The position numbers were made by a program, and so were the translations under genes. Positions 1 to 24,529 of a stretch of DNA of 24,529 nucleotides are shown here, one piece after another. How positions within the stretch are numbered: the first letter of the stretch is position 1; the number at the start of each line of letters is the position of its first letter. The notes below the pieces were generated by a model. That model saw only the letters and a list, made by a program, of their open reading frames with translations. It ran no database searches and had not been told where the DNA came from. Source of the stretch: a virus; IMG/VR virus record IMGVR_UViG_3300047476_000226, positions 1 to 24,529 of that record. One strand, written 5' to 3'.

Positions 1-55
1 GTCCGAAGGTTATATTTGACCCTTGACTCCATTGAATAACAGAAAGAAAACTAAA

Positions 56-427
56 ATGAACCCTTTTAAAGACGTAGAAACATTTCTTAACGCAGTTGGT
101 CAAACGCCACCACCATTTGTTGCCGACGAGAACCCTCAGTCACTGTTGTACAAAGAGTTGATTCGTGAGGAAATCAAAGAATTTTGGGAGGCTGATGATG
201 CTAACGATGATGTTGAACGACTAGATGCTTGTTTTGATATGATCTGGGTGATTGTTGGTTATGTGCGATCACGTGGATGGGATATGGATGCCGCTTGGGT
301 TGAAGGTGCTGCAAGTAACCTTTCTAAGATTGATCCTGCAACTGGTTTAGTGCGTCGTCGTGAAGATGGCAAGATCCTTAAACCAGAAGGTTGGGCACCA
401 CCAGACTTTAAACAGTTTGTTGCTTGA
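56..427 (+). CDS. mazG: MazG-like NTP pyrophosphohydrolase
   Basis: Predicted 123-residue all-alpha nucleotide pyrophosphohydrolase (MazG/PRA-PH/dUTPase-2 superfamily). These enzymes hydrolyse (d)NTPs, or in some phages possibly (p)ppGpp-type nucleotides, to monophosphate plus PPi. Visible motifs are the metal-binding EExxE-type helix (EEIKEFWEA, about residues 39-47) and a second acidic helix (ERLDACFDMIWV). The length fits compact phage MazG proteins. The reading frame opens upstream at a TTG at 23, but ATG 56 is preferred because it starts the conserved MNPFKDVETF segment. The ribosome-binding site is weak. It is followed 31 bases later by a nucleotidase gene, consistent with a nucleotide-metabolism block. 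The family is confident; the substrate is not known. Confidence 0.8.
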   Translation: MNPFKDVETFLNAVGQTPPPFVADENPQSLLYKELIREEIKEFWEADDANDDVERLDACFDMIWVIVGYVRSRGWDMDAAWVEGAASNLSKIDPATGLVRRREDGKILKPEGWAPPDFKQFVA

Positions 428-452
428 CTTTAATTCAATAATAGTTTATAAT
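424..452 (+). promoter_or_regulatory. Sigma70-type early promoter (TTGACT-17-TATAAT)
   Basis: TTGACT at 424-429 and a perfect TATAAT at 447-452 are separated by exactly 17 bases. The -35 overlaps the end of the MazG gene. The expected transcription start, 6-7 bases after the -10, falls on the A of the ATG at 459, so the transcript would be leaderless. The same arrangement recurs at 1972, 10320, 10849 and 12874. Confidence 0.75.
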
Positions 453-458
453 TATATT

Positions 459-953
459 ATGACTAAAATTACCCTGTACCTTGATATGGACGGAGTCCTT
501 GCAGACTTCCATAAAGAATATCTTAAGCACGATCCTGAGAAAAACGACCGCAAACGTTTTCGCTCGGCAGTTCTTGACCATAATATCTTTGAAAAATTAG
601 ATTTTATGCCTGATGCCCAAGAACTGTTAAAACATGTCTCAGGTTTGAGTGATATTAACATTGAGATTCTTACCTCTATGGGTACTCATGACCCAATTCA
701 GGGTGCTGCGGCTAAACAACAAAAACTCAACTGGCTAAAATCTAAGAATATTCCTTACAAAGCAAATTTCGTTTGTAATAAACAAGAGAAAGCTCAATAT
801 GCTACTCCTAGAAGTATTCTTGTTGATGATAGTATTGGCTGTATCACTCCTTTTAACAGTGCTGGCGGTCATGGTATCTTACACACTTCTTCTAGTGATA
901 CTATTCCTCGCTTGGATTCTATTTTATTACAACTAAGGGCAATTAATGCTTGA
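459..953 (+). CDS. 5'(3')-deoxyribonucleotidase-like HAD phosphatase
   Basis: 164-residue HAD-superfamily protein resembling the 5'(3')-deoxyribonucleotidase-like proteins common in marine T4-like phages. It probably dephosphorylates (deoxy)nucleoside monophosphates in the host cytoplasm during nucleotide recycling. Motif I is DMDGVLADF (residues 9-17, nucleophile D9 and acid/base D11). Motif II is ILTSMG, a lysine follows in KQQKLNW, and the motif-IV acidic pair lies in LVDDS. The start must be ATG 459, since the next Met (residue 10) would remove the nucleophilic Asp. No Shine-Dalgarno sequence is visible and a promoter -10 ends 7 bases upstream, so leaderless translation is likely. It overlaps the next gene by 8 bases. 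Confidence 0.8.
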   Translation: MTKITLYLDMDGVLADFHKEYLKHDPEKNDRKRFRSAVLDHNIFEKLDFMPDAQELLKHVSGLSDINIEILTSMGTHDPIQGAAAKQQKLNWLKSKNIPYKANFVCNKQEKAQYATPRSILVDDSIGCITPFNSAGGHGILHTSSSDTIPRLDSILLQLRAINA

Positions 954-1230
954 TATTTTTAAACCAACTCTACAATGGATTCGTGATGATTGGAATTCCA
1001 ACCCTTTCAGGTTTTTTATTGAGTTGCTTGCTTGGGCTATTAGCATTGGGTGTAGCATCACTATGGCTACGACTGTCCCGAACCCACCGTTACTTACGCT
1101 CTATCCTATTTGGATTACTGGTTGTGCTATGTATGCTTGGGCTGCTTATACCAGGAAATCCTTTGGCATGCTTGCTAACTACATGCTCCTAGTAACTATT
1201 GACTTTATTGGTTTGATTAGAATGCTATGA
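946..1230 (+). CDS. Conserved phage membrane protein
   Basis: 94-residue hydrophobic protein with three likely membrane segments: about residues 22-42 (RFFIELLAWAISIGCSI), 46-68 (around NPPLLTLYPIWITGCAMYAW) and 75-92 (MLANYMLLVTIDFIGLI). It resembles a small conserved membrane protein I recall from many marine T4-like phages (features NPFRF, VPNPPLL, YPIW, FGMLANY). No function is known. Its start overlaps the end of the nucleotidase gene and its stop overlaps the next start (ATGA), so it is translationally coupled on both sides. A competing frame at 950-1192 is less convincing. Confidence 0.7.
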   Translation: MLDIFKPTLQWIRDDWNSNPFRFFIELLAWAISIGCSITMATTVPNPPLLTLYPIWITGCAMYAWAAYTRKSFGMLANYMLLVTIDFIGLIRML

Positions 1231-1985
1231 TTTTTAGTTTTGTAAAACAGAAAATAGTAATAGATGCATTTTCAGCCTTACCTTCAATCATTGAAACATC
1301 TCCGATTTTAGAGACTAAACACTTCTTTCCAGAATGGTGGAAACAGTTACCAAAAACGGTTGATGTTAAAAGAGCAGATTATCTAATAGAGACTCCAAAT
1401 CCTACATTAAAGACATGCACTGGATTTATCGAGTACATGAAAACAGGGTTTATCATTCCTTCTTGGTGCGATATGAAAATTGCATCAAGAAGCGATGGCT
1501 CATGGACATACGCAATGCCCATGCCGCATAATAAAAACCCATACCCTATTATTGATCATCCTAGTTTTCAATATGGTTCTTACTGGGAAGATTATATTAA
1601 TATCAAACTTATTTCACCTTGGGTTTTAACAGAAAAAACTGGAGTTAAGTTTTATTGGAATTCTCCAACTTGGCATCAAAAAGAATACTGGAATAAATTA
1701 ACAGTATTACCTGCAACTGTTGATTTTAAATATCAGTCTGCCACAAATATAATTTGTTTCATTCCTAAAAAGAATGATGATTATATAATTAATCACGGCA
1801 CGCCATTAGTTCATTTAGTTCCTTTAACTGATAAAAAAGTTGAAATAAAAATGCACGAAGTTTCATATGAAGAATTTATAAAAATATATGAGAAAAATTC
1901 TTTCAATAGATGCTTCAGCGGTTCTTATAAAACTTTTAAAAATTTAAAGAACAAAGAAAGCAAATGTCCATTTGACTTTAATTAA
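1227..1985 (+). CDS. Conserved hypothetical protein, 252 aa
   Basis: Soluble-looking protein rich in aromatic residues, Lys and Asn. I do not assign a function. Visible features are a CTGFIEYMKTGFIIPSWCD segment (about residues 64-82), PWVLTEKTGVKFYWNSPTWH near the middle, and INHGTPLVHLVPL followed by KVEIKMHEVS near residues 188-212. The GTPL-x(5)-PL stretch followed by a charged strand suggests a beta-rich fold. The C-terminus is Lys/Cys-rich. It starts inside the stop of the upstream membrane-protein gene (ATGA). Its last codons contain the -35 of the next promoter. It is AT-richer than the flanking metabolic genes, which may indicate separate acquisition. Confidence 0.6.
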   Translation: MIFSFVKQKIVIDAFSALPSIIETSPILETKHFFPEWWKQLPKTVDVKRADYLIETPNPTLKTCTGFIEYMKTGFIIPSWCDMKIASRSDGSWTYAMPMPHNKNPYPIIDHPSFQYGSYWEDYINIKLISPWVLTEKTGVKFYWNSPTWHQKEYWNKLTVLPATVDFKYQSATNIICFIPKKNDDYIINHGTPLVHLVPLTDKKVEIKMHEVSYEEFIKIYEKNSFNRCFSGSYKTFKNLKNKESKCPFDFN

Positions 1986-2000
1986 AAGATCGGTTATAAT
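1972..2000 (+). promoter_or_regulatory. Sigma70-type early promoter upstream of UvdE region
   Basis: TTGACT (1972-1977) and TATAAT (1995-2000) with a 17-base spacer. The expected start near 2006-2007 lies just inside the ATG at 2004. RNA from this promoter would therefore more naturally serve an internal start at 2046 and the UvdE gene at 2195. Confidence 0.7.
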
Positions 2001-2003
2001 AGT

Positions 2004-2198
2004 ATGAGATTCTGGTTAATTTGGGCTAGAGCGACAGGTCACCTGATGGGTCGTACTGATGATGATAAACCAGATGTGCCAGTATTGACTCTACAAGAAG
2101 CAAAAGTTGCACTCTTGTTAAAAACTTTTTGGGTTGTGATACACGTAGTTACGTGTTTCTTTATTATTGCTAACTTTTTCTTCACACATATATTATGA
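2004..2198 (+). CDS. Small single-TM membrane protein
   Basis: 64 residues from ATG 2004, or 50 from ATG 2046. The core PDVPVLTLQEAK followed by a hydrophobic helix (LLLKTFWVVIHVVTCFFIIANFFF) resembles a small membrane protein I recall from marine T4-like phages; its function is unknown. The start is ambiguous. The longer form adds an aromatic/basic MRFWLIWARATGHL segment, but the promoter at 1972 would start RNA just downstream of ATG 2004. ATG 2046 has an AGGT-like sequence upstream. The stop overlaps the UvdE start (ATGA). Confidence 0.55.
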   Translation: MRFWLIWARATGHLMGRTDDDKPDVPVLTLQEAKVALLLKTFWVVIHVVTCFFIIANFFFTHIL

Positions 2199-3214
2199 CA
2201 AACGGTAAAATTGGTTTTGCTTGCAAGTGGATTGATACAGTCGAACAAGTCGAAGGTATCAAACCTAAAGATGATGCTAAGAAATACAGCACAGGTACAA
2301 CTACTGTTGCCTGGCTTGGTCGACAATCAAAATCAGTTGCTGAAGAAAAGCTCTGGGATATTAGCAAACAGAACCTTCAAAATACTCTTAACCTAGTTAA
2401 CAAAGTTGCCACGCTACCTGAAGGTTTGCGTATGGTTCGTATTAGCAGCGAGATTCTGCCTGTATACAGCCACGCAGCTTGGAAATACTTTTATCAGCGA
2501 CAAGATGTGATTGACGTTCTTCAACGTGGCTTTGCTAAGATTGGCGATGCTGCTCGTGCCGCTGGCGTTCGTCTGAGTTTCCATCCTGGTCAGTTCTGCG
2601 TTCTTGCTTCAGAAAACCCAGGCATTGTAAACAACTCTATTGACGAGTTTGAATATCACGCTGATATGGCTCGTATGATGGGCTATGGTCGTACATTCCA
2701 AGACTTTAAAATCAACGTACATATCTCAGGTAAACTAGGTCCTGATGGTATTCGCGCAGCTTACAAGCGTCTTTCTACAGTTGCACAAAACTGTATCACT
2801 ATCGAGAACGAAGAAAATGCATGGGGTCTTGATGACTCTTTAAAACTTGCTGATCTACTGCCTATTGTTCTTGACGTACATCACCACTGGTGTCGTGAAG
2901 GTGAGTGGCTTGATCACAACGACGATCGTGTCAAACGTGTTATTGATTCTTGGCGTGGTGTTCGTCCAACTATGCACTACTCGCAATCACGCGAAGACTA
3001 TCTTGTTGATCACGATGTTGACGTAAAACCAAATTACACTGCTCTTTTAGAAAATGGTTTTAAGAAAGCCAAGCTGCGCGCTCACTCTGACTTCTATTGG
3101 AATCATGCATGTAACGAATGGGTTCTTGATTACTTAAAGACTCATGATATCATGTGCGAAAGCAAAGCAAAAAACTTGGCAAGTTTTAATCTTTATAACC
3201 TTGCTAATCACTAA
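2195..3214 (+). CDS. uvdE: UV damage endonuclease (UvdE/UvsE family)
   Basis: 339-residue UV DNA-damage endonuclease. The family nicks DNA immediately 5' of cyclobutane dimers, 6-4 photoproducts and other distortions, starting alternative excision repair. Family hallmarks are an N-terminal IGFACKW strand, LRMVRISSEILPVYSH, SFHPGQFCVLASENP with metal-binding His, the ENEENAWG acidic metal site, VLDVHHHWC (His/Asp ligands), and MHYSQSR near the C-terminal third. It is a TIM-barrel, triple-metal enzyme of about the usual length. Its ATG overlaps the preceding stop. The codons are less AT-biased than those of the 1227 gene. Repair of phage or host DNA in sunlit water is the likely role. Confidence 0.93.
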   Translation: MTNGKIGFACKWIDTVEQVEGIKPKDDAKKYSTGTTTVAWLGRQSKSVAEEKLWDISKQNLQNTLNLVNKVATLPEGLRMVRISSEILPVYSHAAWKYFYQRQDVIDVLQRGFAKIGDAARAAGVRLSFHPGQFCVLASENPGIVNNSIDEFEYHADMARMMGYGRTFQDFKINVHISGKLGPDGIRAAYKRLSTVAQNCITIENEENAWGLDDSLKLADLLPIVLDVHHHWCREGEWLDHNDDRVKRVIDSWRGVRPTMHYSQSREDYLVDHDVDVKPNYTALLENGFKKAKLRAHSDFYWNHACNEWVLDYLKTHDIMCESKAKNLASFNLYNLANH

Positions 3215-3217
3215 ATA
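3211..3217 (+). promoter_or_regulatory. Candidate late-type promoter CTAAATA
   Basis: CTAAATA overlaps the UvdE stop codon and lies 19 bases before the 3236 start. It is a relaxed version of the T4 late octamer TATAAATA. The same heptamer precedes genes at 7786 and 11260. The evidence is motif and position only. Confidence 0.35.
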
Positions 3218-3235
3218 GAAATGTAAGGAGTTATT

Positions 3236-3478
3236 ATGCCAACATACATGTTTAAAAATACTGCCACTGGTGAGGTGTTTGAAAAAGTTATGAAAATTTC
3301 AGAATTAGACGCATACAAGGCAGTCAATCCAACGCATGAAAGATACTTTGATGCTGCGCCAGCATTCACTGGCGATCACATCATTCTTAAAAAGGACACA
3401 GGCTTTAAGGAGGTGTTGCAGAAGATTAATGAAAGAGCATTCGGTGGAATGAAAGAAAGCGGATCATCACAATTATAA
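3236..3478 (+). CDS. FmdB-like small protein lacking zinc cysteines
   Basis: 80-residue protein starting MPTYMFKNTATGEVFEKVMKISE. This N-terminus matches the FmdB/CxxC zinc-ribbon regulatory family (typically MPTYEYRC...G..FE). Here the Cys pairs are absent: there is no Cys in the whole protein, as I recall for other phage versions. The C-terminal half (KKDTGFKEVLQKINERAFGG) is a phage-type tail. A strong Shine-Dalgarno sequence (TAAGGAG, 3224-3230) precedes the ATG. Its function is unknown. Without metal ligands it probably keeps only the beta-hairpin scaffold. Confidence 0.7.
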   Translation: MPTYMFKNTATGEVFEKVMKISELDAYKAVNPTHERYFDAAPAFTGDHIILKKDTGFKEVLQKINERAFGGMKESGSSQL

Positions 3479-3487
3479 AGGAAACAC

Positions 3488-4255
3488 ATGGCTCGTAAAC
3501 CTACAGTAAAAGAATTAGATAATGATTATAGTGAGCCAAAGGATATTAGCAGAAAGCCAGCTGTTAATAATTCTTTAAAAATTAGAATTGACGACCTAAA
3601 AACTTTTGAACCGCTTACAGCGCATCAAAAAGATTTTTATGATGCTTACAAGCGACAAGATTATTTTATCGCATTACACGGTGTAGCAGGTACTGGTAAA
3701 ACTTTTATTGCTCTATATAAAGCACTTGAAGAAGTATTAGATAAGACTAACCCATTTAATAAAATTATTATTGTTCGTTCTGCAGTGCCCTCGCGTGAAG
3801 TCGGTCACTTGCCAGGAGACTTGAATGAAAAAACAGAAATCTACAGACAACCCTATCAACAAATCTGTACTACTCTCTTTGGAAGACCTGACGCTTACCA
3901 AAGGTTGGAAGAGCAACACCACATTGAATTTATATCTACATCGTTCATCAGGGGTATGTCGTTCGATGATGCAATCATCATCGTCGACGAAATGCAAAAC
4001 TTAACCTATGAAGAAATTGACACCGTTATGACTCGTGTTGGTTATCGCTCTAAGATTATCTGGTGCGGTGACTATCGTCAAACTGACTTGAATAAGAAAA
4101 AGAACGATATGTCTGGTATTTTAAAGTTCTTTGATATTGCACAACATATGCGAGCATTTACCAGAATTGAATTCACTCCAGACGATATTGTTCGTTCATC
4201 GCTAGTTAAAGATTACATTTTAGCGAAATTGAGATACGAGGATCTAGTAGAGTAG
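3488..4255 (+). CDS. phoH: PhoH-family ATPase
   Basis: 255-residue PhoH-like P-loop ATPase related to superfamily-1 helicases. Walker A is GVAGTGKT (residues 65-72). Walker B is IIIVDEMQNL (about 163-172). A sensor-like IWCGDYRQTDL follows at about 191-201, and VRSAVPSREVGHLPGD (about 96-111) is family-typical. PhoH is one of the most common auxiliary genes of marine phages; its cellular role is unsettled (RNA metabolism or phosphate-stress links have been proposed). The start has AAAGGAAAC upstream. The next gene begins 2 bases after the stop. The family call is firm; the function in infection is not. Confidence 0.93.
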   Translation: MARKPTVKELDNDYSEPKDISRKPAVNNSLKIRIDDLKTFEPLTAHQKDFYDAYKRQDYFIALHGVAGTGKTFIALYKALEEVLDKTNPFNKIIIVRSAVPSREVGHLPGDLNEKTEIYRQPYQQICTTLFGRPDAYQRLEEQHHIEFISTSFIRGMSFDDAIIIVDEMQNLTYEEIDTVMTRVGYRSKIIWCGDYRQTDLNKKKNDMSGILKFFDIAQHMRAFTRIEFTPDDIVRSSLVKDYILAKLRYEDLVE

Positions 4256-4257
4256 TA

Positions 4258-4911
4258 ATGAAAACATTTATACATCATGATTTTGCGAAACTAGAAAGGG
4301 ATACAGCTGCTGATGGTCGTCGAGTTTATAAGACACCAGAAGGTAAGCTGTATCCTTCAGTCACTTCTATTACAGGAGTGAATAGCACATTTGATAGAGT
4401 TGCTTGGGAAAGACGTGTTGGCGTTGATGAAGCAAATCATATCACTCAACGTGCACTTAATCGAGGTACTCGCGTTCACTCTCTTTGTGAGAACTTTCTT
4501 CTTGGTAATGAAATTGTTGTAGATATGTTTGATCAAGATATGTGGAGCACTATGCGACCGCTACTTGATAAAATTGATAACATACATTGTCTTGAAACAC
4601 CATTATATTCTGACTTCCTTCAGGCTGCTGGCACAGTTGACTGTATTGCAGAATACGAGGGTAAGTTATCTGTTATAGATTTTAAAACTTCTTCAAGAGT
4701 AAAAGAACGCAACGATATCCATAATTACTTTGAACAGACTGCAGCTTATGCGGTTATGTTTGAAGAACGTACAGGTATTCCAATCGGTCGTCTGGTTATC
4801 TTAATGGTAATTGATGATGATGCACCCAGAGTGTTTATTGAAAAGCGCGATGGTTGGATTGCAGGATTCCGTAAGTCGCGTATGGACTACAGAAATAAAT
4901 ACGGCATATAA
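4258..4911 (+). CDS. PD-(D/E)XK nuclease, RecB/Cas4-type exonuclease
   Basis: 217-residue predicted nuclease of the PD-(D/E)XK superfamily (RecB/Cas4-like). The diagnostic core is AAGTVDCIAEYEGKLSVIDFKTS (about residues 121-143). The Asp of TVD and the D-x-K of IDFKTS are the metal-binding catalytic residues. A helix before the core carries RGTRVHSLCENFL, the His-containing motif I of RecB-like nucleases, and the QTAAYAVMFEERTG helix after the core matches motif Q-x(2)-x-Y. It likely acts on DNA ends in recombination, repair or host DNA turnover. It sits directly after phoH with a 2-base gap, and its stop overlaps a late promoter. Confidence 0.8.
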   Translation: MKTFIHHDFAKLERDTAADGRRVYKTPEGKLYPSVTSITGVNSTFDRVAWERRVGVDEANHITQRALNRGTRVHSLCENFLLGNEIVVDMFDQDMWSTMRPLLDKIDNIHCLETPLYSDFLQAAGTVDCIAEYEGKLSVIDFKTSSRVKERNDIHNYFEQTAAYAVMFEERTGIPIGRLVILMVIDDDAPRVFIEKRDGWIAGFRKSRMDYRNKYGI

Positions 4912-4914
4912 ATA
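4907..4914 (+). promoter_or_regulatory. T4-type late promoter TATAAATA
   Basis: Exact match to the T4 late octamer, overlapping the stop codon of the nuclease gene and 27 bases before the radical SAM start. It implies gp55/gp33-dependent late expression of the gene at 4941. A gp33-like gene lies at 13160 in this window. Confidence 0.75.
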
Positions 4915-4940
4915 AACATATGTGTTAAACGAGGATAATT

Positions 4941-6395
4941 ATGATTTTTGAAATTCATGCGCAGAGAGAAAACGACCCTACTGATAAGAAGGTTTTTTAT
5001 TATGACAATATGAAAAACATTCTTAAAGACGATCAGGGTAAGGTGATTGAGTATTCTGATATTCAACAAAACCCAAACAAGAAAGAGTTCATTAACTTCA
5101 ACAAGGATATTCCTTTAAAGAAGTCAAGAGCAATCAATCATCTGAAAATTCAGCTTGGTCTTTCTTGCAACTACTCTTGCGATTATTGCTCACAACGTTT
5201 TGTCGAACGCGCACCTGAAACGTCAAAGAAAGACATTGATGCTTTTATGACTAAGCTAGATGTTTTAGACTTTAATGAAGCAGATGGTCTTCATGTAGAG
5301 TTTTGGGGTGGTGAACCATTGGTGTATTGGAAAACTCTGCGTCCTCTGGCAGAAGCCATTCGTGAAAGATTTAAAACCTGGGAAAAGAAGCCATTCTTTT
5401 CAATCATTACAAATGGTTCTATTTTAACTGATGAAATGATTGATTGGTTAATGATGATGAACTTTCAGGTAAGCATCTCTCATGATGGTCCTGGTCAATC
5501 TGTTCGTGGTCCAGACCCATTTGACGATCCTGAAGTAAAGAAACGTATTCTTGGTTTCTATCGTATGATGACACGTTTGAAGAAACCTTTTAGTTTCAAT
5601 GCTATGTTGAATAAAAAGAACACATCTCGTAAAGCAATCTATGATTGGTTTGTAAACCTTACTGGAGACCCAGATGTTATGCTTGGTGAAGGTTCTATCG
5701 TTGATGCATACGAAGAAGACGGTATTGGTAATTCACTAACTACTAAACAAGAACACTTTGAGTTTCGTCGACAAGCCTTTGGTGAAATCTATTCAACTGA
5801 TGGCCAGATTGGTTTTAAAGGTATCATCTTTAAAATGGGTGACTTTGCACAAAGAGTTCTTTCTCACGAAGAATCAATCTATCTTGGACAGAAATGCGGC
5901 ATGGATGATGAGCGTACTATTGCGGTAGACTTGCGTGGTAATGTTATCACTTGCCAGAACGTTTCTGCTGCTGAAGTTTCCAAGAATGGTGAATCTCATC
6001 TTGGTGGTAACCTTGACAACTATGACGATGTTCAGTTTACTTCTTCTACTCACTGGTCTAACCGCAAAGAGTGCCCCGAGTGTCCTGTTCTACATCTATG
6101 TAAGGGTGCTTGTATGTTCTTAGACGAAAAGTTTTGGGATATTAGCTGCGCAAATTCCTATTCAGATAACGTTGCTTTGTTTGCTCTGACATTTGTTAAA
6201 TTGACTAATGGATATATTCCTTCTTTAATCAAGAGCGATACTCTTGCTCTAGATCGCCAGGATATCTGGGGAACTATCTATGAACATAAAGAACAACCTA
6301 CGAAAAAGGTAATTCCAATCAAGATCGTTGCTGAAAAAGTCGGTCAGATTGACGATGTTGTAGTTTATGGTAAATCTAGAATCGAGTCAGTATAA
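4941..6395 (+). CDS. Radical SAM/SPASM domain maturase
   Basis: 484-residue radical S-adenosylmethionine enzyme. The [4Fe-4S]-SAM motif CNYSCDYC is at residues 76-83 (Cys 76, 80, 83). The GGEP SAM-binding motif is at 123-126. The C-terminal third has a classic SPASM arrangement: C319, then G333-x4-C338, then C378-x2-C381-x5-C387-x3-C391, then C403, enough for two auxiliary clusters. SPASM proteins typically modify ribosomally made peptides or proteins (thioether, C-C or epimerised residues) or act as enzyme maturases. A late promoter lies at 4907, and a Cys/Asn-repeat protein follows 25 bases downstream under its own late promoter. That neighbour is the obvious candidate substrate. The enzyme class is certain; substrate and reaction are inferred. 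Confidence 0.92.
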   Translation: MIFEIHAQRENDPTDKKVFYYDNMKNILKDDQGKVIEYSDIQQNPNKKEFINFNKDIPLKKSRAINHLKIQLGLSCNYSCDYCSQRFVERAPETSKKDIDAFMTKLDVLDFNEADGLHVEFWGGEPLVYWKTLRPLAEAIRERFKTWEKKPFFSIITNGSILTDEMIDWLMMMNFQVSISHDGPGQSVRGPDPFDDPEVKKRILGFYRMMTRLKKPFSFNAMLNKKNTSRKAIYDWFVNLTGDPDVMLGEGSIVDAYEEDGIGNSLTTKQEHFEFRRQAFGEIYSTDGQIGFKGIIFKMGDFAQRVLSHEESIYLGQKCGMDDERTIAVDLRGNVITCQNVSAAEVSKNGESHLGGNLDNYDDVQFTSSTHWSNRKECPECPVLHLCKGACMFLDEKFWDISCANSYSDNVALFALTFVKLTNGYIPSLIKSDTLALDRQDIWGTIYEHKEQPTKKVIPIKIVAEKVGQIDDVVVYGKSRIESV

Positions 6396-6398
6396 ATA
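6391..6398 (+). promoter_or_regulatory. T4-type late promoter TATAAATA
   Basis: Exact octamer overlapping the radical SAM stop codon, 22 bases before the Asn-Cys protein start. Its geometry is nearly identical to the copy at 4907. It suggests strong late, possibly structural-protein-level, expression of the 6420 gene. Confidence 0.75.
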
Positions 6399-6419
6399 AT
6401 TAGAAATGGGTAACCAAAC

Positions 6420-7301
6420 ATGACTCTACCACAATCTCCGAACTCTATTGCAGTATCTCAAGTTAACTCAGAACTTGAGATATCGTCTACCACTCAGTCA
6501 GACTTAAACTGGCTAAACGGATATATCAAATCCAATATCAGACCAGCCTCGCCAAATATGCAATCTTTCTACGGATTGGCATATTTTAACAGAACTGTTG
6601 ATGGTAACTGTAATAATGCAAATGCTGGAAACTGTAATTGCAATTGTGGTAATATTCAATGTACAGCTAATGCTAACTGCGAAAATATTAACTGTGTAAA
6701 CTGCGAAAGCACTAGAACTCTACAGGCTAACTGTAACTGCGCCTGCACTTATAACTGTAATTCTAACCAGAACTGCTTCTCATACAACTGTAACTGTTCT
6801 AAGATTATCTGTACTAAACTATTTGAATTAGGAATGTTAGATAGAGATGTTTATCTAGCCGATCAAGAGTTTGGCCAGTGGCTTGTAGAGAATCACCCTG
6901 ATGTATATCATGGTTATATTGCTTGGGCGCAGATTGTTGTTGATTGGATTGAAGAGCGTGGTCCATATATTAACTTCTGGGTTAAAGATAAAACCGAACA
7001 AAAGAAGAAACTTTCAGCTTGGGCTACTCGTTGGGCAAAAGAGATTGCTACACCTTGGGCTGAGTGGATGGCTCATAAAATGGGTATCAAACCAAAGACA
7101 AATTATACTGGGTTTGTATTAATGTCTATTGGTGCACCAATTAGTAAGGTAGTTGGCTTTGTACAAAGAAAACTAGGCAAGACAAATAAGCCAGCTGGAA
7201 TTATTACTGGCTTAGCACTAGTTGGTATTTTTGCTTTACTGCTTGGTGTTGTTAAAGTTGGTAAGTTATTCGAACAAAAAGGATTAGAATATGTCAGATA
7301 A
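6420..7301 (+). CDS. Asn/Cys-repeat protein, candidate modified virion protein
   Basis: 293 residues in three parts. Residues 1-60 (LPQSPNSIAVSQVNSELEIS...) resemble the N-terminal module of many marine phage structural proteins (pattern LPSSG-ISLSQVN-ELG). Residues 61-131 contain 16 Cys and about 21 Asn; 13 of the 16 Cys follow an Asn, including NCNCNC, NCNC and a second NCNC. Residues 132-293 are a Trp-rich, mostly helical domain ending with a likely transmembrane helix (about 258-280, GLALVGIFALLLGVV). The gene sits behind its own late promoter and directly after a radical SAM/SPASM enzyme, so it is a candidate substrate for thioether or other backbone modification. Alternatives are a metallothionein-like metal binder or a disulfide-bonded tail or lysis protein. 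Its function is not known. Confidence 0.75.
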   Translation: MTLPQSPNSIAVSQVNSELEISSTTQSDLNWLNGYIKSNIRPASPNMQSFYGLAYFNRTVDGNCNNANAGNCNCNCGNIQCTANANCENINCVNCESTRTLQANCNCACTYNCNSNQNCFSYNCNCSKIICTKLFELGMLDRDVYLADQEFGQWLVENHPDVYHGYIAWAQIVVDWIEERGPYINFWVKDKTEQKKKLSAWATRWAKEIATPWAEWMAHKMGIKPKTNYTGFVLMSIGAPISKVVGFVQRKLGKTNKPAGIITGLALVGIFALLLGVVKVGKLFEQKGLEYVR

Positions 7302-7734
7302 CGAAAAGCCAGAACTTAATGAACAAGAACTTCTAGAAATGGGTTTAGGTATCGTTCCTGCTATTGATACATTCAATCAAAATCCATTTCCCGTCGGTAC
7401 AATTAAGTTTGTGGATGATCAAGAACTAGTTTATAAACACGAGCATGTTTTACACTGGTTTGAAACAATTGTTCTTTCAAGAACTCTGAACTTATCTCCA
7501 GAAGATAAAGATCGCTATTTTCAAATGGTAACCGACTATGCTGATATTTTGATTAAAATTAGCGGTGATGATAACCATGTTATTTTTAAAGCTGCACTTG
7601 GCAAGCCATTTGAAGATCTAGAAAATCATGCTAAAAATTCTGGTATGAAGATTGATTATGATAAGCCAAAGAAACTTTTAGATGAGTATTATGCTTGGAA
7701 AGAAAAACAACCAAAGTCTAAGAAAAAGAAATAA
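7291..7734 (+). CDS. Acidic hypothetical protein following the Asn/Cys protein
   Basis: 147-residue soluble protein, acidic at the N-terminus (MSDNEKPELNEQELLEMGLG) and with a basic Lys tail (about the last 15 residues). The middle is predicted helical (HEHVLHWFETIVLSRTLNLSPEDKDRYFQMVTDYADILIKI). It overlaps the Asn/Cys gene by 11 bases and has AGGA upstream, so it is translationally coupled and probably works with that product, for example as a chaperone or assembly partner. It has no Cys and no recognisable catalytic motif. I do not recognise the family. Confidence 0.6.
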   Translation: MSDNEKPELNEQELLEMGLGIVPAIDTFNQNPFPVGTIKFVDDQELVYKHEHVLHWFETIVLSRTLNLSPEDKDRYFQMVTDYADILIKISGDDNHVIFKAALGKPFEDLENHAKNSGMKIDYDKPKKLLDEYYAWKEKQPKSKKKK

Positions 7735-7738
7735 GTTT

Positions 7739-7745
7739 CTAAATA
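7739..7745 (+). promoter_or_regulatory. Candidate late-type promoter CTAAATA
   Basis: CTAAATA lies 5 bases after the 7734 stop, as at 3211 and 11195. A start 5-7 bases downstream would put the following hairpin at the 5' end of the oxygenase operon mRNA. The evidence is motif and position only. Confidence 0.3.
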
Positions 7746-7747
7746 AA

Positions 7748-7767
7748 AAGGGATCGTAAGATCCCTT
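7748..7767. terminator. Perfect hairpin, possible terminator or mRNA 5' stem
   Basis: AAGGGATC-GTAA-GATCCCTT forms an 8-bp perfect stem with a tetraloop. On the plus strand no U-run follows directly (AAACATTT). On the minus strand the stem is followed by a T-rich TTTTTATTT, so it is a better minus-strand terminator. It sits between the radical SAM module and the oxygenase operon. Confidence 0.5.
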
Positions 7768-7785
7768 AAACATTTAGGGTTCATT

Positions 7786-8502
7786 ATGAATAATACAAGC
7801 AATCAAGAAGACAGACAAAGATATCACTGGTATCAGAACGCACAAAACTTATTTTGGAAAAGTCCAATTTGGGAAGTTGATCTGGGTTATGACTCAGAAT
7901 GGAACGCAGCTTTACTAGAAGAAATCTATGACATTGGTCGTAATATTACTCTTGGTATTGACAAATCTCCAAGTAATAGTATTTGGGACTATGCCTACAA
8001 GTATCCGCATCTTCAAGAAATTAAAGACAAGATTATTGAAGTTGTAACTACGACTATTACAAAAGAAATCCCTGAAATTAGAATGTTAAACATCAAAGGG
8101 TGTGAACATTTTATGGGTTGGATTAATGTTCGCGAGCCAGGAGAATCTCTAGAGGTTCATGGTCATACTGAGTCAGCTATTGCTGCAACATATTATGTCA
8201 AAGCGCAAGATGGTTGCGGCGATCTAGTTTGTTTTGATACAGGTGGCGCGATTGATTTTGAAAATAACAGATTAACAGGTTCACCGTATATTCGAGAACG
8301 CCGATATAAACCAGTTGAAGGACGTTTGATTTTCTTTCCTAATTATGTTCTTCATGGCGTCGATGTAAACAAATCTAATGACTTAAGAATATCATTGACT
8401 ACTGATATTCGTAAAGTTGTTGACCCAAATGCCTCTAATACAGTTATTCTTAAAACTTGGGCAGGAAGAATGTCTAAGATTAAAGATTGGAAACCTGAAT
8501 AA
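7786..8502 (+). CDS. 2OG-Fe(II) oxygenase-like protein
   Basis: 238 residues resembling the putative 2OG-Fe(II) oxygenase family seen in many T4-like marine phages. The core includes GWINVREPGESLEVHGHTES (about 111-130, candidate iron ligand H125 or H127), AATYYVKA, and a distal LIFFPNYVLHGVDVN...RISL segment with H190 as second iron His and R201 as likely 2-oxoglutarate-binding Arg. These enzymes hydroxylate proteins or small molecules using O2, 2-oxoglutarate and Fe(II). It is the first gene of a four-gene overlapping set, and its stop overlaps the next start (TAATG). The substrate is unknown. Proximity to the radical SAM/Asn-Cys module makes protein hydroxylation an attractive inference. 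Confidence 0.75.
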   Translation: MNNTSNQEDRQRYHWYQNAQNLFWKSPIWEVDLGYDSEWNAALLEEIYDIGRNITLGIDKSPSNSIWDYAYKYPHLQEIKDKIIEVVTTTITKEIPEIRMLNIKGCEHFMGWINVREPGESLEVHGHTESAIAATYYVKAQDGCGDLVCFDTGGAIDFENNRLTGSPYIRERRYKPVEGRLIFFPNYVLHGVDVNKSNDLRISLTTDIRKVVDPNASNTVILKTWAGRMSKIKDWKPE

Positions 8503-9038
8503 TGTTTTGTAAGGTTAACTATAACTTTGATAAACCGCTGTATGTAGTTACAGAAGGTCTTAAACGTTTTACTGGTGAAAATGGTTATGGTATTGATTAT
8601 AAAAAGATATGGAGTCCAGATGAATCTAAACTCTTATCAATCATACCAGAAAGATATTGGCAAGACTTTCATTTAACAGTAATGTCAATTAACAGAGATA
8701 TTCCACCACACACTGATACAGGAATTGTAACAACAATTAATTTTTATTTGGATGTTGGTGGTGAAGATATTGATACTGTATTTTATGAAACCATTGTAGA
8801 TAAACCAAAAACCTTTCAAATAGAAAATCAAATAGATGGATTTATATTTGATAAGACTCAGATACGCGAAACTGCTAGGTTTCGCGCAAAGGCTATGGAG
8901 TGTTGGGTTCTAGATGTAAAGAATATACACAGCGTTGAAGGTAATTTAACCAGAGATCGAAAAGCAATAACTCTTGGAACTTGTTTACACAAATATAATG
9001 ATGTTATTGATATGTTTAAGGAAACAAGATGTTTGTAA
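8502..9038 (+). CDS. 2OG-Fe(II) oxygenase-like protein, paralogue A
   Basis: 178 residues with a double-stranded beta-helix signature. The proximal HxD is in IPPHTDTGIVTTINFYL (H70, D72). The distal His and Arg are in WVLDVKNIHSVEGNLTRDRKAITLGT (H143; R151 or R153). The protein is clearly paralogous to the next gene, sharing KPL-x(3)-EGL, KKxWSPD, IPxRYW and TTINFY blocks at the same positions. It is shorter than typical oxygenases, with only the catalytic core. It overlaps its neighbours by 1 and 10 bases, indicating translational coupling. Oxygenase chemistry is inferred from the retained H-D-H-R set; the substrate is unknown. Confidence 0.68.
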   Translation: MFCKVNYNFDKPLYVVTEGLKRFTGENGYGIDYKKIWSPDESKLLSIIPERYWQDFHLTVMSINRDIPPHTDTGIVTTINFYLDVGGEDIDTVFYETIVDKPKTFQIENQIDGFIFDKTQIRETARFRAKAMECWVLDVKNIHSVEGNLTRDRKAITLGTCLHKYNDVIDMFKETRCL

Positions 9039-9559
9039 AACTTAAAAACAATTTTACCAAACCTTTATTTACAACTGTTGAAGGGCTTACCTCTTTTGCA
9101 GGTATTGATGGTAAAGGAGTTGGACATAAAAAAGTTTGGTCTCCAGATTCTGAAGATTTTTATTCAGTGATACCAAAAAGATACTGGGCTGACTTTGATT
9201 TTAGTTTAATGACAATCAATTCTAGAATTTACCCGCATGTTGATAGAGATTATATTACTACAATTAATTTCTATATTCAAACTGGTGGAGATTATATAAC
9301 TTCGTTTTATTCAGATGGAGATCTTGCAGATATAAGTGACTCTGTAGATTATTGTAATGGTGTTTATAAAGAATCTAGCTTAACAGAGGTTGGTTTTTTT
9401 GTAGCTAAAGACTATGAAGCATGGCTACTTGATGTATCTAAAATACATACAGTTCATAATACATTTGGAACTGAAAGAAAAGCCTTGACTTTAAGAACTA
9501 AGCGTTACACATATATAGAAGTGTATGATATGTTAAAGGAAACTGATAATGTGGTATGA
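9029..9559 (+). CDS. 2OG-Fe(II) oxygenase-like protein, paralogue B
   Basis: 176 residues, a tandem paralogue of the preceding gene. The proximal motif is IYPHVDRDYITTINFYI (H70, D72). The distal part is WLLDVSKIHTVHNTFGTERKALTLRT (H140, R150). The spacing between motifs is almost the same as in paralogue A, while loop sequences differ widely. This suggests an old duplication with substrate divergence. It starts inside the upstream gene (overlap 10 bases) and ends 11 bases inside the next one. The putative catalytic residues are all present, so both copies are probably active. Confidence 0.68.
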   Translation: MFVKLKNNFTKPLFTTVEGLTSFAGIDGKGVGHKKVWSPDSEDFYSVIPKRYWADFDFSLMTINSRIYPHVDRDYITTINFYIQTGGDYITSFYSDGDLADISDSVDYCNGVYKESSLTEVGFFVAKDYEAWLLDVSKIHTVHNTFGTERKALTLRTKRYTYIEVYDMLKETDNVV

Positions 9560-10337
9560 GAGACTAGATGTTCAATTTGATATTGAAAAATTACGCAGCG
9601 CTGTACGTGAACACGTATTCACTCTTGGTGATCAAGTAATTCAGGGTGAAGAATATGAAACACCACAATACAATGGCTTTGGTGGTTGGTCTTTATTAAG
9701 TCGTAGTGCTGACTGGAGAGATGGCTGGGAAGCAATTCAAATGGAAGGTGGAACCTCATTAGAACAAATGCTACCAACGCCAGAGTTAATATATAAAGCC
9801 CATAAGCATTTTGGTATTGCGCATAGTCTAGAACATGATAAACCAACACAAGCATACGTTGGATATATCAAAGAAGTTCTTGACACTCTAAAGGATATGG
9901 GTTTAACACCTCGCCGTGCAAGAATCACTTGTTTAAAAGCAGGTTCTAAATCTCTTGTACATAAAGATGCTGATACAACTGAGTATATGGCACGTTTACA
10001 TATCCCTCTTTGGACTAATGAAAAATGTGTTCATATCTGCGAGGGTGATAGCTTGCATATGAAAGCCAATGGTAGTGCATATATTATATGGACTAACCTT
10101 TGGCACCAGATTCGTAATGACTCAGATGAAGATCGTTATCATTTGATTATGGATGTTTATGATACTAAAAAGATTACTGACAATTTTAAATATGAAGGTA
10201 ACTTTGAAGAGTTGGAAAACTTTGTTCGTGGTTCAAGAGAGCAGATTGAAGCAGTTGATCTAACTGAAGATGACAAACAATTCTTTGATGCACTTAAACA
10301 ACGGTATGTTACAAAAACCTTGACTTACAATAAATAA
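9549..10337 (+). CDS. Aspartyl/asparaginyl hydroxylase-like oxygenase
   Basis: 262 residues resembling the aspartyl/asparaginyl beta-hydroxylase-type 2OG-Fe(II) family. The block around residues 124-204 has ARITCLKAGSKSLVHKDAD (iron ligands H138 and D140), YMARLHIPLWTN (R149), a small turn with GSAYIIWTNLWHQIRN (distal H186) and EDRYHLIMDVYD (R196, 2-oxoglutarate or backbone contact). An N-terminal extension of about 120 residues may provide substrate specificity. It is the last gene of the oxygenase set. The -35 of the tmRNA promoter lies within its final codons. An asparagine hydroxylase-like enzyme near an Asn-rich late protein is suggestive but unproven. Confidence 0.75.
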   Translation: MWYERLDVQFDIEKLRSAVREHVFTLGDQVIQGEEYETPQYNGFGGWSLLSRSADWRDGWEAIQMEGGTSLEQMLPTPELIYKAHKHFGIAHSLEHDKPTQAYVGYIKEVLDTLKDMGLTPRRARITCLKAGSKSLVHKDADTTEYMARLHIPLWTNEKCVHICEGDSLHMKANGSAYIIWTNLWHQIRNDSDEDRYHLIMDVYDTKKITDNFKYEGNFEELENFVRGSREQIEAVDLTEDDKQFFDALKQRYVTKTLTYNK

Positions 10338-10348
10338 TCAGGTATAAT
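10320..10348 (+). promoter_or_regulatory. Sigma70-type promoter of the tmRNA gene
   Basis: TTGACT (10320-10325) and TATAAT (10343-10348) with a 17-base spacer. The predicted start is about 10354-10356, just before the acceptor piece of the permuted tmRNA. This explains independent, probably early and strong, transcription by host polymerase. Confidence 0.8.
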
Positions 10349-10419
10349 ATAGTTTATTGCTGTATGAAGCGGATAGAAAAGTGTTCTGGACGGGAGTTCG
10401 ATTCTCCCCACCTCCACCA

Positions 10420-10491
10420 AAAGCATACAGGTTAGATGGCCATCTAATAAACGGCAAAGACCGAACAGAAATGTTCCTGTATGCTTTTGAT
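10420..10491 (+). other. Intervening segment of permuted tmRNA, highly structured
   Basis: The 72 bases between the encoded CCA and the 5' G of the coding piece. A 12-bp helix pairs AAAGCATACAGG (10420-10431) with CCTGTATGCTTT (10476-10487), extending the tmRNA acceptor stem. Inside it three hairpins abut with few unpaired bases: TTAGAT-GGCC-ATCTAA (10432-10447), CGG-CAAAGA-CCG (10452-10463), and AACA-GAAA-TGTT (10464-10475, GNRA-type loop). It is presumably excised by host tRNA-processing enzymes (RNase P at 10491/10492 and a 3' nuclease after the CCA). Confidence 0.8.
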
Positions 10492-10598
10492 GGGGGTGAC
10501 TAGGTTTCGACAGGGCAACAAGTAAACAAGTGGACAGCACGGGAATGCTAAACCCGTAGGATTGGGGTAACTCGGTCGAAGAAGCAAAAGAAGTAAAT

Positions 10599-10631
10599 GC
10601 AAACGACTCTGTCTTCGCATTAGCAGCCTAA
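10599..10631 (+). CDS. tmRNA proteolysis-tag reading frame (ANDSVFALAA)
   Basis: The resume codon is GCA at 10599. The frame reads Ala-Asn-Asp-Ser-Val-Phe-Ala-Leu-Ala-Ala and ends at TAA (10629-10631). With the alanine charged on the tmRNA, the full tag would be A-ANDSVFALAA. It matches the common AND...ALAA pattern. The C-terminal LAA is the ClpX recognition element known from E. coli. It is not an independently initiated gene: there is no start codon and translation enters by trans-translation. Confidence 0.88.
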   Translation, partial: ANDSVFALAA

Positions 10632-10648
10632 ACGCTGCTTAGGGTTTC

Positions 10649-10685
10649 GGTGGTTTTCCTCGTAACAGAATAAGCCACCATTTTT
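10649..10685 (+). terminator. Candidate tmRNA terminator
   Basis: GGTGGTTT pairs with AAGCCACC (one G-U) around a 15-base loop, and ATTTTT follows. It could be the rho-independent terminator and 3' boundary of the coding piece, or it could be retained as a terminal stem of the RNA. Confidence 0.55.
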
Positions 10686-10695
10686 AAGGATCTAT

Positions 10696-11202
10696 ATGAT
10701 TGGTGTTATTCTTGGAAATGGTCCAAGTAAAAGTGCATACGATAGAACTGGTGACTTTGTTCTGGGGTGTAATATTCCAGGAGATCAGTTCAGTGTTGAT
10801 GCAACTGTTATATGTGATGAAGAGATAGTCTGGGTTCTTAAAAATGACTTGACTTTAGTACAAGTGCCAGTTATAATATCTACTAAGGTCTATGAAAAGA
10901 TGAAAGAGTTGGGTATTGTAAACAACTTTATTATTCATCATGTTTTCAAACCCAAAGATTGGCATAATGCGGCTCACTATGCAGCAGACTTTTTGATTGA
11001 AAATCGTTGTGATGAAATTCATCTTTGGGGATGTGATTCTATTTTTGAAAACACTGTTGTATCTTCAACTGCAGAATACACAAACCAGAATACAGTTGGT
11101 GATGACCGATTTGTAAAAAACTGGCGTCGAGTTTGGCACGACAAAATGAAAATTGGTAATGAAGATGATGTGCATTTTGTAGTTTACAGGATGACTAAAT
11201 AA
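10696..11202 (+). CDS. GNGPS-motif protein (MptE/DUF115-like fold candidate)
   Basis: 168 residues beginning MIGVILGNGPSKSAYD. The VxGNGPS loop after the first strand is typical of nucleotide- or nucleotide-sugar-binding Rossmann-like proteins, including MptE/DUF115 and some sialyltransferase-like families. A central AHYAADFLIENRCDEIHLWGCDSIFE segment carries a C-terminal strand and WGCD turn. The catalytic role is not assignable. AAGGA precedes the ATG. It is the first gene after the tmRNA. An internal TTGACT-17-TATAAT sequence lies in codons 52-61. Confidence 0.55.
   Translation: MIGVILGNGPSKSAYDRTGDFVLGCNIPGDQFSVDATVICDEEIVWVLKNDLTLVQVPVIISTKVYEKMKELGIVNNFIIHHVFKPKDWHNAAHYAADFLIENRCDEIHLWGCDSIFENTVVSSTAEYTNQNTVGDDRFVKNWRRVWHDKMKIGNEDDVHFVVYRMTK
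10849..10877 (+). promoter_or_regulatory. Sigma70-type promoter inside a coding region
   Basis: TTGACT (10849-10854), a 17-base spacer and TATAAT (10872-10877), in sense orientation inside the 10696 gene. It matches the other promoters exactly in both hexamers and spacing. It could produce a long leader for the 11260-12870 genes. Confidence 0.5.
11195..11201 (+). promoter_or_regulatory. Candidate late-type promoter CTAAATA
   Basis: CTAAATA overlaps the stop codon of the 10696 gene. The expected start, 5-7 bases downstream, coincides with the beginning of the pseudoknot at 11207. The evidence is motif and position only. Confidence 0.35.
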
Positions 11203-11206
11203 AATA

Positions 11207-11240
11207 CCAGCTTGACGGTTGCTGGACACACTTGAACCGT
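11207..11240 (+). promoter_or_regulatory. Candidate H-type pseudoknot in mRNA leader
   Basis: Stem 1 is CCAGC (11207-11211) with GCTGG (11221-11225). Stem 2 is ACGGTT (11215-11220) with AACCGT (11235-11240). The order stem1-stem2-stem1'-stem2' with loops of 3, 0 and 9 bases is classic H-type geometry. It ends 10 bases before the Shine-Dalgarno sequence of the 11260 gene. Alternatively stem 2 alone, followed by TTTT, is a weak terminator. I do not recognise a named riboswitch. Confidence 0.5.
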
Positions 11241-11259
11241 TTTACACACAGGAGACACT

Positions 11260-11538
11260 ATGTCAAATATGACACCGTTCGAGATTCGCCTTGAACTATT
11301 AAAAATGGCGAAAGACATGTTAGAGCAAGATTATTATGCTCAACGTGAAAAGGTTAGCAATGAATACGCAGCAAAATGCGACGTTGCTAAAATTCATGGG
11401 CAACCTATTCCTGATCATCCAGGATTCACTGCGTTCCCTAGCGAAACTGAGGTTATCAAAAAGGCAACCGAACTAAACAGTTTCGTTTCACAAATCCCAC
11501 AAGCTACACTAGAAAAGACAAGCAAAAAGTCCACCTGA
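11260..11538 (+). CDS. Conserved small phage protein, 92 aa
   Basis: 92-residue, largely helical protein beginning MSNMTPFEIRLELLKMAKDMLEQDYY. It resembles a small protein I recall from many marine T4-like phages (TPFEIRLELLKMAKDML block, then a proline-rich middle and a final KKATELNSFVSQ helix). It has no Cys and no known catalytic motif; its function is unknown. A strong Shine-Dalgarno sequence (AGGAG, 11250-11254) precedes the ATG. The leader contains a pseudoknot-like structure. Confidence 0.7.
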   Translation: MSNMTPFEIRLELLKMAKDMLEQDYYAQREKVSNEYAAKCDVAKIHGQPIPDHPGFTAFPSETEVIKKATELNSFVSQIPQATLEKTSKKST

Positions 11539-11550
11539 TATGGGATCGGG

Positions 11551-11570
11551 GTGTGTACAGGCACACTCTT
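11551..11570 (+). terminator. Weak hairpin, possible attenuator
   Basis: GTGTG-TACAGG-CACAC is followed by TCTTT, between the 11260 gene and the hydrolase gene. The 5-bp stem is modest, so termination would be partial at best. Confidence 0.25.
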
Positions 11571-11591
11571 TAACTAATTAAGGAGATAATT

Positions 11592-12104
11592 ATGCGTAAA
11601 GCAAAATTATTACTGATAGGTTCTTTGTTCGCGTTATGTGCAATTTTTACTATTGGACATACAGAAGAATCTAAAACACTAGAGATTACTGTAAGTGATC
11701 TAACGCAAGATGCAAGAAAACAAGTAGAGTGTCTGGCAGAAAACATCTACCATGAAGCAGGTCATGAGCCTTACATGGGTAAAAAGGCTGTTGCTCTAGT
11801 TACACTAAACCGAACACAAGATCAAAGATTTCCTTCTAACATTTGTGGAGTTGTAAAACAAAAAACACAAGGCACTTGTCAGTTCAGCTGGTTCTGTATG
11901 CCAGTTAAGTTAAATAGAAATACAGAAGCATATAAGGAATCTATGAGGATTGCTCTATTCGTATATGCTAATTATGAGAAGTTAAAAGATGTCACCCATG
12001 GTGCTCTTTACTATCATGCAGATTATGTTAACCCTCGTTGGCGTGGTCTGGAAAAGACAACCGTTATTGGTCGTCACATTTTTTATAAAGAGAGAAAATT
12101 ATGA
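11592..12104 (+). CDS. Cell-wall hydrolase, SleB-type, secreted or membrane-anchored
   Basis: 170 residues. An N-terminal signal or signal-anchor segment (KAKLLLIGSLFALCAIFTIG, residues 3-22) targets it to the periplasm. The catalytic domain matches the SleB/Hydrolase_2 family: ECLAENIYHEAGHEP (47-60, with candidate catalytic Glu 55), AVALVTLNR, RFPSNICGVVKQ, and CQFSWFC (96-102). Family members cleave peptidoglycan glycan strands (lytic transglycosylase/amidase-type). It is a good endolysin candidate for this phage, possibly of the signal-arrest-release type. AAGGAG lies upstream. It overlaps the ClpP-like gene (ATGATG junction) by 4 bases. Confidence 0.82.
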   Translation: MRKAKLLLIGSLFALCAIFTIGHTEESKTLEITVSDLTQDARKQVECLAENIYHEAGHEPYMGKKAVALVTLNRTQDQRFPSNICGVVKQKTQGTCQFSWFCMPVKLNRNTEAYKESMRIALFVYANYEKLKDVTHGALYYHADYVNPRWRGLEKTTVIGRHIFYKERKL

Positions 12105-12661
12105 TGAATAAACTAAATTTGCAATTGACTGATGGTGGAGATTCGAAACACTCGTTTCTTCTGATGATGGAAGATATTAGTTTATCTTCAGTTAAAACTG
12201 CAACTGAGTGGATTCTGGAAGCAAACTTCACAGAAGAACGACCAGAGATGCTTAACATGCTTATCACCTCGCCAGGTGGAGATCTTAATGCTGCTTTTGC
12301 ATTGATTGATATTATGCGTGGCTCTGCTATTCCTATTCGTACTATCGGTTTGGGTCAGATTGCCTCTGCTGGTCTTATGATTTTCATCGCTGGTGAAAAA
12401 GGTCAACGTATCTTGACTCCAAATACTTCTATCCTCTCTCATCAGTATTCTTGGGGTGCTATTGGTAAAGAACACGAGTTGTTTGCTACTGTTCGTGAGT
12501 TTGACCTTACCACTAAGAAAATGATTCAGCATTATAAAAAGTGTACTGGGCTAGATGAAAAGAAAATTCGCGAAACTTTGCTGCCACCTCAAGACGTTTG
12601 GTTGAGTCCAGTTGAAGCTAAAAAATTAGGTTTGTGCGATGAAGTAAAGGAGTTGTCATGA
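12101..12661 (+). CDS. clpP: ClpP-like serine protease
   Basis: 186-residue ClpP/crotonase-fold serine protease. Landmarks are ITSPGGDLNAAFALID (oxyanion SPGG, 57-60), nucleophile S89 in GQIASAGLMIF, catalytic H114 in TSILSHQYSWG, and D165 in QDVWLSPVEAKKLGLCDEV, matching the Ser-His-Asp order and spacing of ClpP. It degrades proteins when docked to a ClpX/ClpA-type unfoldase, and no unfoldase is seen in this window. T4-like phages use gp21 as prohead protease, so a maturation role is less likely than general or tag-directed proteolysis. The co-resident tmRNA with an LAA tag supports that idea. A 4-base overlap precedes it and ATGA coupling follows. Confidence 0.88.
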   Translation: MMNKLNLQLTDGGDSKHSFLLMMEDISLSSVKTATEWILEANFTEERPEMLNMLITSPGGDLNAAFALIDIMRGSAIPIRTIGLGQIASAGLMIFIAGEKGQRILTPNTSILSHQYSWGAIGKEHELFATVREFDLTTKKMIQHYKKCTGLDEKKIRETLLPPQDVWLSPVEAKKLGLCDEVKELS

Positions 12662-12870
12662 AATCTGAAATTATTGCGCTGATTATTGCCGTAACAATCT
12701 CAATTATAACTGTTGTTGCTGGGATAGTATATTACAACATCAAACGAGATGAAGCAATGAAATCTAACATTGAGTCTGCGATTGTTAAGGGTATTGATCC
12801 AATCGCAGTCAAATGCGCTTATGGACATTCTGATAATCTTTGCGTCGTCTATGCAGCTACCAGAAAATAA
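12658..12870 (+). CDS. Small single-TM protein with C-terminal Cys pair
   Basis: 70 residues. A strong N-terminal membrane helix (EIIALIIAVTISIITVVAGIVYY, residues 3-25) is followed by a short KRDEAMKSNIESAIVKGIDPIAVKCAYGHSDNLCVVYAA domain. The motif AIVKGIDPIAVKCAY, together with a second Cys, recurs in small proteins I recall from marine T4-like phages. The two Cys (53, 62) could form a disulfide if the tail is periplasmic. It starts in the ClpP-like stop (ATGA) with GGAG upstream. Its function is unknown; position beside the hydrolase leaves a lysis-accessory role open. Confidence 0.68.
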   Translation: MKSEIIALIIAVTISIITVVAGIVYYNIKRDEAMKSNIESAIVKGIDPIAVKCAYGHSDNLCVVYAATRK

Positions 12871-12873
12871 CGC

Positions 12874-12902
12874 TTGACTTATATTCTGGTTTCAAGTATA
12901 AT
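12874..12902 (+). promoter_or_regulatory. Sigma70-type early promoter of the gp33-gp59-gp32 block
   Basis: TTGACT (12874-12879), a 17-base spacer and TATAAT (12897-12902). The predicted start is about 12909, giving a short leader with GGAG before ATG 12931. It would drive the replication and late-transcription gene block. Confidence 0.75.
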
Positions 12903-12930
12903 CATATTATGACCACCAAACGGAGACATT

Positions 12931-13158
12931 ATGTATTTTGCGAGTAAAGATGAAATGATTAAAGAGCGGTATGAACTTTCTTTAGAGAAAATGAAGCTAG
13001 ATAAATTCTTCTCTTTGTTCTTGGATAAGTATGGATCAAAAATGGATCCTGAAAAACCCGATACAAATATATGGAAACTTTACAAAACGAAATTTAAAGA
13101 ATATGCAGAACTTGACACCAGAATTAAAACCCTTGAATACAGAATTCAGAAAATTTGA
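12931..13158 (+). CDS. Small charged helical protein upstream of gp33
   Basis: 75 residues, mostly charged helix (ERYELSLEKMKLDKFFSLFLDKYGSK, then KLYKTKFKEYAELDTRIKTLEYRIQKI, coiled-coil-like). I do not recognise the family. CGGAGACATT places a good Shine-Dalgarno sequence before ATG 12931. It is the first gene of the operon that continues into gp33, gp59 and gp32, with one base between its stop and the next ATG. A replication or transcription accessory role is inferred only from context. Confidence 0.65.
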   Translation: MYFASKDEMIKERYELSLEKMKLDKFFSLFLDKYGSKMDPEKPDTNIWKLYKTKFKEYAELDTRIKTLEYRIQKI

Positions 13159-13159
13159 T

Positions 13160-13375
13160 ATGTTTAGATCATCTAATGAATTTTCTCTGTACATTGAACG
13201 AACAGCCAGAGAAAAACGAATGACCCATATGGATGCAGTCTTAGAATATTGCCGCGAGAATTATCTTGAGCCAGAAGACGTTGTATCTCTTATTAACAAA
13301 TCCCTAAAAGACAAAATTGAAATGGACTTTCGAGACGCTAATATGCTTCCGAAGCAAGCACAACTCGACGTTTAA
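13160..13375 (+). CDS. 33: Late transcription accessory protein gp33-like
   Basis: 71 residues beginning MFRSSNEFSLYIERTAREKRMTHMDAVLEYCRENYLEPEDVVSLINKSLKDKIEMDF and ending LPKQAQLDV. It resembles the short gp33 of marine T4-like phages. In T4, gp33 bridges RNA polymerase (beta flap), the gp55 sigma factor and the gp45 clamp to activate late promoters. The T4 order 33-59-32 is preserved. The window also contains exact TATAAATA late promoters, consistent with a working gp33/gp55 system. ATG 13160 follows the previous stop by one base. An upstream in-frame extension to 13031 overlaps the previous gene and is rejected. Confidence 0.72.
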   Translation: MFRSSNEFSLYIERTAREKRMTHMDAVLEYCRENYLEPEDVVSLINKSLKDKIEMDFRDANMLPKQAQLDV

Positions 13376-13378
13376 ACT

Positions 13379-13990
13379 ATGGATGGTTTTAAAGCATACA
13401 AATATTACATGGCTATAAAACTTCATTTTACGTCAGAGAAATATAATGTATTTGAAACTCGTGGTCATGTAAAAGGAACTCGCGAAACTTTTAATTCGCG
13501 AAATGATAGATACATTTTTGAGAAGTTGGCTCAAAAATACCCCGATGATAAACAAGTGATTCAGTTTTTTGTTTCTAACTTTGCTTATGGTAACGATACA
13601 GCTATCTATGGGAATAGTGAAGCTGAAGAACTGTATGCAGAATGGCAACGTAGAAAACAATCCTTGTCAAAGATTTTCGTAGACGACCTTGCAAATATTA
13701 TTAACTTTTGCGATGTACACAAACTTAATTACAACTCGATTTTTAACTTGACTAATGGTGAAATCCCAGTTATACTTACTCTCTACTTGAATGGAAAAGT
13801 AACTATTGAAACCCTGCATATTATTGACACCATTGATCCTTTCTTAGATTCTTGGAAAACAAATCCAATGTTACAGATTATTCTTGGAGATAAACTTGTA
13901 AGAATCAAGAAGTTAAACGGGTTTGTTAAATTTGATAAAGACAAACTCACAAAGTATTTTAATCATTTTACGGAAGAACTTAATTCTTAA
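13379..13990 (+). CDS. 59: gp59-like helicase loader
   Basis: 203 residues resembling T4 gp59, which loads the gp41 replicative helicase onto gp32-coated forked DNA. The N-terminal block YYMAIKLHFTSEKYNVFETRGHVKGTRETFNSRNDRYIFEKLAQKYPD (about 9-56) corresponds to the conserved LHFT..KYD...G.V......F..R.D...F..LA..Y region of gp59. FFVSNFAYGND follows, as in T4 (IANFVSGDN). It lies between the gp33 and gp32 genes as in T4 and has similar length (T4 about 217). It is separated from gp33 by 3 bases. Confidence 0.85.
   Translation: MDGFKAYKYYMAIKLHFTSEKYNVFETRGHVKGTRETFNSRNDRYIFEKLAQKYPDDKQVIQFFVSNFAYGNDTAIYGNSEAEELYAEWQRRKQSLSKIFVDDLANIINFCDVHKLNYNSIFNLTNGEIPVILTLYLNGKVTIETLHIIDTIDPFLDSWKTNPMLQIILGDKLVRIKKLNGFVKFDKDKLTKYFNHFTEELNS
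13748..13776 (+). promoter_or_regulatory. Candidate promoter inside gp59 gene (TTGACT-17-TATACT)
   Basis: TTGACT (13748-13753), a 17-base spacer and TATACT (13771-13776, one mismatch). It is sense-oriented and about 220 bases before the 71-aa gene and 460 before gp32. It could give extra gp32 transcription. Confidence 0.4.
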
Positions 13991-13994
13991 TATC

Positions 13995-14210
13995 ATGGGT
14001 AAGACCTACCATAGACAAGCAAGTAATTACGATGACGAATTTAGTGCCAAGCGTTCAATAAAAGGTGCTAAACATGCTAACAATAAGAAAACTGGTGGCA
14101 TGAGAACGCTAAATAACTATGTTGAAGAAGATTATGATTTTGACGATGGAATCTTTGATGAGATTGGTCTAGATGATGAGATTTCTATACAACATATTAA
14201 ACAACGTTAA
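13995..14210 (+). CDS. Small protein between gp59 and gp32
   Basis: 71 residues with a basic first half (KTYHRQASNYDDEFSAKRSIKGAKHANNKKTGG) and a strongly acidic second half (VEEDYDFDDGIFDEIGLDDE). ATG 13995 follows the gp59 stop by 4 bases; an upstream in-frame ATG overlaps gp59 and is rejected. The Asp-rich tail resembles gp32-type acidic tails that recruit replication proteins. The function is unknown; a replication accessory role is inferred from operon position. Confidence 0.65.
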   Translation: MGKTYHRQASNYDDEFSAKRSIKGAKHANNKKTGGMRTLNNYVEEDYDFDDGIFDEIGLDDEISIQHIKQR

Positions 14211-14236
14211 TACATTTTATACAAAAGGAAAATACA

Positions 14237-15154
14237 ATGGATATCAATACACTACGCAAAATGCGCAATTCTGACTTCGGTCAAATCTCTAATGCTTTCG
14301 AAAAGATTGCCAATCCTTCATCTGAAACTAAGTCTTATACAGACGACCGCTTTTGGAAACTAGAAGGTGACAAAGCAGGCAACGGCACTGCTACTATTCG
14401 ATTTCTCCCACGTGTAGAAGGCGATGAACTCCCTTGGGTTCGTATCTTCAGTCACGGCTTCCAAGGACCAACTGGTAAGTGGTACATTGAAAACTCTCTG
14501 ACTACTCTTGGTGAACAAGATCCTGTTAGTGAATTGAACACTACACTCTGGAACTCTGGAGTAGAAGCAAATAAGAAGATTGCACAGAATCAAAAGCGTC
14601 GTCTTTCTTACATCGCCAACGTTCTAGTTGTTTCTGATCCGAAGCATCCCGAGAACGAGGGTAAGGTTGTATTGTTTAAGTTTGGCAAAAAGATCTTTGA
14701 CAAGATCATGGACAAAGCTCGTCCGACTTTTGAAGATGAAAAGCCAGTGAACGTGTTTGACTTCTGGGAAGGTGCTAACTTCAAGCTGCGTATGCGCAAG
14801 AAGGATGGTTATACTAACTATGATGAGTCAGCATTTATGGAACCATCTGCTCTTGGTAGCGATGAGAAAATCCTTGAGGTTGCTTCTGGTCAACATAAGC
14901 TATCTGAGTTCTTGGAACGTAAAAACTTTAAGTCTTACGATGAGCTTAAGAAAAAGCTAAATGAAGTTCTTTCTGGTGATGGTTTTAATACCAAGTCTGC
15001 TGCCGATATGGCCAATGATGAACCAGAAACTCGTGCAGCGCCAGAACCTAAGTCTGCGCCAGCGTTTACTCCAAAGGCTGCTTCTAAACCAGCGCCAATG
15101 GACGATGACGATGATGTTATGTCTTACTTTGAGAAAATCGCTCAAGAAGACTAA
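14237..15154 (+). CDS. 32: gp32-like single-stranded DNA-binding protein
   Basis: 305-residue ssDNA-binding protein of the T4 gp32 family, coating ssDNA in replication, recombination and repair. The core matches gp32: TATIRFLP near residue 52, then ENSLTTLGEQDPVSELNTTLWNSG, RRLSYIANVLVVSDPKHPENEGKVVLFKFGKKIFDKI, and PVNVFDFWEGANFKLRMRKKDGYTNYDES. The C-terminus is a flexible Ala/Pro linker and an acidic tail (PMDDDDDVMSYFEKIAQED). T4 gp32 has a zinc site; here the whole protein contains no Cys, so zinc binding is lost, as I recall for related marine phages. AAAGGAAAA lies upstream of ATG 14237. Confidence 0.93.
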   Translation: MDINTLRKMRNSDFGQISNAFEKIANPSSETKSYTDDRFWKLEGDKAGNGTATIRFLPRVEGDELPWVRIFSHGFQGPTGKWYIENSLTTLGEQDPVSELNTTLWNSGVEANKKIAQNQKRRLSYIANVLVVSDPKHPENEGKVVLFKFGKKIFDKIMDKARPTFEDEKPVNVFDFWEGANFKLRMRKKDGYTNYDESAFMEPSALGSDEKILEVASGQHKLSEFLERKNFKSYDELKKKLNEVLSGDGFNTKSAADMANDEPETRAAPEPKSAPAFTPKAASKPAPMDDDDDVMSYFEKIAQED

Positions 15155-15172
15155 TCTAGTCTAGGTAAAAAT

Positions 15173-15196
15173 AAAGGGGATCTTTCGATCCCCTTT
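15173..15196. terminator. Bidirectional rho-independent terminator
   Basis: AAAGGGGATC-TTTC-GATCCCCTTT is a 10-bp perfect stem with A-runs before and T-rich sequence after, placed between convergent gp32 (+) and the tape-measure-like gene (-). It suits termination on both strands. It is similar in design to the hairpin at 7748. Confidence 0.85.
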
Positions 15197-15203
15197 CATC
15201 ATT

Positions 15204-16958
15204 TTAGAATCTAGACATTATGTATCTGTTATAACTTGATTCATTATTTCGTACAGGTGGTTTCATAACAGTTGTTTGGCTATTATTCTGTTGGATATTA
15301 GCCATTGCTGAACTACCAGCAGGTTTAGAACCTTTAGAATCAATCTTAGCTTGTTCATCAGCAATATTCTTAGAGGCTGATATCACACTAGAACCTAACA
15401 TTGGTTTTGGTGCAGAGGCTACTGTATCCTCACTCTTTGTATCTTTAGTATTGAAAGGTCTCCAAGGACCGAAAGATACATCGCCGTATGCTGGTACTTT
15501 AAAACTAATACCAGGAATTTCAATTTTTCTTAGAAATTCTAAAACATTACCTGCCATCTCTGCAAAGAAATCTTTTATAGGTTTAATAGCGTTTGAGATT
15601 GGAGTAATTAGATAGTCGTTCAATAATTGGAATAAGTCTTGTCCCCAATTCATAACAGCTTGAAATGCAGTTTGTATCGGCTGTGCAATATACACATCAA
15701 ACATATTTCCCAGAGAATTAACAAAACTGGTAACAGGATCAACAATGTATGTTGTTACAAAACCATTAACTGCTGTAACGATAGAACGAACAGTATTCTG
15801 ATCAAATAAACCAAACGATAAGAATTTTAAGACACCGCCGACACCAGCAATTAGTGCCTCGGAAATAGAACCAGTTTTCTTCCAAGCATCAAAACCATCC
15901 ATAATACCGTTAAACAAAGAACCAATAATTAAAGCTGGTGCAAATACTTTAGAAACAACCTTTAGTAAGTTACCCACGCTAAAGACAGATTTGATAGCAG
16001 TAAGAATGCTGCTACTTAAAAGACCCATAACATTGCCTAGAATATCTCCTAGACCGCCTGCAGGAACAGTAACCTGTTTTTTATCTTGCTTTTTGTTATC
16101 AACTAATATGTCTGTATTATCAGCAACTCTTTTAATATTGTCAGAAATTGCACTTTGAATGCGTAGAGTTTCAGTTTGAGTTTCGTTTGTAACTTTTGTA
16201 GGTAGAGTAGTTAAGTCTGCATTCTCTGCTGGAATCAATGGTGCAGATTTAATAGAGACGTTTCCTCCCATAGGGTTCATCGAATCTCTACTTGACTTAT
16301 TAGAAACTTGGTTTAGAGAATTATATGTTTTTAAAGAATCATCACGTTTCTTAAGAGCTTTGCTATTGGCAATTTGCTCGTCAGTTGCGCCCATCTTCTT
16401 TAGACGATTAATATCGTCTTGTGCTCTAAGAGCATCATATTTGGCAGAACGCTGTTTCTTAGAATCTTCTTTTAGATCTTTATCAGACTTAGTTGAACCC
16501 AATGCTTTCATGCGCTTGATATAATCAAGATCTTCCATCTTGTTACGAGCACCTCTAAACATTGAGAATGGACCAAGGATTGCTTTCTTAATAGCATTAG
16601 GGTCAAGCGCATCCTGAAGATTGCGTTTTAAGTCTTTAAACTTATCGCCTACAGTCTTCCAGTCTTTGTTACCTTTTTGTAAGGCTTCAATCTGTTTGTT
16701 TGAGCTTTCACTAATCTTCTTTAAGAATGCTACTTGGTCTTTTTGAAGTTCTAATTGTGCTTGCTGAATCTTAATAGACATTAAGACTTTAGCATCATTC
16801 TGAGATGAGTTATTATCAGATTGTGCACTAGACTGAATTTGCTGAAGGGCTTGGGACTGTTGGTCTAGTACAGCCGTGATTTGACCAAGAGCGTTGTTAG
16901 CTTTACCAACGCCTCTTGATATAGTTTTAATTGGTCCCTTACCACCTCTTTTAGCCAT
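15204..16958 (-). CDS. Tape-measure-like tail/baseplate hub protein (gp29-type)
   Basis: 584 residues, close to T4 gp29 (590), the tail-length determinant. The N-terminal about 200 residues are Gln/Lys/Asp-rich helices (LDQQSQALQQIQSSAQ; IQQAQLELQKDQVAFLKKI), probably coiled coil. A long hydrophobic region follows (about residues 302-420: LGNVMGLLSSSILTAI, FAPALIIGSLFNGIMDGF, GVLKFLSFGLF), typical of tape-measure proteins that contact the host membrane. The C-terminus is polar. It lies immediately downstream of gp26 and gp51-like genes (3 bases after gp51), the standard chaperone-then-tape-measure order. Similarity is by length, composition and context, not clear motif identity. Confidence 0.65.
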   Translation of the reverse strand: MAKRGGKGPIKTISRGVGKANNALGQITAVLDQQSQALQQIQSSAQSDNNSSQNDAKVLMSIKIQQAQLELQKDQVAFLKKISESSNKQIEALQKGNKDWKTVGDKFKDLKRNLQDALDPNAIKKAILGPFSMFRGARNKMEDLDYIKRMKALGSTKSDKDLKEDSKKQRSAKYDALRAQDDINRLKKMGATDEQIANSKALKKRDDSLKTYNSLNQVSNKSSRDSMNPMGGNVSIKSAPLIPAENADLTTLPTKVTNETQTETLRIQSAISDNIKRVADNTDILVDNKKQDKKQVTVPAGGLGDILGNVMGLLSSSILTAIKSVFSVGNLLKVVSKVFAPALIIGSLFNGIMDGFDAWKKTGSISEALIAGVGGVLKFLSFGLFDQNTVRSIVTAVNGFVTTYIVDPVTSFVNSLGNMFDVYIAQPIQTAFQAVMNWGQDLFQLLNDYLITPISNAIKPIKDFFAEMAGNVLEFLRKIEIPGISFKVPAYGDVSFGPWRPFNTKDTKSEDTVASAPKPMLGSSVISASKNIADEQAKIDSKGSKPAGSSAMANIQQNNSQTTVMKPPVRNNESSYNRYIMSRF

Positions 16959-16961
16959 TGT

Positions 16962-17147
16962 TTACATCCTCTTTTTGGATTCGATCCGTTGTTTTTCTTC
17001 TTCTAGATATTGTACTAACATAGCAACATAGAGCTCTCGTTCAAAAGGAAGCATTTCTTCCAACTCTGACAGACTATATTTATGATATTGCATTAATGCA
17101 AAGTTCATTCTATAATAGTTTTCCAGAGACTCATGACCGAGAGCCAT
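16962..17147 (-). CDS. 51: gp51-like baseplate hub assembly protein, probable T-type chaperone
   Basis: 61-residue acidic helical protein (YYRMNFALMQYHKYSLSE, LEEMLPFERELYVAMLVQYLEEE). It resembles the short gp51-like protein of marine T4-like phages, much shorter than T4 gp51 (about 249). The EMLPFERELYVAML motif is also reminiscent of the C-terminal T half of tail assembly chaperones. Its ATG shares a base with the gp26 stop (TGATG) and lies in the -1 frame relative to gp26, just after a slippery sequence at 17150-17159. It may be made both by reinitiation and as a frameshift extension of gp26. Confidence 0.65.
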   Translation of the reverse strand: MALGHESLENYYRMNFALMQYHKYSLSELEEMLPFERELYVAMLVQYLEEEKQRIESKKRM

Positions 17148-17863
17148 CAGAAAAAATTTTGAAGTCCTTCTAGTAGTTTTTGGTGGTGCTTACCGCAGAT
17201 AGGGCACTTGTATTCAACTTCTGTAGAGATCTTTGGCATAGTCTCAAAGAAATTTTGAATTTTAGCAAACTGTTCTGATGTTAAGTTATTCAAGAACTGT
17301 AGTAACTCTTCTTTCTTAGTCTCATGACCATAATAAACATCTTCACCGTCATAGATCATATCAATACAATCTGCAACCAGATTAAATACGTCTTCGATAT
17401 CACCAGCGTCTTTAATTGTATCTGAAAGATCTAAAGAAGGGTACTTCATAACAATACCAACGTTATTGAATAGTTTGATATTGTTAGTGTGTTCTTCTGG
17501 TTTAGACACCTTTAAATCGCTAACGTTAATTACAACCTTTGAGCGTGCTTTTTCATTTTGCTCACCGTGATCTTCATCACACTGAAATAACAAGTCAATA
17601 GTTTCGCCAACTGACTTTCCGCGAATCTGTAGAAACATATATTCAATGTCAAAGATCGCTAGTTTATCAACATCAATTTTATCTTGGATTACGCTGCTAA
17701 AAACATTCTTTAAAGTGTCAACCATTACAGCTGGATCTTCTGATTGTTGTGCAATTAAAAGTGCTTTTTCTTCTTTAACTACAAACGGTCTAAATCTAAC
17801 AGTTTTCCCTGTAGATGGAACAGTCATATTAAATGTTGGTTGGGCATTCATTGGTAAAGCCAT
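17147..17863 (-). CDS. 26: gp26-like baseplate hub assembly protein
   Basis: 238 residues resembling the T4_baseplate/gp26 family. The N-terminus FNMTVPSTGKTVRFRPFVVKEEKALLIAQQS (about 11-41) is the family signature. The C-terminus has a zinc-ribbon-like YKCPICGKHHQKLLEGLQNFF (CxxC plus HH). T4 gp26 assists hub assembly and is not clearly a virion component. The start is fixed by AAGGAG upstream of the ATG. The final codons CAA-AAT-TTT-TTC-TGA contain overlapping A-AAU-UUU and U-UUU-UUC slippery heptamers. It is followed by gp51-like and tape-measure-like genes. Confidence 0.82.
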   Translation of the reverse strand: MALPMNAQPTFNMTVPSTGKTVRFRPFVVKEEKALLIAQQSEDPAVMVDTLKNVFSSVIQDKIDVDKLAIFDIEYMFLQIRGKSVGETIDLLFQCDEDHGEQNEKARSKVVINVSDLKVSKPEEHTNNIKLFNNVGIVMKYPSLDLSDTIKDAGDIEDVFNLVADCIDMIYDGEDVYYGHETKKEELLQFLNNLTSEQFAKIQNFFETMPKISTEVEYKCPICGKHHQKLLEGLQNFF

Positions 17864-17865
17864 AA

Positions 17866-18282
17866 TTATTCTCCTTTAGTCATATTACTAATCATTTTGC
17901 TCAATTCAGCGGTACTGCCGACAAAGATTGCATTGTTTGTTGTGTTGTTACTTTTTACAGTCTTAGAAGGTTCATCAATCTTTTTCTTTTGTTGATGAAT
18001 ATCCATAAGTTGTTGGTTTACATCTGCTAGTTGTTTGATAAGGTTACCAACAACTTCAAATGCTCTTGGATGTTCAGATTGTTTAGCTACACTTAGTGCA
18101 GTTTCTAGTGCCTGTTTACCTGTCTCTAGAAGATCTCTTAAATTGTCTCGGGTTTTATCATAGTCGTCTTCTATCTTATTAGAAGTTTCTACCGAAACAA
18201 CCTTGGCTTCTGCCTCAACAATTTCTTGCTGAGGCATCGGTTCTAAATCAAATATTTTTGACAAAGACTCATCAGTATTCAT
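17866..18282 (-). CDS. 16: Terminase small subunit gp16-like
   Basis: 138 residues from ATG 18282; a TTG four codons upstream is not preferred. The central helix pair YDKTRDNLRDLLETGKQALETALSVAKQSEHPRAFEVVGNLIKQLADVNQQLMDIHQQKK is the hallmark of T4-like small terminase subunits (SEHPRAFEV block). The C-terminal NNAIFVGSTAELSKMI is also conserved. It forms the ring that regulates the large terminase gp17 and recognises or stimulates packaging of concatemeric DNA. No gp17 is in the window. It is placed in the tail gene cluster, two bases before gp26. Confidence 0.88.
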   Translation of the reverse strand: MNTDESLSKIFDLEPMPQQEIVEAEAKVVSVETSNKIEDDYDKTRDNLRDLLETGKQALETALSVAKQSEHPRAFEVVGNLIKQLADVNQQLMDIHQQKKKIDEPSKTVKSNNTTNNAIFVGSTAELSKMISNMTKGE

Positions 18283-18299
18283 ATATAAATCCAAATAGT

Positions 18300-19019
18300 T
18301 TAAAACTTAATAGTAGGAATCTTGCTAGTAAAGTGCGAGAAACCTCTCATAGCATATTGACCAACAGCACCTGTTACAAAGTTACCAGCTTCACCAAGAC
18401 CTTTGTTAAATCTTTGTTGGAAGCCTTGAAAGTCTGACAAGTATCTAGAAAAGCCACCTGCACTTTTCTCTAGGCTTGTATATGGGTCTTGTTGAATTGG
18501 TGTTGCGTACCAATACTTATACTGGAAAGTAACATCCAATCTCATAGTATCGTTATTGTTACCTGCGTCTAGAGAAACTGCACCAATAGTCTTAGGATAT
18601 GCTTCCCATAACTGAACCAAGTAAGTAGTGTTATCTTCTAGGTCTTGAATACGAATAGTCATTGGTGTTACATAATCGTTATACCAGCCAACTGTTCTTG
18701 TAGAAGGATCAATGATATATTGAGACCAGTTATCAAAGATTTCCTTGATAGACATTTTACGATCTACGTGGAAAGTTAAGGTAACTGGGTCGTACATTCT
18801 GTCGTAAACAACCTCTCGGGTTTCACCATATGTTCTGTTAGCAGTAGTTGCATAAGTGATACCTGGTAATGTTGCCTTTTCACAGAAAAGTAACATTCGT
18901 TTAGTTGTTTCTGGCATTGCTCTTGGTGGTGTGAAGTCTACCGTAAAACGGTTTGTTCTAGCAAGCCCTTTGGTTTTTATCTCTGCGATAAAGTCTTTTT
19001 GTCTATTTCCGCCAGCCAT
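18300..19019 (-). CDS. 54: gp54-like baseplate tail tube initiator
   Basis: 239 residues with a tail-tube-like fold (T4 gp19/gp54 family): NRFTVDFTPPRAMP...LLFCEKATLPGITYATTANRTYGE (about 23-66), VTLTFHVDRKMSIKEIFDNWSQYIID, and MRLDVTFQYKYWY at about 160-172. A helical C-terminal extension (YTSLEKSAGGFSRYLSDFQGFQQRFNKGLG) is beyond the tube domain. It likely forms the first ring joining hub/gp48 to the gp19 tube. gp19 itself shares the fold, but the extension and neighbours favour gp54. Its start overlaps the upstream stop codon. Confidence 0.68.
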   Translation of the reverse strand: MAGGNRQKDFIAEIKTKGLARTNRFTVDFTPPRAMPETTKRMLLFCEKATLPGITYATTANRTYGETREVVYDRMYDPVTLTFHVDRKMSIKEIFDNWSQYIIDPSTRTVGWYNDYVTPMTIRIQDLEDNTTYLVQLWEAYPKTIGAVSLDAGNNNDTMRLDVTFQYKYWYATPIQQDPYTSLEKSAGGFSRYLSDFQGFQQRFNKGLGEAGNFVTGAVGQYAMRGFSHFTSKIPTIKF

Positions 19020-19663
19020 TATTTCTTCTTCCTCTTCATAGAGTTAACATATTGACGAGATTTATCCCAGATTCTATCATCTGGCGCTTTAACAAATTGT
19101 TCTACTGGTAGCAGAACAGCAGTAGCCCAGTCATATGATCTAATTTCTCTAAACGTCGATCGTAACCCACCGAAGTTATAGTTATGGAACGCAGGAACTG
19201 CAGCTGCGAATTTCTGAACACCTTTGATAGCTGCCCAGCTGTATTTGATACGAGTATTTTCATCCATCTTAGCATTGGTCTTATACTGCATCAAATAGTA
19301 AAGTAATTGCATTCTCATCTGATAAGGTAGATAGTGAAAGTTTATTCCACTAAAACCCGAGATAGTTCTTTTGTATAAAAGTAAGCAAGGGAAACGATCA
19401 TAATAAGGAATTTGTCTTTTATACAGCGGATCGTACACATACATGTACATCTTCCCAGGCATTAACTTTGTTGTTAGCTGCGTAGGGTTTCCTTTAAGAA
19501 CAATCCAAGGAGATTGAATCTGCTTCATAAGCAAAATCATCTGTTGTTCGTACCAAGCCTTAGACTTACGAAAAGCTGTTTTTAGATCGTACTTGTTCTT
19601 CTCGAAAATATCGAGTGCAGCGATCTGAGCAGCAGTTCTTGTTTGTTTAATTTCTACAGGCAT
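19019..19663 (-). CDS. 2: gp2-like DNA end protector (T4-type head completion)
   Basis: 214 residues. The central block PGKMYMYVYDPLYKRQIPYYDRFPCLLLYKR...FSGINFHYLPYQMRMQLLYYLM (about 68-126) and later RSYDWATAVLLPVEQF are features of a marine T4-like phage protein usually annotated DNA end protector (gp2). T4 gp2 binds DNA ends in the virion and protects them from RecBCD. The name rests on adjacency to gp4 (T4 order 2-4-53-5) and remembered annotation rather than T4 gp2 identity. A CTAAATA lies on the same strand 7 bases before the start. Confidence 0.6.
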   Translation of the reverse strand: MPVEIKQTRTAAQIAALDIFEKNKYDLKTAFRKSKAWYEQQMILLMKQIQSPWIVLKGNPTQLTTKLMPGKMYMYVYDPLYKRQIPYYDRFPCLLLYKRTISGFSGINFHYLPYQMRMQLLYYLMQYKTNAKMDENTRIKYSWAAIKGVQKFAAAVPAFHNYNFGGLRSTFREIRSYDWATAVLLPVEQFVKAPDDRIWDKSRQYVNSMKRKKK

Positions 19664-19669
19664 GAATAC

Positions 19670-19676
19670 TATTTAG
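19670..19676 (-). promoter_or_regulatory. Candidate late-type promoter CTAAATA (minus)
   Basis: Read on the minus strand, CTAAATA lies 6 bases before the gp2-like start. If used, the message would be nearly leaderless. The evidence is motif and position only. Confidence 0.3.
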
Positions 19677-19677
19677 G

Positions 19678-20112
19678 TTAGATTCCCAATTCTTTTTCGG
19701 TAATAATCTTAAACTCCCAGCCTCGGTCTTTAGCGTACTCTGTTGCAGCTTTCCATTTAGCCTGATTTTTAATAAATCCATACGATTCAGCTAAATAGTT
19801 CTTAGTCCTTTTACCAGGAAATTCTGGTGGAACTGTTTGTTTTAAGGGTTTGATTTCTATTAGATAAACCCTTACAGAACCGTCTCTTTGTTGAACTCGT
19901 ATTTTGAAGTCTATAAAGTATCTGTGAAGTTTGTTATCTGTTGGGCAGACGTATGGAATCACTGTTTCTTCTGAACTCCATCGTACTATTGCTGGATTTT
20001 TATCGCACCAGTTTGCAAACCTTGTTTCCCAAGAGGATCGCATAATTATGTTTGAAACATCCCCTGAATATTTTTGAGGATTTGTAGGGATGAACCTTCT
20101 TTTGTGGAACAT
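19678..20112 (-). CDS. 4: Head completion nuclease-like protein gp4
   Basis: 144 residues matching T4 gp4 (about 150), a head completion protein with a TnsA/PD-(D/E)XK-like nuclease fold. Conserved segments are FIPTNPQKYSGDVSNIIMRSSWETRFANWCDKNPAIVRWSSEE (about 7-49), HRYFIDFKI (catalytic-type D) and VYLIEIKPLKQT (E-x-K). It is needed to finish packaged heads before tail joining. ATG 20112 is chosen over TTG 20127 because homologues begin close to the FIPTNPxKY motif. Divergently transcribed from gp48. Confidence 0.88.
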   Translation of the reverse strand: MFHKRRFIPTNPQKYSGDVSNIIMRSSWETRFANWCDKNPAIVRWSSEETVIPYVCPTDNKLHRYFIDFKIRVQQRDGSVRVYLIEIKPLKQTVPPEFPGKRTKNYLAESYGFIKNQAKWKAATEYAKDRGWEFKIITEKELGI

Positions 20113-20117
20113 AAATA
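20110..20117 (+). promoter_or_regulatory. Late promoter CATAAATA for gp48 operon
   Basis: Octamer differing from TATAAATA only at the first base, 31 bases upstream of the gp48 ATG. It lies in the divergent gp4/gp48 gap and overlaps the gp4 start codon. Confidence 0.5.
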
Positions 20118-20134
20118 TATTAACCAAATAAAAA

Positions 20135-20141
20135 TATTTAG
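20135..20141 (-). promoter_or_regulatory. Candidate late-type promoter for gp4 operon (minus)
   Basis: CTAAATA on the minus strand, about 22 bases upstream of the gp4 ATG. It gives a divergent pair with the plus-strand CATAAATA at 20110. Confidence 0.4.
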
Positions 20142-20148
20142 GAAACTC

Positions 20149-21252
20149 ATGGCGACTTATTCAGAACAAATAAAACAGAAACTCGCAGAGGGATTGGACA
20201 GCGTAAAATCGGGTGCGTCTGCTGTAACAAAAGCAGCGGCAGGTAAGAGACAGCAAAGTATTTCTACCTCTAGAAGAACTTTTGACACAAATAAGTATAA
20301 GATCGACCAGCTAACTTACCCGATGGATTTAATGTCTCCACAATATGGTGGAAACTATGCTATATTCTATGTTAACATCTCAGACGCCTCTAGATTATCT
20401 GTAACAGAACAAACTGTAGAATTAAACCCAGAGACTGAATTTAGGCTAAGATCAAAGATCGTTGGTAATGCTGAGAAACTAGCCCAGAGTATTGAAAACA
20501 CAATTAAGTCTCAAATTCCAGAAGCTGCGGCTACTGTAGATATGAAGGCTATTAAAGAAGCTGTTCCACTCAATTCAAGAAGCCAACGTCGTCTAAAAAC
20601 AGCAATCGCTCTACATATTCCAAATCAACTATCTGTTAGATATGGTATGATCTGGGGTGAAGAAGATACGGCTCTTGCTCAAGCTGCTATGCAGGCAGGT
20701 TCTGCTGTTGCTGAAGCCTTGTCTGGAAACCCTGCGGCATTAAAGAAAGCACTAACTGATACAACTGCTCTTGCAGCTGAAGGTGCTATCGCAGTTGGTC
20801 TAAGCAAGCTGCCGCAAAAAGGTGCTATCTCTGCAGCATCAGGTGTAGCAGCAAACCCTAAGAAAGAACAAACTTTCCAGGGTGTAGACTTCCGTAAATT
20901 TACCTTTGACTATCAATTTTATCCAAGAGATGAGTTTGAAGCAGAAAACGTTTTAAAAATTATTCACCAGTTTAAGTTACATATGCACCCAGAGTTTAAG
21001 AGTGAATTAAACTATGTGTGGATCTACCCATCAGAGTTTGATATTATATATTATACAAATGGAGGCGAGAACTTAAACATCCACCGTCATACTTCTTGTG
21101 TGTTAGAAGGTATGAACGTAAACTATACTCCAAACGGAAACTTCTCAGTTTTTGCTAATGGTATGCCAACACAAATTAATGTTTCATTAGAGTTTAGAGA
21201 ACTACAACTTGCTTCTAAAGAAACCATCGGCGAAACACCAGGAGGCTTATAA
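20149..21252 (+). CDS. 48: Baseplate tail tube cap gp48
   Basis: 367 residues of the T4 tail-cap (gp48) family, which caps the baseplate hub and helps start tube polymerisation. The N-terminal half has LTYPMDLMSPQYGGNYAIFYVNIS and a long Ala-rich insertion. The C-terminal tube-like domain has FRKFTFDYQFYPRDEFEAENVLKIIHQFKLHMHPEF, YPSEFDIIYYTNGGENLNIHRHTSCVLEGMNVNYTPNG and PTQINVSLEFRELQLASKETI. ATG 20149 has AGGAAA upstream; an in-frame extension to 20074 overlaps gp4 and is rejected. The stop overlaps the gp53 start (TAATG). Confidence 0.88.
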   Translation: MATYSEQIKQKLAEGLDSVKSGASAVTKAAAGKRQQSISTSRRTFDTNKYKIDQLTYPMDLMSPQYGGNYAIFYVNISDASRLSVTEQTVELNPETEFRLRSKIVGNAEKLAQSIENTIKSQIPEAAATVDMKAIKEAVPLNSRSQRRLKTAIALHIPNQLSVRYGMIWGEEDTALAQAAMQAGSAVAEALSGNPAALKKALTDTTALAAEGAIAVGLSKLPQKGAISAASGVAANPKKEQTFQGVDFRKFTFDYQFYPRDEFEAENVLKIIHQFKLHMHPEFKSELNYVWIYPSEFDIIYYTNGGENLNIHRHTSCVLEGMNVNYTPNGNFSVFANGMPTQINVSLEFRELQLASKETIGETPGGL

Positions 21253-22064
21253 TGTATTTCAAAGGTTTTCCACAATATCTTTACGACTTCAATTATGGTA
21301 ATAGAGTTAAAACCAGCGTTGTAGTTGATATTACAAGAAACATCAGATTCAGAAAAGAGATACTACAAAACATCACTCTTTTTGACGAGTACGATATTAT
21401 AGACGGTGAGACGCCAGAAATTATCTCTGAAAAGTTTTATGGTACTCCAGAGTATCACTGGGTTGTTATGTTGGCTAATGGTAAGTATGATTATCGCTTT
21501 GACTTTCCAATGATTGAGCCAGTATTACAGAGACATATTGAAGACGTATATAATCCAACTCTGTATTCTAGTGATTGGTATTGGACTACCAGAGAAGGAA
21601 TTCGTTACTTCTATATCAAAATTACCAGTGTACAGGTTCCATTTGACGGTGATTATTTAACAGCCCCTGTTAAGATTACTATAAGAGATGATGATAGTTC
21701 TTTTGTTCATGTTATTGACTTCCCAAAAGATCCAGTTATTCTGGACAGTACAACACAGTATTTCTATTTTCCAATTAATGGTGAAGCATCTGATCAATGG
21801 TATATTAACCACGGTAAAGAAGGTGCTACAAAAGAGCAGGGTGTTGGTAATGCCCAACTAATTATTGAAACTGAAGGAAGAGAACATAATCCTGTCTATT
21901 ATGTTAATCAGCTTGGTAATATTGTAAACCCTTCTGCTGTAAATGCTATTCCAGTAACTGGTGATGTTTTACAGAGATTAAATAATGATGCTAAAAGAAA
22001 AATCAAGATAATTTCACCGTCTCTTTTAGAGACTATTCTTAGAAATTACGAAGACGAGTTATAA
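21252..22064 (+). CDS. 53: Baseplate wedge protein gp53
   Basis: 270 residues. The N-terminal and central region fits the gp53/LysM-like wedge family: YDIIDGETPEIISEKFYGTPEYHWVVMLANGKYDYRFDFPM (about 47-88), matching T4 gp53 (YYIKGSPRPEELANAIYGNPQLYWVLLMCND). The rest is beta-rich, and a final KIKIISPSLLETILRNYEDEL helix parallels T4 (IKIIAKSDINSFMNDLIRIME). It is longer than T4 gp53 (196) because of an inserted beta domain at about 110-215. It is coupled to gp48 and to the next gene by one-base overlaps. Confidence 0.85.
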   Translation: MYFKGFPQYLYDFNYGNRVKTSVVVDITRNIRFRKEILQNITLFDEYDIIDGETPEIISEKFYGTPEYHWVVMLANGKYDYRFDFPMIEPVLQRHIEDVYNPTLYSSDWYWTTREGIRYFYIKITSVQVPFDGDYLTAPVKITIRDDDSSFVHVIDFPKDPVILDSTTQYFYFPINGEASDQWYINHGKEGATKEQGVGNAQLIIETEGREHNPVYYVNQLGNIVNPSAVNAIPVTGDVLQRLNNDAKRKIKIISPSLLETILRNYEDEL

Positions 22065-23350
22065 TGCCACAAACAATTATTCCAGCTAATGCATTAAGGT
22101 TTGCAGGTGACGTTAGTATTGAAAAAGTCACCTTAATAAGCTCCACTGGTGTTTATCAAAACGTAAGAAACCAAGTTATTCAAATAAGAGTATTTGAAGA
22201 CATCTTTTCACCATTCATTACTGGGTCTATTGTTATAAAAGATTCTTTTGACTTTCAGAATTTATTACCTTTAATTGGTGAAGAATTTCTTGAGTTAAAA
22301 ATATCTACGCCAACTCTAAAATCAGGTGCTATTGAAGGTTTGTTTCATGTTTATAAAATGAACGATAAAATGAACGTTGGTGATAGATCAATAGGTTATG
22401 AATTAAATTTTATTTCAGCTGAGGCTGTTATTGATACTAATAAAAAGATTAGTAAAGTTTTTGCTGGTAAAATTTCTGACATTGTTGGCACATTTGTTCT
22501 AGATAAAGTTGACGGATTAGAGAGTGCAAAGAAGTTTGTTGTAGAGAATACTCGTAACACTATTAAGTATGTTTCACCTTACTGGTCTCCTATTAAAAAC
22601 TTAACTTTCTTGGCAGATAACTCTATTTCAGAGACACAATCTCCATCATTCTTGTTCTTTGAAAACCGACAAGGTTTTAATTTTAGATCTCTAGAAAAAC
22701 TGTATAAGGGTGATACATACCACGAGTTTGTAATGGACAAATATTCTCGTGATAGTTTCCCGCTTGGTGGTAACATGCTTAACATCATGCAAGATTATAA
22801 ACGTATTGGCGAGATAGAGTTTTCTACTTCCTATGACTATATGGATAGATTAAGAAGTGGTATGTATGCTTCTAAACTTATTTCATATGACTCTACAAAG
22901 AAAACTTACACTGTTAAGAATTTTGATATTAAAGATAGATTCTCAAAACAGAATCACTTAAATGCTAATCCGTTGTATTCTTCAAAAGTTATTAGCCGAA
23001 GCAATGCACTACATATTTTATTTCCACGTGCGTTTGAAACGTTTACTTCTTTCGGTGATACAACAAACGCACGTATTCTACAAGAACGTATTTCTTTCTT
23101 AAAGATGGCCGAAGCACAAAAGATTAATATTTCAGTGCCAGGTCGTTGCGATTATACTGTTGGACAAGTTGCTGAAGTTACTTTATACAAAAAGCAACCA
23201 ATGAAGAAAAATGACAGAACAGAAGATCTAATTGATACTGTTAATAGTGGTAAATATCTTGTATCTGCTATTAATCATCAAATATCTACAGATGGTCATA
23301 CTTGTTATATTGAACTAATTAAAGATTCTATGAAAAAGGTTGTTAAATGA
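22064..23350 (+). CDS. 27: Baseplate hub protein, gp27-like
   Basis: 428 residues (T4 gp27 is 391). The N-terminal half is beta-barrel-like (IEKVTLISSTGVYQNVRNQVIQIRVFEDIFSPFITGSIVIKDSFDFQNLLPLIGEEFLELKISTP), and later ISPYWSPIKNLTFLADNSIS-type and FLFFENRQGFNFRSLEKLYK segments are typical of hub proteins of the gp27/gpD fold. The C-terminal strand region includes INISVPGRCDYTVGQVAEVTLY. It is expected to be a trimer on top of which gp5 assembles. gp5 follows with ATGA overlap, strengthening the assignment. Confidence 0.75.
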   Translation: MPQTIIPANALRFAGDVSIEKVTLISSTGVYQNVRNQVIQIRVFEDIFSPFITGSIVIKDSFDFQNLLPLIGEEFLELKISTPTLKSGAIEGLFHVYKMNDKMNVGDRSIGYELNFISAEAVIDTNKKISKVFAGKISDIVGTFVLDKVDGLESAKKFVVENTRNTIKYVSPYWSPIKNLTFLADNSISETQSPSFLFFENRQGFNFRSLEKLYKGDTYHEFVMDKYSRDSFPLGGNMLNIMQDYKRIGEIEFSTSYDYMDRLRSGMYASKLISYDSTKKTYTVKNFDIKDRFSKQNHLNANPLYSSKVISRSNALHILFPRAFETFTSFGDTTNARILQERISFLKMAEAQKINISVPGRCDYTVGQVAEVTLYKKQPMKKNDRTEDLIDTVNSGKYLVSAINHQISTDGHTCYIELIKDSMKKVVK

Positions 23351-24529
23351 AGCAGAATGTATTCTTTGGAGTAGTTGAAAACCGAAGCGATCCACTTGAA
23401 TTGGGTCGTTGTCAAGTTCGTGTAGTTGGTCTACACACTCACGATAAGAACTTATTACCAACATCAGATTTACCTTGGTGTGCAACTATGCAGCCATCTA
23501 TATCTGCTGCTATGAATGGTATTGGATGGACACCAATTGGTCCAGTTGAAGGAACATCTGTTATTATTATGTATCTTGACGATACATATCAACAGGGTGT
23601 TATTATGGGTGCTGTTGGTGGTATTGCCACTGAACCTGTACCTATTGACTTTGATGACTCTGGTCCAATTTTAAAAAAAGACAAAGCGGAAGAAACTGTT
23701 AGACTTCGTTCAGTTCCTGGTCCAACAACTGGACAGCAGATTGAACTGTATGACCCAGAATCGCGTAGAACTGATATTACCAGTGCACTTGAAGCAAACA
23801 TGCGTGTTTCAGGATATGGTATTGATTATGGAACAGTTATTACTTCTATTGATAGTGGTACAAAAATTACACTATCAAAACCAGTTCGTGACTTTGGCGA
23901 AAATCTAATTGACTTTAATCCACCTCTTGCTTCTACAAAATCAATTATTGAATCTAAAACTAACGTAACAGGTTCTACACTAGATCAAAAGTCTGAACCA
24001 ATTAAACCAACTGCTGTTAATACTGAGATTCCAACACTACCACCTCTACCTGAGTTTAGAAATACACAGACTAAAGCATCAGAGGGTATTAAAGCACTTA
24101 TAGCAGCATGCGACAAAGTTGGATTAACAACTAAAGAACAAAAGTGTGCACTGTTAGGTATTGCTGGTGGCGAGTCAGGTTGGGTTCCTAAGAAAGAATA
24201 TTTTAATTATTCTCCTTCAAGATTAAAACAGGTGTTTTCTTTTGCCACAGAAGAAGATATTGAAAAATATTCCAACGCTACAAAAAATGGTGTTAGTCGA
24301 GAAGAATTCTTCTCTTGGGCATATGGACCAACTAAACGTGGTAAAGGCTTTTTTGGTCATACTACAGACGCGATGGGTGGTATATACTATGGTCGAGGTT
24401 TTATTGGATTAACAGGATACTCAAATTACAAATATTATAATGATCTTGCAAACGCAGCAGGATTGAAAATTGATATTGTTAATAACCCAGATTCTTTAGA
24501 CGATGATATTAACGTTTCTGCTATTATCG
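23347..24529 (+). CDS. 5: Baseplate spike gp5 with GH19-like lysozyme domain (partial)
   Basis: Open to the window end; 394 codons visible. Residues 1-100 (FFGVVENRSDPLELGRCQVRVVGLH...GPVEGTSVIIMYLDDTYQQGVIMGAVGG) are the gp5 OB-fold domain. After a linker (about 200-245) comes a muramidase/chitinase-like domain: CALLGIAGGESGWVP (candidate catalytic E276), FNYSPSRLKQVF, GIYYGRGFIGLTGYSNYKYY (about 345-364). This resembles GH19-type lysozymes rather than the GH24 domain of T4 gp5. The C-terminal beta-helix is not reached. It would locally digest peptidoglycan during tail penetration. ATG 23347 overlaps the gp27-like stop. Confidence 0.85.
   Translation, partial: MKQNVFFGVVENRSDPLELGRCQVRVVGLHTHDKNLLPTSDLPWCATMQPSISAAMNGIGWTPIGPVEGTSVIIMYLDDTYQQGVIMGAVGGIATEPVPIDFDDSGPILKKDKAEETVRLRSVPGPTTGQQIELYDPESRRTDITSALEANMRVSGYGIDYGTVITSIDSGTKITLSKPVRDFGENLIDFNPPLASTKSIIESKTNVTGSTLDQKSEPIKPTAVNTEIPTLPPLPEFRNTQTKASEGIKALIAACDKVGLTTKEQKCALLGIAGGESGWVPKKEYFNYSPSRLKQVFSFATEEDIEKYSNATKNGVSREEFFSWAYGPTKRGKGFFGHTTDAMGGIYYGRGFIGLTGYSNYKYYNDLANAAGLKIDIVNNPDSLDDDINVSAII

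Follow-up and report, generated by a model that had tools for sequence, protein, structure and literature searches.

A radical SAM/SPASM enzyme and its partner Asn-Cys tract in T4-like and other phages: a candidate virion-protein modification module

Why would a T4-like phage encode a radical SAM/SPASM enzyme immediately ahead of a large protein that contains a dense run of Asn-Cys (NC) pairs? The question is raised by a phage fragment of 24,529 bases (IMG/VR record IMGVR_UViG_3300047476_000226, positions 1 to 24,529; the whole of it is called the window here), which was assigned as T4-like by its PhoH, exonuclease and UvdE genes and by baseplate-type and ssDNA-binding-type genes, the last two recognised by eye. 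A preliminary description of the locus had proposed a RiPP-like modification with the layout of sactipeptide or ranthipeptide systems. The features discussed below are collected in Table 1.

Table 1. Features of the enzyme-NC locus and the genes that follow it (window coordinates)
Feature	Position	Strand	Remarks
TATAAATA late-promoter-like site	4907..4914	+	overlaps upstream stop, precedes enzyme gene; 3/55 relatives, not conserved
Radical SAM/SPASM enzyme, 484 aa	4941..6395	+	CxxxCxxC at residues 76-83; seven-Cys SPASM domain at residues 319-403
TATAAATA late-promoter-like site	6391..6398	+	overlaps enzyme stop, precedes NC gene; conserved, 32/58 relatives
NC-tract protein, 293 aa, presumed substrate	6420..7301	+
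N-terminal segment of NC protein, residues 1-60	6420..6599	+	common to T4-like NC proteins and Hint-fused L062 (alignment)
Asn-Cys tract, residues 61-131, 16 Cys, 13 NC	6600..6812	+	predicted disordered when unmodified
Helical C-terminal domain with terminal hydrophobic helix	6804..7298	+	tract-free in SynMITS9220M01; by fold in a DUF4815 phage protein
Small gene, 147 aa, unassigned role	7291..7734	+	overlaps NC gene; often syntenic in T4-like relatives
2OG-Fe(II) oxygenase, PF13759, 59.6 bits	7786..8502	+	similar oxygenases recur near the enzyme in prophage loci
Small protein with HxD...H pattern, possible 2OG oxygenase	8502..9038	+	by eye, no Pfam match; syntenic in relatives
Paralogue of the 8502..9038 gene	9029..9559	+
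Aspartyl/asparaginyl beta-hydroxylase-like protein, PF05118, 45.6 bits	9549..10337	+	syntenic with the enzyme-NC pair throughout the T4-like clade

The enzyme and its presumed substrate

The preliminary description had credited the enzyme with a full CxxxCxxC motif and all seven SPASM cysteines. All ten cluster cysteines are present (C76xxxC80xxC83 and SPASM Cys 319, 338, 378, 381, 387, 391 and 403), and they are invariant across 26 aligned relatives. The NCBIfam SPASM domain TIGR04085 was matched above its cutoff, and phrog_1802 matched residues 19-428 (E 1e-59). The AF2 model of the enzyme (pLDDT 88) had anSME, CteB, TigE, ChlB and SuiB as its nearest folds, and its residues 1-60, mostly modelled with confidence, form beta strands only. 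The cysteine pattern of the family is CteB-like, with three ligands for auxiliary cluster I; the assignment of ligands to clusters, and of the open site to a substrate Cys, follows the published proposal for CteB. The fourth cluster ligand of anSME was found in 0 of 130 members of the enzyme family, and the position of the anSME catalytic Asp, which follows the second SPASM Cys, is Gln in 125 of the 130. On its motifs and model, the window protein is classed as a radical SAM/SPASM peptide- or protein-modifying enzyme.

The 68 residues of the NC protein from Cys64 to Cys131 include 16 Cys, and Asn precedes 13 of these to give NC pairs. This recount agrees with the earlier one, and 13 pairs were never reached in 100,000 shuffles of the tract, for which the maximum was 12. 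The tract codons are mixed (TGT/TGC for Cys, AAC/AAT for Asn) and TRF detected no tandem DNA repeat, which together argue for selection at the protein level; an origin of the tract as a DNA-repeat artefact was ruled out by the same scan. The tract is disordered in the AF2 model of the unmodified protein, and the geometry of any cross-link is therefore not readable from that model. A hydrophobic helix was modelled at the C-terminus (about residues 261-292), the putative membrane helix of the preliminary description. The window NC protein alone had no convincing Pfam, PHROG or NCBIfam family and no direct match to a tail-fibre family (PHROG).

Exact TATAAATA sites occur twice in the window, each 22-27 nt before a start codon, a count that is not significant alone (2.6 expected over the whole window). 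In related T4-like loci, the site was found 70 nt or less upstream of 32 of 58 NC genes, compared with 3 of 55 enzyme genes and 1 of 641 other ORFs of at least 100 aa. The late promoter is therefore a conserved feature of the NC gene and not of the enzyme gene: both genes do have the exact sites, in the same position relative to the upstream stop, that the preliminary description had reported, but conservation extends to the NC gene only. Scans for sigma-70 promoters and terminators gave nothing above chance. The C-terminal domain of the T4-like substrate is common, by fold, to a DUF4815 phage protein and to a 616-residue cyanophage protein. A conserved late promoter and a fold common to structural-type phage proteins make it likely that the window NC protein is part of the virion, as judged from the promoter and from relatives.

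Co-occurrence of enzyme and tract

Viral contigs were scanned for the enzyme, giving 63 loci, and a tract gene was scored where at least three NC pairs fell within a short span on the same strand. A tract gene was nearby in 61 of the 63 loci (22 of 23 clusters at 85% identity). In bacterial and archaeal genomes, a profile scan picked up 80 loci; these came mostly from Burkholderiales and Alphaproteobacteria and lay in phage-like neighbourhoods. Of the 80, 62 had any alternating-Cys tract nearby (47 of 59 clusters) and 55 had one by the strict NC criterion. Among the 10,223 ORFs in the enzyme loci that were 60 aa or longer, only 117 had such a tract. The neighbourhood in the T4-like clade reflects shared ancestry and its loci are not independent; because clades share history, the cluster counts are the ones to be quoted, not the locus counts.

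Some enzymes were found apart from a recognised tract. This was so for 18 of the 80 genome loci, several of them short or truncated and some (such as L261 and L262) well covered. Viral locus L065 is also tract-less and is cut by the contig end, and a 44-kb viral record (L054) in which the enzyme is present and no tract occurs anywhere is a real exception.

The pairing was also examined from the side of the tract, by scanning the DNA of viral contigs for NCNCxCNC blind to the enzyme. Once antisense and simple-repeat matches had been removed, 44 credible NCNCxCNC genes were left among the matches listed, and the enzyme was in the same record for 40 of these, near the motif gene in 35 cases and elsewhere in the record in 5. 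Of the four misses among the matches listed, three (L161, L179 and L185) come from contigs whose ends lie 0.7, 1.1 and 0.2 kb downstream; in L148, the remaining one, an atypical motif sits inside a 2,081-residue protein whose fragment is 10.9 kb long. The credibility filter had discarded 13 loci with an enzyme-family match among the matches listed, so it was not tuned in favour of the pairing. The best candidate counter-example is L094, where a Cys-rich, NC-bearing ORF that the filter rated non-credible is found in a 47-kb record with no enzyme. The co-occurrence that the preliminary description had proposed as a check was thus found in both directions, and NC proteins were not common without the enzyme (4 of 44 among the matches listed, three of them on contigs that end just downstream), so that the outcome it had named as refuting its idea did not arise.

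Presence and absence were compared in 301 genomes of the bacterial family of Limnohabitans. The enzyme was present in five, four of which had a tract gene nearby; these tracts were NCNCNCNCCGC-stop, NCNCDCNCC-stop, NCDCNCNCNCCGC-stop and NCNCTC-FPAGT with a Hint domain. Strict NCNCxCNC was found in 12 of the 301 genomes, and two of these occurrences were genuine, both in enzyme-bearing genomes. The other ten were rejected as perfect hexanucleotide DNA repeats.

The tract as a portable tag

Tallied by enzyme cluster, 43 have a terminal tract, 15 the T4 type and 6 a Hint-fused one; further Hint-fused tracts were seen in L204 and in Achromobacter phages JWF and 2-1. Outside the T4-like clade, tract proteins usually finish with the tract itself (as in ...QTTRYNCNCDCNCC-stop and ...YNFNCNCNCNCDCYC-stop). 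Phage JWF has a tail-fibre-like gene with NCNCDCNCNCSC and a Hint domain, together with the enzyme gene, and in L062 a T4-like N-terminal segment and tract are followed by Hint in place of the usual C-terminal domain. The T4 type forms one clade in the enzyme tree, and the Hint type requires at least three changes. Substrates are mostly 120-670 aa long, a few being small (67-95 aa), and in most of them the tract closes the C-terminus. Eight of ten non-T4 substrates match tail-fibre PHROGs; among the same ten, two have collagen repeats and three have weak to clear Hint matches. On these alignments and matches, the tract is a portable tag that is placed at the C-terminus of tail fibres, before Hint domains or inside the T4-like protein. 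The residue before Cys in alternating runs was Asn 394 times, Ala 122 times, Asp 49 times and any other residue 34 times, near-identical loci included.

Synechococcus phage SynMITS9220M01 has a homologue of the C-terminal domain in a 616-residue protein with three Cys and no tract, and gave no match in the enzyme search; it is a natural control that lacks both tract and enzyme. Co-occurrence in both directions, the modularity of the tract and this natural control strongly support, at the level of sequence, the proposal that the SPASM enzyme is dedicated to the Asn-Cys tract of a large phage protein. The tract is, with high probability, modified by the enzyme, whatever the product.

Neither the Hint-fused forms nor the 2OG-Fe(II) oxygenases featured in the preliminary description. 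Oxygenase-like genes of this type were found at 57 of 63 viral and 53 of 80 genome enzyme loci (20 of 23 and 35 of 59 clusters) and, among the matches listed, at 25 of 46 motif loci with the enzyme versus 4 of 66 without it, figures that were obtained with a profile seeded from the same loci and with control stretches unmatched in length and content. The oxygenases are a lead as an added component of the module. The JWF-type and Paraburkholderia-type loci are without 2OG oxygenase genes, and the minimal unit would therefore be tract plus enzyme. Relatives of the Asp/Asn hydroxylase-like gene were always within the same syntenic T4-like clade as the enzyme-NC pair.

Candidate chemistry and its alternatives

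The best fold match of the enzyme was to the anaerobic sulfatase-maturating enzyme (4K36-4K39), with which it has the CGM motif and, presumably, a protein target in common; however, Asp277 and the fourth ligand Cys261 are absent from the phage enzyme, and the eight-Cys set of the formylglycine class is missing. CteB, the SCIFF maturase (5WGG and 5WHY), was also matched by fold (E 1e-12) and is alike in its three-Cys auxiliary cluster I and four-Cys cluster II, but the N-terminal region of the phage enzyme consists only of beta strands. SCIFF precursors are short leader-bearing peptides, and CteB has an N-terminal RRE. The window enzyme belongs to PHROG 1802 ('radical SAM domain-containing protein') together with those of Achromobacter phages JWF and 2-1, a family whose function and substrate are unrecorded.

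The two best NCBIfam relatives were both thioether-forming. The highest score was for PapB/ranthipeptide maturases (NF047865), although at 86 bits against a cutoff of 340 the window enzyme is not their equivalog; the second was for QhpD (TIGR03906, quinohemoprotein amine dehydrogenase maturation), with 81 bits against 453. QhpD acts on a protein and not on a natural-product peptide, but its target is unrelated. PapB is likewise a radical SAM enzyme with a SPASM domain, and its substrate is Cys-dense with Asp/Asn-like partners, whereas the phage substrate is a virion-type protein without a leader and the phage enzyme model has no winged-helix recognition domain. PapB can bridge a Cys and an Asp/Glu separated by 0-6 residues, and makes no cross-link in a transposed motif with Asp before Cys (PMC9413430); the acceptor relation in the phage tract would therefore have to differ or involve downstream Asn. 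RumMC1 links Cys to Ala and Asn, both of which are proven alpha-carbon acceptors in ruminococcin C (PMC6779426). Ala and Asn are documented Cys acceptors, although the sactipeptide enzymes RumMC1/MC2 act on leader-bearing small peptides.

No leader-like segment was noticed in the NC-protein alignment, no RRE winged helix was present in residues 1-60 of the enzyme model, and no dedicated protease or exporter was obvious on reading the gene lists. As the modelled N-terminus has no winged helix, leader recognition of the RiPP type is unlikely. The system is not a classical RiPP, which has a short precursor with a leader and an RRE. The RiPP-like reading of the preliminary description can be kept, by analogy, for the presumed chemistry; it does not suit a system without leader or RiPP recognition domain and with large tail-fibre substrates elsewhere. 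Its remark that it knew of no described phage system of this form agrees with our search, in which no account of the enzyme-tract pairing was found in the open-licence literature. Campylobacter T4-like phages have 11-12 radical SAM genes (PMC2853527); their enzymes were rejected as the same system, having scored only 37-51 bits with no NC tract nearby.

We propose that the SPASM enzyme is the dedicated maturase of an alternating (Asn/Ala/Asp)-Cys tract in the neighbouring late phage protein. Most likely, hydrogen abstraction by the enzyme would take place at an Asn, Asp or Ala residue, whose carbon would then be joined to a Cys sulfur held at the open auxiliary [4Fe-4S] cluster. Over many repeats this would produce a ladder of redox-stable thioether staples, by which the tract would become a rigid segment or tip of a tail fibre or similar protein. 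Where a Hint domain directly follows the tract, as in some phages, it may cut at that point and so bare the tract. The 2OG-Fe(II) oxygenases, where present, might, more speculatively, hydroxylate the same protein. The Asn/Ala/Asp partners, the acceptors of RumMC1 and the bridging by PapB make a thioether the best guess for the product, with somewhat better than an even chance of being correct. The full reading, a virion-protein modification module in which the enzyme staples the tract into a rigid fibre tip or segment, is considered reasonably probable.

The enzyme may instead act on the tract to give another product, such as formylglycine or thioaldehyde from Cys oxidation, carbon-carbon or aminovinyl links, or epimers. 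The reactions of SPASM enzymes are diverse, a formylglycine-forming anSME with a bound Cys peptide came first among the structural matches, the JWF enzyme is annotated as a sulfatase-maturating enzyme, and on structural similarity thioether formation and Cys oxidation are indistinguishable. Cys oxidation is, however, opposed by the Gln that replaces Asp277 of anSME in 125 of 130 family members and by the extra ligand missing from all 130, and by itself would leave the strict Asn/Ala/Asp partner unexplained; we regard a different product as rather unlikely. The tract could also be a metal- or iron-sulfur-binding needle, with the enzyme only preparing or protecting it or modifying a few residues. 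With strict CxC alternation the Cys of a strand point to the same side; the tips of tail fibres are trimers, and the C-terminal end is where the tract is usually found. T4 fibre tips have His-x-His iron sites, and the comparison with such a needle is one of logic. Because neither the invariant radical enzyme nor the Asn/Ala/Asp rule would be explained by a needle, this is improbable. The enzyme loci without a recognised tract would fit a third possibility, that Cys in the tract stay free or form disulfides while the genes merely travel together, the real target of the enzyme being another host or virion molecule. Yet it is the tract, and not the flanking protein, that accompanies the enzyme across unrelated fibre architectures in many lineages, and tract genes without the enzyme are, among the matches listed, almost only on truncated contigs, which makes such a target very improbable.

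Thioether stapling of the tract could belong to a widespread maturation class, comprising leader-independent stapling of a fibre-tip (Asn/Ala/Asp)-Cys tag, often with hydroxylation, in some cases with exposure or transfer by Hint, and possibly with covalent bonding to the host surface; this wider reading is offered tentatively and is more doubtful than the module itself. Radical SAM chemistry on phage virion proteins is apparently undescribed in the open-licence literature. If the stapling proposal is true, the enzyme would be a leader-independent, tag-directed cross-linking enzyme whose substrate code is the alternation of NC, AC or DC, usually at the C-terminus, and 'hypothetical' fibre genes and enzyme genes would gain a new annotation rule. 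Many environmental phages and prophages would then build some of their host-contact parts with enzymatic cross-links, an apparently undescribed means of hardening or arming a part of a virus.

Possibly incomplete or decayed modules and repeated modules

At locus L054, the gene for the radical SAM/SPASM enzyme was intact and a gene for the (Asn/Ala/Asp)-Cys tract was found nowhere in its 44-kb record (G013). The enzyme was absent from the 47-kb record of L094, in which a Cys-rich ORF carries NCNCNCNC close to its start; this ORF is either a possible counter-example to the pairing of enzyme and tract, or possibly unrelated. The match to an enzyme relative at L356 contains one TGA and one TAA and is apparently a decayed or frameshifted copy, and the same record (G613) holds a tract gene, L186. 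The module can be present more than once within a single genome (L248, L253, L272; Thalassobacter stenotrophicus), G550 giving four matches.

Neighboring genes

Genes for 2OG-Fe(II) oxygenases directly adjoin the enzyme gene in most loci, with one to three per locus (the window; L202-L228), and are a second oxidative enzyme class associated with the module. The aspartyl/asparaginyl beta-hydroxylase-like gene of the window is syntenic with the enzyme-tract pair across the whole T4-like clade; it is nearly absent from phage isolates outside that clade, being found in one Pelagibacter phage only. The Asn residues of the tract could be the target of its product. Directly 3' of the tagged fibre lies a gene whose family shows weak conservation; its products have about 260-300 amino acids and are possibly fibre chaperones. 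The phage also encodes a homologue of the UV endonuclease UvdE (PF03851, E 6e-41).

Coordinates of genes in the window and at other loci
Location	Coordinates	Feature
Window	2195-3214	UvdE homologue
Window	7786-10337	2OG-Fe(II) oxygenase genes
Window	9549-10337	Beta-hydroxylase-like gene
L094	9834-11279	Cys-rich ORF
L110	3054-11671	Radical SAM genes and small proteins
L202	4567-5376	Gene 3' of tagged fibre
L210	3080-3904	Gene 3' of tagged fibre
L219	4623-5411	Gene 3' of tagged fibre
L231	3866-4753	Gene 3' of tagged fibre
Others		Gene 3' of tagged fibre

Further radical SAM genes and Cys-rich proteins

Radical SAM genes occur in tandem at L166, L167, L231 and L256, where a second, distinct gene lies upstream of the first; that of L231 is MLNIFLGYACNF-like. 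Small proteins are encoded within loci of several divergent radical SAM genes at L110 (four radical SAM matches) and L123, those of L110 ending C-terminally in ...DDYSTACNCNCNCNCTRGIL. At L095 and L133, a CQxCQ/CxxC-repeat protein with the C-terminal end NCNCDCNCNCSDDS adjoins a distant enzyme relative (109 bits).

The Hint domain

At L204, L235, L268, L270, L274, L279, L317, L001, L003 and L062, an intein-like Hint domain lies directly 3' of the tract, and its first Cys prolongs the tract. This placement suggests cleavage or ligation at the tag.

Follow-up and report, generated by a model that had tools for sequence, protein, structure and literature searches.

The window, by which we mean the whole 24,529-nt stretch of DNA that was analysed, contains a complete circularly permuted tmRNA gene at positions 10320–10680. 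The reading that we prefer, to which we assign a probability of about 0.85, is that the gene specifies an intact beta-like tmRNA which matures into two pieces, and that the spacer between the pieces is an exchangeable module which often carries a gene, the copy in the window being non-coding. The gene structure, the covariation of a helix that closes the spacer, the exchange of spacers between phages and the coding signal in related spacers are shown by analysis of nucleotide sequence. The window gene itself is a member of an already known class, the permuted tmRNAs; novelty lies in the phage variant, whose spacer is exchangeable and carries genes.

The tmRNA gene and its phage

The original prediction described a phage-encoded circularly permuted tmRNA, which is confirmed. 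ARAGORN calls a permuted tmRNA (tmRNA*) at 10327–10722 with the tag ANDSVFALAA*. The Rfam search for permuted tmRNAs that the prediction had proposed gives two matches above the curated cut-offs: RF04321 (tmRNA_permuted) at 10358–10631 with 124.4 bits (E 2.8e-24; cut-off 47 bits), and RF01850 (beta_tmRNA) at 10306–10693 with 100.7 bits (E 7e-30; cut-off 84 bits), which is the best match of its clan. The predicted coordinates, the 72-base spacer and the acceptor strands that join the two halves agree with the sequence, in which the G3-U70 pair and the intact tag are likewise seen. As in RF04321, the acceptor piece comes first, the acceptor strands are complementary and include G3-U70, and a T loop and an encoded CCA are present; the tag frame has a hydrophobic degron end and a stop codon (ANDSVFALAA, TAA). 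A promoter-like site, the spacer-closing helix and a 3' hairpin were absent from the prediction and are added here. The features are as follows.

10320–10348, + strand: sigma-70-like promoter, TTGACT-17 nt-TATAAT (11 of 12 consensus positions; overlaps the end of the upstream gene)
10358–10419, + strand: acceptor RNA piece, the tRNA-like 3' half (RF04321 and RF01850 alignments, sequence)
10358–10363, + strand: P2 strand of the acceptor piece
10392–10408, + strand: T arm (read from sequence)
10409–10415, + strand: acceptor 3' strand, CACCTCC (read from sequence)
10416–10419, + strand: A73 and encoded CCA, ACCA (read from sequence)
10420–10491, + strand: intervening spacer, 72 nt, non-coding
10420–10431, + strand: 5' arm of the spacer-closing helix, AAAGCATACAGG (12 bp with 10476–10487)
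10476–10487, + strand: 3' arm of the spacer-closing helix, CCTGTATGCTTT
10488–10491, + strand: conserved TGAT before the mature 5' end (opposite ACCA; its TGA is the nested-ORF stop in many relatives)
10492–10680, + strand: coding RNA piece (ARAGORN, Rfam, sequence)
10492–10498, + strand: acceptor 5' strand, GGGGGTG with G3-U70, followed by the TTTCGAC region
10534–10539, + strand: P2 strand of the coding piece
10599–10628, + strand: resume codon and tag ANDSVFALAA (ARAGORN, sequence)
10629–10631, + strand: tag stop TAA (tag frame with stop, 10599–10631)
10649–10679, + strand: 3' hairpin (pairing kept through compensatory changes in relatives)
10696–11202, + strand: downstream phage gene, an ORF that begins 16 nt past the 3' hairpin

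Chance alone should produce promoter-like matches in the region; the TTGAC...TATAAT block is also found upstream of the tmRNA in three relatives (L349, L352 and L354). The 3' hairpin was rejected as a classical terminator, as it is absent from the terminator scan and relatives lack a T run. Among relatives, acceptor pair 5-68 changes from G-C to A-U (GGGGATG/CATCTCC) with G3-U70 unchanged. A decaying or captured remnant of a host tmRNA, without function, is a highly improbable explanation of the locus. The beta-model score of the window is indeed lower than that of a sister phage (L347, 146.8 bits), and no SmpB gene was found within the 24.5-kb fragment. However, every tmRNA element is intact in the window, the changes among relatives in pair 5-68 and in the 3' hairpin are compensatory, relatives conserve the promoter block, and the gene lies within a supported phage clade of permuted tmRNAs. 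Since the fragment encodes no SmpB, use of the host SmpB is assumed.

In a midpoint-rooted tree of tmRNAs, built from short sequences and containing several long branches, the window is placed with phage sequences, first joining L068, L031 and L060 (support 98/87) and then L382 (90/85); 21 bacterial rows form a clade of their own (97/96). Under this midpoint root, the window does not group within the bacterial beta-type genes; the sampled bacterial beta-type permuted tmRNAs appear as one clade among diverse phage sequences. The tree placement proposed in the prediction thus puts the tmRNA in a phage clade, apart from a separate Rhodocyclales clade. The tag had also been taken as a hint to the source of the gene, which is only partly borne out. 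Its AND...ALAA form accords with the beta-type model, but the tmRNA belongs to the phage clade and the tag names no host, because the pattern ANDSVFALAA plus TAA has no match among ~85,000 prokaryote species (other stops and AGY serine codons lie outside the pattern). In one bacterial order, only 9 of 200 genomes score above the permuted-tmRNA cut-off.

The 24.5-kb virus record contains T4-type genes, including PhoH, the gp32 ssDNA-binding protein, tail tube and the gp59 helicase loader. Its gp32 is closest to those of Methylophilales phage Melnitz (54% identical) and Pelagibacter phage HTVC008M; judged by its genes, the window phage is T4-like and related to both. The neighbourhood of the tmRNA also resembles that of Melnitz (PhoH, PDDEXK nuclease, tmRNA, gp59, gp32), with the putative PDDEXK nuclease at 4258–4911 assigned by position. 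Relatives of the downstream gene share 66–80% identity, and a permuted tmRNA adjoins it in L347, L354 and L360. Elsewhere in the window, the gene of a radical SAM protein (4941–6395) stands before one whose product has a long stretch rich in Asn and Cys (NCNCNC..., 6420–7301); together (4941–7301) they could form a system for making a modified peptide in this T4-like phage. Several consecutive genes 5' of the tmRNA (7786–10337) give the impression, from their sequences, of putative 2-oxoglutarate/Fe oxygenase relatives; the last of the run has no PHROG match. A COG2908 RNA match at 367–400 was discarded, scoring 20.7, far below the cut-off of 58.7.

The closing helix and the exchange of spacers

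The 72-nt spacer of the window is predicted to adopt a multibranched fold (−22.9 kcal/mol, z −4.5), and its 12-bp closing helix stops exactly 4 bases (UGAU) ahead of the acceptor. Folded jointly, the acceptor strands and the spacer form one hairpin of −41.7 kcal/mol, in the order of acceptor stem, A73-U, C-A mismatch and closing helix. The size and four-way fold of the spacer suggested a tRNA, which is called by neither ARAGORN nor Rfam, and an ATG after AGG gives only M-A-I-stop.

The closing helix covaries strongly, and in the window register only, across a non-redundant set of ~117 phage spacers, each 50 nt or longer, among the matches listed. Helix positions 3–9 form standard pairs in 94–97% of these spacers (again among the matches listed), with many pair types. 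The mean pairing over 14 positions is 0.82, compared with 0.53 (maximum 0.57) when the arms are shuffled, and pairing is at chance in registers moved by one base. Several scans accepted only spacers within a set length range, with TGAT and with canonical acceptor strands; their counts are biased by this selection and are not frequencies. In a scan without such selection, 45 of 58 unique spacers have TGAT just before the acceptor, and a helix of at least 8 bp in the window register is present in 42 of the 58, both among the matches listed.

A similar helix, often of 9–11 bp with a very small loop, occurs in the 5–43 nt spacers of bacterial beta-type genes, mainly of Rhodocyclales, and may already be described there in the 2004 paper on the third two-piece lineage. 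The helix is thus common to both, and the enlarged loop is the phage feature; given the tiny loops in bacteria, the ancestral element is probably the helix rather than the loop. As TGAT is also conserved in non-coding spacers, that of the window included, it probably serves primarily in processing and only secondarily as a stop codon. Five permuted tmRNAs (L005, L021, L023, L092 and L099) have neither closing helix nor TGAT, and part of a similar peptide, WYYTENEWSR..., seems to be encoded by the spacers of all but L021; in this group, coding sequence and tmRNA may be arranged in another way.

Comparison between phages shows, from sequence identity, that the spacers behave as cassettes which are swapped independently of the tmRNA flanks. 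In five pairs (L049/L075, L286/L300, L033/L054, L060/L336 and L396/L412), the spacers are 94–100% identical, while the flanks are only 59–78% identical. Conversely, the window flanks are 84–93% identical to those of L382 and L060, whose ORF-bearing spacers are unrelated to that of the window. Because both arms of the closing helix lie within the spacer, the spacer is a self-contained module, and a swap therefore brings the complete closing helix along.

The interiors of several unrelated non-coding spacers fold well or recur, as exemplified by the z-score of the window spacer and by the L033/L054/L296/L356 family, and a glutamine riboswitch has been assigned to the 3' domain of the tmRNA gene in Melnitz (PMC9004378). 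Both observations would suit a spacer RNA that works as a trans-acting small regulatory RNA, or that senses tmRNA maturation. We consider this quite unlikely, as the window spacer matches no Rfam family other than tmRNA and has no close relative, the best among the matches listed sharing 61% identity.

Small protein genes within the spacers

Many phage spacers hold a small ORF of 22–74 codons, which often ends on the UGA of UGAU and, in long spacers, mostly begins within about 10–20 nt of the 5' end. The expected counts were derived from shuffles that preserve both helix arms. Among the matches listed, an ORF spans 21 of 22 spacers of 161–300 nt (0.96 expected), 11 of 16 spacers of 130–160 nt (3.2 expected) and 27 of 43 spacers of 100–129 nt (15.3 expected), whereas those shorter than 100 nt show no excess (7 of 19; 8.1 expected). 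A strict test, which combines a Shine-Dalgarno sequence, a start near the arm and a spanning ORF, is passed by 7 of 58 unique spacers among the matches listed in the scan unselected for length or TGAT. Substitutions in 11 ORF families (one pair each) are distributed 63/36/91 by codon position, with a pN/pS of 0.36; in one family, diverged members have a pN/pS of 0.07–0.17 relative to one another, and in another all five changes are synonymous. One nested ORF of 63 residues matches Pfam DUF6356 (43.3 bits, cut-off 24.4, E 4e-11), and another approaches DUF2061 (21.9, below the cut-off of 23.1). On the strength of the ORF statistics and the selection, many relatives' spacers carry a small protein gene. 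ORF-bearing spacers occur in both beta-type (L116, L396 and L347) and alpha-type tmRNAs (L364, L461, L458, L449 and L457).

In Melnitz, the spacer ORF MFKWLSKTRLVVITRDYFRERNRKADAKIPKYLSGTRSVYDGGELGSTG... (peptide MFKWLSKTRLVV...) is located within the annotated SsrA of all four isolates, is preceded at its start by GGAG and is unannotated. In one of these records (MZ577097.1, 45984–46703; L465), locus tags 87 and 88 are missing after SsrA, with 86 followed by 89, which looks as if features overlapping the tmRNA were deleted from the annotation. The nested peptides have no convincing homologue in phage isolates beyond Melnitz, and those compared with PHROG have no convincing match there. The nested ORFs of two different phages (L378 and L364) share a CTLC..RWMGN motif in small basic proteins; the latter has no match in phage isolates. 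The cysteines of one nested ORF gave the impression of a bacterioferritin-associated ferredoxin, which Pfam does not support. A good share of the nested small proteins likely contain a membrane segment.

Close to the window, the sister phage L347 has a downstream gene that is 80% identical and directly follows the tmRNA. Its locus is arranged as in the window, with a 92-nt spacer that contains a 26-codon ORF stopping at TGAT; this ORF alone is suggestive only, because its length class shows no ORF excess. L060 and L382, close tmRNA relatives of the window, have ORFs from the well-supported length classes. Compared with these gene-carrying spacers, the window spacer has the closing helix and TGAT and lacks a spanning ORF.

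For the window's own spacer taken alone, the simplest reading is ordinary filler that processing would remove, in which only the closing helix would matter and the ORFs of relatives would be chance or unused. Most short spacers are non-coding, as is that of the window, and the bacterial helices with their tiny loops are also consistent with this reading. As an account of the spacers in general it is nevertheless unlikely, since spanning ORFs in long spacers far exceed the shuffles, third codon positions are biased, one product matches a Pfam family, and the nested ORF recurs in independently isolated Melnitz strains.

Proposed maturation and comparison with known systems

We infer transcription, cutting, charging and translation for the preferred reading, that of an intact two-piece tmRNA with a modular spacer, as follows. 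One transcript would start from the promoter at 10320–10348 and fold into a nearly continuous hairpin of the 7-bp acceptor stem, ACCA opposite UGAU and the 12-bp closing helix. From established tmRNA biology, host RNase P would cut at 10491/10492, before G1, and host 3' processing after the CCA at 10419 would release the spacer. The two RNA pieces would remain paired and receive alanine, and the charged tmRNA with host SmpB would release stalled ribosomes and add ANDSVFALAA, leading to proteolysis.

More weakly, the helix or the cutting may control translation of the nested ORFs. In many cases, the Shine-Dalgarno sequence lies inside the closing helix and the stop codon lies in UGAU at the predicted cleavage point, so that cutting would free a mini-mRNA ending one base past the stop; translation of such ORFs would be complete one base short of the cleavage site. 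Where the ORF extends into the acceptor (as in L052, L241 and Melnitz), it could be completed only on uncut RNA, and cutting would leave a non-stop message, itself a target for tagging by the same tmRNA. That the phage spacer is a dedicated, exchangeable slot for small genes, with expression tied to tmRNA maturation, is a tentative proposal which we hold at somewhat short of even odds. If it is true, a spacer thought to be discarded is coding space, and there is a testable link between ribosome rescue and how other phage genes are expressed. Many small phage proteins would be unannotated because they lie inside tmRNA genes. As a one-piece tmRNA has no such slot, the spacer may be part of the reason that the permuted form is retained in phages. 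The feature is already present in an isolate with a cultured host, Melnitz on Methylophilales H5P1.

The phage permuted tmRNA as such is not new. The original prediction knew only one-piece phage tmRNAs, a view contradicted by the two-piece tmRNA of Melnitz published in 2022, by the 53 two-piece tmRNAs, 50 of them aquatic, found in a set of 18,146 phage genomes (PMC9004378), and by at least dozens in viral contigs; one pattern scan of such contigs gave at least 120 stretches, and permuted tmRNAs make up about half of those. Further isolates with a permuted tmRNA unannotated in their records are Achromobacter phage JWDelta (L444, ~1470–1854), Alcaligenes phage vB_Af_QDWS595 (L445, ~1439–1786) and Pelagibacter phage HTVC008M (L469, ~6121–6462). 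The whole window tmRNA has no blastn match among phage isolates, while a short acceptor-piece query gives a few. In Synechococcus phage S-CAM3 (L443, 1461–1601), the annotation of a 'hypothetical protein' (T040910_205) covers a permuted tmRNA of the cyanobacterial type. No report of protein genes in permuted tmRNA spacers was found in the open-access literature. The accessible text of the 2025 tmRNA database paper singles out as unique a single case of a tRNA lying in an intervening sequence, and does not mention protein genes in such sequences (PMC11915505).

The window gene shares its piece order, G3-U70 acceptor stem, T arm, tag frame and 3' hairpin with RF04321 and RF01850. It differs from the sampled bacterial beta-type genes in having a spacer of 72 nt, compared with 5–43 nt, and flanks that lie outside the bacterial clade. 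With Melnitz (MZ577095-98) it has in common the permuted tmRNA, the closing helix, TGAT and the PhoH/PDDEXK/gp59/gp32 neighbourhood. In contrast to the beta-like tmRNA and non-coding spacer of the window, Melnitz has a tmRNA published as alphaproteobacterial-like (PMC9004378), a 14-residue tag and a spacer with an unannotated ORF. JWDelta, vB_Af_QDWS595 and HTVC008M have the permuted layout and closing helix as in the window; no nested gene was seen in the spacers of the latter two. Known cases of genes within tmRNA genes are the group I intron form with homing endonucleases and one permuted gene with a tRNA in its intervening sequence (PMC11915505). Common to these and to the phage form is a removable segment of the tmRNA gene that carries another gene. 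Whereas the described cases are self-splicing introns or a single tRNA, the phage form uses the permutation spacer, has small proteins as its cargo and recurs across many phages.

Follow-up and report, generated by a model that had tools for sequence, protein, structure and literature searches.

Does a phage that carries its own tmRNA, with a tag ending in a protease signal, also carry a peptidase that acts in the same pathway? This question is raised by a 24,529-base virus record (IMG/VR record IMGVR_UViG_3300047476_000226; hereafter "the window," i.e., the whole stretch of DNA analyzed), for which the original prediction was that a phage tmRNA and a nearby ClpP-like peptidase, together with host SmpB and ClpX/ClpA, may constitute one recycling pathway. 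Phage tmRNAs are documented: 53 of 133 unique phage tmRNAs were two-piece, and those of the related marine phages Melnitz and Mosig have already been published, in an article that does not contain the word ClpP (PMC9004378). Other sources tabulate 79 unique phage tmRNAs and report that one phage form, which lacks the tag, inhibits the tmRNA of the host (PMC11915505), describe huge phages with tmRNA and SmpB in a text where ClpP does not occur (PMC7162821), and class a phage ClpP both as prohead protease and as auxiliary gene (PMC5964084). In the open-licence literature on phage tmRNA, judged mostly from listings, no description of a tmRNA-ClpP pairing was found.

The permuted tmRNA gene

The window virus is a T4-like phage, whose gp32 was nearest to those of Melnitz (53.8%), HTVC008M (53.5%), Mosig (51.0%) and cyanophages (about 50%). 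ARAGORN identified one tmRNA in the record (10327-10722, plus strand), flagged it as permuted and assigned it the tag ANDSVFALAA. The gene matched the Rfam models RF04321 (tmRNA_permuted; 124.4 bits, cut-off 47) and RF01850 (beta_tmRNA; 100.7 bits, cut-off 84), beta being the nearest Rfam type. Its order is circularly permuted, from acceptor half through spacer to coding half (Table 1). The tRNA-like 3' half, with the T-arm and CACCTCCACCA at 10409-10419, lies upstream of the coding half, and the gene has an alanine-type acceptor stem, a resume codon, a tag with a protease signal and a stop codon. ARAGORN and the tag codons confirmed the LAA ending that had been noted. The interval originally given for the whole feature, 10599-12661, includes the tag and clpP, but the tmRNA starts about 240 bases earlier and its acceptor half falls outside.

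Table 1. Features of the tmRNA-clpP region, in window coordinates
Feature	Position	Strand	Evidence
Putative sigma-70-type promoter, TTGACT-17 nt-TATAAT, directly 5' of tmRNA	10320..10348	+	11/12 positions match
tmRNA acceptor half: H2 strand, T-arm, acceptor 3' strand CACCTCC, A, CCA	10358..10419 (start of tRNA-like half approximate)	+	ARAGORN, Rfam, covariation
tmRNA spacer; ends pair, extending the acceptor stem in the precursor	10420..10491	+	Covariation
tmRNA coding half: acceptor 5' strand GGGGGTG (10492-10498), D-loop, H2, tag, H5 hairpin	10492..10680 (3' end approximate)	+	Rfam, covariation
Tag reading frame ANDSVFALAA and stop TAA	10599..10631	+	ARAGORN, tag codons
ORF A, 168 aa, no Pfam/PHROG family; same position in part of the relatives	10696..11202	+	ORF list, Pfam, PHROG
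ORF B, 92 aa, no Pfam/PHROG family	11260..11538	+	Pfam, PHROG, relatives
SleB-type cell wall hydrolase (Pfam Hydrolase_2, PHROG endolysin)	11592..12104	+	Pfam, PHROG
clpP-like gene, 186 aa, Ser89-His114-Asp165	12101..12661	+	Pfam, relatives, structure model
ORF of 70 aa after clpP, hydrophobic N-terminal stretch (by eye), no family	12658..12870	+	Pfam, PHROG

Across 43 phage tmRNAs, picked from loci that share the window's ARAGORN tag form, RNAalifold predicted 45 pairs, with compensatory changes at 30 of them. The G3-U70 type wobble, the alanine identity position, was kept in all 43, and CCA is present in the window. The spacer ends also pair (alignment columns 95-106 with 226-237; both-side changes in up to 21 of the 43 sequences), and a helix that runs past the CCA into the spacer is what would be expected of a precursor cut into two pieces. 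In the 80-nt stretch before the T-arm, a promoter site matching at least 10 of 12 positions occurred in 48 of 84 phage tmRNAs, compared to 4.3% of shuffles; in the promoter search around the window's tmRNA, the number of promoter-like sites in the region overall was not above that of shuffles. Judged from sequence, a complete and selectively maintained tmRNA is supported. That it is instead a captured remnant without function is very improbable: tmRNA genes are common integration sites, which would fit such a capture, as would the half-genes of two relatives (L078 and L081, below), but covariation and the retention of G3-U70, tag and promoter across many phages contradict this explanation for the clade.

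The T4-like phages Melnitz (of Methylophilales) and Mosig (of Pelagibacter) likewise have a permuted tmRNA, with gp32 downstream of it and a PDDEXK nuclease gene nearby, as in the window. Their tmRNAs are, however, of the Rfam alpha type, with the tags ANDNYVPVDYALAA in Melnitz, where a glutamine riboswitch match lies alongside, and GEDNFALAA in Mosig, and neither genome contains ClpP. The two-piece tmRNAs of the Betaproteobacteria Accumulibacter and Thauera show the same permuted order and the tag ANDERFALAA; that of Accumulibacter (L302) matches the beta_tmRNA model, as the window's does, and the spacer is longer in the window phage than in either bacterium according to the ARAGORN spans. 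Among 200 genomes from the bacterial order sampled, permuted tmRNAs were uncommon (9 genomes above the cut-off), and no DNA match to the window tmRNA was found among named phages. Both the tag and the Rfam type suggest a tmRNA of the Betaproteobacteria-like kind, but this does not establish the host.

Other genes of the window include a homologue of the UV-endonuclease UvdE (2195-3214; 141 bits) and a radical SAM protein (4941-6395) followed directly by an ORF with an Asn- and Cys-rich stretch (6420-7301), possibly a modified-peptide pair. Four consecutive ORFs lie 5' of the tmRNA (7786-10337), the last of which matches aspartyl/asparaginyl beta-hydroxylase and the others of which appear oxygenase-like by eye.

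The ClpP-like protein and its docking surface

The clpP-like ORF begins 1470 bases past the tag stop and overlaps the stop codon of the endolysin gene with its start. Its product matched Pfam CLP_protease with 100.2 bits (cut-off 20.2) and contains Ser, His and Asp in ClpP order; in distinct relatives Ser89 and His114 were each found in 77/77 and Asp165 in 76/77, with a gap in the remaining one. The peptidase with an intact triad that had been predicted about 1.5 kb downstream is thus present. The median dN/dS of clpP was 0.078 (49 of 117 pairs, with dS under 2), compared to 0.106 for gp32 (94 of 107 pairs), so that purifying selection on the ClpP-like protein is supported by the sequence comparisons. 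An AlphaFold2 model was of middling quality (mean pLDDT 74.6), and its residues 1-13 and 115-122 scored below 50. Its best VIA-align 2 match was Staphylococcus aureus ClpP (Z 15.9, rmsd 2.7, 126 residues aligned), and the Foldseek and VIA-align 2 matches listed were ClpP chains, with Foldseek TM-scores of about 0.5. By Pfam and by both structural comparisons, the fold of the modelled protein is that of ClpP.

With bacterial ClpP (peptidase family S14) the window protein has the fold, the triad and a Gly-rich stretch in common. Bacterial ClpP, however, possesses an N-terminal axial loop and a full ClpX/ClpA pocket, whereas in the window protein the axial-loop segment is absent from the sequence alignment and several pocket residues are missing. 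Relative to E. coli ClpP, the changes are Phe49Glu, Tyr60Asn, Tyr62Leu, Phe82Gly, Phe112Ile, Leu114Thr and Leu189Lys, and hydrophobicity is kept at positions 90 (Ile90Ile) and 92 (Met92Leu); these are positions that we take to form the ClpX/ClpA hydrophobic docking pocket. Given that Asn52, Gly74 and Thr106 are each kept in 76/77 relatives, the changed docking surface is a family trait. The docking residues expected under the original prediction are therefore largely missing, as positions 49, 60, 82, 114 and 189 are changed and the loop segment is absent. Much of the surface through which ClpX drives an ordinary ClpP seems to be gone from the phage protein, which is probably an active peptidase used otherwise than in standard ClpXP.

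Searches for partner genes bear on the same point. SmpB was found in 0/16 related records, so the tmRNA would have to rely on the SmpB of its host, and a Clp ATPase was found in 1/16, namely Phosso. The proposed reliance on host SmpB accordingly stands, and that on host ClpX as the driver of the phage ClpP is weakened by the docking residues and the missing loop. It is quite unlikely that the phage ClpP assembles into standard tetradecamers into which host ClpX or ClpA feeds proteins bearing the phage tag, although the intact triad, the LAA tag, the constant linkage and the lack of a phage Clp ATPase in 15/16 records would all suit such an arrangement. Against it are five of the substitutions (Phe49Glu, Tyr60Asn, Phe82Gly, Leu114Thr and Leu189Lys), the missing N-terminal loop, and the separate canonical ClpP of Phosso, which retains Phe49, Tyr62, Phe82, Ile90, Met92 and Leu114.

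Because the alignment scan with the window ClpP gave close relatives of the same clade, the ClpPs of the Synechococcus phage BUCT-ZZ01 and the Sinorhizobium phage Phosso were also used as queries. Their ClpP-like proteins are about 50% identical to the window's and altered at the same docking positions. Both genomes carry a permuted tmRNA (BUCT-ZZ01, L441 3862-4280; Phosso, L439 3597-4199) that is missing from the listed features and, unlike that of the window, lies far from clpP. A single genome, that of Phosso (L440, L439, L534 and L535), thus combines a permuted tmRNA (tag by eye ANDNVSTKVALAA), a canonical ClpP, the ClpP-like protein and two Clp ATPases.

Other phage ClpP-like proteins, such as those of ICP1 and many more, belong to S14 by sequence but are of a separate type, about 25% identical to the window's. 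In two loci (L228 6464-7126 and L247 6617-7243) this distant type lies near a tmRNA and an endolysin gene, and the window's type was not found there.

A role of the ClpP-like protein as head maturation protease was also considered and is contradicted. PHROG labels of several ClpP-like matches suggest such a role; a T4-type prohead protease (PF03420) is nevertheless encoded elsewhere in 9/20 records, including all 7 of at least 126 kb, and clpP lies beside the endolysin gene, away from capsid genes. We consider this role extremely improbable.

Linkage between the ClpP type and tmRNA

The ClpP scan found 240 relatives, of which the best 80 were kept. Among these, 50 clpP loci had at least 3.5 kb upstream, and in 47 of them a permuted tmRNA preceded clpP by 1.0-4.0 kb on the same strand, usually with ORF B and then the SleB endolysin gene in between. 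Of the three exceptions, L022 is only a possible one: no tmRNA was found in the available 4 kb upstream of clpP, but the tmRNAs of relatives lie up to 3.95 kb upstream. The other two, L078 (7114-7221) and L081 (1434-1541), have the tmRNA coding half only, with the tag ANDNYAPFEIALAA, beside the same clpP type; the acceptor half was not found within these loci, which indicates a broken or split tmRNA gene.

Loci selected by their tmRNA gave a similar picture. Where the window's tag form was present with 4.5 kb downstream, clpP lay within 5 kb in 15/23, and for other tags in 0/16. Whole records of at least 75 kb carried a permuted tmRNA in 10/10 cases when found by ClpP within the window clade and in 5/9 when the query was the ClpP of BUCT-ZZ01 or of Phosso; these two phages carried one as well. 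Taken over all records of this size with the window's ClpP type, 17/21 had a permuted tmRNA, compared to 4/15 named ClpP-less T4-like phages (Fisher P 0.002, kinship uncorrected). The tmRNA-negative records with this type were G237, G242, G243 and G244, two of which, G243 and G244, resemble Phosso but are far shorter and may therefore be fragments. Conversely, Melnitz, HTVC008M and Mosig have tmRNA but no ClpP, so tmRNA does not need ClpP. In 29 loci selected by gp32 (at least 7 kb upstream), tmRNA and either ClpP type showed no significant association (both 13, tmRNA only 6, ClpP only 4, neither 6; P 0.24), whereas the window's ClpP type alone was associated with tmRNA (11, 8, 0 and 10, respectively; P 0.003). 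It should be noted that two tmRNAs detected by Rfam, those of L229 and Phosso, escaped ARAGORN, whose counts are thus lower bounds. The co-occurrence expected originally was hence found in one direction: the window's ClpP type is mostly accompanied by tmRNA, and tmRNA often occurs without ClpP.

The linkage might stem solely from a common early or lysis region. The tmRNA and clpP would then be separate infection aids brought together by a transcription unit at the endolysin gene, with clpP as a member of the lysis group. This is possible but rather doubtful. The overlap of the clpP start with the endolysin stop is in line with it, as are loci where tmRNA, ORF B and sleB occur without detected clpP (L106, L109, L110 and others), ORF B being located between tmRNA and endolysin in most relatives as well, and the non-adjacency of tmRNA and clpP in a second clade, BUCT-ZZ01 and Phosso. 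Outside the window's clade, however, records with the ClpP type still tend to carry tmRNA (7/11 compared to 4/15), a weak contrast that is not significant (P 0.11, kinship uncorrected).

Proposed roles of the tmRNA and the ClpP-like protein

Gene anatomy, covariation, the conserved promoter, the linkage, the triad, purifying selection and the changed docking surface lead us to favor, as the probable explanation, a working two-piece tmRNA that acts through host SmpB and host Clp proteases, linked to a ClpP-like protein that, with its ClpP fold, most likely works as a serine peptidase and not as a standard ClpP docked by ClpX/ClpA. Best supported is the functional two-piece tmRNA relying on host SmpB and host Clp, and trans-translation through host SmpB is likely. 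Against this explanation, apart from the lysis-region argument, stand the weak whole-record contrast outside the window's clade, the ClpP-less tmRNA carriers Melnitz, HTVC008M and Mosig, the middling structure model, and L078 and L081, which keep the ClpP type with the tmRNA coding half alone.

We infer the processing, charging, tagging and proteolysis steps, and any joint function with ClpP, as follows. A promoter of the host sigma-70 type would direct synthesis of a single tmRNA precursor, in which pairing of the spacer ends would lengthen the acceptor stem. Host enzymes would excise the spacer, leaving two RNAs held together by base pairing, which host alanyl-tRNA synthetase would charge by way of G3-U70. 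Host SmpB would then bring the tmRNA to ribosomes stalled on broken messages; the tmRNA would release these ribosomes and append the LAA-ending tag, and the tagged product would be destroyed by host ClpXP or ClpAP. The ClpP-like protein may increase the capacity of the infected cell to cleave peptides, either by itself or within rings that also contain host ClpP.

Mixed rings could also serve the opposite end, with the phage protein joining host ClpP and lowering or redirecting ClpXP or ClpAP activity, e.g., sparing phage proteins while the tmRNA clears ribosomes. A catalytic core that is kept beneath a changed docking surface is consistent with this, as is the combination, in Phosso, of the ClpP-like type with a canonical ClpP and two Clp ATPases, but an inhibitor would not obviously need the intact triad, and we regard such a role as unlikely. 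About as unlikely is the idea that a phage-specific ClpP type without ClpX/ClpA docking is, in several lineages, a dedicated partner of the phage two-piece tmRNA and processes tagged proteins or peptides in a way that is not known from bacteria, e.g., by becoming part of host ClpP rings and altering what they are used for.

For the question of why certain phages encode a tmRNA themselves, a conserved neighboring protease provides a testable lead on the fate of the tagged proteins during infection, and its altered docking surface yields a clear biochemical prediction.
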